A stretch of 64,000 nt of DNA, taken from positions 62,001 to 126,000 of the forward strand of contig NZ_JHWJ01000010.1 of the NCBI RefSeq assembly GCF_000687555.1, read 5' to 3'. Source of the stretch: [Clostridium] aerotolerans DSM 5434 (GTDB taxonomy: Bacteria; Bacillota; Clostridia; Lachnospirales; Lachnospiraceae). The notes under the pieces are model-generated. The model was not told where the DNA came from. It was given only the letters and a program-made list of their open reading frames with translations, and did not search any database. Both the position numbers and the translations under genes were made by a program. Every line of letters starts with the position of its first letter. The stretch's first letter is position 1. Shown piece after piece: positions 1 to 64,000 of the stretch.

Positions 1-401
1 CGAAAGCACAGCCAATTTATTTAAAGCCAAGTATGTTCTTCTCCATTGCTGAATCTTCCAAGAACAAAGAAGAAGCAGCGAAGTTCCTTGACTGGTTCAC
101 AAACAGCACCGAAGCAAATGACATTCTTCTTGCAGAAAGAGGAATTCCGGTTAACTCTGCAGTAGCAGATGAAATCAAACCAAAGGCAGACGAAATCGCA
201 CAGCATGTATTTGACTACGTAGCAAAGGTTTCTGAAGTTGCAACACCAATCGATGCTCCAGATCCATCTGGTAAGGGCGAAGTAGAAGCATTAGGAAAAA
301 CAGTTGTAGAGGCAGTTCGTTACGGCGATGCCACTGCAGATGATGCTGTTGCACAGTTCGTACCAGAGGCTAAGAGAATTCTGGAAGAAGCAGCGAAATA
401 G
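1..401 (+). CDS. Sugar ABC transporter substrate-binding protein, C-terminal part
   Basis: The reading frame is open from the window edge to a TAA at 401, so only the last ~133 residues are present. The segment (motifs FLDWFTNS, ERGIPVNS, and a charged helical tail ending in ILEEAAK) resembles the C-terminal lobe of family 1 extracellular solute-binding proteins, which catch oligosaccharides outside the cell. Two CUT1 permease genes follow 26 bases later, which fits a binding protein-permease-permease operon. No ATPase gene is present; CUT1 systems often share a distant MsiK-type ATPase. The likely ligand is a mannose-containing glycan, inferred only from the two mannosidase genes downstream. 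Confidence 0.8.
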   Translation, partial: KAQPIYLKPSMFFSIAESSKNKEEAAKFLDWFTNSTEANDILLAERGIPVNSAVADEIKPKADEIAQHVFDYVAKVSEVATPIDAPDPSGKGEVEALGKTVVEAVRYGDATADDAVAQFVPEAKRILEEAAK

Positions 402-427
402 CAGTTAGAAAGTCTGGAGGGGATATC

Positions 428-1357
428 ATGAAGAACAATCAGATGACCCCTAAGAGAAAAGAGACATTGGTTCAGGTATTAAACAAACCGAAGGTTGCAG
501 GATATGTATTTATCCTGCCCTTCATTATAGGATTCCTTGCATTCCTTGCCGTTCCAATGATTCTGTCCTTAGGGTTTTCATTTACCAGATACAACATATT
601 GAAGACACCGGTTTTTATAGGTCTGGAAAATTACAGAACCATGTTTTTTGGCGATCCAAAGTTCTGGAAAGTATTCGGAGTAACCATGTACTACGTTCTG
701 TTTTCGGTTCCTCTCCGGCTTATCATGGCTCTTGCAGTTGCCATGCTGCTAGTGAAGAGTACTAAATTATCTGGTTTTTACCGGGCAGTTTATTATCTGC
801 CTTCCATCATTGGTTCCAGTGTTGCTGTTGCAATCCTGTGGAAGAGAATGTTTGCCAGTGATGGTGTTATCAATGCACTTTTGAAAATCGTTGGACTACC
901 ATCTGACATTGCATGGCTTGGAAGAACAGACACCGCAATCTGGACTCTGATCATATTGGCAATCTGGCAGTTTGGTTCGTCCATGCTTATATTCTTATCC
1001 GGCCTTAAGCAGATTTCAGTCAGTCTTTATGAAGCTGCTACTGTAGACGGTGCCAATGGCATTCAGCGTTTCTTTAAAATTACGCTTCCTATGCTGACAC
1101 CAACCATTTTCTTTAACCTGATCAACCAGCTGATCAATGGTTTTATGGCATTTACCCAAAGTTACATTATCACTCAGGGAAAACCCAGAGACACCACACT
1201 GTTCTATACGGTTTATATGTATCAGAACTCCTTTACTTATAATAAGCTGGGATACGGCTGTGCCATGGCATGGTTCATGGTATTCGTAGTGGGGCTTCTG
1301 ACTCTGGTACTATTTAAGACCCAGAAGAAGTGGGTACATTATGAAGCAGAAGGGTGA
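428..1357 (+). CDS. CUT1 sugar ABC transporter permease (MalF/UgpA type)
   Basis: A 309-residue inner-membrane permease with about six hydrophobic segments and an N-terminal basic stretch. The EAA loop that contacts the ATPase is seen as EAATVDGANGIQRF followed by KITLPML around residues 200-225. A GGAGG ribosome binding site lies 8 bases before the ATG. It should pair with the next gene to form the channel of an oligosaccharide importer, with the partial binding protein upstream as receptor. Length and topology are normal for the MalF family. Substrate is inferred from context only. Confidence 0.9.
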   Translation: MKNNQMTPKRKETLVQVLNKPKVAGYVFILPFIIGFLAFLAVPMILSLGFSFTRYNILKTPVFIGLENYRTMFFGDPKFWKVFGVTMYYVLFSVPLRLIMALAVAMLLVKSTKLSGFYRAVYYLPSIIGSSVAVAILWKRMFASDGVINALLKIVGLPSDIAWLGRTDTAIWTLIILAIWQFGSSMLIFLSGLKQISVSLYEAATVDGANGIQRFFKITLPMLTPTIFFNLINQLINGFMAFTQSYIITQGKPRDTTLFYTVYMYQNSFTYNKLGYGCAMAWFMVFVVGLLTLVLFKTQKKWVHYEAEG

Positions 1358-1363
1358 TGAAAT

Positions 1364-2218
1364 ATGATGACAGGATATAAAGAAAAAAGAACAGCCATCA
1401 CAGTAATATATCATGTATTTACCTTTTTCTTCGCTTGTGCTATGATATATCCGCTTGTATGGATGGTAATGAGCTCCTTTAAAGACACCAATGAGATATT
1501 TCGTACAGCTGCCAGTCTGTTACCGGAAAAATTTTCTTTTACCAACTACACCGTAGGCTGGAAGGGATTTGCAGGTTACAGTTTTGCAATATTTTTTAAG
1601 AATTCCTTTGTCATTGCCGGACTTTCCACCTTGGGAGCAGTTGTTTCCTCTGCAGTCATCGGCTACGGATTTGCCCGTATTGACTTTAAATTTAAAGGCT
1701 TCTGGTTTGCCTGCATGCTGCTGGCAATGATGCTTCCTTTCCAGGTCATTATGATTCCTCAGTATATTATCTTTAATAAACTGGGCTGGGTAGGCAGCTA
1801 CCTCCCAATTATCGTCCCACAGTTTTTTGGACAGGGCTTTTTCATTTTCTTAAATGTACAGTTTATTAAAGGAATTCCCATTGACTTAGATGAGGCTGCA
1901 AGAATGGATGGCTGTACCGTTTACTCCATCTTCTACCGGATTATTTTACCTCTGATCAAACCTTCACTGGTTACAAGCGCAATTTTCTCCTTCATGTGGA
2001 GATGGGATGATTTCCTTGCTGCGTTAATTTACTTAAGTGATCCGTTGAAATATCCGGTCAGCTACGCCCTTAAGATGTTCTCAGATCCCACAGCTGGTTC
2101 TGACTGGGGCGCAATGTTTGCAATGGCAACCTTATCCCTGGTACCGATTTTCCTTATTTTCTTGACCATGCAGAAATATCTGGTTGAAGGAATCGCATCC
2201 ACAGGAATTAAGGGCTAA
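1364..2218 (+). CDS. CUT1 sugar ABC transporter permease (MalG/UgpE type)
   Basis: A 284-residue permease with six hydrophobic segments and a clear EAA loop (DEAARMDGCTVYSIF, then ILPLIKPS) in the C-terminal half. The C-terminus (KYLVEGIASTGIKG) is the usual MalG-type ending. It starts 6 bases after the previous permease gene, so both are surely co-transcribed. A strong terminator follows directly, which separates this transporter from the mannosidase genes, although some read-through into them is likely. Confidence 0.9.
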   Translation: MMTGYKEKRTAITVIYHVFTFFFACAMIYPLVWMVMSSFKDTNEIFRTAASLLPEKFSFTNYTVGWKGFAGYSFAIFFKNSFVIAGLSTLGAVVSSAVIGYGFARIDFKFKGFWFACMLLAMMLPFQVIMIPQYIIFNKLGWVGSYLPIIVPQFFGQGFFIFLNVQFIKGIPIDLDEAARMDGCTVYSIFYRIILPLIKPSLVTSAIFSFMWRWDDFLAALIYLSDPLKYPVSYALKMFSDPTAGSDWGAMFAMATLSLVPIFLIFLTMQKYLVEGIASTGIKG

Positions 2219-2231
2219 AGATAGCTTTTCA

Positions 2232-2268
2232 GGCGGGAGACCAAGACGATTTGGTTTCCCGCCTTTTT
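2232..2268 (+). terminator. Rho-independent terminator after the CUT1 operon
   Basis: A 13-bp stem (GGCGGGAGACCAA pairing with TTGGTTTCCCGCC, one G-U pair) with a 6-base loop is followed by TTTTT. Confidence 0.9.
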
Positions 2269-2296
2269 AAAATTATGAAAAAGGCGGAATGATGTT

Positions 2297-5200
2297 ATGA
2301 ATCCTATGAGAAACAGATTAAAGGCAGCAGCAGATTCATTAAAAGCATTATGCTATCAGGATGTAAGAAGAGTGGAGCAGATGTTCATGAGTCCCGGGGA
2401 TTACAGCTTTAAGGAAAGCTTTGACAGCAGTACGCTTCCGTGGACTCCCTTTGGACCGGATGAAACCTGGGGAGGAACCGATAAGCATTACTGGTTTCAG
2501 ACAACCGTCACCTTACCGGATGAGTGGAGTGGAGCCCAGGTAAGAGGAACTTTAAATACAGGAGCAACAGATATCTGGAATACAGACAATCCTCAGATCC
2601 TTGTCTATGTAAATGGCAGATTGTCAGGCACCATGGATATGAACCATCAGGATATCATTCTCTCCGATGATGCAAAGGCCGGGGATACGTATGAGCTGGC
2701 ATTTTACGCCTATTCAAACAGTACAGGGCTTACCAACTTCTTTCATCTGGAAATTGGGGTGTATTCCGAACCTATGGCTCAATTTTATTATGATTTTACG
2801 GTTCCCTTTGAAGCTGCTGACCTTCTGGAGGAGGACGATTTAGAGAGGATCGATACCTTTAAGGCCCTTAATGAGGCCCTGAATCTGGTTGATTTAAAGC
2901 GTCCTGGTTCCCAAGCCTTCTTTGATTCCGTGAAGGAAGCCGACTCCTGGCTTTTGGAGCATTATTATAAGGACAGGCCGGAAAATCCCATCACCGTTCA
3001 CAGCATCGGTCACACCCACATTGATGTAGCCTGGAAATGGCCCTTAAAGCAGACAAGACAAAAAACAGTGAGAAGCTTTCAGACCGTACTAAATCTCATG
3101 AAGCGTTATCCGGAATATAAATTCATGTCAAGCCAGCCTCAGCTTTATGAATTTGTGAAGGAAGAAGCACCTGGGGTATTTGAGGAAATTAAGGAAAGAA
3201 TTAAGGAAGGGCGCTGGGAAACAGAAGGAGCCATGTGGCTGGAGCCGGACTGCAACCTGGCATCAGGAGAATCCCTGGTGCGCCATATTCTTTATGGTCG
3301 CAGGTTCTTTGAAAAGGAACTGGGCGGAGCCGTCAATGAAGTGTTATGGCTTCCCGATGTATTCGGATACAGTGCTGCCATTCCTCAGATCATGAAGCAG
3401 TCAGGCCTTCCTTATTTCATGACAACAAAGCTTGGCTGGAATGAGTTCAACCAGTTCCCAAACGATGTGTTCCGCTGGAGAGGCATTGACGGTAGTGAGG
3501 TACTTACTTACTTAATCTCCACCAGGGACTATGTAAAGAATGGGGAACCGGTGAAGAATTTCAGCACCACCTATAACGGAAGACAGGATGCCAAACAGAT
3601 CATGGGAACCTGGCAGAGATTCCAGAACAAGGACGTAAGCAAAGAGGTTCTTACCTGTTACGGCTATGGAGATGGAGGCGGCGGTCCTACCGAAGAGATG
3701 CTGGAGCAGAGCCGTCGTCTGGAGCGAAGCGTTGCCAGAGCACCTAAAACAAAGCAGACCTTTGTCAAAGACTTCTTTCATATCCTGGAGGAGCGCATGG
3801 ATCCCAAGCAGCTTCCTGTCTGGGATGGGGAGTTATATTTAGAGCACCACCGGGGAACCTATACCTCCATGGCGAAGAATAAGAAATACAACCGTACCTG
3901 CGAGTTCTTAAACGCTGACACCGAGTTTTATTCTGTGCTGAACCTTCTCCTGACAAAAGACGGAGAGTATCCATCAAAGACTTTAGAGGAAAACTGGAAG
4001 CTCCTTCTTTTAAACCAGTTCCACGACATTCTTCCTGGTTCTTCCATCAAGGAGGTTTATGAGGATTCTCAGATTCAGTACGAGCAGATCATAAAATCAG
4101 GCAATGAGATCATTGAGACCTGTCTGGACCGCCTTCTTTCTGAGGCTGGTCTTAAAGAGACAAAGGATAAGGGAGACGCCTTGTCCGTATGGAACTCCTT
4201 AAGCTTTGGAAGAACGGGTATTGTATCCGTAAACCAGCCGGTGAAAGACATTGGCCTGTTATCCCAGGAAGCAGAAAACGGAGAGATTCTTTATCTGGCA
4301 GAAGAAGTACCGTCAAAGGGGTATGAAGTGTTTGGAAACGAAACCAGAACGTCATCTTACGACGATTCCCCTGTTATCTCAGACTTTGAAGCAGACAAGG
4401 AAGGCCGTCCATTTAAGCTTACTACACCATACTATGAAGTGGAATTTAGCTCCCAGGGAACCATGACCAGGCTTTACGATAAGATAGAGGACAGAAGTCT
4501 CTTAAAAGAAGGCGCACAGGGAAATGAGCTTCTTGTGTTCGAAGACCGTCCCCTGGAGTTCGATGCCTGGAACATTGATGCCACCTACCGGGAAAAGGTA
4601 TGGAATGTAAACGAGGTATTGGAAGCACGGCTTTTGGAGAATGGCCCGGTAAGAGGAACCATTCTGGTGAAGAAGAAATTCATGGATTCCATCATAAAAC
4701 AAAAAATCAGCTTTTACAAGCATACCAAGAGAATCGACTTTAAGACATGGATTAACTGGACCGAACATCAGCTTCTTTTAAAGGCAGCATTTCCTCTGGA
4801 TATCCTCTCCAAGGAAGCCAACTATGACATTCAGTTCGGCAACGTAAGCCGTCCTACGCACGAGAATACCACCTGGGATCAGGCAAGATTTGAGGTGTGC
4901 GCTCATAAATGGGCTGACATTTCAGAACCAGGATACGGAGCAGCTCTTTTAAATGACTGCAAATACGGTTATGACATCCATGATTCCAATATTCGGCTGA
5001 CCCTCTTAAAATCAGGTATTTTCCCCAATCCTGATGCAGACCAGGGAGAGCATGAGTTCACCTATTCCCTCTATCCTCACCAGGGTGATTTCCGGACTGG
5101 TGGCGTGGTGAGAGAAGCTTACGATTTAAATTGCCCTATGAAGGCAAAGAGCGCGACAGGAAAGGAAAGCCTTTCATACTCCCTTCTTTCTATTGAGGAA

Positions 5201-5440
5201 GAAAATATATTAGCGGATACGGTAAAATTGGCTGAGGATGGAGATGGTATCGTAATCCGTATGTATGAAACCTATGGAAAGCGGACCAGGGCTCATGTGA
5301 AATTCGCTGACATGAACGTAGTAGAAGCAGTTTCCTGTACCTGTCTGGAGGAAGAAACCGAGACCATTCCATGTAAGGAAAACGAGCTTTTAATCACATT
5401 TAAGCCATACGAGATTAAGACCATAAAGCTAAAGCGATAA
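2297..5440 (+). CDS. Alpha-mannosidase, glycoside hydrolase family 38 (first copy)
   Basis: A 1047-residue retaining alpha-mannosidase without signal peptide, so it should act in the cytoplasm on imported mannosides. GH38 landmarks are visible: the zinc site HTHIDVAW (H241, D243), the nucleophile in LWLPDVFGYS (D354), the glycine-rich YGDGGGGPT stretch, and the zinc histidine in NQFHDILPGSS (H576). An N-terminal beta domain (about 1-230) precedes the barrel, and a large C-terminal beta-sandwich follows, as usual for bacterial class II enzymes. The length is typical. It lies between a CUT1 transporter and a second GH38, which supports a mannoglycan catabolic role. The exact linkage specificity cannot be read from the sequence. 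Confidence 0.93.
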   Translation: MNPMRNRLKAAADSLKALCYQDVRRVEQMFMSPGDYSFKESFDSSTLPWTPFGPDETWGGTDKHYWFQTTVTLPDEWSGAQVRGTLNTGATDIWNTDNPQILVYVNGRLSGTMDMNHQDIILSDDAKAGDTYELAFYAYSNSTGLTNFFHLEIGVYSEPMAQFYYDFTVPFEAADLLEEDDLERIDTFKALNEALNLVDLKRPGSQAFFDSVKEADSWLLEHYYKDRPENPITVHSIGHTHIDVAWKWPLKQTRQKTVRSFQTVLNLMKRYPEYKFMSSQPQLYEFVKEEAPGVFEEIKERIKEGRWETEGAMWLEPDCNLASGESLVRHILYGRRFFEKELGGAVNEVLWLPDVFGYSAAIPQIMKQSGLPYFMTTKLGWNEFNQFPNDVFRWRGIDGSEVLTYLISTRDYVKNGEPVKNFSTTYNGRQDAKQIMGTWQRFQNKDVSKEVLTCYGYGDGGGGPTEEMLEQSRRLERSVARAPKTKQTFVKDFFHILEERMDPKQLPVWDGELYLEHHRGTYTSMAKNKKYNRTCEFLNADTEFYSVLNLLLTKDGEYPSKTLEENWKLLLLNQFHDILPGSSIKEVYEDSQIQYEQIIKSGNEIIETCLDRLLSEAGLKETKDKGDALSVWNSLSFGRTGIVSVNQPVKDIGLLSQEAENGEILYLAEEVPSKGYEVFGNETRTSSYDDSPVISDFEADKEGRPFKLTTPYYEVEFSSQGTMTRLYDKIEDRSLLKEGAQGNELLVFEDRPLEFDAWNIDATYREKVWNVNEVLEARLLENGPVRGTILVKKKFMDSIIKQKISFYKHTKRIDFKTWINWTEHQLLLKAAFPLDILSKEANYDIQFGNVSRPTHENTTWDQARFEVCAHKWADISEPGYGAALLNDCKYGYDIHDSNIRLTLLKSGIFPNPDADQGEHEFTYSLYPHQGDFRTGGVVREAYDLNCPMKAKSATGKESLSYSLLSIEEENILADTVKLAEDGDGIVIRMYETYGKRTRAHVKFADMNVVEAVSCTCLEEETETIPCKENELLITFKPYEIKTIKLKR

Positions 5441-5514
5441 GTATCTCTGCAAAATATGCACAAACTGTACAAAGATTTCACAAAGAATGCATAGCCTGTT
5501 TGCCTTTTATCCAA

Positions 5515-5520
5515 TATAAT
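5515..5520 (+). promoter_or_regulatory. Possible -10 element before the second GH38 gene
   Basis: A TATAAT hexamer lies 35 bases before the start codon in the 114-base intergenic gap. No convincing -35 is seen, so an activator-dependent promoter or chance in AT-rich DNA are both possible. Confidence 0.3.
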
Positions 5521-5554
5521 GTACCCATAACTTTGATATCGTGGAGGGAAAACA

Positions 5555-8500
5555 ATGGTATTGGCGGAGGAACGGCAGCAACGAATTAAAATATGGCTGG
5601 AGGAAATGAGACATCATATGTTTTATAAGCTTTGTGATGTCCCGGTTTCCGGCTTTATGACCACGGAACGGCTCCCATTGGAGGAAGTATTAACGAAAGA
5701 ATTTACACCTATGCCCACTGGCACTCCATGGGGCGCAAAGTGGGAATACGGCTGGTTTCAGGCAGAGGTCATTCTCCCAAAAGAAGCAGAAGGAAAGAGA
5801 ATCCTTCTTCGCCCGGATGTAGGGGGGGAGATGCTTTTATGGGTCAATGGTAAGACTGCCGGCTCCAGGGATTTAAAACACGATGGAATTACATTAACAC
5901 GCTGCGGGAGAGCGGGAGAACGCTTTCATATTGTGGCGGAAAGCTATGCAGGGCATGGGCCTAGGCTGGAAAACGGCGGACCATGTCCTTTTGGCAGTAT
6001 TCCAGTGCCGGAGCCGCCTGCTCATCAGGTCAAGGTGGGAGTCTGTGATATTGGCATATGGAATGAGGAGGCGTTTCAGCTCTATATGGATGCATTTACC
6101 CTCTCTAAGCTCTATGAAGGACTGGACCCCAAATCCCTTCGTGCCATGAAGATAAGGGAGGGGCTGTTTCGGTTTACTCAGATCGTGGATTTTGAGCTGG
6201 AACCGGAAGCTTTTCAGGAGACTCTTTGTAGGGCCAGAGAGGTCTTAAAGCCCCTTTTGGAATGCAGGAATGGTTCCACAGCGCCAGAGTATACCATCTT
6301 TGGTCAATCCCATCTGGATCTTGCCTGGCTGTGGCCCTGGGAGGAAACAAAGAGAAAATGTGCAAGAACCATTTCCACACAGCTGGCTCTGTCAGAGGAA
6401 TACGAAGATTATAAATTCCTTTTATGTGAGCCTCCCATTATGGAGACCATAAAAGAGCTGTACCCGGAACTTTACGGACGCTTACTGAAAAAGATAGAGG
6501 AAGGGTCCTTTATCCCGGAAGGCGGTATGTATGTGGAACCAGATACCAACCTGGTTTCAGGGGAAAGCCTTATTCGTCAGTGCCTTTACGGAAGACGGTG
6601 GTTTCGGGAAGAGTTGAATCAGGAAACCCTCATGGTGTGGATCCCTGACTGCTTTGGATTCAGCGGACAGCTTCCTCAGATCATGAAAGGCTGCGGCATC
6701 AAGTATTTTGCCACTCAGAAAATGGCCAGGGCCTTAAAGGGATGTGATGTATTTCCCTACAATATCTTCTGGTGGGAAGGAATTGACGGCAGCCGGGTAC
6801 TGACCCATTTCTTTAAAAAGAATAATGCCAGACTGGACCCTCTTGACATGATTACCCGCTGGGAAGAGGACAGGGTCCAGCAGGAAAATATAGATACCTT
6901 TCTATTTCCCTTTGGCTTTGGAGACGGCGGCGGCGGCCCCACCAGAGAGATGCTAGAGGTGGCAAGAAGAGTGGAAGATTTAGAAGGGGCCCCCCGCACC
7001 CGTATGGAAAGTCCGGTTCAGTTTTTTAAGCGGCTGGAGGAAGCGGGTAATATAAACGAGGTCTATCAGGGAGAGCTCTATCTTCCATGGCACAGAGGAA
7101 CCTATACCTCTCAGGCAAAGGTCAAAAAGGCAAATCGTAAGGCGGAAATATCCCTGCGGGATGCAGAGCTTTGGAGCTCCTTAAGCTTCCTGGTAAGTGA
7201 TGGTAAGGACCGGAGAGAAGAACTTGAGATTCTCTGGAAAAAGCTTCTCTTTAACCAATTCCATGATATCTTACCGGGAACCTCTATAACCAGAGTCAAT
7301 GAAGATGCCAGAAAAGATTTGAACGACGTAATAAAAGGAGCCGGGGAGATATTAAAAGAGTCCCAGGAAGCCCTTGTTCGGGGTATGGAAGAAAGCTTCT
7401 CGGTGTTTAACTCCTTATCCTGGGAAAGGGAAGAACTGATTGAATTGCCTTATAAGGAAGGGAAATCATATGAGAGGAACGGGGAAAAACTTACCTCCCA
7501 AAGAATGGAAGATAAGGTCCTCATTCCGGTTAAGGTTCCTTCACTTGGATATATTCAGATAGATGCAAAAGAGGATGACGGAGAAGTCATAGAGCCACAA
7601 TCTCCTTGTAGCGTTTCTAAGAAACAGGATTCTTACATACTTGAAAACAAATACGTGACCGTAGTGGTAAATCCCCGTGGAGAAGTTACAAGCTTCGTAG
7701 AAAAGGAAACAGGGATAGAATTCGTACAGGGCTCCTTAAACAAGCTCTGCATGTATCAGGATATAAATATAGACTACGATGCCTGGGAGATGAGCTCCTT
7801 TTATAAAGAGCAGCCCATAGAGCTTATAGGTCCTGTGGAAATCAATGTAGTGGAAGGCGGTCCTCTAATGGCAGCTCTGGAGGTGAAGCGGATGCTTCAT
7901 CATTCCCCCATGACCCAGAGGATTCAGCTTTCCAGTCACAGCAGACGCCTTGATTTTGTTACAGAGGTGGACTGGAGGGAGACTCATAAGCTTTTAAAAG
8001 CAGAATTCCCGGTCAATATCCGTACCAGTGAAGCCATACAGGAAATCCAGTTCGGTTACGTGAAACGCCCCACCCATCAGAACCGGAGATACGATGCTGA
8101 CCGATTCGAGGTATGCAACCACCGGTATACCGCTCTTAGTGAGCCCGGGCGAACTGCTGCTGTACTAAATGACTGCAAATATGGAATCAGTACCAGCGGA
8201 AATTCCATGGAGCTTACCCTGTTAAAGGCACCGGTGTGGCCGGATATGTATGCAGATAAAGAAATCCACCAGTTTACCTATTCCTTCTATGCCATTGGGA
8301 GGGATTTTACAGAGAGCAGAGTCATACAGGAAGGCATGGAGCTAAACCACAAGCTATCCCTACTTGGCCTTGGAGCAGGAGATAGACAGTTCCTTTCCCT
8401 ATCGTCAGACAGTATAGTACTGGAAACCATAAAGCTATCAGAGGATGGAGCCGGCCATATGATTATGAGGCTTTATGAATCCCAGGGAAGGCATGAAAAC

Positions 8501-8665
8501 TGCACGGTAACAGCCCATTTAAAGGTCCAGGAGGCCTACGAAACAACGATGGAAGAAGGGCTTTTAGAGGGACAAAGAGTCACTGTAACAGAGGCTTACG
8601 GAAAGAGTGAAATGTTCCTGGATTTTGCGCCGTTTGAAATCAAAACCATCAGAGTTTTACTGTAA
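5555..8665 (+). CDS. Alpha-mannosidase, glycoside hydrolase family 38 (second copy)
   Basis: A 1036-residue cytoplasmic GH38 enzyme, paralogous to the preceding gene along its whole length. Zinc ligands are H253 and D255 in QSHLDLAW, the nucleophile is D365 in WIPDCFGFS, and the C-terminal zinc histidine is H570 in NQFHDILPGTS. The first histidine of the usual HxHxD motif is glutamine here; by comparison with Golgi mannosidase II that residue is not a metal ligand, so activity should be kept. GGAGG lies 8 bases before the ATG. The divergence of the two copies suggests different linkages or aglycones. Both C-termini end in the same style (FEIKTIRVLL here, YEIKTIKLKR in the first). Confidence 0.93.
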   Translation: MVLAEERQQRIKIWLEEMRHHMFYKLCDVPVSGFMTTERLPLEEVLTKEFTPMPTGTPWGAKWEYGWFQAEVILPKEAEGKRILLRPDVGGEMLLWVNGKTAGSRDLKHDGITLTRCGRAGERFHIVAESYAGHGPRLENGGPCPFGSIPVPEPPAHQVKVGVCDIGIWNEEAFQLYMDAFTLSKLYEGLDPKSLRAMKIREGLFRFTQIVDFELEPEAFQETLCRAREVLKPLLECRNGSTAPEYTIFGQSHLDLAWLWPWEETKRKCARTISTQLALSEEYEDYKFLLCEPPIMETIKELYPELYGRLLKKIEEGSFIPEGGMYVEPDTNLVSGESLIRQCLYGRRWFREELNQETLMVWIPDCFGFSGQLPQIMKGCGIKYFATQKMARALKGCDVFPYNIFWWEGIDGSRVLTHFFKKNNARLDPLDMITRWEEDRVQQENIDTFLFPFGFGDGGGGPTREMLEVARRVEDLEGAPRTRMESPVQFFKRLEEAGNINEVYQGELYLPWHRGTYTSQAKVKKANRKAEISLRDAELWSSLSFLVSDGKDRREELEILWKKLLFNQFHDILPGTSITRVNEDARKDLNDVIKGAGEILKESQEALVRGMEESFSVFNSLSWEREELIELPYKEGKSYERNGEKLTSQRMEDKVLIPVKVPSLGYIQIDAKEDDGEVIEPQSPCSVSKKQDSYILENKYVTVVVNPRGEVTSFVEKETGIEFVQGSLNKLCMYQDINIDYDAWEMSSFYKEQPIELIGPVEINVVEGGPLMAALEVKRMLHHSPMTQRIQLSSHSRRLDFVTEVDWRETHKLLKAEFPVNIRTSEAIQEIQFGYVKRPTHQNRRYDADRFEVCNHRYTALSEPGRTAAVLNDCKYGISTSGNSMELTLLKAPVWPDMYADKEIHQFTYSFYAIGRDFTESRVIQEGMELNHKLSLLGLGAGDRQFLSLSSDSIVLETIKLSEDGAGHMIMRLYESQGRHENCTVTAHLKVQEAYETTMEEGLLEGQRVTVTEAYGKSEMFLDFAPFEIKTIRVLL

Positions 8666-8735
8666 ACGCAAAAAATGCATACTAAACAGGAGAAATAAAA
8701 ACAAATTACGCATAGCTACAATTTACACAAAATAT

Positions 8736-8741
8736 TATAAT
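8736..8741 (+). promoter_or_regulatory. Possible -10 element before the HAD/transporter operon
   Basis: TATAAT sits 55 bases before the HAD gene start in a 131-base AT-rich gap. The matching -35 region is poor. An own promoter here would make HAD, permease, permease and binding protein one unit. Confidence 0.3.
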
Positions 8742-8796
8742 TCTTTCAACAGCTTTAAGCGAAAAGCAACAAAATAAATTTTACGGAGTTTACAAA

Positions 8797-9339
8797 ATGC
8801 AGAAAAAACTAATCATTTTTACAGACAGCGGAGACACAATTATTGACGAAGGCACAGAAATTCGCAATGAAGAAGATATTGTGACCCATGCGGAGATGAT
8901 ACCTGGTGCGGGTGAAACCCTAAAAGCTCTTTATGATGCCGGATATACCATTGCCATGGTAGCCGACGGTGAAGAGCAGTCCTTTACCAATGTATACGAA
9001 GAAAATGGGCTGGGATATTGTTTTCATACCAGAACGATTTCTGAGATCGTTGGAGTCCAAAAGCCATCCGAATTGATGTTTCAGGATGCCATGGAAAAAA
9101 ATCACTTAACGGAAGAGGATAAGAAACGCATTGTTATGATCGGCAATAATGTCCGCAAGGATGTAGCTGGAGCAAACCGTTTTGGCATCACTTCCATACT
9201 GATAGACTGGTCCCCCCGTTATGACATGAACCCGGCCAATGAAGATGAAACGCCGGACTATATCGTACATGAGCCGAAAGAACTTCTGGCCCTCATTGAG
9301 AGCCTGGAGGAAACGCTTCAAAAGGACGGGAATGCATAG
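8797..9339 (+). CDS. HAD-superfamily hydrolase-like protein
   Basis: A 180-residue protein with a HAD Rossmann core and a short cap. Motif I is FTDSGDTI (D10) near the N-terminus, the motif III lysine is in VQKPSE, and motif IV is IGNNVRKDV. Compared with the classical DxDGT motif, the second aspartate is glycine, and the usual GD of motif IV is GN. It may thus be a weak or special phosphatase, or a phosphoglycomutase/regulatory variant. It lies between mannosidase and transporter genes, 19 bases before the permease start, so a role in sugar-phosphate handling is plausible but not shown. Confidence 0.75.
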   Translation: MQKKLIIFTDSGDTIIDEGTEIRNEEDIVTHAEMIPGAGETLKALYDAGYTIAMVADGEEQSFTNVYEENGLGYCFHTRTISEIVGVQKPSELMFQDAMEKNHLTEEDKKRIVMIGNNVRKDVAGANRFGITSILIDWSPRYDMNPANEDETPDYIVHEPKELLALIESLEETLQKDGNA

Positions 9340-9358
9340 AAAAGAGGGAAAATGAGCG

Positions 9359-10294
9359 ATGAAAAATGTAAAAGTTAAGGAAAGAGCGAAAAAAATACCG
9401 TTTAAAGTATACATTCGCAACACCTGGCAGCTGTATTTGATGCTTTTGGTTCCAGTCATCTACATGTTGATGTTCCGCTACAGACCTATGATGGGCGGCG
9501 TCATTGCGTTTAAGAAATTTAATGTATTTGCCGGTATCTGGGATAGCCCATGGGTCGGTTTTGCAAACTTTAAAGAAGCATTTGGTTCCAGTGATTTCTG
9601 GAATGCTCTTGCAAACACTTTGATTTTAAATGCGGGAGATTTAATTCTTGGCTTCCCGGTCCCTGTACTTATTGCTGTTTTCTTATTTGAAATCCGTAAT
9701 TTAAGAATCAGAAAAGCAACTCAGACAATTTTATATCTTCCTAACTTCTTGTCCTGGGTTATCATATCAGGTATCGTCACACAGCTATTTTCTACCAGCG
9801 GACTTGTCAATGACTTAATTCGCGGTGTTGGATTAAAAGAAGTTAACTTCTTAAGCAGTGCTTTTGTCTGGAGGTTTGTATATTGGTTCTCAGGAATCTG
9901 GCAGTCTGCCGGTTACTCCCTGATTATTTATCTGGCAGCGTTATCTGCTACCGATCCATCTCTTGGAGAAGCAGCTTATATCGATGGTGCCACCAGACTT
10001 CAGAGAATCGCTCATGTAACCATTCCACAGATCAGACCAACCATTTCCATCATGCTGATCATGCAGCTTGGTAAGATCGTATCCATCGATTTCGACCGTC
10101 CTTATATGATGGGAAATACACTGGTAAAGAGTGCATCTGACGTTATCAGTACTTATGTATACGGTGTAGGTCTTCAGGCAGGCCGGTTTGATTTTGCTAC
10201 TGCAGTAGGTCTCTTCCAGTCTGTGGTCGGAATTATTTTGATTCTGTCCGTGAATAAGATATCTAAGAAAATGGGAGAGGAGGGAATCATGTAA
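9359..10294 (+). CDS. Oligosaccharide ABC transporter permease (LplB/YteP type)
   Basis: A 311-residue permease with six predicted membrane segments. Features typical of the LplB branch are the N-terminal YRPMMGGVIAFKKFN segment and the EAA loop GEAAYIDGATRLQRI followed by TIPQIRP. Its TAA overlaps the next start codon by one base (TAATG), so translation is coupled. Similar permease pairs with a YtcQ/LplA lipoprotein serve uptake of rhamnogalacturonan or complex host glycans in Bacillus and gut Firmicutes; the GH105-type gene nearby agrees with an unsaturated uronate-containing substrate. Confidence 0.88.
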   Translation: MKNVKVKERAKKIPFKVYIRNTWQLYLMLLVPVIYMLMFRYRPMMGGVIAFKKFNVFAGIWDSPWVGFANFKEAFGSSDFWNALANTLILNAGDLILGFPVPVLIAVFLFEIRNLRIRKATQTILYLPNFLSWVIISGIVTQLFSTSGLVNDLIRGVGLKEVNFLSSAFVWRFVYWFSGIWQSAGYSLIIYLAALSATDPSLGEAAYIDGATRLQRIAHVTIPQIRPTISIMLIMQLGKIVSIDFDRPYMMGNTLVKSASDVISTYVYGVGLQAGRFDFATAVGLFQSVVGIILILSVNKISKKMGEEGIM

Positions 10295-11160
10295 TGGGTG
10301 AATTAAAGAGCAAAGAAGAAAGGCGGTTTCAGCTTTTCTGGAATACCTTTTTTATCGTAATCAGTATTGTGGCGTTGATTCCCCTCATTCGGGTATTTTC
10401 AATGTCCTTAAGCTCCAAGGATGCCATTTTAGCCGGTAAGGTATTCCTTTATCCGGTTCAGCTTACCACCGAGGCGTATGTAAGATCCTTCCAAAGCGGA
10501 AGTTTCGTTTCTTCCTTCGTATTTTCCGTATTTTTAATGCTGGGCTCTACCATCGTATGCGTAATCATGACAGTACTGGCTGCGTATCCCCTTTCTAAGA
10601 AGAACTTAAAGGGCGGAGCTTTTATTATGACCTTATTTGTACTTACCATGTATTTAGACCCAGGTATTATTCCCAAATACTTAAACGTAAAGGACTTTAA
10701 ATTAATCGATACCTTCTGGGCATTGATTATCCCCGAAGCCTTAAGTGCCTACAATATGATCATCATGTGTACTGCATTCCGGGGACTTGACTCTTCTCTT
10801 TATGAGGCGGCAAAGATTGATGGCTGTAACGAAGTTCAGACCTTATTCAAGGTCGCACTTCCGCTGGTATATCCAACCCTTGCAACCCTCGCCCTGTTCT
10901 ATGCAGTAGGCAGATGGAACCGTTTAAGTGATGTTCTCTATTATGTTAACTCTTCCAAGCTTTATACCGTACAGATGGTGTTAAAACAGCTGATTGAATC
11001 TGTAAAGCTATCCAATGATGAAGGCATTCAGACTCAGCTTATAGCAGATAATATTAAAGCGGCAAGTATTGTCATATCCATGTCACCAATGGTAATTGCC
11101 TATCCATTTATCCAGAAATATTTTACAAAGGGCATTATGCTTGGTGCAGTAAAAGGCTAA
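10294..11160 (+). CDS. Oligosaccharide ABC transporter permease (YtcP/LplC type)
   Basis: A 288-residue MalG-like permease with EAA loop YEAAKIDGCNEVQTLF followed by ALPLVYPT. The C-terminal PFIQKYFTKGIMLGAVKG ending is characteristic of the YtcP branch. It partners with the preceding permease and the lipoprotein that starts 43 bases later. No ATPase gene is present, as with the first transporter, so both may share one ATPase encoded elsewhere. Confidence 0.88.
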   Translation: MGELKSKEERRFQLFWNTFFIVISIVALIPLIRVFSMSLSSKDAILAGKVFLYPVQLTTEAYVRSFQSGSFVSSFVFSVFLMLGSTIVCVIMTVLAAYPLSKKNLKGGAFIMTLFVLTMYLDPGIIPKYLNVKDFKLIDTFWALIIPEALSAYNMIIMCTAFRGLDSSLYEAAKIDGCNEVQTLFKVALPLVYPTLATLALFYAVGRWNRLSDVLYYVNSSKLYTVQMVLKQLIESVKLSNDEGIQTQLIADNIKAASIVISMSPMVIAYPFIQKYFTKGIMLGAVKG

Positions 11161-11203
11161 TTATTTATTTAAATAATTATGAAAGAGAAAGGGAGGTTTT
11201 TCT

Positions 11204-12811
11204 ATGAGAAAAGCAAATTTAGTAAGATGCTGTCTGGCAGTTCTTACCGCGGCAGCTTTGGTAACTGGCTGTGGTTCCAGCAAAGGCGGAGACGCTACCA
11301 CAGCAGCAGGAAGCTCTGCAGCAGCTGGGGGTGAAACAACAGCAGCTGACAAAGGCAAGGAAGAGACCATCAAAGTTATGGTTTGGGACAGAGGTGATGC
11401 TGCTCCTGGAACAACAGTTGAGAATAACACTCAGACAGAATGGATTAAAAAGCAGATGAAGGAGAAGTACAACATCAACGTAGAATACGTTTCCGTACCA
11501 AGATCTTCTTCTGATGATAAGTTAAATATTATGATGTCCGGTGGAAGTGCACCTGATATCGTATTTACCTACAACCAGAGTATTTTCTCCAACTTTGCAA
11601 ATAATGGCGGTCTAGCTGATTTAACACAGGCTTACGAAACATTTGGCGGTGACATTAAAAAGTACGTTTCTGATGCACAGAACATGGGACGTGTGGAAGA
11701 TAAGCAGTTTGCTATTATGAAGCAGAGAGGTGTAGAGGCTCCAAAACATACCGCTTATATTCGTCAGGACTGGCTGGATAAGTTAGGTATGCAGATGCCT
11801 AAGACAAAAGAAGAATTATTCAAATACTTAGAGGCTGTAAAGGAAAAGAATCCTGGCGGCGTAAGCAATGTAACTCCTTGGGCAATGAGCGGACGTAATG
11901 ATACAGAGAAGGGATATTTAAACTTTTTAGGCTCTTACGTAAACTTAAAAGATGATAAAGACGCTTATGTCTACAGCGAAGCCTACATGACCGTTGCACC
12001 AGGAGCCATTGACGGTATCAAAAAGTTAAATGAGCTTTACAACAAGGGACTTATCACAAAAGACTTTGCTACAGATACCAATGAGGATATTTACAAAGCT
12101 CAGGTAATTGCAGGCAATGTAGGTTTCTTCCTTGATGATACAGAGAGCCCATGGAACTACATCACCGTTTTATATCAAAGTGCGGGCCAAAGAACCTTTG
12201 TTCCAGTACAGTGCTTTGAGCTTTCAGATGGTTCCTACCGTACACCTTTTGAGCAAAGATATGGTATGTTCGTAATGGTTCCAAAGACCAGCGAGAAAAA
12301 GGCTGAAGCATGTATGAAATATTTAAACTGGATGGCAGATCCGGCTGTTGCTGAGAATATCGTTTACACAGCCGAGCATCAGAGAGACGAAAATGGGGTT
12401 CCGATCAAATTATCTGAGGCAGATTTAAAGAGCAAGGGATATCCAGGAACTTGTGATGACTTAAACATTGTTAACCTTTCCATGGACTGGACCAAGAGCA
12501 AAGATGCGATTGTATCCAAGTGGATCAAAGATCAGTCTGTAAAATGGGAAAGCGATGACTGGTTCTCAAACTTCTATGATGTACGTGCAGAAGGCAAATT
12601 CCGTTACCCAGTATACTCTAACATTTCTCAGGCTGAGACAGACTATGGTAAAAATGTAGAGGATCTGATGCTTGCTTATGTTTATAAGCTGATCAGCTGC
12701 TCTCCAGACCAGTTTGACAGTTTACAGCAGACAGAATATAACAACCTTGTAAATGCAGGACTTCAGAAGATTCTTGACGCAAGAGCAGAATACTTTGACA
12801 GCATAAAGTAA
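11204..12811 (+). CDS. Oligosaccharide-binding lipoprotein (LplA/YtcQ type)
   Basis: A 535-residue extracellular solute-binding lipoprotein. Residues 1-22 form a signal peptide with lipobox LVTGC, lipid-modified at C23, followed by a low-complexity Gly/Ser/Ala/Thr tether to about residue 45. The long mature domain, with SGGSAPDIVF and a C-terminal DARAEYFDSIK, fits the large LplA-like family of binding proteins for complex oligosaccharides. GGGAGG lies 7 bases before the ATG. It closes the HAD-permease-permease-SBP unit and is followed by a strong terminator. Confidence 0.88.
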   Translation: MRKANLVRCCLAVLTAAALVTGCGSSKGGDATTAAGSSAAAGGETTAADKGKEETIKVMVWDRGDAAPGTTVENNTQTEWIKKQMKEKYNINVEYVSVPRSSSDDKLNIMMSGGSAPDIVFTYNQSIFSNFANNGGLADLTQAYETFGGDIKKYVSDAQNMGRVEDKQFAIMKQRGVEAPKHTAYIRQDWLDKLGMQMPKTKEELFKYLEAVKEKNPGGVSNVTPWAMSGRNDTEKGYLNFLGSYVNLKDDKDAYVYSEAYMTVAPGAIDGIKKLNELYNKGLITKDFATDTNEDIYKAQVIAGNVGFFLDDTESPWNYITVLYQSAGQRTFVPVQCFELSDGSYRTPFEQRYGMFVMVPKTSEKKAEACMKYLNWMADPAVAENIVYTAEHQRDENGVPIKLSEADLKSKGYPGTCDDLNIVNLSMDWTKSKDAIVSKWIKDQSVKWESDDWFSNFYDVRAEGKFRYPVYSNISQAETDYGKNVEDLMLAYVYKLISCSPDQFDSLQQTEYNNLVNAGLQKILDARAEYFDSIK

Positions 12812-12841
12812 TTCCTTTTACGGGGACAGCAGGCCATAAGA

Positions 12842-12904
12842 AGCTCGTTACAGCTCTTTCCCATCCACATAAGGATGGCGCCGGGAAGCTGTAACGGGCT
12901 TTTT
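12842..12904 (+). terminator. Terminator after the binding-protein gene
   Basis: A long stem in which AGCTCGTTACAGCT pairs with AGCTGTAACGGGCT, plus flanking CCC/GGG pairs, ends in CTTTTT. It separates the operon from the convergent AraC-type gene and may act in both directions. Confidence 0.85.
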
Positions 12905-12918
12905 CTGCCCTCGCCTCA

Positions 12919-13833
12919 TCAAATCGGCGAATAAGGACTGGTGGAATTACTGGCTTTCCGGAATTCTGAGGGGGATTGGCCGCAGTATTTCTGGAAAATC
13001 CGGTTGAACTGGGAGAAGCTTGTAAATCCGCATTCTTCTGCAAGCTCTGAAATCTTCTTTTTCGTATTTTGAAGAAGGTATTGCACATTTTTGATCCGGG
13101 TCATCTGAATGTACTGGGTCAGGGTGTATCCAGTCACATCTTTGAACTGATGGGACAGATAGTAGGGACTGATAAAAAACTCCTTGGCTAAGGCATCTAA
13201 CGTAAGTTCCTCAGAGTAATGGTTATGTATGTAGTTAGCGATGGAGTAGACCTTTCTGGAAGCCTCATCCTTTAGCGGTTCATTGGTATAGGTGTTATAA
13301 GGCGCAAGCTGCCTTAAGGTATATAAAAAATCCACAAACATCCCATGAACCATAAGAGGCCTTAAATCCGGATCTTCATCGTGAAACGAGTAATGGTAAA
13401 TCCGGTTCAGCTTTTCATTGATCAGCTGCTGTTGCTTGGATGGGAACCGGTAAATGGGAAGGGGGGCGTAAAATGGCTCAAAAAGCTTTTGATACGTTTC
13501 CGGCCTGTCCCAGAGTGAAGGGGGATATAAAAAGCTCATGATCAGCCGCTTGCCAGGAGCCCCTTTGGGGTACTCGGAGCGGTGCAGTACAGAAGGCCGT
13601 AAGAGAACCAGGTCGCCGGAGCGAATGGAATAAGGAATTCCTTCCACCAGATGGCTGGCCTGCGGACTGATTAGAACCATGATTTCATAAAAGGAATGGA
13701 AATGCTGAAATGGCATGTTGATGTCAAAAGAGCGCTCGTCATAATCAAAATAGTAGTAAAGCGAATGCTGAATGTCATTAATCGTAAGATTGTGCTGCTT
13801 TTTATAGTGCAATGTGTCATCGGAATTAGTCAT
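12919..13833 (-). CDS. AraC-family transcriptional regulator with cupin sensor domain
   Basis: A 304-residue regulator. The N-terminal half is a cupin-like sensor (HFHSFYEIMVL, RSGDLVLLRPSVLH) that usually binds a sugar. The last ~100 residues are two helix-turn-helix motifs (LDALAKEFFISPYYLSHQF and ISELAEECGFTSFSQFNRIF). I place the start at 13833 because AGGTGG lies 6 bases before that ATG; an upstream in-frame ATG at 13869 has no ribosome binding site. It is convergent with the transporter operon and divergent from the GH105 gene, so it probably controls this glycan locus. Confidence 0.88.
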   Translation of the reverse strand: MTNSDDTLHYKKQHNLTINDIQHSLYYYFDYDERSFDINMPFQHFHSFYEIMVLISPQASHLVEGIPYSIRSGDLVLLRPSVLHRSEYPKGAPGKRLIMSFLYPPSLWDRPETYQKLFEPFYAPLPIYRFPSKQQQLINEKLNRIYHYSFHDEDPDLRPLMVHGMFVDFLYTLRQLAPYNTYTNEPLKDEASRKVYSIANYIHNHYSEELTLDALAKEFFISPYYLSHQFKDVTGYTLTQYIQMTRIKNVQYLLQNTKKKISELAEECGFTSFSQFNRIFQKYCGQSPSEFRKASNSTSPYSPI

Positions 13834-13882
13834 AATGAGCCACCTGTATTCTTTCTTTAGAATCGTCATGTTTCGGATATCT

Positions 13883-13910
13883 ATTATAGCAGAATGAACA
13901 AAATATGCAA
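13883..13910 (-). promoter_or_regulatory. Promoter for the AraC-type regulator
   Basis: On the minus strand TTGCAT, a 16-base spacer and TATAAT lie about 50 bases before the chosen start codon. The divergent GH105 gene must be read from the same 169-base gap, where TTGATT at 13911 may be its -35. Confidence 0.5.
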
Positions 13911-14002
13911 TTGATTAAGTAAAAAAATAGTAAAATATTGTAGAGATTGCAAATGGTGCCTGAAAAGAATACTGAGGCACAAAGAAAGGAAGTGGCATAG
14001 GA

Positions 14003-15085
14003 ATGGATAATTTGAAGGAAAAGATTAACTTATTGGTATCCAGTTTTGAAAAGATTTTATATGATGAAGATGATATTTTTTTAAAAAATATGGAAACGAA
14101 AAATCTGGCTGGAGACAATGCCGAACGCTACCGCTACTGGGAGTGGACGCAGGGAGTAGGACTCTTTGGCTTATGGAAAATATATGAGGAAACCGGCGAA
14201 GAAGAGTACTTAAACAAGCTTGAAAAGTATTACGAAAGACAGATGGAAATCGGTCTTCCTGCAAGAAATGTAAACACCACAACACCTCTTCTTGCACTGA
14301 CTTACGTAGCAGAAAAAAACGGTAACGAAACCTACAAGCAGATCTGCCGTGACTGGGCCGCCTGGCTGGTAGACGGTCTTCCAAGAACAAAAGAGGGAGG
14401 CTTTCAGCATCTGACCTCCGACACCATAAACGAGCAGGAGCTTTGGGACGATACCTTATTTATGTCCGTCTTATTCCTGGCACGTATGGGAAAACTGGAG
14501 GGGAATCAGGCCTGGATCGATGAAGCCCAGTATCAGTTCCTGCTCCACATCAAATATCTTGCAGACAGAAAGACTGGTCTGTGGTATCATGGCTGGACAT
14601 TTAACGGAAACCACAACTTTGCAGAAGCCTTTTGGGGAAGAGGCAACAGCTGGGCAACCATGGCAATTCCAGAGCTGTTCGAAATCATTGACTGTGATGA
14701 ATCGGTAAAGAGATTTTTAACAGAAGCACTGGATAAGCAGATTGAAAGCCTTAAGAAGTATCAGAATGAAAATGGTATGTGGCATACCGTGATTAATGAT
14801 AGTACTTCTTATGTGGAAGCCAGCGCCACCTGCGGATTTGCCTATGGTATTTTAAAGGCAGTTCATTTAGGTCTTGTTGATCCGTCGTATGAAGAGTGTG
14901 CCAGAAAGGCTCTGGCACCGATTCTGGACTACATTGACGCAGAAGGCGTACTCCATCAGGTTTCCTACGGAACTCCTATGGGAAGAGAATCTGTACAGTT
15001 CTACAAAGATATCGAACTCCGCCCTATGCCATACGGACAGGCAATGGCAATGCTTTATCTTCTGGAGGCATCAAAGAATAAATAA
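14003..15085 (+). CDS. Unsaturated glycuronyl hydrolase, GH105 (YteR/RhiN-like) or GH88
   Basis: A 360-residue cytoplasmic enzyme of (alpha/alpha)6-barrel type that removes unsaturated uronic acid from the end of oligosaccharides made by polysaccharide lyases. Visible marks are ELWDDTLFM with D149/D150 (position of the YteR catalytic aspartate), GLWYHGWTF, WGRGNSWATM and the C-terminal RPMPYGQAMAML. The length matches YteR (about 370). GGAAG lies about 10 bases before the ATG. Expected substrates are unsaturated rhamnogalacturonan or glycosaminoglycan fragments imported by the LplB-type transporter; GH105 is favoured over GH88 on motif style only. Confidence 0.88.
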   Translation: MDNLKEKINLLVSSFEKILYDEDDIFLKNMETKNLAGDNAERYRYWEWTQGVGLFGLWKIYEETGEEEYLNKLEKYYERQMEIGLPARNVNTTTPLLALTYVAEKNGNETYKQICRDWAAWLVDGLPRTKEGGFQHLTSDTINEQELWDDTLFMSVLFLARMGKLEGNQAWIDEAQYQFLLHIKYLADRKTGLWYHGWTFNGNHNFAEAFWGRGNSWATMAIPELFEIIDCDESVKRFLTEALDKQIESLKKYQNENGMWHTVINDSTSYVEASATCGFAYGILKAVHLGLVDPSYEECARKALAPILDYIDAEGVLHQVSYGTPMGRESVQFYKDIELRPMPYGQAMAMLYLLEASKNK

Positions 15086-15155
15086 ATCCTTGGGACGGGG
15101 CGCGAGCTTCCGTCCTTTTGTGATTGTGGGGATTGGAAAAGGGTTTTTTAGTTGA

Positions 15156-15190
15156 CTTATAAGAAGGCTTATAAGAAGGTTTATAAGAAG
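15156..15190 (+). repeat. 12-bp tandem repeat, three copies
   Basis: The unit CTTATAAGAAGG occurs twice exactly and a third time with one change, in the gap after the GH105 gene. There is no obvious secondary structure. It may be a slippage product. Confidence 0.75.
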
Positions 15191-15261
15191 ACAAATAAGT
15201 AGACTTCTAGGAAGGGTTCTGAAAAGATTAGTAGTAAGAATATTGGAAAGAAGGATTCGAC

Positions 15262-15948
15262 ATGATAGAAGTTAATATAGAAGTGATAAAAAAATATATA
15301 CCCGTTGTTATGATGGATTTGAAAGAGCCATTTGAAGTCGATGCCATGGCGTATACCGTATTTCAGGAGACAAAGCGAAGCAGCTCTTTTCCTAAACGTA
15401 TGGTGGAAATTGAACCAGCAAAGACTGATTTTGCCATTGAATATGCCATCTGGTACGATTATGACATCCAGCACTTGTATGACCTCGAACATGTATGGGT
15501 ATTCGTAGGCCATGATGGAGTTGTACAGAAGGTGGAGGCCAGCTTTCATGGAAAATATTTGAATATGGTTGATTTGGAGACGGGAGAGGCGAATTTGTGG
15601 GAGGAGACACACCCTGTGGTGTATTCTCAACCTGGAAAACATGCCTTGGTTCCGGATAAAAGGGTGATTCCTATGATACCTGACTGGAAGGAAAGCTGCA
15701 TGGAAAAGGCAGGTCTTGATGGAGTTCTGGTTCAGGATATGTTTGAGATGGAGATTCATACGGATGAGGAACTTCAGAGCATGACGGAGAGGTATATTAA
15801 GGAAGTGTATGGGTTTGTACCTTCTATGGAATTTCAGACGTTTCTGCTGGAGGAGGATAAGTTGATGACCTGGGAAGAGCTTAAGGAATCCATACCAGGA
15901 AGAGTGAATCGGCAGATTGGTGTGATTCGTGGGTATTTTAATAGGTAA
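15262..15948 (+). CDS. Conserved-looking hypothetical protein (228 aa)
   Basis: I do not recognise the family with certainty. The protein is soluble and acidic, without signal peptide or membrane segment. Notable are an aromatic core (IWYDYDIQHLYDLEHVWVFVGHDG), which in style recalls the LEHVW region of Vps62/DUF946 proteins, a GKHAL segment, and a C-terminal helical part with EVYGFVPSMEFQTF. AAGGA lies 6 bases before the ATG and a terminator follows. It stands alone between the glycan locus and the accessory island, and could belong to either. Function unknown. Confidence 0.6.
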   Translation: MIEVNIEVIKKYIPVVMMDLKEPFEVDAMAYTVFQETKRSSSFPKRMVEIEPAKTDFAIEYAIWYDYDIQHLYDLEHVWVFVGHDGVVQKVEASFHGKYLNMVDLETGEANLWEETHPVVYSQPGKHALVPDKRVIPMIPDWKESCMEKAGLDGVLVQDMFEMEIHTDEELQSMTERYIKEVYGFVPSMEFQTFLLEEDKLMTWEELKESIPGRVNRQIGVIRGYFNR

Positions 15949-15993
15949 AATATGTGTAAACAAAACCTATTTACCAGGGAATGTTTATATGAG

Positions 15994-16025
15994 GGCGTTG
16001 ATTTTTATAAATCAACGCCTTTATT
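15994..16025 (+). terminator. Terminator after the 228-aa gene
   Basis: An 11-bp perfect stem (GGCGTTGATTT pairing with AAATCAACGCC), short loop, and a TTTATTA tail. Confidence 0.75.
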
Positions 16026-16145
16026 ATGTTTATTTCTCATAAAGTAATTTTTTATAGAACTCATATGTAATATCATCTCCATTTCTCTTTCTTAGCAAGC
16101 TTTCAACAATAAATTTTGTAGAAAATCACATGTTTTTTAGTGGCA

Positions 16146-16174
16146 TTGACAATATGATTTGAGGGCACTATAAT
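16146..16174 (+). promoter_or_regulatory. Consensus sigma-A promoter at the island start
   Basis: TTGACA, exactly 17 bases, then TATAAT: a perfect match to the housekeeping consensus. It lies 150 bases before the tail-fibre-like gene. The rest of the 376-base gap (15949-16324) holds the terminator above, the LexA-like box below, and AT-rich DNA. Confidence 0.75.
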
Positions 16175-16188
16175 TTAGGTGTCGACAA

Positions 16189-16202
16189 AGAACGTGTGTT
16201 CG
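16189..16202 (+). promoter_or_regulatory. LexA-like (SOS) operator
   Basis: AGAACGTGTGTTCG matches the Gram-positive LexA/DinR box CGAAC-RNRY-GTTCG at all fixed positions but the first. It starts 14 bases after the TATAAT of a perfect promoter, where bound LexA would block transcription. The same bases can also be read as part of a short open frame, so the match is not independent proof. Confidence 0.55.
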
Positions 16203-16324
16203 AAATGATATTAACTAAAGTTACTCAAAAGTATGTACGTAACAATATTAAACATTACCCAGCAAGTTAAAAGTTTGGTTAGGTAACAAATAATAAAATC
16301 AAAAATGAAAGAGGAGTAGATGAT

Positions 16325-16762
16325 ATGTCAAGTACAAATAAAACATCATTAGGATTAAATATGTGGGAAGCTTCAGATAAGCCGGTAAGGCAAGATTTTG
16401 TTAATGATAATATTATTATCGATGAAGAGGTTTCTAAGCTAAATAGCAGACTAAATGAAAAAGCAAATGCCGAAGATTTAGCAAATAAGCAAGATAAAGA
16501 TGTACTTATACTGCCAAACGGAACGAATGTCTTTGAGTATGCAGACAATTTTAAGCTTGGTTATAATGGGATGATCCGTATTATGAACGGTCCCATATAC
16601 CCAGAAGGTTATACGTCTAATAACGATTTTTGGTTTAGCATAATCCGGCTAAATGATCCTAACGTTAAGTACTGGAGAATTATTGCATACGATATAAGAG
16701 CGAATCGAACATTTTCAGCCGCATGCATTAATGGAAGTATTGTTTCATGGAAAGAACTATAG
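16325..16762 (+). CDS. Phage tail-fibre/knob-like protein
   Basis: A 145-residue protein. The N-terminus (SLGLNMWEASDKPVRQDFVNDN) is a segment often seen in Clostridium phage tail-associated proteins, followed by a short polar helix (about 35-60). The C-terminal ~85 residues form a beta-rich knob ending in FSAACINGSIVSWKEL, like the pyocin-knob/tail-fibre receptor-binding domain. GAGGAG lies 8 bases before the ATG. There are no neighbouring phage structural genes, so it is a stranded tail gene or part of a reduced tailocin/toxin-delivery island. Probable SOS control is suggested by the upstream LexA-like box. Confidence 0.7.
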   Translation: MSSTNKTSLGLNMWEASDKPVRQDFVNDNIIIDEEVSKLNSRLNEKANAEDLANKQDKDVLILPNGTNVFEYADNFKLGYNGMIRIMNGPIYPEGYTSNNDFWFSIIRLNDPNVKYWRIIAYDIRANRTFSAACINGSIVSWKEL

Positions 16763-17142
16763 ATTATTCATTTAAAAAGTGATAGATCCAATTAGGCCGA
16801 ATGGCGTGGGTGCCAACATACCATCTAGCATATATTCAGCTTTGAGTTAGCACAATTTACGGTTTATACAAATTAAAGAACTATATAGATATTGTATTTG
16901 TCTTAACGTCGGGAGCGTGAGATATAGTATTTGCTGTATTAGTCCTGTAATAACAAGAGTCTATATCTAGCTTGGTAAAATCGTCTGTGCTCTGTCCTAT
17001 GGATATAAGGGAATAGTCACTTTGTTAGGTATGCTATTTAAATTGCTGCTTATTTAAATATAGAAGACTGTCCTATTATTACAATAAGACAGTCTTAAAT
17101 ATCCATTAATGAAGTTAGAGATGGTAACAGTATCATAGATTA
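16763..17142. other. 380-base gap in the island
   Basis: AT-rich, with many stops in all frames. The only structure seen is an inverted repeat at 17064-17096 (AAGACTGTC pairing with GACAGTCTT, 15-base loop), which could end transcription of the minus-strand gene that stops at 17143. The rest may be decayed phage DNA; no recognisable remnant. Confidence 0.5.
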
Positions 17143-17358
17143 CTATTTTTTCCTAAGAAGAAAAAATACAATTATTAAAGGTAATCCTATAATGAAAAAA
17201 ACTGGTGTAAAATCGTTGTACTTTCCAGCGACGAAATGAGATGTGGGACCATCTGATTCTGCAATTATTGAAGTTCGTACATACCATTTCTTTATAAAAA
17301 ATAGTAAGAGTCCTAATGCTGCTATCATTATTATTAATCCACTTATTAGTTTTTTCAT
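17143..17358 (-). CDS. Small two-helix membrane protein, unknown function
   Basis: A 71-residue protein with two transmembrane segments (LISGLIIMIAALGLLLFFI near the N-terminus and FTPVFFIIGLPLIIVFFLL at the C-terminus) joined by a polar, Ser/Thr-containing loop, and a basic LLRKK tail. I chose the ATG at 17358 because AAAGGA lies 9 bases before it; an upstream in-frame TTG at 17376 has no ribosome binding site. It sits alone on the minus strand inside the accessory island. Function unknown. Confidence 0.55.
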   Translation of the reverse strand: MKKLISGLIIMIAALGLLLFFIKKWYVRTSIIAESDGPTSHFVAGKYNDFTPVFFIIGLPLIIVFFLLRKK

Positions 17359-17716
17359 TTTAACATATCCTTTCAAGTTTACTTTCTTTATTGTAACACA
17401 TAAAAACTTGAGATAGTAGTTAATTAAATTAAATTAAATTAAGGCTATTTATAGCTTTTGTCTAAGATTAATAGAAATGCTAACAACACTTATCAACCCA
17501 CAATTGCAGAAAGATAAGAGTTGGTGGATGAAAGATGCAAACTCCCCCCCTTGGAATCACTAAATCTAAGAGAAAAAATTTGTAGTTCTAAAAAGCAAAA
17601 TAATAGAACACGGTAAAAGGCAGATGTGAAGTATGAGAAAAGAAGCTACAAATACAACTCATTATAAAAAATGAACTGAGATAATAAATAAAAAAGAAAG
17701 GAGAATCCTACTAATT
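17359..17716. other. 358-base gap with (AATTA)n repeat
   Basis: Very AT-rich leader region before the Trp-repeat gene. It holds about four copies of a 5-base unit AATTA at 17421-17442 and a run of eight C at 17545-17553. No clear promoter hexamers are placed well for the gene at 17717, whose GGAG is an unusually long 13 bases from the ATG. Confidence 0.5.
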
Positions 17717-18772
17717 ATGAACAGACCTGAATGTTTACATATCCCCCTCCTCTACGAAGGAGAACAAGCAGAAATCACTTGGGGAGCAATGGAACAAGAT
17801 AAAAGTTATACGGTAGAAAGAGCATTTAATGAAACTTTTTCACAGGCTCTATCTGGATACACTTGGGATAATTACGACAGTACTGAAGAACCTTGGAGCA
17901 GGCATGATCAAGCTGCTCTAAACTGGAATGAAATCAAGACCAGAACCGGCATAGGACAGCAATGGGAACGCTTGGAATATGATCAATTAAGCTGGTCACA
18001 GCTTGAGCAACAAGCATACACATGGAAGCAGTTAGAGAGCAGGGAAATCAGTTTTGAAATATATAAAGGCTTAGGTGTTGAACGTCCTGACATTGAGCAG
18101 GGCTGTACCTGGTTGGAGTTGGATGAGCTTAATAATTCCTGGAGCAGCTTGGAAAAGTCAGAGCACTCATGGGAGAAGTTTGAGAAAGTAACACTTCCTG
18201 GCATCTCATGGAATAGTATCGACTCCAGATGGCTGACATTCAACGAATGGGAAGAAAAAGACCTGACATTTGATGAACTGGATACACAGAATCAGGTAAA
18301 AGAGCACCAGAGAATGACAGATTTTATTCCAATAGGTGCGTCTAACGCAATGTACCGGATCAAAGCATATGATTCTAATGGGTATGAGTCTGAGTATTTG
18401 GAGACAGCACAATTGTCTGTTATTCCAGTATTTTACCGTAATAGCACCATGGAATACCCGGTAAAGGCAGGTAAACGTTACACCGTGCTTATGAAAGCTC
18501 AAGAGGTCATCGGTCTGGATAAAATCCGTATGAACTTACGGTATAACCCATACCTTCTGGAATTAGTCAGCTTTTCAACCGGGGGTACAAAAAGTATAAA
18601 AGAACCTGGAAATTATCCAGAAGAACATATAAAAATATACTCCAATATTTCAGGAAACCTAAGGTTTCAATCAACCAGACAGTTAAATGAAAATGAGTGC
18701 TTTAGTGGTTCCATTGCAATAGTAGAATTTATCGCAAAGGGAACAGGAAGCGCATTAATATCATTATATTAA
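17717..18772 (+). CDS. FN3-like protein with Trp-rich repeats and cohesin-like domain
   Basis: A 351-residue protein without signal peptide. Residues 1-45 (ITWGAMEQDKSYTVERAF) and about 205-240 (MYRIKAYDSNGYESEYLE) look like the two halves of one fibronectin type III fold. Between them lie roughly ten to twelve short repeats centred on W-x-x-[LIF]-[DE], such as SWSQLE, TWKQLE, TWLELD, SWSSLE and SWEKFE. The C-terminal ~105 residues, with IRMNLRYNPYLLELVSF and a terminal GTGSALISLY, resemble a cohesin/dockerin-binding beta-sandwich. The RHS toxin gene starts 17 bases later, so it is probably a structural or delivery partner. The function is inferred. Confidence 0.65.
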   Translation: MNRPECLHIPLLYEGEQAEITWGAMEQDKSYTVERAFNETFSQALSGYTWDNYDSTEEPWSRHDQAALNWNEIKTRTGIGQQWERLEYDQLSWSQLEQQAYTWKQLESREISFEIYKGLGVERPDIEQGCTWLELDELNNSWSSLEKSEHSWEKFEKVTLPGISWNSIDSRWLTFNEWEEKDLTFDELDTQNQVKEHQRMTDFIPIGASNAMYRIKAYDSNGYESEYLETAQLSVIPVFYRNSTMEYPVKAGKRYTVLMKAQEVIGLDKIRMNLRYNPYLLELVSFSTGGTKSIKEPGNYPEEHIKIYSNISGNLRFQSTRQLNENECFSGSIAIVEFIAKGTGSALISLY

Positions 18773-18789
18773 GACTAGGAAAGGATTAA

Positions 18790-21700
18790 ATGGACGATAA
18801 AAAGATTTTAGAGGATCACATTGAGATAAATGAATGGGAAGAGCCAAATACAAATACGGATGAGAACGTATCAGGCGAAGAAAAGATGGAAGAAAAAAGC
18901 CTGAAAACACAGTTGAGCCAGGCGGTGCTGTCTTCGGATGAGGATAGTTTTTCAAATATCAAACAGTACCCGGAATCCCCATTTACCTACTTTGAATCAA
19001 ATCAGGTAAATGTTCAGTTAAACACCGGCAATCTCCAATATGAGACAACAGATTTTGTCTTGCCAGGTAGGGACGGCTTTGATGTAACCATTGCCAGGCG
19101 CTATGATTCTGGCTGTGCAAATTTAGTTGATATGGCTCCATATGTTATAAATTCAATGTTATTAACAGGTTCAATCGATAACTTTTTTTATACTTCGACA
19201 TATGGACTTGGACACGGATGGTCCTTTGTTCTGCCTTCCATTGAGACTGTGCAGAATCTTAGGTGGGCTTGGGTGCCATATTTAGTAGGAACTCGCAGTT
19301 ATAATTATATTCTACATCTTGAAGACGGAAGAAATTTAGAAATAAGCCGATACTCAGACAGGTTTGAGAATTACAACTTAAAAGATGTGAGTATCGTTAC
19401 CAGATCAGGTACAATACGACATCCCTATGCAACGGATATCACAAAACGTTATAATATTATTATTGAATACAAGAATGGAAATAAAGACTATTTTCAAAGT
19501 TCTGGTGGAGACGATGGAGATCGGGATACATCGAATGCTATTGATTTCTCACTGGTTGCACGTCAGGATAAATTTGGTAATACCATTTTCTATGATCTAA
19601 GAAAATACGGTGGTATGAAAATAGTAGACACCTGGGGGCGTACAATTAATCTGGAGAAAAACGATTCCGGTCTTATCTGGAAATTACCAGAAAGTAAAGC
19701 TGGAAAAGCATGTGAAATTTCCTATGATATTGAGAGGCGCAACGCTTATAAACTCAACGCAGTCACAGACCCTGTAGGCCGTATGACCCAGTATAACTAC
19801 TATAATTTAGATGAACACAAAGGTTCCATGAAATGTGCTTCCCCGGCTGTAGCAGGAAACAACACCAAAACTCAAACGAGAAGCTATATGCTGCTAAAGA
19901 ACGTTACATATCCCAATTATGCTTCCACACAGTTTTCATATGATAGAGACATTAGCATTGAAAATGATGTTGGTGGACAAATTACCCATTTTGCATTAAC
20001 AATGAAAAGGGATATTGTTGACGGGATTGAATATAACCGGGGAGAATATAAGTACACGCTTGATTCTGGATCTGCCAACAGTGGCGAGTATATTGAATAT
20101 GCAGAAGTAAAAACTCATCAGGATATTATAGAAACCCATCAATTTGATAGCGAGGGTCTGTTATTAAAAAAGGAAGTGCGGCATCAAAATTCCCTTATTT
20201 CAAAAAGCACTTATAAATATAGTAATAAACTAGTAGTATCAGCAGTTGACCAGGTATATGACAGGAACAATGAATCAAAATTTCTGGAAAAGAAAACCTC
20301 ATGGAAATATTCCGCAGATCAAAAAGCAAATATTATCCAGCTCATTGAAGAATACCCCGATGACCCTTCCTGTAACCAGGAAACAAATACGATCTATGGA
20401 GACTACAGCATCATTCTTGAAACGGGAAGAAAAAATGGCTCTGACCAGATCAAGGAAACAAATGAACTCCATGCAGAATTGGGAAATCGAGTAATAAAGT
20501 ATCATCGTATATATGAAAATGGAGTCTTAAAAGAAAAAACGGGATATGATTATAAAGATGCCCAAAGTCCCTATTGTGTGACTAACGAAAGAAGGTATTT
20601 CCTGAAAGACAGTGGGAATCTGGAGCAGTCAGGTGATTATGCTGAAACAATTTATAAATACAGTAATTCTTCCAGTGCTGACAGCAGATACACACATAAC
20701 TTTATATCGAAAGAACAAACAGGTATCATAGATGCAGACGGCAGACTCTGTGATTCAATAAAGGAAGAATTTCAATATGACAATTGGGGACGTCTCATTT
20801 CCAAAAAAGATTCCAGGAATCAGGTAAACACCATCCGATATGACGGGCTTGGAAGAGTGGAAGCAAAAACGCTACCTCCAGTTGATTGTCAGCAGGCAGT
20901 AAATGAAACTTATTATAATGACCGCTTAAACTATATCACGGAAACAGATGCGAACCACAATAAGAGACGAATTCAATACACACCGCTAGGCCAGATTCAA
21001 CAGGTCTGTCTGGCCGTATCCAATGAACCGGCCTCCGGGGATGTCGTGCTGCAGGATTTCCGATATAATTCATGGGGAGAGCTGACAGAAGTAGTTACAT
21101 ATAATGGGAGCGGCACAGCAGCAGACCAAGTAAGAAAGACCGAGCGTTATACCTACGATTCATTTGGCCGGGTTCTATCCCGAACAATTCCACAAGTCGG
21201 CTATGAGGAACGGTATGAATACAATGAGGTATATACCGATTCATCAGATGGCAGAAAGTACTATCGTGAACTGAAAAAAATCATAGGAGACGCCTCCGCT
21301 CCGGATATGGTGACGGAATGTTACAAAGACCAGAAAAGTCGGGTCCGGAAGGAAATTTTAGCCGGAGAGAGAATATTTACCTATGAATATGACAATGCAG
21401 GAAACAATATCCGGAAAATAGATGCCGGGAACAAAGCGGAGCGTTGGGAGTACGATTATACCGGCCGGTCAGTAAAATCCATACGGACTGACTCCGGCCA
21501 AGAGCGAATTACTAGCATTCAATATGATGCGTTAGGCAATAAACGGTTCCAATGGGATGAAGCTGGAAAGAAAACCGAATTTCAATACGATAAGGCAGGA
21601 CGTTTGGTTCAAATCACCACGCCGTTTGACCACCGTAGCAATATCGTGAAATATTACTATGATGGAGCCGGGAATGTAATTTGGGAAAAGAAAGCTCAAA

Positions 21701-24171
21701 AAGATGGCTGGCAGGAGAATCAGTACGTTTATGATGCCAGGAACCGTTTAACCGATACCTACCAATTCCTTAGTCCGGACTACTGGATCAGGACCACCTG
21801 CCGATATGATGCAATGAATCAAGTCATTTTAAGGAGAACCGGAGATACCCCATCGGGTGAAGGGCGAGAGGTGACGAAATACGCCTATGACCGCTTTGGA
21901 AATGTCACAGCAATGACGGATTCCCGCGGCTATACGGAATACCATGAGTATGACAAAGCTGGAAGGCTGCAGAAAAAAATAGACAGAAATAAGGACCAGA
22001 CCATTTATCAACATGATGCTCTGGAACACCTGATAAAGGAAACTGTGCAAAAGAAAACTCCTGATGGAATGGAAGTCAGCGAGCGGGAGTTTGCCTATAG
22101 TAAGAATGGAAAGCGGATTAGAGAAGTCAGTCGGGAGTCCGGGGGAGGAAAACAAACCGTCCTCCTGGAGACAAAGTATTACTACAATAATAAAGGCCAG
22201 CTCACCCGCCAGGAAGATCCGGGAAATGCAGGAAAAGATTATACTTATGACATATATGGAAACCGCCAGTCCTTTCAGCTGATTTGTAAAGGAAAAACAA
22301 GCCCGGATGTCAGTCTGTATTACATATATGATGACTTATCCCGTTTAAAGCAGGTAAGAAAAAACAGCTCTGCCGGGCTGATATTGGCAGAGTACGAATA
22401 CGATGAAAAAGGCAACCGTAAAGCCCTCCGCTACCCCCAGTCCGGAATGGAAACCATCTATAAGTATAATGATGGAAACAGAATAATATCATTGGAGAAT
22501 AAACGTCAGGGAACTGTGATTTCTTCATGGGAATACACCTATGATGTGGCAGGGAACATCCTAAGCAAGATTAACCAAACTGGTTCTACCCCAACCACCA
22601 TTTCATATAAATACGATCCGTTAGGCCGTCTGACAGAAGAGGATTATTCCGGCTGGAAGCGAACGCTTTATACCTATGACGCTTATTCCAACCGTATGAA
22701 AGTAATGGTGGAAGGAAGAACAAAGGATGAGCTGGTCAGTGTCACCAGTTATGAGTATGGTTTGAACAATCGACTGGAAAAGGAGATAAAAAAACAAGGG
22801 AAAATAACCGAAACTTATCAGTACCGTTATGATGATAATGGGAATGAAACCTTCCGGATATGGGAGAAAACAGCGCCAACACCGAATTATCCGGGAAATG
22901 TCAAGTTATCAGGGACCTATCAAAGAGAGACTCCCACAGTTTATGAGTGGAGACATTATGATGGATTTAACCAACTAAGCCGAATAAATCAGGATGAGAA
23001 AGAAATTACCTACCAGTACCGGGGAGATGGTCTGCGCCACAGTGCTGAGGTTAGGAAACTTAATGAGAGCCAGAGCAAAACGAATTTGTATTGCTGGGAT
23101 GGAACTAATATTGTAGCAGAACAGATTGGCGATCAAAAGATTAAGGCCTATTTAAGAGGAATCAATCTGATTGCCTGTGAAAAAGATAATGTGGTATACT
23201 ATTATATATTTAATGAACATGGGGATGTAACCCATCTCTGGAATCAAAGCGGAGTATGTAAAGCTTCGTATGAGTATGATGCGTTTGGAGTTGAGAGAAA
23301 TCCAGATAAAGAGGATGAGAATCAGTTCCGGTATTGTGGGGAGTATTTAGACTTAGATACAAATACCTACTATTTGCGGGCAAGAAGTTATAGCCCAGAT
23401 TCAGGCCGTTTTCTTACTGAGGACAGCGTAGAAAAAACAATCCGGAAAATGCCTAACAAACTGGAAATTATAGATCCTCTAAGTTTGAATAAGTATACTT
23501 ATTGTCACAATAATCCTGTTTTATATACAGATCCAACCGGTCATGTTCCATTATTGGTTCTCGCTGCTGCAGTTGGATTAGTAGCCGGAGGATTTTCAAA
23601 TGGAGTAATGTCAGCTCTGAAAGGTGAATTTTCAATAAATGCAGTTCTTAAAGGCGCTGCAGTAGGCTCGACAGTTGGTTTAGCTGGTGGTGGGGCACTT
23701 GCATATGGAGTTACTGGCAGTGCACTGGCATCAACTGGTACGGTTGCGTCAGGACTTGGGGGTGGTGTAGCAGTGAGTCCTGCTGGTGCTACAGGTTTCA
23801 CGCAGGCCAGGCAGTTACTACAGGCGCAACAGATGAAAATTGCTAATGGGGCAGGTAAGGCTGGTGCAGAACTCGGAACATCATTTGGAAAAATGGGCAC
23901 TCTTGTAGAAAACCCTTCCATAAAAGTAAACTGGGGAGCTTTTGCGGAGCATGGTATGGAAAGAATGGCTCAGAGAGGTGTTAATCAAGAAATGGTTAAT
24001 TCTTGGGTTGTTAATGGTAAGGTACTAAAACAAGGAGCGAATAAATATCTTTTTATAACGAAAGAGGGTGCCGCTGTAGTAACGCAAGAAGGTAAACTGG
24101 TAACAACTTACTCATCAAGATTCTTTGATGAAAATATGGCTAACATTGTTAAACAGATTTACGGAAAGTAA
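18790..24171 (+). CDS. RHS-repeat polymorphic toxin with C-terminal RNase-like domain
   Basis: A 1793-residue RHS/YD-repeat protein. Residues 1-60 are acidic and disordered. An N-terminal RHS plug-type segment (VNVQLNTGNLQYETTDFVLPG) follows, then more than 25 YD repeats (such as YEYDNAGNNIRKID) that build the shell. The conserved core end is at NNPVLYTDPTGH (D1581-G1584). Then comes a Gly/Ala-rich hydrophobic linker (1585-1711) and a variable tip. The last 82 residues contain AEHGMERMAQRG (H1721, R1725, R1729) and TKEGAAVVTQEGKLVTTY, in the style of DUF4258/BECR-fold ribonuclease toxins. There is no Sec signal, so release needs another machine. AGGAAAGGA precedes the ATG. Toxin activity is inferred. 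Confidence 0.88.
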   Translation: MDDKKILEDHIEINEWEEPNTNTDENVSGEEKMEEKSLKTQLSQAVLSSDEDSFSNIKQYPESPFTYFESNQVNVQLNTGNLQYETTDFVLPGRDGFDVTIARRYDSGCANLVDMAPYVINSMLLTGSIDNFFYTSTYGLGHGWSFVLPSIETVQNLRWAWVPYLVGTRSYNYILHLEDGRNLEISRYSDRFENYNLKDVSIVTRSGTIRHPYATDITKRYNIIIEYKNGNKDYFQSSGGDDGDRDTSNAIDFSLVARQDKFGNTIFYDLRKYGGMKIVDTWGRTINLEKNDSGLIWKLPESKAGKACEISYDIERRNAYKLNAVTDPVGRMTQYNYYNLDEHKGSMKCASPAVAGNNTKTQTRSYMLLKNVTYPNYASTQFSYDRDISIENDVGGQITHFALTMKRDIVDGIEYNRGEYKYTLDSGSANSGEYIEYAEVKTHQDIIETHQFDSEGLLLKKEVRHQNSLISKSTYKYSNKLVVSAVDQVYDRNNESKFLEKKTSWKYSADQKANIIQLIEEYPDDPSCNQETNTIYGDYSIILETGRKNGSDQIKETNELHAELGNRVIKYHRIYENGVLKEKTGYDYKDAQSPYCVTNERRYFLKDSGNLEQSGDYAETIYKYSNSSSADSRYTHNFISKEQTGIIDADGRLCDSIKEEFQYDNWGRLISKKDSRNQVNTIRYDGLGRVEAKTLPPVDCQQAVNETYYNDRLNYITETDANHNKRRIQYTPLGQIQQVCLAVSNEPASGDVVLQDFRYNSWGELTEVVTYNGSGTAADQVRKTERYTYDSFGRVLSRTIPQVGYEERYEYNEVYTDSSDGRKYYRELKKIIGDASAPDMVTECYKDQKSRVRKEILAGERIFTYEYDNAGNNIRKIDAGNKAERWEYDYTGRSVKSIRTDSGQERITSIQYDALGNKRFQWDEAGKKTEFQYDKAGRLVQITTPFDHRSNIVKYYYDGAGNVIWEKKAQKDGWQENQYVYDARNRLTDTYQFLSPDYWIRTTCRYDAMNQVILRRTGDTPSGEGREVTKYAYDRFGNVTAMTDSRGYTEYHEYDKAGRLQKKIDRNKDQTIYQHDALEHLIKETVQKKTPDGMEVSEREFAYSKNGKRIREVSRESGGGKQTVLLETKYYYNNKGQLTRQEDPGNAGKDYTYDIYGNRQSFQLICKGKTSPDVSLYYIYDDLSRLKQVRKNSSAGLILAEYEYDEKGNRKALRYPQSGMETIYKYNDGNRIISLENKRQGTVISSWEYTYDVAGNILSKINQTGSTPTTISYKYDPLGRLTEEDYSGWKRTLYTYDAYSNRMKVMVEGRTKDELVSVTSYEYGLNNRLEKEIKKQGKITETYQYRYDDNGNETFRIWEKTAPTPNYPGNVKLSGTYQRETPTVYEWRHYDGFNQLSRINQDEKEITYQYRGDGLRHSAEVRKLNESQSKTNLYCWDGTNIVAEQIGDQKIKAYLRGINLIACEKDNVVYYYIFNEHGDVTHLWNQSGVCKASYEYDAFGVERNPDKEDENQFRYCGEYLDLDTNTYYLRARSYSPDSGRFLTEDSVEKTIRKMPNKLEIIDPLSLNKYTYCHNNPVLYTDPTGHVPLLVLAAAVGLVAGGFSNGVMSALKGEFSINAVLKGAAVGSTVGLAGGGALAYGVTGSALASTGTVASGLGGGVAVSPAGATGFTQARQLLQAQQMKIANGAGKAGAELGTSFGKMGTLVENPSIKVNWGAFAEHGMERMAQRGVNQEMVNSWVVNGKVLKQGANKYLFITKEGAAVVTQEGKLVTTYSSRFFDENMANIVKQIYGK

Positions 24172-24184
24172 ATGAGGTGATGTA

Positions 24185-24433
24185 ATGAAAGAGAAAGTGG
24201 CAAAAATTATAAATGATTGGGATCCAATAGATTTGTTTCCCTACTCTCCAAAGGATGAATATGAAATGGAAATTGATTTGATAAGTAAACTACTTGATGA
24301 ATCAACAGATTTAGAGCATATAGCTAATTGCATTAGTACAGTATTTACTAGTAGATTTGGAGATGATGTTTTTACTAAAAAATACAATGAATGTTTCAAT
24401 ATAGCGAAAAAAATATTATATGATAGCGAATAA
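24185..24433 (+). CDS. DUF1871-like immunity protein
   Basis: An 82-residue acidic, helical protein starting 13 bases after the toxin gene, with GAGGTGATGTA before its ATG. The sequence NDWDPIDLFPYSPKDEYEMEI followed by a helical half with SRFGDDVF and a C-terminal AKKIL matches the DUF1871 pattern (WDP...PxDEY...). Small genes in this position downstream of RHS tips normally encode the antidote, and DUF1871-type proteins are known as immunity candidates in Gram-positive polymorphic toxin loci. Binding to the toxin tip is inferred from position and family. Confidence 0.75.
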   Translation: MKEKVAKIINDWDPIDLFPYSPKDEYEMEIDLISKLLDESTDLEHIANCISTVFTSRFGDDVFTKKYNECFNIAKKILYDSE

Positions 24434-24614
24434 TGACAATAATTTTTCGTACATTGGTACGTAAAAAGCAAAAAACTATAAAAAATATATATTTCGGCTC
24501 ACTACCTATACGACACACTATCGCATATGCAGAATACCTATGTAAAATGCCGCATCCCGCATTATTGGCTGATGTCAGTCGAGAATACTTTCTCGGAAGC
24601 AGTTCATAAACATA

Positions 24615-24645
24615 GGCCACACAGTTTCGACTGCGTGGCCTTTCC
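24615..24645 (+). terminator. Terminator downstream of the immunity gene
   Basis: An 11-bp stem (GGCCACACAGT pairing with ACTGCGTGGCC, one G-U pair), 4-base loop, then TTT. It is 180 bases past the immunity gene stop, which leaves room for an ancestral extra gene. Confidence 0.7.
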
Positions 24646-24654
24646 TCTTAATAA

Positions 24655-24720
24655 AATAACTCTTATGATGAGAATGGTGGAGTAAAATGGGGTGTTTATA
24701 GACCAGATGGCGAAGACTAA
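24655..24720 (+). pseudogene. Possible orphan tip fragment of an RHS-type toxin
   Basis: A 19-residue open frame reading SYDENGGVKWGVYRPDGED and a stop has the look of a YD-type or toxin-tip C-terminus, but stops block the frame upstream and there is no start. RHS loci often keep displaced C-terminal cassettes downstream. The piece is very short, so chance cannot be excluded. Confidence 0.25.
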
Positions 24721-24895
24721 ATAAATTTTGTCATCATGTAAAAGTATTTGCAGATACACATAAAATCAACTCTGGACACTCCTCAATTTAACTAAGGGAA
24801 TCAATGTAAGAATTAACCATTACATTCTCTTAGATGGCAAATTTACAATAAAAATCTCAGACAAAAAGTTTTTCTCCCCTTTTTTGAATGAAAGC

Positions 24896-26569
24896 TCAAT
24901 AATCCGCCGGAACCGCCCTAAGCGATACGGTATGCTCAAAGCAAGTAAAATCCGTAAAATAAACAGTAAAGCACTCATTAGAACGATTCTGGCTTCCAAA
25001 TTTCCCAGCCACATAATTATGCGCCCCAAACCCAGGACCAGCCGTAATGGCATATTTCCCCTTTGTAGCGGTCACAGTGCCATCCTTGGCCACCATACCT
25101 CCACCCTTAATCCCTTCTGCAATAAAATGCTCAGATTCCAGCCGGCATCCACCATCAAAGGCCAATTCAACTCTTAAAGGCGCCCGGTCTATTCCCTCAG
25201 TTTTTATCTTCACATCAATCCCATTTTCAACTTCTTCTATTACAATATCAAAAATCATATCCGGCCCATAAAGTTTATCCCGTTTCGTATGGTCCATTTT
25301 CCACCAATCCGTAGTATCCTGCGGTTCATCAAAGGGAAGATAATACCAGCCAGTCTTCGTCTCCTTTAACTGAAAGCCTCCCGTTTCAGAAACACTGGTA
25401 AGGCTCTGAGCGGTGAAATACCGATGCTCACAAAAGCCCGCCCCAATTTTCATACTCACGCTAAAGTCTCCGTGCTGGAAGAACAGAAAGGTAGGGCTAC
25501 CATTTAATATAGAAGCAGAATAATCTCCCCTACGCAGACGTACGATGCCAGAATCCTTATAATATCGGCAATAGTCCGTTAAAAGCCCACAAGTCTCATA
25601 TTCAAACTCTAACAGCCTTGGCATGAGCATGAAATGAATAAGAAAACCCTCCATGCTAATTTGCTTTTCTTCCGCAATACTCATAATAGAGCAGGCCGCC
25701 TTTAAAAAAGTCTCATTTTCAAATATAATCCCCATATACAGGTATTCCAAATAATATCCAGCGGGATAAACTTTCACCCCCCGATCCTGCCTTGTAGAAT
25801 TGTTGGTAAAAATACTCTGATCCGGCTCAATGTATGTAAGCATCATATTGAGATTCCGCTTTACAGGCTCATAATAGGAATCATCCCCCGTTGCAAGAGC
25901 CAGCATAATCATAGCATTATTATTTACCAAATTATATCCCCCAGCAGAACGTTCTGCATATTCCCCATCCTCATTACAGTCGCAAAATTCCACCATAAAT
26001 ACTTCCGCGCCCTTTTGAAAGGATTCATCCCCAGTAATGGAATAAAGCATTTGAAGAACAGAAGCAATGGCCCATCGGTGGTTAGGAGTATGAAATCCAC
26101 TTCCTATCATAGCTTTTCCGCCTTTTATTAATATGGCTTCCATAGTATCCTTTAAAGGAACCAGCATATCCTTTTGAACCGGACTTTCTATTTCATTATC
26201 TAACAGCCGCTTTACGTACAAATAGGCAGGCAAAAGCCCGTCCAGGCAGAATGCAGTATCGGCTCCCGAATAGAAGTTGCAGTTAATGAGGTCAAAAAAT
26301 CCATTCCCTCTCTGACCTCTTTTTATGTAATCCAGGGCAGTGGTAATTCTGTCATAGATGTCCTTACTTCCATAATACCGGCTCTGGATGTTAAGGAAGC
26401 TTGCGGTCATATTTGTTACCTGGAAGATGGCATATTTAGGTTCTACCAGACCGTCATGGTCTCTGAACCCTCCATAGAATTCACTGGTGGGATCTGTGAC
26501 CTGAAAATGGATAACTTGAGAGACCCAAAGGTCACAGTCCCATAGAATTTTTTCATAATGTTTTTTCAT
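24896..26569 (-). CDS. Large hypothetical protein, probable carbohydrate-active (alpha-toroid plus beta-sandwich)
   Basis: A 557-residue cytoplasmic protein. The first ~370 residues are alpha-helical with repeated aromatic pairs and the segment GSGFHTPNHRWAIASVLQML, as in (alpha/alpha)-toroid glycosidases and polysaccharide lyases. The rest is beta-rich (FLFFQHGDFSVSMKIG, VELAFDGGCRLESEHF), as in heparinase II/III-like enzymes. I do not recognise a specific family. I chose the ATG at 26569 because GGAG lies 5 bases before it and a promoter lies between it and the upstream in-frame starts (TTG at 26662). It may help degrade the glycans handled in the first 15 kb, but this is only inferred. Confidence 0.7.
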   Translation of the reverse strand: MKKHYEKILWDCDLWVSQVIHFQVTDPTSEFYGGFRDHDGLVEPKYAIFQVTNMTASFLNIQSRYYGSKDIYDRITTALDYIKRGQRGNGFFDLINCNFYSGADTAFCLDGLLPAYLYVKRLLDNEIESPVQKDMLVPLKDTMEAILIKGGKAMIGSGFHTPNHRWAIASVLQMLYSITGDESFQKGAEVFMVEFCDCNEDGEYAERSAGGYNLVNNNAMIMLALATGDDSYYEPVKRNLNMMLTYIEPDQSIFTNNSTRQDRGVKVYPAGYYLEYLYMGIIFENETFLKAACSIMSIAEEKQISMEGFLIHFMLMPRLLEFEYETCGLLTDYCRYYKDSGIVRLRRGDYSASILNGSPTFLFFQHGDFSVSMKIGAGFCEHRYFTAQSLTSVSETGGFQLKETKTGWYYLPFDEPQDTTDWWKMDHTKRDKLYGPDMIFDIVIEEVENGIDVKIKTEGIDRAPLRVELAFDGGCRLESEHFIAEGIKGGGMVAKDGTVTATKGKYAITAGPGFGAHNYVAGKFGSQNRSNECFTVYFTDFTCFEHTVSLRAVPADY

Positions 26570-26618
26570 AAAAGCTCCATTCTCCGCACGCTGCGGCTTC
26601 ATGATGTCCAATATGCCC

Positions 26619-26647
26619 ATTGTATCATGGTAAAAAAACAGCAACAA
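26619..26647 (-). promoter_or_regulatory. Promoter for the 557-aa gene
   Basis: On the minus strand TTGTTG, 17 bases, TACAAT, about 50 bases before the chosen ATG. This position excludes the longer in-frame starts. Confidence 0.6.
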
Positions 26648-26703
26648 CTCGTATATTGCCAACCTGCTTTAAAAATCTCCTGATAATTGCGGTCCATCAC
26701 ATA

Positions 26704-26773
26704 GAGGAAGCCGGCAAAATTACTTTGCCGGCAGGTATGAAAAAAAGTCTATTTAAAAGGTCACGTGGGCCTG
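26704..26773 (+). repeat. Dispersed hairpin element, copy 1
   Basis: GAGGAA, then a 9-bp perfect stem (GCCGGCAAA with TTTGCCGGC), then GTATGAAAAA and an AAGTC-ATTTAAAAGGT tail ending near GGGCCT. A second copy with the same order of parts lies at 30268-30350. The ATG at 26737 opens a 16-codon frame (MKKSLFKRSRGPVFRY). Function unknown. Confidence 0.6.
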
Positions 26774-27191
26774 TTTTCAGATATTAATATAAGGAAAAAG
26801 TGTGTCTAATATTTGATAGAATTATGAAGAGTTTGTGAAACCATAATATTTAGAACTAATGAAATAGTTTGTAAAAAATAGACGAAAAAAATCATGATAT
26901 GGGGAAGGGATGCAGAATTTGATATTTTTATGAAAAATGAGGGGAAATGTATGCTTTTGGAAAAAGACAATAAAAAATGGAGCACCGCAGGATTGGGGAA
27001 ATACGGCACTCCTAAGAAGAGTTATATAAATTATAACGCAAGAAATCGTTTAAGTAAAGTAAAATAAGTAAATTTTTATCTTTTTAATAAAAAAATTTGT
27101 AAATAAAAGTTATTTACGCCTAAATAAAATGAATAGTGACGTTTGTACCATATTGCCATTATATTCAGCAGCTTTCCGTGAATTCTTCTGC

Positions 27192-27219
27192 TCATATCCG
27201 ACGGTTCAACGCATAAACT
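27192..27219 (+). promoter_or_regulatory. Possible sigma-E (sporulation) promoter
   Basis: TCATATC, 13 bases, CATAAACT resembles the mother-cell sigma-E consensus (ATA then CATACANT). It lies 37 bases before a gene of the Csp germination family, whose members in Clostridioides difficile are sigma-E dependent. The match is imperfect. Confidence 0.35.
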
Positions 27220-27256
27220 GTATTATATCTTCCTTTAAAAGACAGGAGGCTGATGC

Positions 27257-28930
27257 ATGGAAAAGATTCTGGACAATCGATTTTATGATTTTATTATCAA
27301 TAATGCATTGATACCAACCTATAATTCAGGCGATAACATCACACCCATTAATGATACAACTTCCCTGGTTCATATTCCAAAGGACCAGATGGAGCCATGT
27401 GATCTGGGAAATAATTCTTATCATTTGTTTCCTGCTTTATTTACCTTAGAATCCATTGTAAGCTGTGACGAACCTGATATAAAAGCACTACAGGAAGATC
27501 AGGGTTCGTCTATGTTTGGAAGAGGGGTGATCGTTGGTGTGGTGGATACGGGGATTGATTACCGTCATCCCGCTTTTATGCACAATGATAATACCACCAG
27601 AATCATTTCTATCTGGGATCAGACAAAAGAAGGAAGCGTGCCGCCAAGGGGATTCACCTTTGGTGCAGAATACACCAAGGAACTGATTAACTTTGCTTTG
27701 ATTTCAGATCAGCCATTATTAATGGTGCCAACCGTGGATACCTTAGGACATGGAACAGCTATTGCAAGCATCATGGCAGGTCGTCCGAATGTTGCCCAGA
27801 ATTTTACAGGGGTTTCTCCGGAAGCGGATCTGGTCGTTGTCAAATTAAAGGAGGCTAAAGCGAATTTAAAAGAACTATTTTTTGTCCCTCAAAATACTAT
27901 TTGTTATCAGGAATCAGATATCATGCTTGGAATCCGCTACCTGACAGGTGTAGCAAACCGGTTAAATCGTCCCATTGTCATTTGTCTGGCATTAGGCAGC
28001 AGCCAGGGCGGTCATGATGGGAGAGGGCCATTAAGTTCGTATCTGGACTATCTGGTACAGCTTCCCCGGACAGGAGTGATTGTATCGGCTGGCAATGAGG
28101 GAAATAGCCAGAGACATTATTATAACAGTACAGACATTGCTCCTTTCTATAATAGCTTTCAGCTTTCGGTGGGAAGAATTGACCAGGAATTTATGATGGA
28201 AATCTGGCCCTACATACCTTCCAGTCTATTTATAGAGATTACAACACCTACCTATGAAACCTCTCAGATCATGAACCCAACCGTAGAAGGATGTCAGAGA
28301 ATTACATTTCAGACGGTAAGTGGAGAGATTTGGGTAAATAATATTTTATTTGAGGAAGAGACAGGAGATCAGCTTATACTGCTGAGATTTCGAGATATTC
28401 CATCTGGAACATGGTATTTCAGAGTTGGAAGTATGACTGGGGAGCCATTCTCATTTCATTGCTGGCTTCCGTCAGGCAATTTAATATCAAATGAGACCTT
28501 CTTCTTAGACTCTGATCCAAATACTACCATTACAGCAGCCGGTGATGCGGCGCATCCTTTGACGATCACAGCATATAATCAGCAAACTGGGGAGATTCTC
28601 CCGGAATCAGGAAGAGGGTATACAAGACTTGGTATGGTGAAACCAGATATTGCTGCACCTGGCTACCGGATTCCCTGTGCCATACCAGAAGGCCGGTATG
28701 GGACCATCACTGGAACTGGGGCAGCAGCAGCTCATACAACTGGAGTAGCTGCCACTATCATGGAGTGGGCCTACAGCAAGGGTAATTATACCGCTGTAAC
28801 AGGGAATCAGGTTAACCGTCTGATCATTAGGGAAGCAGCACGTGACGAAAATCAGACGTATCCCAACAATATTTGGGGGTACGGAAAGCTGGATCCCAGT
28901 GAAATGTACAAACGGTTATTAAGCCAGTAA
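27257..28930 (+). CDS. Csp-like subtilisin-family pseudoprotease
   Basis: A 557-residue S8-family protein of the clostridial Csp type, with the large inserted beta domain (about 285-430) usual for these spore germination proteins. The catalytic Asp (D97 in VVDTGIDYRHP), His (H165 in TLGHGTAIASI) and oxyanion Asn (in VSAGNEGN) are kept. The Ser motif GTS is GTG here (G488 in GTGAAAAHTTG), so the nucleophile is missing. No signal peptide is seen. AGGAGG lies 8 bases before the ATG. In C. difficile the pseudoprotease CspC acts in bile-acid germinant sensing with CspA and CspB; a comparable non-enzymatic role is likely here. Confidence 0.85.
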   Translation: MEKILDNRFYDFIINNALIPTYNSGDNITPINDTTSLVHIPKDQMEPCDLGNNSYHLFPALFTLESIVSCDEPDIKALQEDQGSSMFGRGVIVGVVDTGIDYRHPAFMHNDNTTRIISIWDQTKEGSVPPRGFTFGAEYTKELINFALISDQPLLMVPTVDTLGHGTAIASIMAGRPNVAQNFTGVSPEADLVVVKLKEAKANLKELFFVPQNTICYQESDIMLGIRYLTGVANRLNRPIVICLALGSSQGGHDGRGPLSSYLDYLVQLPRTGVIVSAGNEGNSQRHYYNSTDIAPFYNSFQLSVGRIDQEFMMEIWPYIPSSLFIEITTPTYETSQIMNPTVEGCQRITFQTVSGEIWVNNILFEEETGDQLILLRFRDIPSGTWYFRVGSMTGEPFSFHCWLPSGNLISNETFFLDSDPNTTITAAGDAAHPLTITAYNQQTGEILPESGRGYTRLGMVKPDIAAPGYRIPCAIPEGRYGTITGTGAAAAHTTGVAATIMEWAYSKGNYTAVTGNQVNRLIIREAARDENQTYPNNIWGYGKLDPSEMYKRLLSQ

Positions 28931-28937
28931 CCGCTTT

Positions 28938-29120
28938 TTACTTCCTGTGTTCCAGCTCTTCCCGGATTCTGGGCTTGATCCCTCTTCGATTCATCTCCTT
29001 TAGAATGTTTTCGAATTCTCCGGGGGGAGCAGAGGGGGCTTTGATTTCCATGCTTGCGGCTTCTAGCTGGTCAAATTCATCGGCCCACTGTTTCTCGGTT
29101 TTCTTTGCTCGATGTTTCAA
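28938..29120 (-). CDS. Small basic hypothetical protein (60 aa, TTG start)
   Basis: A 60-residue charged, helical protein with the middle part EFDQLEAASMEIKAPSAPPG and C-terminal NRRGIKPRIREELEHRK. The TTG at 29120 is chosen because GGGAGGTGA lies 7 bases before it and a promoter lies just upstream; a longer frame from an ATG at 29195 would start before that promoter and has no ribosome binding site. It is convergent with the Csp-like gene, with 7 bases between the stops. I do not recognise the family. Confidence 0.6.
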   Translation of the reverse strand: MKHRAKKTEKQWADEFDQLEAASMEIKAPSAPPGEFENILKEMNRRGIKPRIREELEHRK

Positions 29121-29138
29121 ATTATCACCTCCCAGAAA

Positions 29139-29167
29139 ATTATATAACGATTGTAAAGCCGCAATAA
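29139..29167 (-). promoter_or_regulatory. Promoter for the 60-aa gene
   Basis: On the minus strand TTATTG, 17 bases, TATAAT, 18 bases before the TTG start. The transcript would have a very short leader that contains just the strong GGGAGGTGA site. Confidence 0.5.
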
Positions 29168-29269
29168 GGATTAAGCTATATGAAAATATTTCCATATTTT
29201 TACAACAATTAATATTTAATTTTTCTTTTCCTATATTATAATAGGAAGGGATTATCTAATCCAACCAAT

Positions 29270-29312
29270 AAAAAAACACCGGAACCCCTTGTGTTTACAA
29301 GGAAATCCGGTG
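29270..29312 (-). terminator. Terminator at the end of the tRNA cluster
   Basis: A long stem in which CACCGGATTTCCTTGT pairs with ACAAGGGGTTCCGGTG (minus strand, a few mismatches), followed by TTTTTTT. It lies 20 bases past tRNA-Leu. Confidence 0.85.
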
Positions 29313-29332
29313 TTTTCACCGTTTACCTGACA

Positions 29333-29412
29333 TGCGGGTAACAGGACTTGAACCTGCACGGTATCCCACCAGAACCTAAATCTGGCGCGTCTGCCAATTC
29401 CGCCATACCCGC
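29333..29412 (-). tRNA. tRNA-Leu (anticodon TAG)
   Basis: Cloverleaf on the minus strand: acceptor GCGGGTA with TACCCGC, anticodon loop TTTAGGT on a CCAGA/TCTGG stem, a class II variable arm, and T loop GTTCAAGTC. CCA is not encoded. It has its own promoter and terminator, apart from the other six tRNAs. Confidence 0.93.
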
Positions 29413-29426
29413 TGACAACAATATAG

Positions 29427-29455
29427 ATGATACCATTGGAAGTAGAAATTGTCAA
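29427..29455 (-). promoter_or_regulatory. Separate promoter for tRNA-Leu
   Basis: On the minus strand TTGACA, 17 bases, TATCAT, 14 bases before the mature 5' end. With the terminator upstream it makes tRNA-Leu an independent unit. Confidence 0.75.
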
Positions 29456-29510
29456 GAAATATAAATTGTAATTAAAACAAACATGGTGAGAGAGGAGTTT
29501 AGGGAAAGAA

Positions 29511-29541
29511 AAAACGGATTCTGTCAATAGAATCCGTTTTT
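29511..29541 (-). terminator. Terminator after the six-tRNA operon
   Basis: A 12-bp perfect stem (AAAACGGATTCT with AGAATCCGTTTT), 6-base loop and T-runs on both strands; in the minus direction it ends the Pro-to-Lys tRNA transcript. Confidence 0.85.
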
Positions 29542-29550
29542 CTTTGTTCA

Positions 29551-29623
29551 TGAGACACCGGGGATTCGAACCCCGGACAACTTGATTAAAAGTCAAGTGC
29601 TCTACCACCTGAGCTAGTATCCC
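29551..29623 (-). tRNA. tRNA-Lys (anticodon TTT)
   Basis: Minus-strand cloverleaf: D arm with TAGCTCAGGTGGTAGAGC, anticodon stem CTTGA/TCAAG around CTTTTAA, and T loop GTTCGAATC. The second acceptor pair is G-U. CCA is not encoded. Confidence 0.94.
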
Positions 29624-29626
29624 ATA

Positions 29627-29698
29627 CTGGGCTAGTTGGATTTGAACCAACGAATGCAGGAGTCAAAGTCCTGTGCCTTACCGCTTGGCGATAGCCCA
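29627..29698 (-). tRNA. tRNA-Gln (anticodon TTG)
   Basis: Minus-strand cloverleaf with acceptor TGGGCTA/TAGCCCA, anticodon loop CTTTGAC on CAGGA/TCCTG, and T loop GTTCAAATC. The U1-A72 pair is typical of tRNA-Gln. It ends 3 bases before tRNA-Lys. Confidence 0.94.
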
Positions 29699-29738
29699 AT
29701 TAAAACTCCTGATAAAAAAAAATTCCCTATAAGGGAAA

Positions 29739-29813
29739 GGTGAGTACAGGGATTCGAACCCTGGGCCTCCAGAGCCACAATCTGGCGCGATAACCAACTT
29801 CGCCATACCCACC
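29739..29813 (-). tRNA. tRNA-His (anticodon GTG)
   Basis: Minus-strand cloverleaf with acceptor GTGGGTA/TACTCAC, an encoded extra G at the 5' end opposite C73 (the histidine identity mark), anticodon loop TTGTGGC and T loop GTTCGAATC. Confidence 0.94.
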
Positions 29814-29844
29814 ATAATTCCACATCTTGGTTAGAAATGTGAAA

Positions 29845-29918
<74 letters not shown>

Positions 29919-29921
29919 AAA

Positions 29922-29992
29922 AGCGGGTGATGGGAATCGAACCCACGTATCTAGCTTGGAAGGCTAGTGTTCTACCATTGAACTACACCCGC
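29922..29992 (-). tRNA. tRNA-Gly (anticodon TCC)
   Basis: Minus-strand cloverleaf with acceptor GCGGGTG/CACCCGC, anticodon loop CTTCCAA on CTAGC/GCTAG, and T loop GTTCGATTC. Only 3 bases separate it from tRNA-Arg. Confidence 0.94.
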
Positions 29993-30034
29993 AAAAGTGT
30001 TTGAGAGAATATAACTTTTACAGTTTTATCTCAG

Positions 30035-30109
30035 TCGGGGTGACAGGATTCGAACCTGCGACTTCCTGGTCCCAAACCAGGCGCTCTAGCCAAGCTGAGC
30101 CACACCCCG
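30035..30109 (-). tRNA. tRNA-Pro (anticodon TGG)
   Basis: Minus-strand cloverleaf with acceptor CGGGGTG/CACCCCG, anticodon loop TTTGGGA on CCTGG/CCAGG, and T loop GTTCGAATC. First gene of the six-tRNA operon. Confidence 0.94.
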
Positions 30110-30159
30110 AAGGTAATTCGCGTTTTTGTTTTTCGCTGTTCATCAGCAACGCAAGAGTT

Positions 30160-30188
30160 ATTATATCTGATGGCAATACTTTTGTCAA
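30160..30188 (-). promoter_or_regulatory. Promoter of the tRNA operon
   Basis: On the minus strand TTGACA, exactly 17 bases, TATAAT, 50 bases before tRNA-Pro: a perfect consensus, as expected for a strong stable-RNA promoter. Confidence 0.88.
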
Positions 30189-30267
30189 CAATAATTTAGA
30201 AAATAATTCAAATTATTTAAAAAGCTTGAATTTACGTGGTTTTTTGAGGATTTTATCCCAGAAAAGG

Positions 30268-30350
30268 GAGGAACCGGCAGAACCAATTTCTTGTTCCTGC
30301 CGGTTGAGTATGAAAAATAAAAAGTCAATATTAAAAGGTGGGGTCCTTTA
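30268..30350 (+). repeat. Dispersed hairpin element, copy 2
   Basis: Same order of parts as the element at 26704: GAGGAA, stem AACCGGCAG with CTGCCGGTT, then GTATGAAAAA, AAAGTC-AT-TTAAAAGGT and GGGTCCT. The ATG at 30310 opens a 16-codon frame (MKNKKSILKGGVLYIY) that ends in TAG. No T-run follows the stem, so it is not an ordinary terminator. Confidence 0.6.
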
Positions 30351-30501
30351 CATTTATTAGTATATCTAGAAATTGTGACGGAAGTTTGACCTGCGCATAA
30401 ACATTTCATAAAGATTCGAAAGGAATTATAAGAAATGTTTAAAAACAAATGGATGAATTGCGTGATACGGGAATTTCAGTAGTATTTTAAGGCACCTGTG
30501 A

Positions 30502-30507
30502 TATAAT
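30502..30507 (+). promoter_or_regulatory. Extended -10 promoter before ogt
   Basis: TGA-TATAAT 45 bases before the ogt start; the -35 region is weak, as is usual with extended -10 promoters. Confidence 0.5.
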
Positions 30508-30551
30508 GAAAGCAGAGAATAAATGGACAAAAGAGAGAGGAGATGTTTCTT

Positions 30552-31013
30552 ATGATATATTGGGATACCATGGAAAGCAGAGTAGGAACTCTTACTATAG
30601 TATGCGATGAAAAAGCAATTACCGGTCTGGAATTTTTGATTCAGGAGCCTATCGGTGGGGTGAGGAAAAGGACTCCTTTGATGGAACAGGCAGTGCTACA
30701 GATCGAAGAATATATGGATGGGAAGAGAAGGTCATTTGATCTGCCTCTTAAGCCGGAGGGCACGGAATTCCAAAAGAAGGTCTGGAATGCCCTGTTAGAC
30801 ATTCCTTATGGGGAAACCAGAAGCTACAAGGATATTGCGGTGTCCATTGACAATCCCAAGGCATGCCGGGCAGTAGGAATGGCCAATAATCGCAATCCTA
30901 TTGCAATCATCATTCCATGTCACAGAGTCATTGGCGCAAACGGCAGTTTGGTTGGCTACGGAGGCGGACTTCCTATTAAGATAGAACTTCTAAACTTAGA
31001 GACTGGTAAATAA
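30552..31013 (+). CDS. ogt: Methylated-DNA--protein-cysteine methyltransferase
   Basis: A 153-residue DNA repair protein that takes the methyl group from O6-methylguanine onto its own cysteine. The active-site motif is IIPCHRVIG with C123, followed by GYGGGLPIK; the helix-turn-helix part contains SYKDIA and AVGMANNRNP. I chose the ATG at 30552 because AGGAG lies 9 bases before it; an in-frame ATG at 30543 overlaps the ribosome binding site. The length fits the Ogt type without an Ada regulatory domain. Confidence 0.92.
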   Translation: MIYWDTMESRVGTLTIVCDEKAITGLEFLIQEPIGGVRKRTPLMEQAVLQIEEYMDGKRRSFDLPLKPEGTEFQKKVWNALLDIPYGETRSYKDIAVSIDNPKACRAVGMANNRNPIAIIIPCHRVIGANGSLVGYGGGLPIKIELLNLETGK

Positions 31014-31140
31014 GTTAGTAAAATTATTAAGAATTTTTGGGGTTTCTTTCAGTTCCTTTAATCCCCTATACTTTTCTTTTTTTCCATGTTATAATTCAGA
31101 GCGTCACCGGAAATAAGACTGATTATAAGGAGTGATTAAT

Positions 31141-31860
31141 ATGAGAAGAAAAAATTTGTTGGCAGTGATTGCCCTGGCCATGACAGTGATGATAACAGCT
31201 ACCGCCTGTGGATCTAAGAATGATACAAAGCAGCAGGAATCTTCCAAAGAAGCTTCCGCTACGGTAGCATCTTCTGAAACGAAGGCAGGAGAGACAAAAG
31301 AAGGAGAAACCAGTGGATCTGAAGCAGCAAGCGACGATACACAGGAAGGCGAGACCGAGGAGACCACAGCTTATGTGCAGGTAACCTCTGCAGATGCAGG
31401 AAGCATTAATTCCGGCGTATTTACCTCAGTATCTGGAAAATATCAGATTACACCTCCGGCTAACTGGAGTGTAGATGAAGATGGAGATGAGAGCGTAGCC
31501 TCATTTACTTCACCCAATGGAAATGATATTCTGGAAGTTACTTATGTAGAAGGTGACGATGCAGACGGTGCAAGAGAGGTTTATCCTGCAACCATGGAAG
31601 AGTATAAGAAGCTGGTTGACCGTGGAGACGATATGGAATTTGTTCGCTATAACGTAGAAAATGGAGCCAACGGAAGCCAGAAATTCGATTATGCAGTCCG
31701 CTATAAGAATGCACAGGATGGAGTTCGCTATTTTGCTATCAGCGGTTCTTATGATGCAGCAGCAAAGAAGTATATCAGTGCAGCGGGAACCATTGAGTCT
31801 GATGACAAGGCAGTAATCGATCAGGTGGAAGCAGCAATTAAGACCTTAAAGCTCAAATAA
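31141..31860 (+). CDS. Lipoprotein with PsbP/Mog1-like C-terminal domain
   Basis: A 239-residue secreted lipoprotein: signal peptide with lipobox ATAC (C23), an acidic Ser/Thr/Glu-rich tether to about residue 80, then a beta-rich domain (KYQITPPANWSVDEDGDE, FTSPNGNDILEVTYVEG, FAISGSYDAAAKKY). The domain resembles the PsbP/Mog1-like fold common in Lachnospiraceae lipoproteins of unknown role. The ATG at 31141 has AAGGAG 8 bases upstream; a GTG at 31132 overlaps that site. Single gene with its own terminator. Confidence 0.7.
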   Translation: MRRKNLLAVIALAMTVMITATACGSKNDTKQQESSKEASATVASSETKAGETKEGETSGSEAASDDTQEGETEETTAYVQVTSADAGSINSGVFTSVSGKYQITPPANWSVDEDGDESVASFTSPNGNDILEVTYVEGDDADGAREVYPATMEEYKKLVDRGDDMEFVRYNVENGANGSQKFDYAVRYKNAQDGVRYFAISGSYDAAAKKYISAAGTIESDDKAVIDQVEAAIKTLKLK

Positions 31861-32176
31861 TACGTGTTTTATAAGACAGTTTTGCAAGTAAATAAAATAA
31901 TTTTATAGTACTAAATCAAGTACCCCTATACAGGTCCATATAAATAAAGTCCTGTATAGGGGTATTTTGTGTTTTTCCCATTAGTAATGTATTTCTTATT
32001 AGTTTTGTTTTTCCTATAAGTTAGGTGTATTCTTAATATTATTTATAACGATTTCCGTTACAAATAAATTGAGCTGCTGATGATTCTTATTTTCATATAA
32101 TAATTATAAATATCATAAGTACCAGACGGACGGAAAGAACAACCACACATTTCATTGGAACTATGGGCTTTAATTG
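31861..32176. other. 316-base gap between convergent genes
   Basis: Contains the terminator at 31921-31967. The remaining ~200 bases are AT-rich with no feature seen. Confidence 0.5.
31921..31967 (+). terminator. Terminator after the lipoprotein gene
   Basis: A 14-bp stem (TACCCCTATACAGG with CCTGTATAGGGGTA) with a 16-base loop, then TTTTGTG. Confidence 0.8.
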
Positions 32177-32755
32177 TTATAAATGAATTAAAGTTCCATC
32201 AAAAAGGGCCGTATCTTCTGATTGATGGGTGCTTATAATTACCAGCTTATCTCTGGTACAAGTCTTGATATAGCTAATCACCTTTTCTTTTGTCCCGTAG
32301 TCAAGTCCGGTAAATGGCTCATCCATTAGGATAACATCAGAAGGAACAAATAAGGCCCTTCCAATGGCGACCCGCCGCTTCATGCCGCCGCTTAAGTTGG
32401 ATACAGGCCGCAGAAGAGCTTCTTCCGGCAGAAGATTTAGAAGTACTTCTTTTGCTTTTTTTCTAAGCTCTCTGGAGTAGCCAGGAACCGTCATGGTCAG
32501 GTTTTCCACGGGCGTAAATTCCTCACAGAGACGATCTTCCTGAAACACAGCAGACATTTTTATCCCATCAGGAATATGAACAAAGCCGGAATCCGCCTTT
32601 AAAAGCCCTAAAAGAATCTTTAAAAATGAGGTCTTTCCAGAGCCCGATGGACCCATAAGACAGTAAACATTGCCGGAATAAAGGGATAAGTTTACATCAA
32701 AAAGAACGGAACGGCCATCAAAGGATAAACATAAATCTCTTATGTTCAATTCCAT
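32177..32755 (-). CDS. ABC transporter ATP-binding protein (SsuB/TauB type)
   Basis: A 192-residue ATPase, short for the family (about 240), with all core motifs: Walker A GPSGSGKTS, Q-loop VFQEDRLCEEF, signature LSGGMKRRVAIGRAL, Walker B VILMDEPFTGLD and the H-loop in IISTHQSED. The shortening is at the C-terminus, which ends soon after the H-loop. It starts 3 bases after the permease gene. It energises the permease and lipoprotein upstream. Confidence 0.88.
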   Translation of the reverse strand: MELNIRDLCLSFDGRSVLFDVNLSLYSGNVYCLMGPSGSGKTSFLKILLGLLKADSGFVHIPDGIKMSAVFQEDRLCEEFTPVENLTMTVPGYSRELRKKAKEVLLNLLPEEALLRPVSNLSGGMKRRVAIGRALFVPSDVILMDEPFTGLDYGTKEKVISYIKTCTRDKLVIISTHQSEDTALFDGTLIHL

Positions 32756-32758
32756 GTT

Positions 32759-33529
32759 TTAGACCCCCTTCCTTCTATTCCTGGCAACGCCAGGAGCTGC
32801 CAGGGATAAGAGCCATAGAAACAGGGCTTCAAAGGCAGCGCTGATTACGAGAATCACCAGTGTCCAGGCAAATAAGTCAGCGGTGCTTAGATAGATCTTT
32901 GCCATATAAAGCTTTTCCCCAATGGAATGGTCCGGAACCCCGATGACCTCAGCGGCAATACCTGATTTAAAGCTCATTCCAAGCGCTACCCGGCAGCCGC
33001 TGATCAGATGGGGAAGAAGAGCGGGGCGGTATATGTAAAATAGCTTCTTAACAGGCGGCATCTGAAACACTCTTGCCATTTCCAGAAGCTTTTTATCCGC
33101 ACTGCGAAAGCCAGCCATAGTATGGAGATAAATCATAGGAAATACCACCAAAAAGGCAATAAACAGGGACAGGTTCTTTGATCCGATCCAGATCAGCGCC
33201 AGTATAATAAAGGACGCCACGGGTACAGATTTTAAAAATGACATGGGAGGCTCTAAAAAGTCTTCCAGAAGGGGAAAACGAAAGGCAGCGCCTCCGACTA
33301 AAATGCCAGCTATAAAAGAGAGCAAGAAACCAAGGCTGATTTTTCCAAAGGAAAAGGCTATGGTCTTCCAGAACTCCATGGTAAGAATCTGTGACAGCAG
33401 CGACTGAAGAACCTCCAAAGGGCCTACTAAAATAATATTGTTATGAAGGGCAGAGCTCGCCGCCTGCCACAGGAAGATCCAAAAGAGGATCATTAATGCA
33501 CGTTTAAGCCGGAAGGCATATGATTTCAT
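32759..33529 (-). CDS. ABC transporter permease (SsuC/TauC type)
   Basis: A 256-residue permease with about six membrane segments. The cytoplasmic loop GCRVALGMSFKSGIAAEVIGVP is the standard ATPase contact of the SsuC/nitrate/taurine/HMP group. AAAGGAG lies 4-5 bases before the ATG. Middle gene of a binding protein-permease-ATPase operon. The family transports sulfonates, nitrate, taurine or thiamine precursors; the sequence does not decide between these. Confidence 0.88.
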   Translation of the reverse strand: MKSYAFRLKRALMILFWIFLWQAASSALHNNIILVGPLEVLQSLLSQILTMEFWKTIAFSFGKISLGFLLSFIAGILVGGAAFRFPLLEDFLEPPMSFLKSVPVASFIILALIWIGSKNLSLFIAFLVVFPMIYLHTMAGFRSADKKLLEMARVFQMPPVKKLFYIYRPALLPHLISGCRVALGMSFKSGIAAEVIGVPDHSIGEKLYMAKIYLSTADLFAWTLVILVISAAFEALFLWLLSLAAPGVARNRRKGV

Positions 33530-33555
33530 TGGATCTCCTTTCTTTTTTGCTTTAT

Positions 33556-34614
33556 TTATGGCATGTAATAGAAGGCATCATCAGGAAGAGATCCGCCCAC
33601 AGATGACGGCTCCATAGCAAAAAGTACCTTTAGGTAGCCGTTTAAAAGGGTCTTCATTTCTTTGCCGTCAATATAAGTAATGCTGCAATAAGGAATGGCT
33701 TTCTCTGCAATGGGTGCTTTTTCAATAATTCCGTCAGAAACCACCAGTGCAGCAGCTTCACTTACATTAGAGTTGACAAATTCCGAAGACTTTTTATGTT
33801 CTGCCATAAAGGTATCCACCGCTTCTTTGTGATCCTTTAATACCTCATTTCTGCAAATGGTGACACCTGTGACCAGGCTGCCGCCCTCGGATCCTGATTT
33901 TGCATCCCATTCTTTCGTCAGATCAAGGACCATACTAAGCTTGTCATTTTGGACCATGGCAGCAGTTGCAAAGGGCTGGGGAAGAATACCGACAGCGTCT
34001 GGCTTCTCTTTTAAAATAGAAGCCACTTCGGTTGCCTCTGATTTATACTCCAGAGTCACGTCCTCTGTGGTCAGTCCGTTGGCCTTTAATAGATGCTGTA
34101 ATACATAATCCGGGGTGGTTCCTTTCCCTGTAAGATATATGGTTTTTCCTTTTAAATCGGCTGTGGTCTTAACAGAAGCATCTCCTGAGACTCCATAGAG
34201 AACTCCTAAGGTATTGATATCAAGGACCGTGATTTCATGGTTTGTTTTCGTATAAAGAATGGAAGCCATATTAGCGGGTACCAAGGCGATATCCAGCTCC
34301 TTGCTTACGATCTTCCCAAGGAGTTCGTCGGCTGCGGTTACCATAGTAAACTCATAGCTTCCCTCAGCGGTTCCCTTTGAAGACTGATCCTTAAGCTCCA
34401 CCAGTCCCATAGAGGTAGGGCCTTTTAAGGAGCCGATTTTTAAGGTGTAGTTCTCATTTTTCGAAGGATCTGTTTCGGATTCATTGACTTCCTGAGATAA
34501 TGATGCAGTCGTGTCCTGGGGCTTTGTTTCCGGCTCCGCTTTTTTTGTGGAGCAGCCGGTTAATGCGGTAAAAGCCACTGTAAGTGCCATGAGTATTGGT
34601 ATTATTTTTTTCAT
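33556..34614 (-). CDS. NMT1/SsuA-type substrate-binding lipoprotein
   Basis: A 352-residue lipoprotein: signal peptide with lipobox ALTGC (C21), Thr/Glu-rich tether to about 55, then a type II binding fold (LKIGSLKGPTSMGLVELKD, DIALVPANMASILY, ADLKGKTIYLTGKGTTPDY). Start at 34614 is set by AAGGAAGG 6 bases upstream; the frame runs 24 bases further to a TTG without a better site. Upstream lies a second, near-identical ribosome-binding-site-plus-ATG at 34646-34660. The ligand is unknown; no riboswitch is visible in the short leader. Confidence 0.85.
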   Translation of the reverse strand: MKKIIPILMALTVAFTALTGCSTKKAEPETKPQDTTASLSQEVNESETDPSKNENYTLKIGSLKGPTSMGLVELKDQSSKGTAEGSYEFTMVTAADELLGKIVSKELDIALVPANMASILYTKTNHEITVLDINTLGVLYGVSGDASVKTTADLKGKTIYLTGKGTTPDYVLQHLLKANGLTTEDVTLEYKSEATEVASILKEKPDAVGILPQPFATAAMVQNDKLSMVLDLTKEWDAKSGSEGGSLVTGVTICRNEVLKDHKEAVDTFMAEHKKSSEFVNSNVSEAAALVVSDGIIEKAPIAEKAIPYCSITYIDGKEMKTLLNGYLKVLFAMEPSSVGGSLPDDAFYYMP

Positions 34615-34684
34615 AAAAGTCCTTCCTTTTGCACACAATAATTTTCATAAAAATCCTTCCATAATCTGATATATGGACAGGTTC

Positions 34685-34714
34685 AGTATATCATTTTTAC
34701 GTCTCATTTGTCAA
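34685..34714 (-). promoter_or_regulatory. Promoter of the SsuABC-type operon
   Basis: On the minus strand TTGACA, 18 bases, TGA-TATACT, 71 bases before the lipoprotein start. Confidence 0.7.
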
Positions 34715-34744
34715 AAATTAGGTGAGTTATATCAGTTTTTGTGA

Positions 34745-34750
34745 TATACT
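34745..34750 (+). promoter_or_regulatory. Extended -10 promoter before purine nucleoside phosphorylase
   Basis: TGA-TATACT 53 bases before the ATG, with no good -35. It is divergent from the promoter at 34685-34714. Confidence 0.5.
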
Positions 34751-34802
34751 AAGAATACCTGTATTTTTGAGTCAGCAGGAATGTGAAGGGAGATAAAATC
34801 CA

Positions 34803-35633
34803 ATGAATCAAGTATATGAAAAACTTCAGAATTGTTTGAAAAGTGTTAGGGAAAAAACGGATTTTGTTCCGGAAGTCGCCCTGATCCTGGGTTCCGGTCT
34901 TGGAGAGTATGCAGAGGAGATAGAAGTAGCAGCAACCATAGATTATAAGGATATTGAAGGCTTTCCGGTTTCAACGGTAGCAGGACATAAGGGAAGATTT
35001 ATTTTTGGTTATGTAAACAAGGTTCCAGTGGTAATCATGCAGGGACGAGTTCATTTTTATGAGGGATACCCAATGACAGATGTGGTGCTCCCAACAAGGC
35101 TGATGGGATTATTAGGTGCAAAGACCTTGTTTCTGACCAATGCCTGCGGTGGCATTAATAAGGAGTTCCATGCCGGCGATTTCATGTTGATTAAGGATCA
35201 CATTGCAACCTCCGTTCCTTCCCCGTTACTGGGAGAGAATATTGATGAACTGGGTCCAAGATTCCCGGATATGAGCGATGTTTACCGCAGAGAGCTTCGC
35301 GGCCTTATTAAGGAAGCGGCGAAGGAAGAAGGCATTGAGCTTCAGGAAGGTATTTATTTCCAGTTATCCGGTCCGGCTTATGAGTCTCCGGCTGAAGTGC
35401 AGATGTGCCGTATTCTGGGAGCAGACGCCGTAGGCATGAGCACTGCCTGTGAGGCGCTTGCAGCCAACCATATGGGCATGAAGGTGTGCGGTATCTCCTG
35501 TATCACCAATATGGCCTGCGGAATCACAGACCAGCCCTTAAGCCACGCAGAGGTCCAGGAAACAGCAGACCGTGTGGCACCGTTATTTAAAAAATTAATT
35601 ACAGCTTCTATTACTAAGATTGCGGGAAAGTAG
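34803..35633 (+). CDS. punA: Purine-nucleoside phosphorylase, trimeric type
   Basis: A 276-residue cytoplasmic enzyme that splits inosine and guanosine with phosphate to base and ribose 1-phosphate. Family marks are LGSGLGEYAE (phosphate loop), VAGHKGRF, MQGRVHFYEGY, TNACGGIN, SGPAYESPAE and MSTACEALAANHMGM. The length fits the trimeric mammalian-like PNP family. A purine-rich AAGGGAGAT lies about 10 bases before the ATG. Single gene with a terminator 18 bases after its stop. Confidence 0.93.
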   Translation: MNQVYEKLQNCLKSVREKTDFVPEVALILGSGLGEYAEEIEVAATIDYKDIEGFPVSTVAGHKGRFIFGYVNKVPVVIMQGRVHFYEGYPMTDVVLPTRLMGLLGAKTLFLTNACGGINKEFHAGDFMLIKDHIATSVPSPLLGENIDELGPRFPDMSDVYRRELRGLIKEAAKEEGIELQEGIYFQLSGPAYESPAEVQMCRILGADAVGMSTACEALAANHMGMKVCGISCITNMACGITDQPLSHAEVQETADRVAPLFKKLITASITKIAGK

Positions 35634-35651
35634 GATAGAGGATAAGAGATG

Positions 35652-35685
35652 AAGGGACCGGAGGAGACTTTGGGTCCCTTTTTTT
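35652..35685 (+). terminator. Terminator after punA
   Basis: Stem AAGGGACC with GGTCCCTT, 13-base loop, then TTTTT. Confidence 0.8.
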
Positions 35686-35733
35686 GTCCTTTCAGGTGTA
35701 TTTCAAAAAATACAGCTAATCGGTAAAAATTTA

Positions 35734-35762
35734 TTGATAACCCCCCAGTGATATGCGATAAT
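35734..35762 (+). promoter_or_regulatory. Promoter of the sensory hydrogenase operon
   Basis: TTGATA, 17 bases, GATAAT with an extended TGC before the -10, 51 bases before the first gene. Confidence 0.6.
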
Positions 35763-35812
35763 ATTTTAATAGGGGTAGTAAAAACAAGGGGAAAACAGGA
35801 GGGGAAATACTC

Positions 35813-36052
35813 ATGAGAGTGACGATCTGTATCGGCAGCGCGTGCCATTTAAAAGGGTCCAGGGAAATCGTAGCACAGCTTCAAGCCATGGTAAAGGAGC
35901 GCCATCTGGAGGAACAGGTGGACTTAAACGGTTCTTTTTGCAGTGGGAATTGTGTAAGCGGTGTATGCGTGACCGTAGATGGGCAGTTGTATTCCTTAAA
36001 GCCGGAAGACACCAGGGAGTTTTTTGACAGGGAAATTATAGGGAGGCTTTAA
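35813..36052 (+). CDS. Thioredoxin-like [2Fe-2S] ferredoxin (HydC/NuoE C-terminal type)
   Basis: A 79-residue protein consisting only of the thioredoxin-like 2Fe-2S domain. Four cysteines are placed as in NuoE: CIGSAC near the N-terminus and FCSGNCVSGVC in the second half. GGAGGGG lies 8 bases before the ATG. The stop is 2 bases before the sensory hydrogenase gene, so it probably passes electrons to or from that protein. Confidence 0.85.
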   Translation: MRVTICIGSACHLKGSREIVAQLQAMVKERHLEEQVDLNGSFCSGNCVSGVCVTVDGQLYSLKPEDTREFFDREIIGRL

Positions 36053-36054
36053 TC

Positions 36055-37788
36055 ATGGGAATCATTGATTTCAAAGCTACCAAATGCAAGCATTGCTATA
36101 AATGTATCCGTAACTGTGAAGTCAAGGCAGTCATGATTCGTAATGAGCGGGCAGAGATCATGCCGGATCAATGCATCTTATGCGGGAAATGTATGCAGGT
36201 GTGTCCTCAGTCTGCCAAGACCCTGATCAGTGATTTAGAGCTGGTCAAAGATTACATAAGACAGGGAAAAAGAACCGTTATCTCCCTTGCTCCATCTTAT
36301 ATGGGACTTTTAAAATATAACTCCATCGGTCAGGTAAACGGAGCACTTAAGAAACTGGGGTTTTCAGATGTCAGAGAGACAGCGGAAGGGGCTGCCCTGG
36401 TAACGGCAGAATATACCCGCCTGTTAGAGGAAGGGAAGATGGATACCATCATCACCACCTGCTGTCCTGGTGTCAATGATTTGATTGAGATTTATTATCC
36501 TCAGCTCATCGGACATCTGGCACCTGTGGTATCACCGATGATCGCCCATGGAAAGCTGTTAAAAAGGGAGATGGGCTATGACACAAAGGTGGTGTTTCTC
36601 GGCCCCTGCATTGCCAAAAAGAAAGAGGCAGAGGACCCCCGTCATGCTGGATATATTGATGCGGTCTTAAACTTTGTTGATTTGAAAAGATGGCTTTTGG
36701 AGGAAGGGATTTCTGTGGAAGAGTGTGAGGACATTCCATTTACCAATGAAAATCCAAGAGTCAATCGCCTTTATCCTGTTACCAACGGAATCATAAGTTC
36801 AGTGGTGGCAACAGAAAAAGAGCAGGATCATTACAGAAAGCTTTATGTCCATGGAATCAAAAGCTGTATTGATCTTTGCGAAAGCATCAAAGAAGGTTCT
36901 ATGAACGGCTGCTTTATTGAGATGAATATATGCTCCGGGGGCTGTATCAATGGCCCTATGGTAGAAGATGAAAAGATTTCACGGTTTAAAGTGAAGCTGG
37001 ATATGGAAGAAAGCATTGAGAAGGAGCCGGTTCCCTGGGAGGAGATCAGTCCCAAGATAGACCGGATATCGTTTCAGAAACATTTTATGGACCGGGCGCC
37101 GGAAGAGGCTATGCCGACGGAAGCCCAGATCAAAGAAATATTTAAGATGACAGGAAAACTAAAACCGGAGGATGAGCTAAACTGCGGAGCCTGCGGTTAT
37201 TCCACATGCCGTGAAAAGGCCATAGCTGTATTTCAGAAAAAGGCAGAGCTTAATATGTGCATTCCTTTTATGAATGAAAAGGCAGAATCCCTTTCCAATC
37301 TTGTTTTGGAGACATCACCCAACATCGTACTGATCGTGGATAAGGATATGAAGATCCTTGAGTTCTCTAAGGTGGGAGAAAGGTACTTTGGAATAAGCAG
37401 ACAGGAAGCTTTGGAGATGTATTTATACGAATTCATCGATCCCTCTGATTTCCAATGGGTGTACCAGTCCCATCAAAAGATTCACGGAAAAAAGGTAAGC
37501 TATGGCGAATACGGTTTTTCTACCATGCAAAACATTGTTTATGTTGAAAAAGAGGATGTGGTCTTAGCCACATTTATTGATATCACAAGAGAAGAAGAGC
37601 AGGCAAAGCAGGAGTATGAAATGAAGCTGGAAACCATTGATCTGGCTCAGAAGGTCATCCATAAGCAGATGATGGTGGCCCAGGAAATTGCCGGACTGCT
37701 GGGGGAAACCACAGCAGAGACAAAAACCACACTGACAAAGCTTTGCAGATCCCTATTGGACGAAGGAAGCGAAAGCGAGGTTAAGTAA
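36055..37788 (+). CDS. Sensory [FeFe] hydrogenase with PAS domain (group C, HydS-like)
   Basis: A 577-residue soluble protein. Order of domains: two 4Fe-4S motifs (CKHCYKCIRNC and CILCGKCMQVC, about 8-52); H-cluster domain with TTCCPGVND (L1), GPCIAKKKE (L2) and CSGGCINGP (L3), all cysteines kept; an extra Fe-S motif CGACGYSTC at about 379-387; then a PAS domain (TSPNIVLIVDKDMKILEFS). Absence of the full TSCSPGW and GGxGEP-type forms points to a sensor rather than a fast catalyst. It overlaps the phosphatase start by one base. Such proteins are proposed hydrogen sensors; this role is inferred from architecture. Confidence 0.9.
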   Translation: MGIIDFKATKCKHCYKCIRNCEVKAVMIRNERAEIMPDQCILCGKCMQVCPQSAKTLISDLELVKDYIRQGKRTVISLAPSYMGLLKYNSIGQVNGALKKLGFSDVRETAEGAALVTAEYTRLLEEGKMDTIITTCCPGVNDLIEIYYPQLIGHLAPVVSPMIAHGKLLKREMGYDTKVVFLGPCIAKKKEAEDPRHAGYIDAVLNFVDLKRWLLEEGISVEECEDIPFTNENPRVNRLYPVTNGIISSVVATEKEQDHYRKLYVHGIKSCIDLCESIKEGSMNGCFIEMNICSGGCINGPMVEDEKISRFKVKLDMEESIEKEPVPWEEISPKIDRISFQKHFMDRAPEEAMPTEAQIKEIFKMTGKLKPEDELNCGACGYSTCREKAIAVFQKKAELNMCIPFMNEKAESLSNLVLETSPNIVLIVDKDMKILEFSKVGERYFGISRQEALEMYLYEFIDPSDFQWVYQSHQKIHGKKVSYGEYGFSTMQNIVYVEKEDVVLATFIDITREEEQAKQEYEMKLETIDLAQKVIHKQMMVAQEIAGLLGETTAETKTTLTKLCRSLLDEGSESEVK

Positions 37789-38969
37789 TGGGTATTACAG
37801 TAGATGCGGCATACAAAAGCTTAAACAAGTTCAACGAAGTCCTGTGCGGGGATAAGGTAGAGCTGCTGCAAACAGATGATTCCAACATTATGATCCTGGC
37901 TGATGGCATGGGAAGCGGAGTTAAGGCAAACATACTGGCCACCATGACCTCCAAGATACTTGGTACCATGTTTTTAAACGGTGCCACCTTAGAGGAATGC
38001 GTGGAGACCATTGTAGAGACCCTTCCGGTCTGCCAGGTTCGGCAGGTGGCTTACTCCACCTTCAGCATTCTCCAGGTCTTAAACAGCGGAGAAGCCTATC
38101 TGGTGGAGTTTGATAACCCCAGCTGTATATTTATCCGGGATGGAAGCCTTGTGCCCATACCGCAAAATACCAGGATCATAAGAAATAAAAAGATCAATGA
38201 GTACCGGTTTCGGGTGAAAAAGGGAGATGCTCTCATTCTTTTAAGCGACGGAACCATTCATGCAGGAGTGGGGCAGCTTCTTAATTTCGGTTGGCTATGG
38301 GATGATGTGGCTTCCTATGCGGTGAAGCAGTACCGTAAGACCATTTCAGCCATGCGCCTTGCTTCTGCACTTACAAGAGCCTGTGATGAGCTTTATCAGT
38401 ACCGGCCCGGCGATGATACCACGGTTGCAGTGATGCGGATCATCGACAGGAAGCCGGTACATTTAATGACCGGGCCTCCCAAAAGCAAAGAGGATGACGT
38501 TTCCATGGTACATGCATTTTTATCAGGAGATGAGACCACAAAGCGGATCATCTGCGGGGGAACCAGCGCAAACATTGTATCAAGAGAGCTGGGAAAAAAG
38601 CTTTCCGTCTCGTTGCATTACTATGATCCTGACATTCCGCCCATTGCAACCCTTGAGGGGGTGGAGCTTGTCACGGAAGGCGTACTTACCTTAAACCGGG
38701 TGTTAAAGCTTTTAAAACAGTATGCAAAGAATCAGTCCGTAACAGAGGAATTCTTTCAGGAGCTGGATAAGCTGAATGGGGGTTCCCAGGTGGCAAAGAT
38801 GCTCATTGAGGACTGTACAGAGCTTAACCTGTTTGTGGGAAAGGCCATTAACAGTGCCTATCAGAATCCAGGCCTGCCTTTTGATCTTGGCATACGCCAG
38901 AATCTTGTGGATCAGTTAAAGCATGCGTTAGAAGACATGGGAAAAAAGGTTACAATCACGTATTATTAG
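37788..38969 (+). CDS. SpoIIE/PP2C-type protein serine phosphatase
   Basis: A 393-residue protein. The first ~220 residues are a SpoIIE-type PP2C domain: LADGMGSGVKAN (metal-binding Asp and Gly), ILLSDGTIHAG and RPGDDTTVAVMRI with the last metal-binding Asp. The C-terminal ~160 residues (IICGGTSANIVSREL...) form a second domain of unknown role typical of hydrogenase-linked phosphatases. The start overlaps the stop of the sensor gene (TAATG), so the two are translationally coupled and probably form a sensor-effector pair that removes phosphate from serine in response to hydrogen. Confidence 0.87.
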   Translation: MGITVDAAYKSLNKFNEVLCGDKVELLQTDDSNIMILADGMGSGVKANILATMTSKILGTMFLNGATLEECVETIVETLPVCQVRQVAYSTFSILQVLNSGEAYLVEFDNPSCIFIRDGSLVPIPQNTRIIRNKKINEYRFRVKKGDALILLSDGTIHAGVGQLLNFGWLWDDVASYAVKQYRKTISAMRLASALTRACDELYQYRPGDDTTVAVMRIIDRKPVHLMTGPPKSKEDDVSMVHAFLSGDETTKRIICGGTSANIVSRELGKKLSVSLHYYDPDIPPIATLEGVELVTEGVLTLNRVLKLLKQYAKNQSVTEEFFQELDKLNGGSQVAKMLIEDCTELNLFVGKAINSAYQNPGLPFDLGIRQNLVDQLKHALEDMGKKVTITYY

Positions 38970-39022
38970 TTCACAAAGGATGTTCACACGACCGCTTCGG
39001 TGGAAGTTACAGGAGGAAAATT

Positions 39023-40474
39023 ATGGCAACAAGTGACGCTACATTACATCGTATTACACACCAGGTACTGCTTGAAGTTGCAAAATATGTCTGGGAGGAT
39101 AAGATAGAAGAAAGCAGAAATGAGATTCCATATCACATCATTCCAGGTCCAAAAGCCCAGTTTCGGTGCTGCATTTACAGGGAACGGGAAATTATCAGAG
39201 AAAGAGTACGGCTTGCAGAAGGCTTATGCCCCAGCGGAAAGGATACCACAAATATCGTACAGGTCATCAATTCTGCCTGTGAAGGCTGCCCCATTGCCCG
39301 TTATGTGGTAACGGACAACTGCCAGCTCTGTATGGGAAAAGCATGTCAGGCTTCCTGCAATTTCGGGGCCATCACCATGGGACACGACCGCGCCCATATT
39401 GATCCGGATAAGTGCAAGGAATGCGGAAAATGCTCCCAGGCCTGCCCTTACAATGCCATCGCGGATCTGACACGCCCTTGCAAAAAGAGCTGCCCGGTAG
39501 ATGCCATTACTATGGATGAAAACGACATTGTTGTTATAGATGAGAAAAAATGCATCCAGTGCGGAGCATGCGTCAATGGCTGTCCTTTTGGTGCCATTGG
39601 AACAAAGACCTTCCTCGCTGATGTAATCCGGCTGATCAAGGCAGGAAAGAAAGTAGTGGCTATGGTAGCCCCGGCTACAGAAGGCCAGTACGGCCCTGAT
39701 ATCACCATGGCAAGCTGGAAGACTGCCCTTAAAAAGGCGGGCTTTGCTGATATGGTTGAGGTTGCCTTAGGCGGTGACTTAACAGCAGCAGCGGAAGCCG
39801 CAGAATGGGCAGAAGCTTATGAAGAAGGCAAAAAGATGACAACCTCCTGTTGTCCGGCATTTGTAAATATGATCAGGCAGCACTATCCCATGCTCCTTGA
39901 AAATATGTCAACTACCGTATCTCCTATGTGTGCGGTATCCAGAATGCTCAAAGAAAAGGATCCTGAAACAGTGACCGTATTTATCGGGCCTTGTATAGCA
40001 AAGAAGAGTGAAAGCCTTGACTTAAATGTAAAAGACAATGCAGATTATGTCCTGACTCTTGGAGAGGCGGTAGCTCTTATGCAGGCAAAGGGCGTAGAGC
40101 TTGAACCGGAAGAGAATACGTATCAGCAGGCTTCTGTTTTTGGCAAGCGTTTTGGTAACGGCGGCGGTGTAACAGCGGCAGTGCTGGAATGTTTAAAAGA
40201 GACAGAGAAAAATACGGATATCCAGGTAATGAAGTGCAATGGTGCGGCAGAATGTAAAAAAGCATTGATGCTGTTAAAGGTAGGAAAGCTTCCGGCCGAT
40301 TTTGTGGAAGGTATGGTATGTACCGGCGGCTGTGTTGGCGGTCCTGCAAGATATAAGAATGAGAATGAGGCGAAAAAAGCCAGAGATCTTCTCATCGGTC
40401 AGGCTGATGCCAGAGAAGTACATGAGAACCTAGCAAGCCAGGGGCTTGAAACGGTTCCAATGCACAGACATTAA
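39023..40474 (+). CDS. [FeFe] hydrogenase, monomeric group B type
   Basis: A 483-residue protein. An N-terminal domain with several cysteines (CEGCPIAR, CQLCMGKAC) is followed by two ferredoxin motifs (CKECGKCSQAC, CIQCGACVNGC) with an interposed CKKSCPVDA, and then the H-cluster domain with TSCCPAF (L1), GPCIAKKSE (L2) and CTGGCVGGP (L3). GGAGG lies 6 bases before the ATG, 53 bases after the phosphatase gene, with no terminator between. Likely reaction: reversible reduction of protons with ferredoxin. It differs clearly from the HydA encoded on the other strand. Confidence 0.88.
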   Translation: MATSDATLHRITHQVLLEVAKYVWEDKIEESRNEIPYHIIPGPKAQFRCCIYREREIIRERVRLAEGLCPSGKDTTNIVQVINSACEGCPIARYVVTDNCQLCMGKACQASCNFGAITMGHDRAHIDPDKCKECGKCSQACPYNAIADLTRPCKKSCPVDAITMDENDIVVIDEKKCIQCGACVNGCPFGAIGTKTFLADVIRLIKAGKKVVAMVAPATEGQYGPDITMASWKTALKKAGFADMVEVALGGDLTAAAEAAEWAEAYEEGKKMTTSCCPAFVNMIRQHYPMLLENMSTTVSPMCAVSRMLKEKDPETVTVFIGPCIAKKSESLDLNVKDNADYVLTLGEAVALMQAKGVELEPEENTYQQASVFGKRFGNGGGVTAAVLECLKETEKNTDIQVMKCNGAAECKKALMLLKVGKLPADFVEGMVCTGGCVGGPARYKNENEAKKARDLLIGQADAREVHENLASQGLETVPMHRH

Positions 40475-40496
40475 TAAGAATAGCGATCACGAAAAA

Positions 40497-40550
40497 GTGC
40501 GTCTTGATTTTTGCCTTTACAGGCTTATCAAGACGCACGTTTCATTTTTT
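40497..40550 (+). terminator. Terminator after the group B hydrogenase gene
   Basis: A 12-bp perfect stem (GTGCGTCTTGAT with ATCAAGACGCAC), then GTTTCATTTTTT. The core CGTCTTGAT recurs in the terminator at 56713. Confidence 0.8.
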
Positions 40551-40603
40551 AAAAGACTATTTTTGCAGTCTTTTACGTATTGGCAAACGGATTGTTCCCT
40601 AGG

Positions 40604-40849
40604 TTACATTCCTGCAAACTGATTTTTAACCTTGGTTACTTTCTGCTGCTCTGCCTGTTCTGTTGTATACCATCCCTTTGCAGACATTTTCTTGTAAATG
40701 CTGTCCTGAATGCACAAGCTGTCATTTAATGCAGTATCAAATGCCTGGTGTACATTCTGAGTAGGGGATTCAATGGTTCCGTGCATATACAGATCACACA
40801 CGCCCTTGGCGGTGTTCAGCAGGTTCTCCATAATAGTCCTGTCATCCAT
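40604..40849 (-). CDS. CotF-like spore coat protein
   Basis: An 81-residue helical protein of the CotF/DUF3231-like coat family: the pattern ENLLNTAKGVCDLYMHGTI, then ALNDSLCIQDSIYKKM and GWYTTEQAEQQK is typical. GGAGG lies 8 bases before the ATG. It is followed by, and probably co-transcribed with, the small gene upstream on the minus strand. Deposition in the spore coat is expected from the family. Confidence 0.85.
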   Translation of the reverse strand: MDDRTIMENLLNTAKGVCDLYMHGTIESPTQNVHQAFDTALNDSLCIQDSIYKKMSAKGWYTTEQAEQQKVTKVKNQFAGM

Positions 40850-40862
40850 CTTCGGTTCCTCC

Positions 40863-41036
40863 TTACACTAAGTTATAGAAATTGTCAAAAATCTGCTGGT
40901 GCTTTTGCATAATTTCCTGTGCGCAGGCTTTTAATTCTGGATCCTGCAAATTCTGAGCTGCTTCCTGACACTGTGTCTTTAAAAATTTTTCGTGTCCAAG
41001 AGCATCTTCAATATAAATTAATTCCTTTGGGCTCAT
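40863..41036 (-). CDS. Small CotF-like spore coat-associated protein
   Basis: A 57-residue helical protein (SPKELIYIEDALGHEKFL at the N-terminus, MQKHQQIFDNFYNLV at the C-terminus) resembling the N-terminal helices of CotF-like proteins. Start at 41036 follows GGAGGTGATAAAA; the frame extends 15 bases upstream through that site. It precedes the CotF-like gene by 13 bases, and the pair probably forms a helical unit together. Confidence 0.75.
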   Translation of the reverse strand: MSPKELIYIEDALGHEKFLKTQCQEAAQNLQDPELKACAQEIMQKHQQIFDNFYNLV

Positions 41037-41054
41037 TTTTATCACCTCCAATCT

Positions 41055-41083
41055 TAGTATGGAGGTTTTCTCTTAAACCATTC
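41055..41083 (-). promoter_or_regulatory. Possible forespore (sigma-F/G type) promoter
   Basis: On the minus strand GAATG, 17 bases, CATACTA matches the forespore consensus GHATR then CATNHTA. The transcript would start next to the ribosome binding site of the small coat gene. Confidence 0.35.
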
Positions 41084-41129
41084 ATTTTTTATAAATTTTC
41101 CCAAAAAGGAAAAAAAGAAACGAATAAAA

Positions 41130-41176
41130 TAAAAAAAGTCCTGATCTGCCTTGTTACCAGGCAGATCAGGACTTTT
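41130..41176 (-). terminator. Terminator of the hydCBA operon
   Basis: A 17-bp near-perfect stem (AAAGTCCTGATCTGCCT with AGGCAGATCAGGACTTT) with T-rich tails on both strands; in the minus direction TTTTTTTATTTT follows. Confidence 0.88.
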
Positions 41177-41218
41177 ATGATAGGAAGCTTGTGCTCTCCT
41201 ATATTATGATTCTTGCAA

Positions 41219-42964
41219 TTAGATTTGATTGATTTTTCTTTTTACATAAGTCGTATGAAGGAGATGATGTGCCCTTTCGCTTCCTGGTTCTCCTAAATAC
41301 GTGCTGTAAAGCTCTTTGATTGCAGGGTTTTCATGAGATTTACGAATCTTATTGCTTGCATCGGAATCATATAATACCTTTGCACGCAGGCCCCGGATAT
41401 CGGTGGTATTGCGGATATAGCCTGGCTGCTGTGGCTGGCCGCCGCCTCCGATACAACCGCCCGGACAACCCATGATCTCGATGAAGTGGTAGTCCGCTTC
41501 CCCGGATTTCACCCGGTTTAATAAATCTCTAGCATTGATTAAGCCGGAAGCAACCGCTACATTGACTTTTAAATCACCTACTTCATAGGAGGCTTCCTTG
41601 ATGCCCTCCATACCACGGACATCGTTAAACTCAAGTTTCGCGAGCTCTTCTCCGGTAAGTTTTTCTACCGCAGTACGAAGAGCGGCTTCCATAACGCCGC
41701 CGGTGGTTCCAAAGATCACTCCGGCGCCGGAACCAAGTCCCAGAGGGGTGTCAAAGGATTCATCTGGAAGGGTCTCAAAGCGAAGCCCAGCCTGTTTGAT
41801 CATACGAGCCAGCTCTCTGGTGGTGATGGTGTAATCCACATCAGGAGAACCATTGGCATCCTGATCGTCTCTTCCGATTTCAAACTTTTTGGCGGTACAT
41901 GGCATAACGCTTATGGATACAATATCCTCTGGCTTTAAGCCCATCTTATCTGCATAGTAGGATTTGGCAATGGCGCCAAACATCTGCTGAGGAGATTTAC
42001 AGGAGGATAAATTCTCTGTCATATCAGGGAAATAGTGCTCGCAGTATTTGATCCAGCCTGGTGAACAGGAGGTGATCATAGGCAGAACACCGCCGTGCTG
42101 TACACGTTCAATGAATTCGTGTGCTTCCTCCATAATGGTAAGATCCGCACTGAAGTTGGTATCGAATACCTTATCAAAGCCAAGTCTTCTTAGGACTGAA
42201 ACCATCTTTCCTTCTACATTGGTTCCGATTGGGAAGTTAAATTCCTCACCAAGGGCAGCACGTACGGCTGGAGCCGTCTGAACGATGACATGTTTCTCTG
42301 GATCTGCAATGGCAGCTGCAACTTCCTGAATGCTGCTCTTTTCATAAAGTGCGCCGGTGGGGCAGACAGAAATACACTGTCCGCAGGAAACACAGCTGGT
42401 GTCTCCAAGTCCCATCTCAAAGGGAGATCCGATAAATGTGGCAAAACCTCTGCTGTTAGGACCGATGACCCCGATTCCCTGTACCTTTTCACAGATGGAA
42501 GAGCAGCGGCGGCATAAAATACACTTGCTGTTGTCACGTACCATGTGGGCGGCGCTTTCATCTGGAGTGGATGGTGTCTTATCTCCGTCAAAGTAGTTCT
42601 CAGAGTCAACGCCGAGTTCCTTACAGAGCGTCTGAAGCTCACAGTCTCCGCTTCTTACACAGGATAAGCAGGAGCGGTCGTGATTGGATAAGATGAGCTG
42701 CAGAGTTTTCTTTCTGTAGTCACGGATCTTAGGAGTATTAGTCCATACCTCCATCCCTGCATTGATGGGGTATACACAGGATGCTGCAAGCTTTCCGCCG
42801 CCGATTTCTACGGTACAGATACGGCATGCAGCAATTTCATTGATTTCTTTTAAAAAGCATAAAGTTGGTATCTCAATATGAGCAAGCCTGGCAGCCTCAA
42901 GAATCGTGGAGCCTGCAGGAGCGCTTACGTCCAAGCCGTTGATTTTAATTGTAATATTCTCCAT
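41219..42964 (-). CDS. hydA: [FeFe] hydrogenase catalytic subunit HydA of bifurcating complex
   Basis: A 581-residue group A hydrogenase. Domains in order: N-terminal 2Fe-2S (PTLCFLKEINEIAACRIC), His-Cys 4Fe-4S (HDRSCLSCVRSGDC), two ferredoxin motifs (CILCRRCSSIC, CVSCGQCISVC), the H-cluster domain with TSCSPGWIKY (L1), MPCTAKKFE (L2) and EIMGCPGGCIGGGGQP (L3), and a C-terminal small-subunit-like tail (SNKIRKSHENPAIKELY). Start at 42964 has GGAGGG 10 bases before; an in-frame ATG at 42980-42982 overlapping the hydB stop is an alternative. With HydB and HydC it should oxidise NADH and reduced ferredoxin together to make hydrogen. Confidence 0.93.
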   Translation of the reverse strand: MENITIKINGLDVSAPAGSTILEAARLAHIEIPTLCFLKEINEIAACRICTVEIGGGKLAASCVYPINAGMEVWTNTPKIRDYRKKTLQLILSNHDRSCLSCVRSGDCELQTLCKELGVDSENYFDGDKTPSTPDESAAHMVRDNSKCILCRRCSSICEKVQGIGVIGPNSRGFATFIGSPFEMGLGDTSCVSCGQCISVCPTGALYEKSSIQEVAAAIADPEKHVIVQTAPAVRAALGEEFNFPIGTNVEGKMVSVLRRLGFDKVFDTNFSADLTIMEEAHEFIERVQHGGVLPMITSCSPGWIKYCEHYFPDMTENLSSCKSPQQMFGAIAKSYYADKMGLKPEDIVSISVMPCTAKKFEIGRDDQDANGSPDVDYTITTRELARMIKQAGLRFETLPDESFDTPLGLGSGAGVIFGTTGGVMEAALRTAVEKLTGEELAKLEFNDVRGMEGIKEASYEVGDLKVNVAVASGLINARDLLNRVKSGEADYHFIEIMGCPGGCIGGGGQPQQPGYIRNTTDIRGLRAKVLYDSDASNKIRKSHENPAIKELYSTYLGEPGSERAHHLLHTTYVKRKINQI

Positions 42965-42981
42965 GATGCGGTCTCCCTCCA

Positions 42982-44769
42982 TTATCTCTTATAAACAGCG
43001 TCAAATTTGCATTTCTCCATACATACACCGCACTTGATACATTTGTCAAAGTCGATGATGTGTGGGTTCTTAACGGAACCGGAGATTGCCTGAACTGGAC
43101 AGTTTCTTGCGCAGAGCGTACAGCCCCTGCACTTTTCGGAATCAATATAATAGGAGAGGAGTGCTTTACACACACCAGCTGGACAGGTTTTGTCTATAAT
43201 GTGGGCATTGTATTCATCCCGGAAGAACTTTAAGGTTGATAGAACCGGATTGGGAGCTGTCTGGCCTAAGCCGCATGCAGAGTTTGCTTTTACATAGTCG
43301 CATAACTCTTCCAGACGATCCACATCTTCAAGGGTAGCCTGGCCCTTTGTGATCTTATCAAGGATTTCCAGCATACGCTTGGTTCCGATCCGGCATGGGG
43401 TACATTTGCCGCAGGATTCTTCTACGGTAAACTCTAAAAAGAACTTGGCGATATCCACCATACAGTCGGTTTCATCCATAACAATCAGACCGCCGGAGCC
43501 CATCATGGAACCAATGGAAATTAAATTGTCGTAATCAATGGGAATGTCATAATGCTCCATTGGAATACAGCCGCCGGAAGGACCGCCAGTCTGGGCTGCC
43601 TTAAACTTCTTGCCGTTTGGAATGCCGCCTCCCACTTCTTCAATGATTTCACGGAGAGTGGTTCCCATAGGAACTTCTACAAGTCCGGTATTCTTAATCT
43701 TTCCGCCCAGTGCAAATACCTTGGTTCCCTTGGAACGCTCTGTACCCATGGAAGCGAACCATTTGGAGCCGTTTAAGATAATCTGGGGAATGTTTGCATA
43801 GGTTTCTACGTTATTTAAGATGGTGGGTTTGCCAAATAGGCCCTTCTGGGCAGGGAATGGAGGACGTGGTCTTGGCTCGCCGCGGTTTCCTTCAATGGAA
43901 ACCATAAGGGCAGTTTCCTCGCCGCATACAAAGGCACCTGCTCCAAGACGAAGGTCAATATCAAAGGAAAATCCGGTTCCAAAGATATCATCCCCTAACA
44001 GTCCCATCTCTCTTGACTGGGCAATGGCAATTCTAAGACGGTCGACCGCAATTGGATACTCTGCACGAACATATATGTAACCCTGGGAAGCGCCGATAGC
44101 ATAACCTGCAATGGTCATGGCTTCTAAAAGTGCATGTGGGTCTCCTTCCAGTACGGAACGGTCCATAAATGCACCGGGATCTCCTTCATCCGCGTTACAG
44201 CAGACATATTTTTGATCGGCATCGTTCTGCTTTGCAAGCTTCCATTTTAAACCGGTAGGGAATCCTGCGCCGCCTCGTCCTCTTAATCCGCTGTCTAAAA
44301 GCTCCTGAATGACTTCATCAGGAGTCATCTCTGTTAAAACTTTACCAAGCGCCTGATACCCGCCGGTACCAATGTATTCCTCAATTACTTCGGGATTGAT
44401 AACACCGCAGTTTCTAAGTGCGATTCTGTGCTGTTTCTTATAGAAATCGGTATCACTTAAAGCCTTAATGCCTGATGGCGTAACGGTCTCCTCATAGAGA
44501 AGTCTCTCTACTGGCCGTCCCTTTAATAAGTGCTCACTGACAATCTCCGGAATGTCTTCTTCCTTGACCATTGCATAAAAAGCTGCGTCCGGATAAACGA
44601 TCATAATAGGTCCTAATGCACAAAGACCGTGACATCCGGTCTGTACCACGGATACTTCCTCAGAAAGTCCCTGTTTTCCAAGTTCATCCTCTAATCTAGC
44701 CATAATCTGCTGGCTGCCGGAAGAGGTGCACCCTGTGCCGCCGCAAACCAATACATGTGAACGATACAT
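42982..44769 (-). CDS. hydB: Bifurcating hydrogenase NADH/FMN subunit HydB (NuoF-like)
   Basis: A 595-residue NuoF-like flavoprotein. It has an N-terminal thioredoxin-like 2Fe-2S domain (CGGTGCTSSG, VQTGCHGLC), then the FMN/NADH domain (GLRGRGGAGFPTGLKW, CNADEGDPGAFMDR, GAGAFVCGEETAL), the 4Fe-4S site CGKCTPCRIG, and a C-terminal two-cluster ferredoxin (CRGCTLCARNC, CIKCGVCMEKC). This order and length match HydB of trimeric electron-bifurcating hydrogenases. GGAGG precedes the ATG; the gene lies between a small 2Fe-2S gene and hydA in one operon. Confidence 0.94.
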   Translation of the reverse strand: MYRSHVLVCGGTGCTSSGSQQIMARLEDELGKQGLSEEVSVVQTGCHGLCALGPIMIVYPDAAFYAMVKEEDIPEIVSEHLLKGRPVERLLYEETVTPSGIKALSDTDFYKKQHRIALRNCGVINPEVIEEYIGTGGYQALGKVLTEMTPDEVIQELLDSGLRGRGGAGFPTGLKWKLAKQNDADQKYVCCNADEGDPGAFMDRSVLEGDPHALLEAMTIAGYAIGASQGYIYVRAEYPIAVDRLRIAIAQSREMGLLGDDIFGTGFSFDIDLRLGAGAFVCGEETALMVSIEGNRGEPRPRPPFPAQKGLFGKPTILNNVETYANIPQIILNGSKWFASMGTERSKGTKVFALGGKIKNTGLVEVPMGTTLREIIEEVGGGIPNGKKFKAAQTGGPSGGCIPMEHYDIPIDYDNLISIGSMMGSGGLIVMDETDCMVDIAKFFLEFTVEESCGKCTPCRIGTKRMLEILDKITKGQATLEDVDRLEELCDYVKANSACGLGQTAPNPVLSTLKFFRDEYNAHIIDKTCPAGVCKALLSYYIDSEKCRGCTLCARNCPVQAISGSVKNPHIIDFDKCIKCGVCMEKCKFDAVYKR

Positions 44770-44783
44770 CTCCTGATTCCTCC

Positions 44784-45161
44784 TTATTTTGCGTCAGCAA
44801 AAGCCAACGTATAGTTTTCCAGAACCTGACCATTGATAACATGCTCCTGAAAGATTTCTTCTGCTTTTTCAGGTGTCATCTTAACATAAGTGATGGTTTC
44901 TTTTCCGGGTTCCAAAATTTCTACGATTGGTTCGTACTGGCATAAGCCATTGCAGCCGGTCTGGATAACGGTGAACCGGTCTGTCATATGGTGTTCCTGA
45001 ACCAGGTTTGACAGTGTCTGTAGAACAGGTCTTGCGCCGCTTGCAATGCCGCATGTGGACATACCCACCAGAATGCGCGTGCGCCCGTGATCTTCTTTTC
45101 TCATGGCGACCTGACTCTGCATTTTATCTCGGATTTCCTTTAATTCCTCAAGAGTCTTCAT
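44784..45161 (-). CDS. [2Fe-2S] ferredoxin domain protein of the hydrogenase operon
   Basis: A 125-residue protein with a helical N-terminus (about 1-28) and a thioredoxin-like 2Fe-2S domain with cysteines in MSTCGIASGA and TGCNGLCQYEP. Only three clear ligand cysteines are visible in these motifs plus the paired C in GLC, so the ligand set should be checked. GGAGG lies 6 bases before the ATG. Genes of this type are conserved between hydC and hydB in Clostridia and Thermoanaerobacter; the role is probably electron transfer or assembly. Confidence 0.82.
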   Translation of the reverse strand: MKTLEELKEIRDKMQSQVAMRKEDHGRTRILVGMSTCGIASGARPVLQTLSNLVQEHHMTDRFTVIQTGCNGLCQYEPIVEILEPGKETITYVKMTPEKAEEIFQEHVINGQVLENYTLAFADAK

Positions 45162-45184
45162 GTTATTCCTCCAATAAAACGGCC

Positions 45185-45739
45185 CTAAATGGCCGCATCT
45201 CCATCTATCTCCGATTTGTTCTCCCGTAAGTATTCCTTTATAAAGGCAGATATCTCCGGCTCATTCAGTGGGATATCCAAAAGGATCTTTCGGAAGCTTC
45301 TTGTATCCAATTCAAAGGCTGCTTCATTAAAACGGTAGGTATAGAAAAAGTTCTTATCTGGATGGCAAAGGATCAGTGTCTCTATGGTGCTGTTTATGTC
45401 ACCAAGGGGCATTCGGTCAATGCTGGACAGGGAAAAGACAGCGGTTACTGTTGTTCCCTTTTCCGGTTTGGACCAAATGGAGAAACTTCCCCCAGTAATT
45501 TCAGCCGCATACTTGAAAAACGGAATGCCAAGTCCAACGTTTCTGGTAGACCTTGTGGTAAAAAACGGGTCAGTGACCCTGAACAAGGTTTCCTCTGTCA
45601 TACCTTTTCCGTCATCGGTGATGACGGCGGTCAGCCGATTATTCCTCTCATCCACCCAAACAAGGATGGAGATTAGGGAAGCGTCTGCCCGAAGGGAGTT
45701 TTCTGCCGCATCCAGAATATGTAACGAGATCTCTTTCAT
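45185..45739 (-). CDS. Orphan HATPase (histidine-kinase-like ATP-binding) protein
   Basis: A 184-residue protein with the GHKL ATP-binding fold: N-box AAENSLRA (N15), G1 box DDGKGM, and G2 box NVGLGIPFFKYA. There is no dimerisation/phosphoacceptor histidine domain and no sensor. The C-terminal ~70 residues are a small domain with ETLILCHPDKNFFY. It lies inside the hydrogenase operon between the 2Fe-2S gene and hydC. It could be a serine kinase of the anti-sigma type working against the SpoIIE-type phosphatase of the facing operon; that link is inference. Confidence 0.82.
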   Translation of the reverse strand: MKEISLHILDAAENSLRADASLISILVWVDERNNRLTAVITDDGKGMTEETLFRVTDPFFTTRSTRNVGLGIPFFKYAAEITGGSFSIWSKPEKGTTVTAVFSLSSIDRMPLGDINSTIETLILCHPDKNFFYTYRFNEAAFELDTRSFRKILLDIPLNEPEISAFIKEYLRENKSEIDGDAAI

Positions 45740-45754
45740 AAGATACCTTTTGAA

Positions 45755-46249
45755 TTATTCATACTTGGCCAGGATGTCAGGAACATCGTCAGCCGAAAGC
45801 CTTCCATAAACTTCCCCATTAACCATAAGGACAGGGGCAAGACCACAGGCACCTACGCAGCGGCAGGAATCAAGAGAAAACTTTCCATCCGGTGTGCATT
45901 CACCGTTGGTGATTCCAAGAAGATCTTCCAGCTTGTGGAAGATGTCTCCCGAGCCTTTTACATAGCAGGCGGTACCAAGACATACTGAGACCTGATATTT
46001 GCCCTTTGGCTGCAGTGCGAACTGAGAATAAAAAGTGGCTACCCCGTAGATTTTCTCAAGAGGAATGCCTGTTTCATCGGAAATCATGGTTTGTACTTCG
46101 ATTGGAAGATAACCGTAAATCTCCTGTGCCTTCTGCATGATAGGCATAAGAGATCCTTTTGCATCTTTCAGCAGGAAGATTGCTTCTTTCAAAGCAGCTT
46201 CCTGCTCTTTCGTCCCCTGAAAAGGGACGCCTTGCTTTATACAAGTCAT
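45755..46249 (-). CDS. hydC: Bifurcating hydrogenase subunit HydC (NuoE-like)
   Basis: A 164-residue NuoE-like protein with an N-terminal helical bundle (PIMQKAQEIYGYLP, MISDETGIPLEKIYGVATFYSQF) and a thioredoxin-like 2Fe-2S domain (CLGTACYVKGS and CRCVGACGLAPV). The length matches HydC/NuoE. AAGGAGG lies 6 bases before the ATG. First gene of the hydrogenase operon, which runs hydC, HATPase, 2Fe-2S, hydB, hydA. Confidence 0.93.
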   Translation of the reverse strand: MTCIKQGVPFQGTKEQEAALKEAIFLLKDAKGSLMPIMQKAQEIYGYLPIEVQTMISDETGIPLEKIYGVATFYSQFALQPKGKYQVSVCLGTACYVKGSGDIFHKLEDLLGITNGECTPDGKFSLDSCRCVGACGLAPVLMVNGEVYGRLSADDVPDILAKYE

Positions 46250-46393
46250 AAATAACCTCCTTAAAATGTGTTGTGCAATGTACCTGATATTTTACCATGT
46301 TATTGATAAAAAATCTATAGTTTTGAACGATATTCGACAAAAAAATAACAAAGATTACGTCTAATCTTCCTACTACCTGGGGCTGATTTGTGC

Positions 46394-46399
46394 TATAAT
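46394..46399 (+). promoter_or_regulatory. Extended -10 promoter before the DRTGG gene
   Basis: TGC-TATAAT 50 bases before the start. The divergent hydC operon must start in the same 199-base gap, but no strong promoter for it stands out, which may mean it needs an activator. Confidence 0.5.
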
Positions 46400-46448
46400 T
46401 ATCATAAATGCTTTTATTTTTATGAATAAAGGGAAAAAGGGGATAAAA

Positions 46449-46784
46449 ATGACAATAAAAGAGCTGATAGACAGCGGTTACTTTCAGGTGGTGACCGAGG
46501 GAAATGGGGGGAATCAAAGGATATCCATCCCTTATTGCTGTGACCTTTTAAGTCATGCTATGGGAAAGGCGCCGGAGGGCTGCGCCTGGGTAACGGTCAT
46601 TGGAAACAGGAATACACTGGCAGTGGCTTCTTTGGTAAAAGCTTCCTGTATTATACTGGCAGAAGGCATTCAGCCAGAGGATGGAATGGAGGAAAAGGCA
46701 AGGGAGCTTGGGATACCTGTATTTAAAACGGACCAGCCTGTGTTTGAAGCAGCTCTGGCTGTTTCCCTAAAATTAAATGGATAA
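46449..46784 (+). CDS. DRTGG-domain protein linked to hydrogenase genes
   Basis: A 111-residue protein with the HPr-kinase-N-like DRTGG fold: alternating strands and helices, AWVTVIGNRNTLAVASL and ASCIILAEGIQPEDGM. The start at 46449 has AAGGGGAT before it; an in-frame ATG at 46422 does not. It is divergent from the hydC operon, and such genes are regularly found beside clostridial [FeFe] hydrogenase genes together with orphan HATPases. Ligand and function are unknown; a regulatory or nucleotide-binding role is likely. Confidence 0.72.
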   Translation: MTIKELIDSGYFQVVTEGNGGNQRISIPYCCDLLSHAMGKAPEGCAWVTVIGNRNTLAVASLVKASCIILAEGIQPEDGMEEKARELGIPVFKTDQPVFEAALAVSLKLNG

Positions 46785-46906
46785 AAAAGTGGGCCAGGAT
46801 ACTTAAGCTTCTTTTAAGGCTTCTTTACTTTTTTAGTAAACTTCTTCCAATTCTTCCGTCTTTCCTGTATAGTAATAATCAGTAACCGCTAAAGGAGTGA
46901 TGGAAT

Positions 46907-47902
46907 ATGAAGAGATTTTTACAATGGACAAGTATTCTAATGGCTGTCGCACTTGTAACAGCCTTTGTACCAGCCGCGCCATTTTCATCTATGGCAGATG
47001 AGACTGCGCCGGCTCCAGACAGGACTGATGTAAGGAATGGCTGGATAGATGAAAACCTGGGACCTGGCGTCGCCAGATGGGTAGATAAAAACGGAAATAT
47101 TTCAGACCAGCCTGGTAAGGCAGAGGAGGAGTCAGAGGCGACAAAAGAGAGCAGCTCCAGTCAGGAAACCCAGGAACAGACAACCCAGGAGCAGAAAACG
47201 GAAGAGAGCAGTCAGGAAAGCGGCACAAACGAAACAGCTTCCGAAGAAAGTGGACAAGCTGAAACGCAGCCTGCCGAGACGGGAAGACAGATTGATCCCA
47301 ATAAGCCCATGGTGGCACTGACCTTTGATGACGGCCCTTACGCTCCTGTAGGAAATCAGATCATGGATTCCCTCGCACAGTATGGTGGAAAAGCTACATT
47401 CTTTGTGGTGGGCAGCAGAGCAGCAGCTTATGAAACAGAGCTTAAGCGCATGGTGGCGGAAGGACATGAGATCGGAAATCACACCTTTGACCACAAGTAC
47501 TTAAACAAGTTAAATGGCGCACAGATACAAAGTGAGATCAACCGCTGCAGCGATGCAGTGTTTGCAGCTACCGGAGTAAGACCTCAGCTTGTAAGACTCC
47601 CAGGAGGAAATAAGAACCAGACCGTTCTTCAGAACGTCAAGGCTCCTATGATCATGTGGAGCATTGATACTCTGGATTGGAAGACAAGAAATACGAATAA
47701 GACCATACAGTCTGTATTAACTAAGGTAAGAGATGGAGACATTGTGCTGATGCATGAATTATATCCCCAGACAGGAGCGGCAGCCCTGGATATCATACCA
47801 AAACTTACTGCAGCAGGATATCAGCTTGTCACGGTCAGTGAGCTTGCACAGTACCGGGGCGGTGTGGTCCCCGGAGGCGTATATTCTCAATTTTACAGAT
47901 GA
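46907..47902 (+). CDS. Secreted polysaccharide deacetylase (NodB domain)
   Basis: A 331-residue exported enzyme. Residues 1-30 form a signal peptide with AXA-like cleavage site, followed by a short domain and a Glu/Gln/Ser/Thr-rich linker (about 70-128), then the NodB domain: ALTFDDGPY (D141, D142 metal/base), GNHTFDHKYL (metal-binding His pair), VRLPGG and LMHELYPQTG with the catalytic His. Family enzymes remove N-acetyl groups from peptidoglycan or chitooligosaccharides; PgdA-like cell-wall modification is most likely. Its TGA overlaps the following frame by four bases, but the downstream gene has its own better start. Confidence 0.9.
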   Translation: MKRFLQWTSILMAVALVTAFVPAAPFSSMADETAPAPDRTDVRNGWIDENLGPGVARWVDKNGNISDQPGKAEEESEATKESSSSQETQEQTTQEQKTEESSQESGTNETASEESGQAETQPAETGRQIDPNKPMVALTFDDGPYAPVGNQIMDSLAQYGGKATFFVVGSRAAAYETELKRMVAEGHEIGNHTFDHKYLNKLNGAQIQSEINRCSDAVFAATGVRPQLVRLPGGNKNQTVLQNVKAPMIMWSIDTLDWKTRNTNKTIQSVLTKVRDGDIVLMHELYPQTGAAALDIIPKLTAAGYQLVTVSELAQYRGGVVPGGVYSQFYR

Positions 47903-47925
47903 GAAAGGACTGGGAGGACAATAAG

Positions 47926-48474
47926 ATGGAAATAACCACAGACCGACTGGTCATTCGCAGATTCCGGCCAGAAGATTGGCAGGATATTTATGAGTATCTT
48001 TCCGATGAGGAGGTGGTCCGGTATCTGCCCTATGAAGCATATACCAGTGACCGGGCCAGAGAAGCTGCAATAAAAAGAACAGAACAGGATATCTTTTACG
48101 CAGTATGCTTAAAGGAGACTGGAAACGTAATAGGAGAACTTCTATTTAAGAAAATGGAGTTTGAAACCTGGGAATTGGGTTATGTGTTTAATCCCCGTTA
48201 TATGGGAAAGGGATTGGCATTTGAGAGTGCCAAGGCATTTCTTGATCATGCATTTCGTGAACCTGGCGTAAGGAGAATCGTTGCCTTGTGCAATCCGGAT
48301 AATGAGCGTTCCTGGAAGCTGATGGAGCGTTTGTCTATGAGGCGGGAAGGATTGCTGGTTAAAAACATCTATTTTAAAACCGATGAGAAGGGAGAGCCGA
48401 TTTGGCTTGATACCTTAGAATATGGGCTTTTAAAAGATGAGTGGTACGGGAATCCCCAGACTGAGAAACAATAG
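47926..48474 (+). CDS. GNAT-family N-acetyltransferase (RimJ/RimL-like)
   Basis: A 182-residue acetyltransferase. It has TDRLVIRRFRPEDWQDIYEY at the N-terminus, the acetyl-CoA loop region NPRYMGKGLAFESAKAFL, and CNPDNERSWKLMERLSMRREG, typical of the RimJ/RimL branch that acetylates protein N-termini, amino acids or antibiotics. Start at 47926 is set by GGGAGG 8 bases upstream; the frame also extends to an ATG at 47899 that overlaps the deacetylase stop. Substrate unknown. Confidence 0.85.
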   Translation: MEITTDRLVIRRFRPEDWQDIYEYLSDEEVVRYLPYEAYTSDRAREAAIKRTEQDIFYAVCLKETGNVIGELLFKKMEFETWELGYVFNPRYMGKGLAFESAKAFLDHAFREPGVRRIVALCNPDNERSWKLMERLSMRREGLLVKNIYFKTDEKGEPIWLDTLEYGLLKDEWYGNPQTEKQ

Positions 48475-48505
48475 ACATAAAGCATAATAAATGATTAAAT
48501 AAAAG

Positions 48506-48555
48506 AACGCCTTGATTGGAACTTCCATAGGAAATTTCAATCAAGGCGTTTCTTT
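48506..48555. terminator. Bidirectional terminator between convergent genes
   Basis: A 13-bp perfect stem (AACGCCTTGATTG with CAATCAAGGCGTT), 19-base loop, T-rich on the + side and A-rich on the other, serving both the acetyltransferase gene and the minus-strand fusion gene. Confidence 0.8.
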
Positions 48556-48575
48556 GCGTTCTATGTAGTGCTTTC

Positions 48576-50546
48576 TTACTTTTCTTTCTCTGCTAACTCC
48601 AAAAGAGCATCCCCCACCAGGTCTAACTGGGCTGACCAGGAGTAAATATCATTCAGATACATATATGGCTCTGATAATATAATAATATTACCGGCTTCCA
48701 CAGCGGGAAGTGACTTCCAGATAGGATTATCTTTGATCAAATCATAGTTACCGTATTCCGTCACAAGGATATAATCCCCCATATATTTAGGCAGTGCTTC
48801 AAAGGAGAGTGTTGCCCCCCAGTCATGGCCAGCATCAATTTCTTCTTGCGCGCCTTCTGTTTTAGGAAGATCCAATGAACCGAATAAAATCTGACCACCC
48901 AGATTGCTGCTCCATCGAACACCGATCTGATTTTCACCCTGGACTCTGATGACGCTGAAGGTTTTGTTATATAGACCGGCTTCTTCTAGTTTGGCTTTAT
49001 ATTCAGCGACTTTTTTATAATAAGCGTCCAGAATTTTTTTCCCTTCTTCCGGGTCTTTTCCCAAGGCTTCTGCTAAAAATGGTAATTCTTCATCTACCGT
49101 CATCTGGTCGGAGGGAACATAAACCGTTGGTGCAACTTTTGATAGCTGTTCATAGTTTTCTTCATATTGGGTGATGATTAAGTCCGGCTGCTCTGCCATA
49201 ATGTATTCTGGTTCCCATTTTTCTAAGACTGTGATGTCCTTGATTAAATCCTTATAGGACACATCGGTAGCACCATAATTTTCAATGGCTGCCGGAATCA
49301 CTCCCAGTGCCAGAATATCTCCTAATAATCCGCTGTCCGTAACGACCCGTTTGGGGGTTACGGGGATTTCCACGTCGCCTTTTATCGTTTGTAATATTTT
49401 TGTATCTGATTTTTGGGAACCATCCTCTTTTTTTGTATTCTGACTGTCTTCAGCCTGAGCTGCTGTTGAAGTCGTGGTGTCAGAAGCTGATGATGCTGTG
49501 GAACAGCCGGATAAGAGAGTCATTAAGGAAAGCGCTGCAGCCATCACTGCTGTTTTGTTTTTCAAATGTTTAAACATAATATCTCCTTGTGTATTGAGTT
49601 TGTCTTGACTAACTGGATACGCTTCATTATAGTGTGAGAACTCCGGATTTTCCATGTAAGCATATATCTTGTCCCATGTAAGATTCTTTCTTAGAGTTGC
49701 CGGAGACATTCCCGTAAGCTTTTTAAAAGAGCTGCTTAGATGAAATTCATCATAAAAACCGGTAAATTTCGCAATTTCACTAAGTGAATAATTGCTTTCT
49801 ATTATATACTTGCGGGCCTTTTCCAAGCGTATTTTTAAAAGGTATGCTTGAAAGGTACTTCCGGTCTCCTTTTTAAAAAGTCTGTAAAAATGGCTGTAGC
49901 TGATGCCGAATTTTTGACAAAGATCCTGAACTGCAATGGAAGCCGCATAATTCTTCTCAATATACCGTATGGTCATATGGACAATATCTGGATTAAAGGT
50001 CAATACGCTGGCCTCTGCCAGTTCCTTGTATAGTTCATAGGTAAACTGATAGAATAAAGATTTCTCATAAAATATTTTCATGGGAGCAGGCTCGTTCCAA
50101 TGTTCATAGATACTTCGTAAAATCTCTGTGAAAAAAACAGGATTTTGAGGAGTAAACCCATATTGCTGCTGAAATGGATTAATCTGCTTCAGTAATTTCT
50201 TTAATTTGTCTTTGTTAAACTGTGTTTCGCCGGTTTTGTAGAAGATCATATAATATTCCAGCCACTCACCATGAGGGATAATAGAAAGAGAGGTACCCTT
50301 GCCGCCATGAAAGAGGCTGAAATGATTGATCTGATAGGATTTGCCCCCCAACAGCACTTCTGCCTTTCCAGGGGTCGTAAAAAGAAAAGCACTGCAAGGT
50401 AAAGTAAAATCTAGTAACGTTTCTTCGGGAGAGATCAAATGATGCCTAATATCGAGAAGAGAGATAGCAGAATATTCCAGAATGAGAAATATATCATCCA
50501 TTTCTTCTTTGGTAAAAATAATATCTTTACGAATCATATCTTTCAT
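48576..50546 (-). CDS. AraC-family regulator fused in frame to a siderophore-binding lipoprotein
   Basis: One 656-residue open frame. Residues 1-290 are an AraC-type regulator: cupin-like sensor, then two helix-turn-helix motifs (VQDLCQKFGISYSHFYRLFK and LSEIAKFTGFYDEFHLSSSFK). After a linker, M324 begins a complete lipoprotein: signal peptide with lipobox LLSGC (C348), Ser/Thr tether, and a FepB/FeuA-type type III binding fold (KRVVTDSGLLGDILALGVIP, PDLIITQYEENYEQLSKVAPTVY, GHDWGATLSFEALP). AraC regulators with a cytoplasmic FeuA-like domain are known (Bacillus Btr), but they lack a signal peptide. A perfect ribosome binding site precedes M324, so the lipoprotein can be made alone. No permease gene is adjacent. 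Confidence 0.82.
   Translation of the reverse strand: MKDMIRKDIIFTKEEMDDIFLILEYSAISLLDIRHHLISPEETLLDFTLPCSAFLFTTPGKAEVLLGGKSYQINHFSLFHGGKGTSLSIIPHGEWLEYYMIFYKTGETQFNKDKLKKLLKQINPFQQQYGFTPQNPVFFTEILRSIYEHWNEPAPMKIFYEKSLFYQFTYELYKELAEASVLTFNPDIVHMTIRYIEKNYAASIAVQDLCQKFGISYSHFYRLFKKETGSTFQAYLLKIRLEKARKYIIESNYSLSEIAKFTGFYDEFHLSSSFKKLTGMSPATLRKNLTWDKIYAYMENPEFSHYNEAYPVSQDKLNTQGDIMFKHLKNKTAVMAAALSLMTLLSGCSTASSASDTTTSTAAQAEDSQNTKKEDGSQKSDTKILQTIKGDVEIPVTPKRVVTDSGLLGDILALGVIPAAIENYGATDVSYKDLIKDITVLEKWEPEYIMAEQPDLIITQYEENYEQLSKVAPTVYVPSDQMTVDEELPFLAEALGKDPEEGKKILDAYYKKVAEYKAKLEEAGLYNKTFSVIRVQGENQIGVRWSSNLGGQILFGSLDLPKTEGAQEEIDAGHDWGATLSFEALPKYMGDYILVTEYGNYDLIKDNPIWKSLPAVEAGNIIILSEPYMYLNDIYSWSAQLDLVGDALLELAEKEK
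49575..49589 (-). promoter_or_regulatory. Internal ribosome binding site and start of the lipoprotein
   Basis: On the minus strand AAGGAG, 5 bases, ATG (start 49577). The codon before it is CAA in CAAGGAG; a single C-to-T change would give TAAGGAG, the common stop-plus-ribosome-binding-site junction of adjacent genes. Confidence 0.65.
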
Positions 50547-50626
50547 ATAAAATCTCCATTCCGTGCTGTTAAGGTTTGTAGAACCAATGATAGGATGAAA
50601 TCCAATACCCGGAATTCAACTTGGAT

Positions 50627-50658
50627 GCAATCAGGTTAGTATTAACTAACCTGATTGC
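50627..50658. promoter_or_regulatory. Perfect 14-bp inverted repeat, probable operator
   Basis: GCAATCAGGTTAGT, ATTA, ACTAACCTGATTGC. The inner part AGGTTAG...CTAACCT resembles DtxR/IdeR-type iron boxes, but with a longer spacing. It lies 81 bases upstream of the AraC-lipoprotein gene. No T-run follows on either strand, so a terminator for the upstream methyltransferase gene is less likely. Confidence 0.5.
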
Positions 50659-50711
50659 CTAATGCAACGCCCCCGCTTTTACTTACAGGAGCGCTGCAAA
50701 ATCAATTCTAT

Positions 50712-51917
50712 TTATTTCTCATCACAGACCTGGAAGATATAGAACTTTAAATAGTAAGAAGTATCTTCCCCAGCCCATAAAATAGGGTGATCGGCTGCCT
50801 GTGTCCGGTATTCTACCTGACGGAGACGCTTATGAACGTTAGCGGCTGCCTCCCGTATGGTCTTGGTAAAAAGCTCCGGTGTCATAAAATGAGAGCAGGA
50901 GCAGGTAGCAAGATATCCTCCGTCTTTTACCAGCTTCATGCCTCTTAAGTTGATCTCTCGATATCCTTTTACGGCATTTTTCACGGAGTTCCTTGATTTT
51001 GTAAAGGCAGGCGGGTCCAAAATGACTACGTCAAACTTTTCTCCCTTTTTTTCAAGCTCAGGAAGAAGCTCGAACACGTCAGCACACTGAAAGGTCACCA
51101 CGTCGGATAAATCATTTAGCCGTGCGTTTTCCGTAGCCTGGGCCACTCCGAGCTCAGAGGCATCAACGCCAAGAACCTCAGTTGCTCCGGCGATTCCGGC
51201 GTTTAATGCAAAGGAACCGGTGTGGGTAAAGCAGTCTAATACCCGTTTTCCTTTGCAGATCCGGTGCATAGCGAGACGGTTGTATTTCTGATCCAGGAAA
51301 AATCCGGTTTTCTGGCCGTCCTGAACATCTACCATATACTTGACTCCATTTTCCACGATCTCTACCTTGGTGTCAAATGGTTCTCCGATAAAGCCCTTTA
51401 CCCGCTCCATGCCTTCCTGGAGGCGGACTTTCGCATCGCTTCTTTCGTAGATTCCGCGGATTTCAATCCCATCTTCTTTTAAGATTCGTTTCAAGGTATC
51501 CAGGATCAGCGGTTTTAAACGGTCAATGCCCAGGGCAAGGGATTCCACCACCAGCACATCGGAGAACTTGTCCACCACAATACCGGGAAGAAAATCAGCC
51601 TCTCCAAAGATCACGCGGCAGCTGTCCGTATCGGAGGTGGTTTTCCGATATTCCCAGGCATTTCTCACCCGCATCTCAATAAAATCTTCGTTGATTTCAG
51701 TGTCTTTTTTCCGGGTCATGATGCGGATGGTGATTTTAGAATTGGTGTTGATAAAACCACGGCCAAGAAAGTAGCCGTCAAAATCCTCCACGGTTACCAT
51801 ATCCCCGTTGGTAAAATCTCCGGTAATGGTATCGATTTCGTTATCATAGATCCACATACCTCCTGCTTTTAAGGCGCGGGCCTCACCTTTTTTGATTCTG
51901 ACAATTGCTGATTCCAT
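50712..51917 (-). CDS. rlmI: 23S rRNA (cytosine) methyltransferase, RlmI-like
   Basis: A 401-residue class I SAM-dependent methyltransferase with an N-terminal PUA domain (VRIKKGEARALKAGGMWIYDNEID), a central EEHEA-like domain, and a Rossmann domain with VLDCFTHTGSFALNA (SAM loop) and VILDPPAFTKS. The length and DPPAF motif match RlmI/YccW proteins that methylate 23S rRNA at C1962. Start at 51917 has AAAGGAG about 9 bases upstream; the frame reaches a GTG at 51926 inside that site. The exact target base is inferred from the family. Confidence 0.88.
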   Translation of the reverse strand: MESAIVRIKKGEARALKAGGMWIYDNEIDTITGDFTNGDMVTVEDFDGYFLGRGFINTNSKITIRIMTRKKDTEINEDFIEMRVRNAWEYRKTTSDTDSCRVIFGEADFLPGIVVDKFSDVLVVESLALGIDRLKPLILDTLKRILKEDGIEIRGIYERSDAKVRLQEGMERVKGFIGEPFDTKVEIVENGVKYMVDVQDGQKTGFFLDQKYNRLAMHRICKGKRVLDCFTHTGSFALNAGIAGATEVLGVDASELGVAQATENARLNDLSDVVTFQCADVFELLPELEKKGEKFDVVILDPPAFTKSRNSVKNAVKGYREINLRGMKLVKDGGYLATCSCSHFMTPELFTKTIREAAANVHKRLRQVEYRTQAADHPILWAGEDTSYYLKFYIFQVCDEK

Positions 51918-51932
51918 GGATAGCACTCCTTT

Positions 51933-52448
51933 TTATGATTGGATACGGTTTAATGCAGTAAGAAGCCGGTATAACGGCGAAAATAAGATAAGGGACAGTA
52001 CGAAATTACCGATCCCATGAACAAGGTCAAAGGGAATTCCGGCCGTCCACCAGACAAAGGCGGCTTGGGGTCCTGCAAGAATAACATAGGACAGGGAGCA
52101 GAACAGACCAAAGAGCAATCCAAATATTCCTGATAATATGGCTATGGTAAATGGCTTTGGAGGTCTTTCTTTTATAAAAAGAAAAACAGCAGCCGGAAGA
52201 ATGGGCCATACATAGAGGTAGGAAAACCACCACAGCCCAAATCCATACACAAGTCCCTCCAATACAATAAACACGTACAGGATCAGCCATACGTGTTTTT
52301 TGAATACCAGAGTATATAAAATCAGCAGAAGGGATACCAGCTCCACGTTACTGATCCAGGCAAGACTTACCTGGCTGATAAATAACAAGGCAGCTAAAAG
52401 AGCATCCCGTACCAGTTCACCAGTTGTCATAGGGGGAACGGTTTTCAT
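51933..52448 (-). CDS. ECF transporter S component-like membrane protein
   Basis: A 171-residue membrane protein with five to six hydrophobic helices. The N-terminal RDALLAALLFISQVSL segment is typical of ECF S components, and the C-terminal half has GIPFDLVHGIGNFVLSLILF. Its ATG overlaps the stop of the preceding DUF4430 gene (ATGA). S components bind a vitamin or related ligand and use a shared EcfAAT module; pairing with a DUF4430 protein suggests a cobalamin-like ligand. Confidence 0.78.
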   Translation of the reverse strand: MKTVPPMTTGELVRDALLAALLFISQVSLAWISNVELVSLLLILYTLVFKKHVWLILYVFIVLEGLVYGFGLWWFSYLYVWPILPAAVFLFIKERPPKPFTIAILSGIFGLLFGLFCSLSYVILAGPQAAFVWWTAGIPFDLVHGIGNFVLSLILFSPLYRLLTALNRIQS

Positions 52449-52876
52449 GGCTTTTGGGCCTCCTCGTTTGCAGGGGTATACTGAAACGTATATGCCTCCT
52501 TATCCTTAATGGGCTGCTGGCTGACCCCGTAGCTGCAGGGCTCGCCATTTAACAGGAGCGCCCAATAAGCATGGTCCTTTTGGTAATCGGCTCTCGTTCC
52601 ATTGATGGTAGTTACCATAAGTCCAAATTCGTCGCTTGAGGTTCCTGAAACCTTAAGCTCAGGAATGGAACTTATTGCCTCCAGAAGAAAATGGGCTTCC
52701 GTGGTAATCTGATAATGCTCTTTGACTCCGTTTTCATAAGCGACATCAATGGAGATATTCTTTGTACCCGCCATGGGAACCGGTCTTGTCAGGGTGTATA
52801 TGACTAACAGCAGTGCCAGCACTGCGATAGCAGCAAAACCTCCCAGCAAGGGAGAAAGCTTTATGTGTTTATTCAT
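52445..52876 (-). CDS. DUF4430 (transcobalamin-like domain) membrane-anchored protein
   Basis: A 143-residue protein with one N-terminal membrane anchor (GGFAAIAVLALLLVIYTL) and an outside DUF4430 domain: LLEAISSIPELKVSG, KDHAYWALLLNGEPCSYGVS and DKEAYTFQYTPA. This domain is the bacterial relative of the transcobalamin beta domain. Coupled with the S-component gene, it probably presents a corrinoid or similar ligand to the transporter. No cobalamin riboswitch is visible in the ~110 bases before it. Confidence 0.82.
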   Translation of the reverse strand: MNKHIKLSPLLGGFAAIAVLALLLVIYTLTRPVPMAGTKNISIDVAYENGVKEHYQITTEAHFLLEAISSIPELKVSGTSSDEFGLMVTTINGTRADYQKDHAYWALLLNGEPCSYGVSQQPIKDKEAYTFQYTPANEEAQKP

Positions 52877-52916
52877 AGTTGGCTTACTTCCTTTGTTTAT
52901 GTTTCATGCATGCATA

Positions 52917-52946
52917 AGTATAGCATAGATACTGTAAGAGCCGCAA
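52917..52946 (-). promoter_or_regulatory. Promoter for the DUF4430/S-component operon
   Basis: On the minus strand TTGCGG, 18 bases, TGC-TATACT, 41 bases before the ATG. The leader is too short for a riboswitch. Confidence 0.5.
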
Positions 52947-53026
52947 GAACAGAATTTCTATCTTTTCTTAAGATTGCTGCTGATGTATAATAGATGGGGA
53001 CTTCTTACAAAAGGTGGATAATATCA

Positions 53027-53641
53027 ATGATAAAAGAAAAAATTGTGGAAGAAATAAAAAACTGTGAAAAATTATTAATCGGTATCGGGGAAGAGTGGAA
53101 CGCCAAAGAGGCCGGAGATATAAAAGAGCTTTATGAAAAGCTGAATCACTTGATCCAGGGAAAAGATTATTTTATTGTAACAACAGTGACCGATGGAGAG
53201 ATTCTTAAATCCTCCCTGGATCAGAAACGAATCGTCGCACCCTGTGGCAATGAAACCTGGAGACAGTGCTCCAAATCCTGTACCAAGGATATTTGGGAGC
53301 CCTTAGAGATTCCCGATGATATCTGCCCTCATTGCGGACAGCCCCTCACAGGGAATACCATAAAGGCAGAGAAATACATAGAGGAAGGATATCTTCCTCA
53401 GTGGAATGCGTATACCTACTGGCTTTCTGCTACCTTAAATAAGAAGCTTCTGCTTCTGGAACTGGGGGTGGGATTTCAGACACCTACCGTCATCCGGTGG
53501 CCGTTTGAAAAAACAGCTTCTATTAATAATAAGGCTCATTTATACCGGATCCACGGTTCCTTTTCCCAGCTTTCTGATACCGTAAAAGGGAAAGCCGATG
53601 CAGTTTCTGAAAATTCTTTGGAATTCTTTCGAAGTTTATAG
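53027..53641 (+). CDS. SIR2-like protein with zinc ribbon
   Basis: A 204-residue protein resembling a reduced sirtuin: a helical N-terminus (IGIGEEWNAKEAGD) instead of the normal GAGxS NAD loop, then DYFIVTTVTDGE, a zinc site (CGNETWRQCSKSC and CPHCGQPL), and the conserved C-terminal half KLLLLELGVGFQTPTVIRWPFE. The catalytic HG of sirtuins is not obvious. Start at 53027 follows AAAGGTGG; an upstream ATG at 52994 lies too close to the -10 (TATAAT, 52986). Probably an NAD- or ADP-ribose-binding protein; activity is uncertain. Confidence 0.65.
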   Translation: MIKEKIVEEIKNCEKLLIGIGEEWNAKEAGDIKELYEKLNHLIQGKDYFIVTTVTDGEILKSSLDQKRIVAPCGNETWRQCSKSCTKDIWEPLEIPDDICPHCGQPLTGNTIKAEKYIEEGYLPQWNAYTYWLSATLNKKLLLLELGVGFQTPTVIRWPFEKTASINNKAHLYRIHGSFSQLSDTVKGKADAVSENSLEFFRSL

Positions 53642-53653
53642 TTATTTTTTGCG

Positions 53654-53682
53654 TTGTACATTACAGGGTACTGTGCTAAAAT
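53654..53682 (+). promoter_or_regulatory. Promoter of the hisH-hisF-ung-uppP operon
   Basis: TTGTAC, 17 bases, TGC-TAAAAT, 31 bases before hisH. Confidence 0.55.
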
Positions 53683-53712
53683 GTTGAAAAAAGGCGTAAA
53701 GAGGTGGCTGCC

Positions 53713-54321
53713 ATGATTGCGATAATTGACTACGATGCCGGAAATTTAAAAAGTGTGGAAAAAGCCCTGATTTCTCTGGGAGAAAGCCCTGTCGTAACAA
53801 GGGATAAGGAAATCCTTCTTTCTGCGGATAAAGTAATTCTGCCAGGAGTGGGAGCGTTTGGGGAAGCTATGGATAAGCTTCACCAATATGAACTGGTGGA
53901 AGTGATACAAAAGGTGGCGGAGAATGGGACACCCCTTCTTGGCATCTGTCTGGGGCTTCAGCTCTTTTTTGAAAGCAGCCAGGAATCAGAAGGAGTAAAG
54001 GGTCTTGGCCTTCTGCCCGGCAGAATCCTTCGTTTTCCAAATACCCTTGGTCTAAAGGTGCCCCATATGGGCTGGAACAGTCTTAAGATCAAGCCGGAAG
54101 GAAGACTTTTTAAAGGTATCGATTCCGGTGCATATGTTTATTTTGTCCATTCATATTATTTAGAAGCTAAGCGGCAATCCGATGTGGCAGCAACGGCAGA
54201 GTATGGTCTGACCTTTGGTGCTTCCGTGGAGAGAGATAACTTATTTGCCTGCCAGTTCCATCCGGAAAAGAGCAGTGATACAGGTCTTCATATCTTGAAA
54301 AATTTCATAGAACTTACTTAA
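53713..54321 (+). CDS. hisH: Imidazole glycerol phosphate synthase, glutaminase subunit
   Basis: A 202-residue class I glutamine amidotransferase. The triad is C79 in [11 protein letters not shown], with H183 and E185 in CQFHPEKS. The N-terminal [16 protein letters not shown] is the HisH signature. It supplies ammonia to HisF for the fifth/sixth step of histidine synthesis, linking it to AICAR formation. Start at 53713 has AGAGGTGG close upstream; a GTG nine bases earlier overlaps that site. No other his gene is adjacent. Confidence 0.95.
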
Positions 54322-54332
54322 GGAGGTGCCGG

Positions 54333-55094
54333 ATGCTAACGAAGAGAATCATACCATGCCTGGATGTACATAACGCAAGAGTGGTAAAGGGAGTAAATTT
54401 CGTGGATTTAAAGGATGCAGGCGATCCCGTTGAGATTGCAGCAGCCTACGATAAGGCAGGAGCGGATGAGCTGGTATTTTTAGATATCACCGCCTCCTCA
54501 GATAACCGAAATACAGTAGTGGATATGGTGCGCCGGGTGGCGGAGAAGGTGTTCATTCCATTTACCGTAGGCGGCGGTATTCGTACGGTAGACGACTTTA
54601 AGATGCTTTTAAGAGAAGGTGCCGATAAGATATCCATCAATTCATCTGCAATCAATACCCCAAGGCTCATTTCTGACGCCGCAGATAAGTTTGGGCGCCA
54701 ATGTGTGGTGGTTGCCATTGATGCCAGAAGGCGGAAAGACGGAAGCGGCTGGAGCGTTTATAAAAACGGCGGAAGAGTTGACACCGGACTTGATGCAGTT
54801 GAATGGGCAAGAGAGGCAGACCGTCTTGGCGCAGGAGAGATCCTTTTGACCAGTATGGACTGCGATGGTACAAAAGCGGGTTATGACAACGAGTTAAACA
54901 GCATCATAGCAGAGAATGTTTCTGTTCCTGTGATCGCCTCTGGGGGAGCCGGAACCATGGAGCATTTCCGTGATGCCTTAACCGAAGGGAAGGCAGATGC
55001 CGCACTGGCAGCTTCCCTGTTTCACTACAAAGAAATGGAAATTATGGAATTAAAACGGTATTTAAAAGATTTAGAGATACCAGTTAGGATTTAA
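54333..55094 (+). CDS. hisF: Imidazole glycerol phosphate synthase, cyclase subunit
   Basis: A 253-residue (beta/alpha)8 barrel with the catalytic aspartates D11 ([16 protein letters not shown]) and D130 ([10 protein letters not shown]) and the phosphate loop GGAGTMEHF. It uses ammonia from HisH to turn PRFAR into imidazole glycerol phosphate and AICAR. AAGGAGG lies 6 bases before the ATG, 11 bases after hisH. The full length matches the family. Confidence 0.96.
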
Positions 55095-55109
55095 TGCAAA
55101 GGAGAAAAC

Positions 55110-55787
55110 ATGGGAGCAATTGACAATGACTGGCTGTCCCCCTTAAGTGAGGAGTTTAAAAAGCCGTATTACAGGGAACTTTATCAGAAGGTGAAAGAAG
55201 AATATGGGAAAGGGCTTGTTTTCCCGGAGCCTGATGATATCTTCAATGCGTTTCAGTTCACGCCTCTTTCCAAGGTAAAGGCAGTGATCTTAGGTCAGGA
55301 TCCTTACCACAATCATGGTCAGGCCCACGGCCTTTGCTTTTCCGTAAAGCCTGAAGTGGATATTCCACCGTCTCTGGTAAATATCTATCAGGAGCTTAAG
55401 GAAGACTTAGGGTGTGAGATTCCCAGTCATGGATATTTGAAGAAATGGTCGGATCAGGGGGTCATGCTTTTGAATACGGTCCTTACCGTTCGTGCCCATG
55501 CGGCCAACTCCCATCAGGGAATCGGTTGGGAGAAGTTCACCGATGCAGCCATCCGTATTTTAAATGAACAGGACCATCCCATCGTATTTCTTCTTTGGGG
55601 CCGTCCTGCCCAGAATAAAAAAGCAATGCTTAATAATCCCAAACACTTAATACTGGAAGCGCCTCATCCCAGTCCGCTTTCCGCATACCGGGGATTTTTC
55701 GGCTGTAAGCATTTTAGCAAGGCCAATGCCTTTTTAGAGGCCAATGGAGTGGAGCCGATTGACTGGCAGATAGAAAATATAAAATAG
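55110..55787 (+). CDS. ung: Uracil-DNA glycosylase
   Basis: A 225-residue family 1 UDG that removes uracil from DNA. Motifs: water-activating Asp in GQDPYHNHGQAHGL, FLLWGRPAQNKK, and HPSPLSAYRGFFG with the catalytic His and the DNA-minor-groove loop. AAAGGAG lies 5-6 bases before the ATG. It is in one operon with hisF and uppP, with gaps of 15 bases on both sides. Confidence 0.96.
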   Translation: MGAIDNDWLSPLSEEFKKPYYRELYQKVKEEYGKGLVFPEPDDIFNAFQFTPLSKVKAVILGQDPYHNHGQAHGLCFSVKPEVDIPPSLVNIYQELKEDLGCEIPSHGYLKKWSDQGVMLLNTVLTVRAHAANSHQGIGWEKFTDAAIRILNEQDHPIVFLLWGRPAQNKKAMLNNPKHLILEAPHPSPLSAYRGFFGCKHFSKANAFLEANGVEPIDWQIENIK

Positions 55788-55802
55788 AGCAGAGGAAATG
55801 CA

Positions 55803-56648
55803 ATGAATATTTTAGAAATTTTAAAAGTTCTGGTACTGGGAATTGTAGAAGGATTTACAGAGTGGCTTCCAATCAGCAGTACCGGTCACATGATCCTGGT
55901 GGATGAAATCATTCATCTAAACCAGCCGGCAGCCTTTAAAAACATGTTTTTGGTGGTCATTCAGCTGGGAGCGATTCTTGCAGTGGTCGTGCTTTACTTT
56001 GATAAGCTGAATCCCTTTTCCTTAAGGAAGAAACCAGCCCAAAGAACAGCCACCCTGGTTTTGTGGAGCAAGATCGTGCTTGCCTGTATACCGGCTGCGG
56101 TAATTGGTTTGCTGGTAGATGATATTCTTGATGAGTACCTGATGAATGGATATGTGGTTGCTGCCACCCTGATTATTTACGGTGTTCTGTTTCTGGTCAT
56201 TGAAAACAGGAACCAGTATAAAACCTTTGACGTGCAGAAGGTAGGAGATATCTCCTTCCAGACAGCTCTTTATATCGGACTGTTCCAGCTTCTGGCTCTT
56301 ATCCCGGGAACGTCACGTTCCGGTTCCACCATCCTTGGCGCCATGATACTTGGGTGTTCCAGAGCGGCATCTGCAGAATTTTCCTTTTTCCTTGGAATCC
56401 CGGTTATGTTTGGTGCAAGCCTTTTAAAAATAGTTAAATATCTGGTCAATGGTTCCGTATTCAGCGGCGCCCAGGTATTCTACCTCATCATGGGTATGGT
56501 AGTTGCCTTTGTTGTTTCTGTGTACGCCATTAAGTTCTTAATGGGTTACATCAGACAGCATGATTTTAAATTCTTTGGATATTACAGAATAGTACTGGGC
56601 GTTGTGGTGATTTTGTATTTCACTGTATCAGCAGTTCTTGGCCTGTAA
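55803..56648 (+). CDS. uppP: Undecaprenyl-diphosphatase
   Basis: A 281-residue membrane protein of the BacA/UppP family, with about eight hydrophobic segments. It recycles undecaprenyl diphosphate to the monophosphate lipid carrier for cell-wall synthesis and can confer bacitracin resistance. Family motifs are [17 protein letters not shown] near the N-terminus and [14 protein letters not shown] in the C-terminal half, with catalytic Glu, Ser, His and Arg kept. AGAGGA precedes the ATG. Last gene of the operon, followed by a terminator. Confidence 0.95.
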
Positions 56649-56712
56649 GCGTCTGCTGCAATATGAATCTATGATTGCAATGATATAAATAACATATGGA
56701 AACATGAAAAAA

Positions 56713-56756
56713 CGTCTTGATACGGAGAGTTAGAATCCGGATCAAGACGCTTTTTT
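56713..56756 (+). terminator. Terminator after uppP
   Basis: Stem CGTCTTGATACGG with CCGGATCAAGACG, then CTTTTTT. The CGTCTTGAT core is the same as in the terminator at 40497. Confidence 0.85.
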
Positions 56757-56809
56757 ATATTATATTTCCTTAAGACTATATTGCAGCAGTCCCTTATCCA
56801 ATGTGCTTC

Positions 56810-57838
56810 TTAGATCAGATCAGCAATTTCATAAAGCAGACGTTCGGAATCATCCCAGCCAAGACAAGGGTCTGTAATGGATTTTCCGTAGCAGCCATCT
56901 CCGACCTTCTGAGCGCCGGGCTCGATATAGCTTTCGATCATCAGGCCCTTTACCAGGGTGTGAATCTCTTTGGAATGTCTGCGGCTGTGAAGAACTTCCT
57001 TGGAGATACGGATCTGCTCCTTGTACTTCTTATTGGAGTTTGAATGGTTGGCATCTACGATACAGGCTGGATTTGCCAGATTGCGCCTTCCATACATCTC
57101 ATGAAGAAGGAAGAGATCCTCAAAATGATAGTTAGGAATGCACTGTCCATGCTTATTGACAGCACCCCTTAAAATCGTGTGGGCCAGCGGATTTCCGCTG
57201 CTTTTTACCTCGAAGCCGCGATAGGTGAAATCATGTGGCTGCTGGGCGGCCACCACAGAGTTTAACATAACGGACATATCTCCACTGGTTGGATTCTTCA
57301 TGCCGACTGCCACGTCACATCCGCTGGAAGTGAGGCGGTGCTGCTGGTTCTCCACAGAACGGGCACCAATGGCAATGTAGGACATAACATCGTCAAGATA
57401 TGTTAAGTTCTCCGGATAGAGCATCTCGTCAGCAGTGGATAAGCCAGTTTCTGTTAATACCTTCATGTGCATTTTACGAATGGCAATGAGGCCTTCGTGC
57501 ATGTCCGGCTTTTTTTCCGGGTCTGGCTGGTGAAGCATGCCCTTGTAGCCCTCTCCAGTGGTTCTTGGTTTGTTGGTATAGATTCTTGGAATCAGGATCA
57601 GACGGTCCTTTGTCTTTTCCTGTACCTTTGTGAGCCGATTCACATAATCTGATACAGAGTCCTCATTATCAGCAGAACAGGGTCCAATGATAACAAGGAA
57701 TTTGTCGCTTTTCCCAGTAAATACGTCGCTGATGGCCTGGTCCCGCTCTTGCTTAAGGGCTTTAAATTCGGCCGGAAGTGGAAAGCGATCCTTGATTTCT
57801 TCCGGGCTTGGCAGGTTGTTAATATATTGAAATCCCAT
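56810..57838 (-). CDS. aroF: 3-deoxy-7-phosphoheptulonate synthase (DAHP synthase, AroF/G/H type)
   Basis: A 342-residue type I-alpha DAHP synthase, joining phosphoenolpyruvate and erythrose 4-phosphate at the start of aromatic amino acid synthesis. Marks are VIIGPCSADNEDS, RIYTNKPRTTGEGYKG, GARSVENQQHRL, VGMKNPTSGD, VDANHSNSNKK and the C-terminal DPCLGWDDSERLL. The length matches E. coli AroF/G/H. GGAGG lies 6 bases before the ATG. Single gene on the minus strand; no aromatic attenuator is seen upstream, only TATAAT with a weak -35. Confidence 0.94.
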   Translation of the reverse strand: MGFQYINNLPSPEEIKDRFPLPAEFKALKQERDQAISDVFTGKSDKFLVIIGPCSADNEDSVSDYVNRLTKVQEKTKDRLILIPRIYTNKPRTTGEGYKGMLHQPDPEKKPDMHEGLIAIRKMHMKVLTETGLSTADEMLYPENLTYLDDVMSYIAIGARSVENQQHRLTSSGCDVAVGMKNPTSGDMSVMLNSVVAAQQPHDFTYRGFEVKSSGNPLAHTILRGAVNKHGQCIPNYHFEDLFLLHEMYGRRNLANPACIVDANHSNSNKKYKEQIRISKEVLHSRRHSKEIHTLVKGLMIESYIEPGAQKVGDGCYGKSITDPCLGWDDSERLLYEIADLI

Positions 57839-58009
57839 AATGTCCTCCTGTATATGCGTATATTCTGTATTTTGCAGTATTATATAACAGATGAAAAGAA
57901 AAATCCAGTAAAGGTTTAAAATTTATCAATGTCTTAAGTCAGGAGTGTTTCTTTTTTGCAAAGAATGGTGTATGATGTTACATAATAAAACAGGAAAGGT
58001 GTTGAAAGA

Positions 58010-58312
58010 ATGGTAAGATACTGGAGTTGGGAAGGCAGCTATGTAGGCGTCCGGCAGAAAGATTATCTGGTGGCATGCGACGGAACCATCCTGGGCAGAT
58101 TTTATGGAACGGAGATTTATAATCAGAATGGGGTATACATAGGAGAACTGGGAAGAAGCCAGAGGCTTATTAAGAATTTAAATAAGGCAAACAACCGCCG
58201 GCCGGCCTTTAGCTTTTATGTAAAGGGAACCATAACGGCTCCACTTAAAAACAGTGCCCCTTATCCTTTGACTCAGGGTTTTGCAGATTTTTCCAGATCT
58301 CAGTCTTTGTAA
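58010..58312 (+). CDS. Hypothetical 100-aa protein
   Basis: A small soluble protein, beta-rich in the first 50 residues (SWEGSYVGVRQKDYLVACDG, LGRFYGTEIYNQNGVYIGEL) and basic after that. It resembles 4-fold-type short proteins annotated as hypothetical in Clostridia; I do not recognise a named family. AAAGGTG lies 8-9 bases before the ATG. It is followed by the MATE gene after 47 bases and could be co-transcribed with it. No function can be given. Confidence 0.6.
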   Translation: MVRYWSWEGSYVGVRQKDYLVACDGTILGRFYGTEIYNQNGVYIGELGRSQRLIKNLNKANNRRPAFSFYVKGTITAPLKNSAPYPLTQGFADFSRSQSL

Positions 58313-58359
58313 ACACATACTCTTGGATTTCGTGGCAGTACACATAAAGGAGAAAAGTC

Positions 58360-59733
58360 ATGAAAGACTTAACAAAAGGAAATCCAACTAAAATCATGCT
58401 GACATTTGCGGTGCCGGTGGCTCTTGGCAATGTCTTTCAGCTTTTTTACAGCTTGGCCGATACAAGAATCGTAGGAAGTATTTTAGGAGAAGGTGCTCTG
58501 GCAGCCGTCGGGGCGACTACCTCCATCAGTACTTTATTTATAGGCTTTTTATCCGGGCTCACCGGAGGCTTTGCACTGCTCACTGCAAAAAGCTTTGGAG
58601 CCGGGGAAAAAGAGGGAGTCAGGCGGTATTCTGCAGGAGGTCTTCTCCTGGGAACCCTGACCTCCCTTTTTCTTACTCTCATATGCGTGGGCGGATTAAA
58701 TATCTTCTTAAAGCTGTTAAATGTACCCCAGGAACTTTTATCCGATGCCAAGGCATATATCAGGATCATTCTCCTTGGAATGGTCATGACCATGCTTTAT
58801 AACGCATGCGCCAATATCCTTAGGTCCGTGGGAGATACGGCGGCTCCCCTTATGTTTTTAATGGGCTCCAGCCTGTTAAACATAGCTCTCGCCATCTTAT
58901 TTGTGTATCATTTTGAGATGGGAGTAGGTGGTGCAGCCATTGCCACCGTTATTTCCCAGTCGGTCGCCGCCTTGTTATGCCTGTTCTATATGGTAAAGCG
59001 GTATCCTGTGTTCCGGTTTCGTTTGAAGGATTTTAAAATCACCTTATCAGAGGCCAGGGAGCTATATGCTTCCGGCCTTTCCATGGCTCTTATGATGTCA
59101 TTGGTGTTTTTCGGGACTCTGTCTCTTCAAAGGGTCATTAATACCTTTGGCATGGAAATCATTGTGGCTCATACAGCAGCCAGGAAAATCACTGAATTTT
59201 TTATGCTTCCTTTTTCCGTAATGGGGGTCACCATGGCAACCTTCTGCGGTCAGAATATGGGAGCAGGCAGAGCCGACAGAATTCGTTTGGGGCTTAAAAC
59301 GGCTCTGACACTGACCTTTATCTGGTCCGTGGGCATGATACTCTTAAGCTATCTGGCAGCGCCCCGTCTGATTCAGATGGTAACCGGTACCTATAATAAG
59401 GAAGTGGTAAAAACAGCTTCCCTTTATTTGAGGATCAATTCCCTGTTTTATATGGTGGCTGCCTCCATATCTATTTTCAGAAACACCCTCCAGGGAGCCG
59501 GAGATCATAAGACGCCGGTGGTGTCAAGCTTTATCGAGCTTGTGGGAAAGGTGGCTATTGCCATGTTCCTGGCTCCGGTATTAAACTATATGGGTATTAT
59601 TGTGGCAGAACCAATTGTGTGGATTTTAATGGTAATACCTTTGGCAGCAAAAATCAGAAAGATAGGAAAGGAGATTTATGATGGAAAACCAACAAGAGCT
59701 TGTAACCTTGGAAGAGATGCTCTCCTTCCGTGA
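58360..59733 (+). CDS. MATE-family multidrug efflux transporter
   Basis: A 457-residue inner-membrane transporter with twelve hydrophobic segments of the MATE family (DinF/NorM-like): TKGNPTKIMLTFAVPVALGN at the N-terminus, TRIVGSILGEGALAAVGAT, and FCGQNMGAGRADRI in the second half. It should export cationic compounds with sodium or protons. AAAGGAG precedes the ATG. The last 18 codons overlap the start of citX by 56 bases, so the natural stop may have been lost or the tail is newly gained. Confidence 0.92.
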   Translation: MKDLTKGNPTKIMLTFAVPVALGNVFQLFYSLADTRIVGSILGEGALAAVGATTSISTLFIGFLSGLTGGFALLTAKSFGAGEKEGVRRYSAGGLLLGTLTSLFLTLICVGGLNIFLKLLNVPQELLSDAKAYIRIILLGMVMTMLYNACANILRSVGDTAAPLMFLMGSSLLNIALAILFVYHFEMGVGGAAIATVISQSVAALLCLFYMVKRYPVFRFRLKDFKITLSEARELYASGLSMALMMSLVFFGTLSLQRVINTFGMEIIVAHTAARKITEFFMLPFSVMGVTMATFCGQNMGAGRADRIRLGLKTALTLTFIWSVGMILLSYLAAPRLIQMVTGTYNKEVVKTASLYLRINSLFYMVAASISIFRNTLQGAGDHKTPVVSSFIELVGKVAIAMFLAPVLNYMGIIVAEPIVWILMVIPLAAKIRKIGKEIYDGKPTRACNLGRDALLP

Positions 59734-60220
59734 AGACAAAGTAAAGATGCAGGATGAGATGAGGGAAGCTCATAAAGAAGCTGTTATCGTGGCCCTGGGA
59801 ATGAACATACCTGGACCGAAGAAAAATTCCCCTGGTATCTTAGAAGCTTTTTTTGCAGGCGGACAAGCCATTAAGAATGCCTTAGACGCTCGTGAGCTTG
59901 TGCTGGAAGGAGAACGGGAAGTGATAAAAAAAGAGGGTTGTTTAAAAATTTTTGCCGTAAAAAGCGATGACCCTGTTTTCATCAAACAAATGACAATTGA
60001 TATAGAAGAAACCCATCCTCTGGGAAGACTTTTTGATATGGATGTTTATGATAACAAAGGAAATGGCATCAGCAGAGAGCAGCTTGGTGCGCCGGCCAGA
60101 AGATGTCTTTTATGCGGTCAGGATGCAAAGAGCTGCGGACGCAGCCGGAGCCATACAATAGACGAATTATATGCACGTGTCGAGGACATAATAAGCTCAT
60201 GGCTGAAAAAGGCACGTTAA
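59678..60220 (+). CDS. citX: Citrate lyase holo-ACP synthase (apo-citrate lyase phosphoribosyl-dephospho-CoA transferase)
   Basis: A 180-residue CitX. It attaches the 2'-(5''-phosphoribosyl)-3'-dephospho-CoA prosthetic group to CitD. The typical MNIPGPKKNSPGI and APARRCLLCGQDAKSCGRSRSH motifs are present. It starts inside the MATE gene at ATG-ATG after AAAGGAG; 59681 is an equally possible start. It is separated from citD by 174 bases that contain a hairpin and a promoter-like region. Confidence 0.92.
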   Translation: MMENQQELVTLEEMLSFREDKVKMQDEMREAHKEAVIVALGMNIPGPKKNSPGILEAFFAGGQAIKNALDARELVLEGEREVIKKEGCLKIFAVKSDDPVFIKQMTIDIEETHPLGRLFDMDVYDNKGNGISREQLGAPARRCLLCGQDAKSCGRSRSHTIDELYARVEDIISSWLKKAR

Positions 60221-60249
60221 ATCCGGATTCAGGATATATCTGGAAGAGG

Positions 60250-60300
60250 GTGCTGTGATATCAATGTTTTCAGATAAATACATTGATTTTACAGCGCTTT
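60250..60300 (+). terminator. Weak terminator or attenuator between citX and citD
   Basis: Long stem GTGCTGTGATATCAATGT with ACATTGATTTTACAGCGC (a few mismatches) and only TTT after it. Confidence 0.5.
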
Positions 60301-60314
60301 CTGCCTTAATAAAT

Positions 60315-60358
60315 TTTAAGATTCCTTTTCCCCCTATTTAAGATTCCATAATTATAAT
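60315..60358 (+). promoter_or_regulatory. Direct-repeat activator site and -10 of citDEFG
   Basis: TTTAAGATTCC occurs at 60315-60325 and 60337-60347, 22 bases apart, and TATAAT follows at 60353-60358, with no -35 consensus. Two direct repeats on one helix face before a -10 are typical of response regulators such as the LytTR type. Confidence 0.5.
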
Positions 60359-60394
60359 AAAATCATACGAAAAAAAAGGGAGGCTTTAAGCAAA

Positions 60395-60694
60395 ATGGAG
60401 ATAACAAAACCAGCTTTGGCAGGAACATTAGAATCCAGCGACTGTCAGGTAACCGTAGAGCCGGGCAATGGTAAAATCGATTTTGCGCTTGAAAGCGCAG
60501 TTATTAACCAGTACGGGAACCAGATCCGTAAAGTGGTTATGGAGACTCTTAACAATATGGGAATTAACAATATAAAAATTGCCATTATTGACAAAGGAGC
60601 CCTGGATTGTACCATTAAGGCACGAGTGGAGGGCGCGGTAAGCCGTGCTACAGACCATTTTGAGAATAATCTTTGGGGAGGCGCAGGAAAGTAA
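60395..60694 (+). CDS. citD: Citrate lyase acyl carrier protein (gamma subunit)
   Basis: A 99-residue carrier protein. Ser14 in GTLESSDCQ is the conserved attachment site of the phosphoribosyl-dephospho-CoA group. GGGAGG lies about 10 bases before the ATG. The last stop base-pairs into the citE start (TAATG), so translation is coupled. It carries the acetyl/citryl thioester between CitF and CitE. Confidence 0.95.
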   Translation: MEITKPALAGTLESSDCQVTVEPGNGKIDFALESAVINQYGNQIRKVVMETLNNMGINNIKIAIIDKGALDCTIKARVEGAVSRATDHFENNLWGGAGK

Positions 60695-61593
60695 TGAATC
60701 CGAATAAAAAACGGCTTAGAAGAAGCATGATGTTTTTAAATGCCCAGAAACCAGGTCTTGTAAAGGATCCGTATATTTATAAACCGGACTCCATCATGCT
60801 TGATTTAGAGGATGCAGTTGCAGAGAATCAGAAAGATGTAGCAAGATTCTCCTTATACCATGCGTTAAAGGAAATTGACTACAGAGGCTGCGAGCGTGTC
60901 GTTCGAATCAATGGCCTTGATACCCCCTATTGGAAAGAAGATATCCGCTGTGCAGTTGCAGGCGGCTGTGACGCAATTCGTATTCCTAAGACAGAGACAC
61001 CAGAAGAAGTTCGTATCGTTGAGGCAGAGATTCTTCAGGCAGAGAAAGACTTTAACATTCCGGAAGGAAGAACTCTTATCATTGCAGCTATCGAATCTGC
61101 CAGAGGTGTTATGAAGGCTCTTGATGTCTGCGAAGCAACTGACAGACTTTTCGGTATTGCTTTGTCCGGCGGAGATTATACCAAAGACTTACAGACACGT
61201 ATTACAGGAACCGGCGTAGAGTTAATGGGTGCAAGACAGAGCATGATCATTGCAGCCAGAGCAGCAAAGGTTCAGTGTTTTGATACCGTATTCACCAACC
61301 TTGATGATATGGAAGCATTCCGTAAAGAAGTTGAGACCATTCATTTGATGGGCTTTGATGGCAAATCCATCGTTAACCCACGTCAGATTCCGGTAGTACA
61401 TGAGATTTTCACCCCAACCCAGAAGGACATCATTTTTGCAGAAAAAGTTGTAAAAGAGATCGACGAGAAAAAGGAATTGGGCATTGGAGTATTTACCGTT
61501 GATGGAAAGATGATTGACATTGCGTTCTATGACGGAGCTAAGAGAACCATAGATCTGGCCAAGGCCTCCGGTGTGTATAAAGGAGATTTATAA
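60694..61593 (+). CDS. citE: Citrate lyase beta subunit (citryl-ACP lyase)
   Basis: A 299-residue HpcH/HpaI-type barrel that splits citryl-ACP into acetyl-ACP and oxaloacetate. Seen are RRSMMFLNAQKPGLVKDP, DSIMLDLEDAVAENQKD (metal-binding Asp/Glu), CERVVRINGLDTPYW and GFDGKSIVNPRQIPVVHEIF. The start at 60694 overlaps the citD stop; an upstream in-frame start at 60673 is inside citD and has no good site. Length is normal. Confidence 0.95.
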   Translation: MNPNKKRLRRSMMFLNAQKPGLVKDPYIYKPDSIMLDLEDAVAENQKDVARFSLYHALKEIDYRGCERVVRINGLDTPYWKEDIRCAVAGGCDAIRIPKTETPEEVRIVEAEILQAEKDFNIPEGRTLIIAAIESARGVMKALDVCEATDRLFGIALSGGDYTKDLQTRITGTGVELMGARQSMIIAARAAKVQCFDTVFTNLDDMEAFRKEVETIHLMGFDGKSIVNPRQIPVVHEIFTPTQKDIIFAEKVVKEIDEKKELGIGVFTVDGKMIDIAFYDGAKRTIDLAKASGVYKGDL

Positions 61594-61594
61594 G

Positions 61595-63157
61595 ATGATT
61601 AATGCAGTAGGCAGAGATATTCCAGAAGAAATCTTAGAAATAACAGGCAAACAACCCTTTATGGGAAACCATCATTTTGATGGATATGAATATAAAAAAG
61701 ACGGCGCTGTTACAAAATGTGTCATTAATAGTGAAGGAAGCAAGCTGGTAAACAGCATTCGTGAAGTGCTTGAAAAGTGCAACATCAAAGATGGTATGAC
61801 CTTTGGTTTCCATCACCACTTCAGAGAAGGTGACTATATCGTAAACATGGTTATGGAACAGGTTCATAACATGGGAATTAAGAATATCACCATCTGTGCA
61901 AGCTCTCTTGGAAAGGCTCACGATCCTTTATTACCTTTAATCGAAGACGGTACCATTACCAGCATTCAGTCTTCCGGTGTTAGAGGAAAGATTGGTCAGG
62001 CTATTTCTGAAGGCAAATTACAGGGGCTTGCAATCATGCGTTCTCACGGCGGCAGAGTTCGTGCTATCGAAACTGGCGAAGTAAGAATTGACGTTGCATT
62101 TATCGGAGCTCCTACCTGTGATGATTACGGCAACTGCCGTGGTATTGGCGGAAAGTCTGATTGTGGTGTTCTTTCCTATTCCATGGTTGATGCAGACCAT
62201 GCAGATAAGGTAGTCGCTATTACGGACTGTCTCGTTCCGTTCCCTAACTTCCCGGCTCATATCTCTATGACAAAGGTGGATTATGTAGTAGTTGTAGATG
62301 AAATCGGTAATCGGGATAAGATCGCAACAGGAGCAGCGAAGCCAACCAGCGACATGCGTAAGCTTATGATGGCTGATTACTGTACTGAATTTGTAGTGAA
62401 TACACCTTACTTTAAAGATGGATTCTCTTATCAGACTGGTGTCGGCGGTGCCTCTATCGCATCTACCGTATCCCTTGCTAAGATCATGAAGGAAAGAAAT
62501 ATCCGCATGCGTTTCGGCGTGGGTGGTCTTACAAAACCTATGTGTGATCTTTTGGAAAATGATCAGGTTGATGCACTTTTAGATACTCAGGACTTCGATT
62601 TAAGTGCGGTTGAGTCCGTAATTAATACGAGACACTACCGTATCAGTGCGGGCGAGTACGCAGATCCTTTCAACAAGGGCGCTGTTGTTAACAAGCTGGA
62701 TTTCGTTATCCTTGCAGCCTTAGAAGTAGATGTTAACTTTAACTGTAACGTAGTTGTAGGTTCTGACGGTGTTGTTACCGGCGCTCAGGGCGGACATCCG
62801 GATACAGCAGCAGGAGCAAAATGTACCATCGTTATTTCTCCTCTGATCCAGGGAAGAATTCCTGCAATCTGTACCGACGTAACAACTGTTACAACACCGG
62901 GTGAGTCCATTGACGTAGTTGTTACTGATTATGGAATTGCAATCAACCCGAAAAGACAGGATTTAATCGAATGCATGAAAGATGTTAATCTTCCATTCAA
63001 GACCATTGAAGAGCTGAGAGACATTGCTTACTCCATCGTTGGAGAGCCAGAGCGCGTTCAGTTTGATGATAAAGTGGTTGGAATCATCGAAGGCCGCGAC
63101 GGTACTGTTATGGACGTTGTGCGTAAGATCAAAACGTTCGAATTTTCAGAGGAATAA
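61595..63157 (+). CDS. citF: Citrate lyase alpha subunit (citrate:acetyl-ACP transferase)
   Basis: A 520-residue CoA-transferase-type enzyme that exchanges acetate for citrate on the carrier protein. Marks are FGFHHHFREGDYIVNMVM, SLGKAHDPLLPLIEDG, SHGGRVRAIETGEV, GAPTCDDYGNCRG and VVGSDGVVTGAQGGHPDTA. The start at 61595 has AAAGGAG 9 bases before it; the frame extends 24 bases upstream to a GTG inside citE. With CitD and CitE it completes the enzyme for citrate fermentation. Confidence 0.95.
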   Translation: MINAVGRDIPEEILEITGKQPFMGNHHFDGYEYKKDGAVTKCVINSEGSKLVNSIREVLEKCNIKDGMTFGFHHHFREGDYIVNMVMEQVHNMGIKNITICASSLGKAHDPLLPLIEDGTITSIQSSGVRGKIGQAISEGKLQGLAIMRSHGGRVRAIETGEVRIDVAFIGAPTCDDYGNCRGIGGKSDCGVLSYSMVDADHADKVVAITDCLVPFPNFPAHISMTKVDYVVVVDEIGNRDKIATGAAKPTSDMRKLMMADYCTEFVVNTPYFKDGFSYQTGVGGASIASTVSLAKIMKERNIRMRFGVGGLTKPMCDLLENDQVDALLDTQDFDLSAVESVINTRHYRISAGEYADPFNKGAVVNKLDFVILAALEVDVNFNCNVVVGSDGVVTGAQGGHPDTAAGAKCTIVISPLIQGRIPAICTDVTTVTTPGESIDVVVTDYGIAINPKRQDLIECMKDVNLPFKTIEELRDIAYSIVGEPERVQFDDKVVGIIEGRDGTVMDVVRKIKTFEFSEE

Positions 63158-63159
63158 AT

Positions 63160-64000
63160 ATGAAGCTTTTCTCCGAGACAAATATGGATAAAAAAGATAT
63201 AAATGCCGAAAAAATCGGAGATGTGGCTTACCGGGCTCTGCTGGAGGAGGTCTATACCTCCCCCAAGCCTGGCCTGGTGGATTTATATTCCAATGGCGCT
63301 CATAAGGATATGGATGTATCCACCTTTGAGCGGAGTGCGGACGCTCTCAGACCGTTTTTTGCAGCCATGGCACAGGAAGGCATAAAGCATAAGGAGAGCC
63401 CTGATTTGATATTTTCAAATATCAGAGGGATTGGCCTTGATGCAGAAAAGGCCATGTACCGTGCAACTGCTGGAGTGAATACTCACAAGGGACTGATTTT
63501 TAATATGGGAATACTCAGTGCGGCTGTGGGGGCTTGCATTGAGAGGGATAATACCGTAACTATGGACTCTCTGATGGAAATGGAGCAGGCTATGGTACGG
63601 GATACCTTATTAAAAGAAGTTCATGGGATGCGTGACTTCACCAGCAATGGAGAGAAAAATCTGCAAAAATACGGCACCATGGGTGCCAGAGGAGAAGCCA
63701 TAAGCGGCTACCAGTCCATACGGTCCATTTCCCTTCCTGTGATGGCAGAGGGAATTTCGGAAGGCAGAGATTTTAATCTTGTTAAGCTTCAGACCTTATT
63801 TGCTCTGATGAGCCAGGTAGATGATTCTAATATCATCGCCAGGCATAACCCGGAGGTATTACATGAGGTTAAAGAATTGGCAAAGGAATTTCTTGCTTCT
63901 GGAGGGGCGTATCAGGAAGAGGCAGTTTCTATCCTGAAACGTATGGATAAGGATTTTATAGATAGAAATATCAGTGCAGGAGGCTGTGCGGATCTTCTGG
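63160..64000 (+). CDS. citG: Triphosphoribosyl-dephospho-CoA synthase, cut by window end
   Basis: An open frame of 280 codons from an ATG with AGAGGA 6 bases upstream, 2 bases after the citF stop, running off the window. It makes the precursor of the citrate lyase prosthetic group from ATP and dephospho-CoA. Family marks are SPKPGLVDLYSNGAHKDMD, AGVNTHKGLIFNMG, and near the end SAGGCADLL. Judged by this C-terminal motif, only some ten to twenty residues are missing. Confidence 0.92.
   Translation, partial: MKLFSETNMDKKDINAEKIGDVAYRALLEEVYTSPKPGLVDLYSNGAHKDMDVSTFERSADALRPFFAAMAQEGIKHKESPDLIFSNIRGIGLDAEKAMYRATAGVNTHKGLIFNMGILSAAVGACIERDNTVTMDSLMEMEQAMVRDTLLKEVHGMRDFTSNGEKNLQKYGTMGARGEAISGYQSIRSISLPVMAEGISEGRDFNLVKLQTLFALMSQVDDSNIIARHNPEVLHEVKELAKEFLASGGAYQEEAVSILKRMDKDFIDRNISAGGCADLL

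Follow-up and report, generated by a model that had tools for sequence, protein, structure and literature searches.

An AraC regulator and a siderophore-binding lipoprotein in one reading frame: a probable ancient nested gene with two iron-controlled promoters in Bacillota

The window analyzed here, a stretch of 64,000 nucleotides from [Clostridium] aerotolerans DSM 5434, holds on its minus strand (50546-48576) a single 656-codon frame in which an AraC regulator is followed by a lipoprotein-type binding protein. An earlier note had described this joint frame from the letters alone, and the Pfam domains confirm it. The gene and the sites around it are the following:

48576..50546, minus strand: full-length frame of 656 aa, with AraC regulator, linker, signal peptide with lipobox and siderophore-binding domain
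49686..49961, minus strand: AraC-type helix-turn-helix DNA-binding domain, aa 196-287 (Pfam PF12833/PF00165)
48669..49343, minus strand: Peripla_BP_2 siderophore-binding domain, aa 402-626 (Pfam PF01497)
48576..49577, minus strand: inner coding sequence of 333 aa, candidate stand-alone siderophore-binding lipoprotein (start kept in 45/45 sequences)
49503..49577, minus strand: lipoprotein-type signal peptide MFKHLKNKTAVMAAALSLMTLLSGC, lipobox LSGC
49583..49588, minus strand: internal Shine-Dalgarno sequence AAGGAG, 5 nt before the internal ATG
49598..49613, minus strand: predicted internal operator GTTAGTCAAGACAAAC, with the same core as the upstream palindrome
49626..49631, minus strand: -10 hexamer TATAAT of the predicted internal promoter, read in frame as Tyr-Asn
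49649..49654, minus strand: -35-like TGGAAA, 17 nt from the -10; weak, and only partly conserved in Clostridia
50627..50658, no strand assigned: perfect 32-bp palindrome GCAATCAGGTTAGTTAATACTAACCTGATTGC, core GTTAG-N6-CTAAC, upstream of the whole gene

In the full-length protein, Pfam places HTH_18 at residues 209-287 and the best stretch of HTH_AraC at 196-236, and Peripla_BP_2 scores 59.9 bits, above its gathering score of 27.5; the AraC helix-turn-helix and then the siderophore-binding domain are present in this order in one polypeptide. For the family profile A2, the best relatives of solved structure are hydroxamate/ferrichrome-binding proteins. The internal ATG is residue 324 of the full-length frame (49577-49575), and the inner product has, as sequence features, its own start codon and Shine-Dalgarno sequence followed by an N-terminal type II signal peptide. 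The AAGGAG 5 nt ahead of an ATG that had been pointed out directly before the lipoprotein part is part of a complete internal start region, and the suggestion that two products come from one frame is probably correct. Since an iron-type promoter, absent from the earlier note, is also predicted inside the frame, the short product is likely to arise by transcription and not by translation alone. The palindrome at 50627-50658 lies between a methyltransferase-like gene and the fusion gene, and is presumed to be the operator of the outer promoter. Its arms are apparently longer than those of the palindromes upstream of other genus members. No permease gene adjoins the window gene.

In a search of 61 genomes, two genomes besides that of the window gave orthologues of 92% identity, and the same genome gave paralogues at 43%, 41% and 37% identity, all of them single frames. 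In the alignment, the internal methionine, the hydrophobic stretch and the lipobox cysteine are found in 13/13 genus-level members. The distribution is patchy, with full-length members in 6/25 genus genomes and 3/397 family genomes. Moreover, 84,980 species, each represented by a single genome, were scanned with peptide patterns confined to the AraC half, so that the fusion was not selected for; 35 loci were found, and in 33 of them the junction can be read through in one frame. Among the names of the 35 loci are Lacrimispora, Konateibacter, Herbinix, Scatolibacter (Oscillospiraceae), Tissierella, Paenibacillus, Cohnella, Lysinibacillus and Metasolibacillus. Loci L039 and L111 are identical, and an exact match puts Lacrimispora xylanisolvens in the genus of the window. 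Left out before counting were L119 (Metasolibacillus, frameshift inside the AraC half), L138 (Tissierella, contig end, with the AraC half alone visible) and six exact duplicates (L105, L111, L113, L114, L120 and L122); L124 and L136, whose N-terminus is incomplete or shifted, have a readable junction and were kept. The 33 readable loci minus the six duplicates, plus three tandem copies, 13 genus members and two members of a further genus, give 45 distinct sequences including that of the window, 28 from Clostridia and 17 from Bacilli. For Clostridia, codon analyses were done on 21 members, after six near-identical species copies and L101 had been left out. In L119 and L124 the frame breaks inside the AraC half, by decay or assembly error, and the receptor half is open.

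Throughout the 45 sequences the linker holds no stop; it is 34, 35 or 36 codons long, and all lengths are multiples of three. The start codon stands at the same place in every one, as ATG in 44 and as GTG in one (P. tianmuensis, L137); this GTG is more in keeping with a start codon than with a structural methionine. A signal peptide with its lipobox cysteine at residue 23-25 after the internal start is found in 45/45, the residue before the cysteine being Gly or Ala in 43 and Thr in the two L109 genes. Both of these classes of Bacillota have thus retained an open frame, a second set of predicted start signals and a lipoprotein-type signal peptide.

These counts bear on base 49589, the C of the codon CAA in ACA CAA GGA GAT ATT ATG, where a T would be needed for a TAA stop. 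It is true, as the earlier note stated, that this codon is one transition from TAA. That single step between CAAGGAG and TAAGGAG, together with the occurrence of unfused AraC/lipoprotein neighbour pairs, lends some appeal to the two explanations that it offered, a recent read-through fusion by stop-codon loss or a base error. However, the junction is equally open in the two 92%-identical orthologues and in 42 further sequences, which include same-genome paralogues and members from other families and from Bacilli. The codon before GGAG in the 28 Clostridia is AAA, CAA or GAA and never TAA, the base x of xAAGGAG being A in 22, C in 3, G in 3 and T in none. With an open junction in all 45 distinct sequences this is no sequencing slip, and a recent stop loss or base error at 49589 is ruled out for practical purposes.

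Another explanation would be that the lipoprotein and the AraC protein alone matter and that the connection of their frames is neutral. Every signal for a separate lipoprotein is indeed present. In a neutral simulation of the linker on the AraC-half tree, however, a stop arose in 38 of the 45 sequences on average and in never fewer than 27 (1000 runs), against 0 stops observed over 34-36 codons. Limited to the 14 codons before the -10, outside the motifs, the simulation gave a mean of 22 sequences with a stop and a minimum of 10, again against 0 observed, with simulated and observed divergence in agreement (pairwise identity 0.41 vs 0.44). At a quarter of the tree length, which means a divergence below that observed, the mean for these 14 codons was 8.7 and no stop arose in 0.9% of runs. 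Indels were ignored in the linker simulation, and one starting sequence was used. A frame open by chance is rejected by these neutral simulations, and a neutral connection appears very improbable. By the same comparisons the fusion is old, and its frame is apparently held open by selection.

Inside the clostridial linkers, TATAAT is exact in 27/28, GTTAG-N6-CNAAC is found in 26/28 (the exact internal operator is absent from L037 and L101) and xAAGGAG in 28/28, with a spacing of 5 or 8 nt to the start. In all 25 members that have both TATAAT and GTTAG, the two are 12 nt apart. The residues encoded by the Shine-Dalgarno sequence vary (K/Q/E, G, A/V/D/E), whereas its nucleotides are constant. Among the 21 non-redundant members, TATAAT has zero synonymous variants, and a single codon is used throughout in only six of 174 conserved-residue columns, five of these six being in the linker. 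Under a synonymous null, in which the codons of these members were redrawn according to the usage of each gene, TATAAT was observed 21 times against 10.0 expected, AAGGAG 21 times against 5.7 and GTTAG 20 times against 3.1. Measured against this null, synonymous codons in the clostridial linker are fixed beyond expectation. In the full set, an exact Shine-Dalgarno match of at least 6 nt precedes 30/45 internal starts vs 6/791 other in-frame ATGs of the same genes; with at least 4 nt the figures are 45/45 vs 140/791, and 11/45 internal starts have an exact match of only 4 nt. Judged by these comparisons, the conservation of the internal Shine-Dalgarno sequence and start codon beyond coding constraint is clear in Clostridia and weaker in Bacilli. 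A promoter scan of 48400-51000 gave the internal promoter as one of 12 matches vs 7.4 in shuffles, so the claim of an internal promoter rests on the comparison between members. On the opposite strand, a promoter-like TTGACT-17-TATAGT lies over the internal operator (window 49605-49633).

In Bacilli, TTGATA-17-TACAAT stands at the matching place in 11/17, and 10 of those 11 have an internal Fur box TGATAATGATTATCA with 0-2 mismatches, five of them with none. No internal Fur box within 2 mismatches was found in 7/17 Bacilli, and none with 0-2 mismatches in the linkers of the 28 Clostridia. Four other Bacilli have TTGGCY-17-TATACT, and no clear internal -10 was seen in L127 and L134 (2/17). The Shine-Dalgarno sequence is often in another codon register, as GGGGAG at 6 nt. 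Codon fixity of the linker is much weaker than in Clostridia, with 3 columns (Tyr306 is TAC in 11 and TAT in 6) and p 0.013, a value that is indicative only, the members being related by descent.

That the internal signals vary more in Bacilli is among the points in favor of a reading in which the full-length protein alone matters, as a membrane-spanning one-component regulator, and the internal promoter and Shine-Dalgarno sequence are fossils of the intergenic region before fusion. The conservation of the frame would agree with it, as would the N-in/C-out topology that an internal signal sequence would give. Fossils would decay, yet the motif codons are fixed in Clostridia; the GTG start of one member and the replacement of the clostridial operator by a Fur box in 10/17 Bacilli also argue against it. 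The gene neighborhood adds to this. Two same-strand permease genes follow the fusion in 12/35 loci, 11 from Paenibacillaceae and one from Konateibacter, and these permeases are FecCD by Pfam at L133, the single locus examined for this. A phmmer search of those 12 loci (E 1e-6, 9-12 kb each) gave no further siderophore-binding protein. Since a FecCD-type transporter needs a receptor, the inner gene would supply it at those 12 loci, and with the fusion as the sole binding protein found beside the permeases, we judge it improbable that the full-length protein alone matters.

Upstream of the fusion genes, the palindrome GTTAG-N6-CTAAC occurs within 250 bp in 25/28 clostridial members (in two with one variant base), the three exceptions being two second genes of tandem pairs and one gene with a displaced start. 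An upstream Fur box with at most 3 of 15 positions mismatched precedes 14/17 Bacilli and 0/28 Clostridia. Most of the fusion genes are accordingly preceded by an operator of the type that is also found inside. Tandem pairs of fusion genes occur at L107, L109 and L112; the second gene is without its own upstream palindrome in L107 and L112 and has one in L109. In the 64-kb window, GTTAGN6CWAAC matches the internal site and the palindrome at 50635-50650 only, that is, 3 matches over both strands (the palindrome being counted twice) vs 0.13 expected. Genome-wide, with one mismatch allowed, the pattern matches at 69 sites and its reversed control at 45, so little can be built on single operator sites elsewhere.

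Exact palindromes with six-base spacers were examined in 17 regions, mostly around the genome-wide operator matches. According to Pfam, some of them stand ahead of two genes for DtxR-family repressors (Fe_dep_repress), at distances of 103 and 299 nt, and ahead of genes for an Fe/Mn superoxide dismutase and a siderophore-binding protein. By eye, the palindrome at L150 precedes a binding protein and a permease. Other palindromes precede genes without obvious iron link. The palindromes ahead of iron-type genes are the ground for proposing an iron-dependent DtxR-type repressor. L140:2002 and L141 (2223, reverse strand), stand-alone lipoprotein genes from the genome of the window gene, show by eye the elements of the internal region in the same order, namely TATACT, a GTTAGT-type operator, a Shine-Dalgarno sequence and ATG, with a shorter gap from the -10 to the operator; in L140:2002 the end of the operator is variant.

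We turn to what the gene might do. Most likely it is an old nested gene, in frame with its host and under two iron-controlled promoters, from which a full-length regulator-receptor and a separate lipoprotein receptor would be made. An outer iron-repressed promoter would drive the whole frame and give an AraC activator tethered through the internal signal sequence to a siderophore-binding domain. The linker of 34-36 codons would double as a second iron-repressed promoter, with operator, Shine-Dalgarno sequence and start codon, and from this inner promoter the siderophore-binding lipoprotein would be made alone, serving as the receptor of an ABC transporter. Both proteins would be made, and a DtxR-family repressor in Clostridia or Fur in Bacilli would act on both promoters. 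The full-length protein might be a transmembrane sensor, its AraC domain cytoplasmic, its internal signal an anchor and its binding domain outside, which would activate uptake genes when iron-siderophore is bound. A fuller picture is put forward more tentatively, as possible though short of probable: a transmembrane AraC regulator with a transporter binding domain as its outside sensor and a free receptor from a nested iron-repressed promoter, in which the competition of receptor and sensor for the siderophore sets the response threshold, and from which the AraC part may be released by lipoprotein signal peptidase.

In the AlphaFold2 model of the full-length protein (pLDDT 82.7, pTM 0.46), most 10-residue blocks of 11-290 and 381-656 are above 80 pLDDT and residues 294-379 are under 50, a low-confidence helix at 314-346 covering the signal sequence; with this pTM and the low confidence at 294-379, the model is silent on the arrangement of the halves and on the membrane. 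Since the lipobox cysteine is kept in 45/45 though the full-length frame runs through it, the gene might alternatively encode a polyprotein. The full-length protein would then be exported via its internal signal and cut at the lipobox by lipoprotein signal peptidase into a membrane-tailed AraC protein and a mature lipoprotein, and the inner promoter would just add receptor. This is compatible with a nested gene and does not exclude it; since the inner product by itself would account for the keeping of the lipobox, we think such cleavage rather unlikely.

The nested-gene explanation can be set beside known systems. Btr (YbbB) of Bacillus subtilis is an AraC-type regulator of bacillibactin uptake, which is not known to have a signal peptide between its domains and whose feuA is a separate gene. 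The window gene resembles it in the order of the AraC and siderophore-binding domains and in the iron-uptake context. Unlike Btr, its binding domain has a signal peptide, a lipobox and its own predicted promoter, and one frame would serve both roles. In a B. pumilus study, ybbB is listed as an AraC regulator with a FeuA-like domain, placed in the Fur group and upstream of feuA (PMC3896406). The NCBIfam Btr model scores the window protein at 95.1 bits vs a cut-off of 900, which does not make it a member of the Btr equivalog, and no NCBIfam Btr match was found in the genome at E 1e-30, whereas B. subtilis, among 14 controls, did give one. The window gene is not Btr, although it may work in a Btr-like way. 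A cytoplasmic full-length protein that senses imported iron-siderophore as Btr does would have the domain order in its favor, and the Btr model is the top NCBIfam match, though far below cut-off; the intact hydrophobic signal peptide between the domains in 45/45 speaks against it, and we hold it to be doubtful. In another genus, L104:2923-3987 encodes an AraC protein that by eye runs into binding-protein-like sequence with no signal peptide, a Btr-like layout with GTTAGTCAATACTAAC upstream; the locus end cuts this gene, and Pfam sees the AraC part only.

Like FecCD-type siderophore-binding lipoproteins (FhuD/FeuA type, PF01497), the inner product has a signal peptide, a lipobox and Peripla_BP_2. 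In contrast to theirs, the whole of its gene is contained in the 3' half of a regulator gene and is read in the same frame. Bacterial products of in-frame internal starts ('gene within gene'), such as the short CheA, are known. As with short CheA, a long and a C-terminal short product would come from one frame; here, however, the short product would be made from a regulated promoter of its own and would reside elsewhere in the cell. ToxR and CadC are membrane-tethered one-component regulators with the DNA-binding domain inside and the sensor outside. The likeness to them would be one of proposed topology only, the window protein differing by its AraC-type regulator, its lipoprotein signal sequence and the transport receptor as sensor. 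Searches of one open-access library found no description of a nested AraC-lipoprotein arrangement. If our explanation is true, one protein linker contains a promoter, an operator, a ribosome-binding site and a signal peptide, all of them kept for both uses, and this dual use occurs in two bacterial classes, each with its own type of operator. Annotation as one AraC regulator of about 650 aa would hide the receptor gene, and some Paenibacillus iron-transport operons would then seem to be without binding protein. The arrangement also provides a clean way to test whether sensing outside the cell via a lipoprotein domain is possible for AraC regulators.

Regarding origin, unfused cousins have the AraC, lipoprotein and permease genes in order; here a stop is present, and the gap measures about 75-90 nt. 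The order is direct at L151; at L048 an ABC-type gene stands between, and at L037 and L120 the permease is cut by the locus end. The simplest history would be that the stop of the AraC gene was lost in frame long ago and the promoter of the receptor retained inside; the ancestral neighbours would have been AraC, lipoprotein and permease genes, of which the second kept its promoter when the intervening stop disappeared. The window protein and the Scatolibacter fusion L107:7005 share 46% identity in the AraC half and 73% in the binding half, and the binding half of the window protein is 68-70% identical to three stand-alone lipoproteins. Going by these identities, the binding half is exchanged as a module. 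In L044:4644-6509, a single frame of 621 aa matches the siderophore-binding half and has a lipoprotein signal peptide at its start. The 630-codon frame of L044 has two binding-protein matches, so probably two binding domains, with a GTTAG palindrome upstream.
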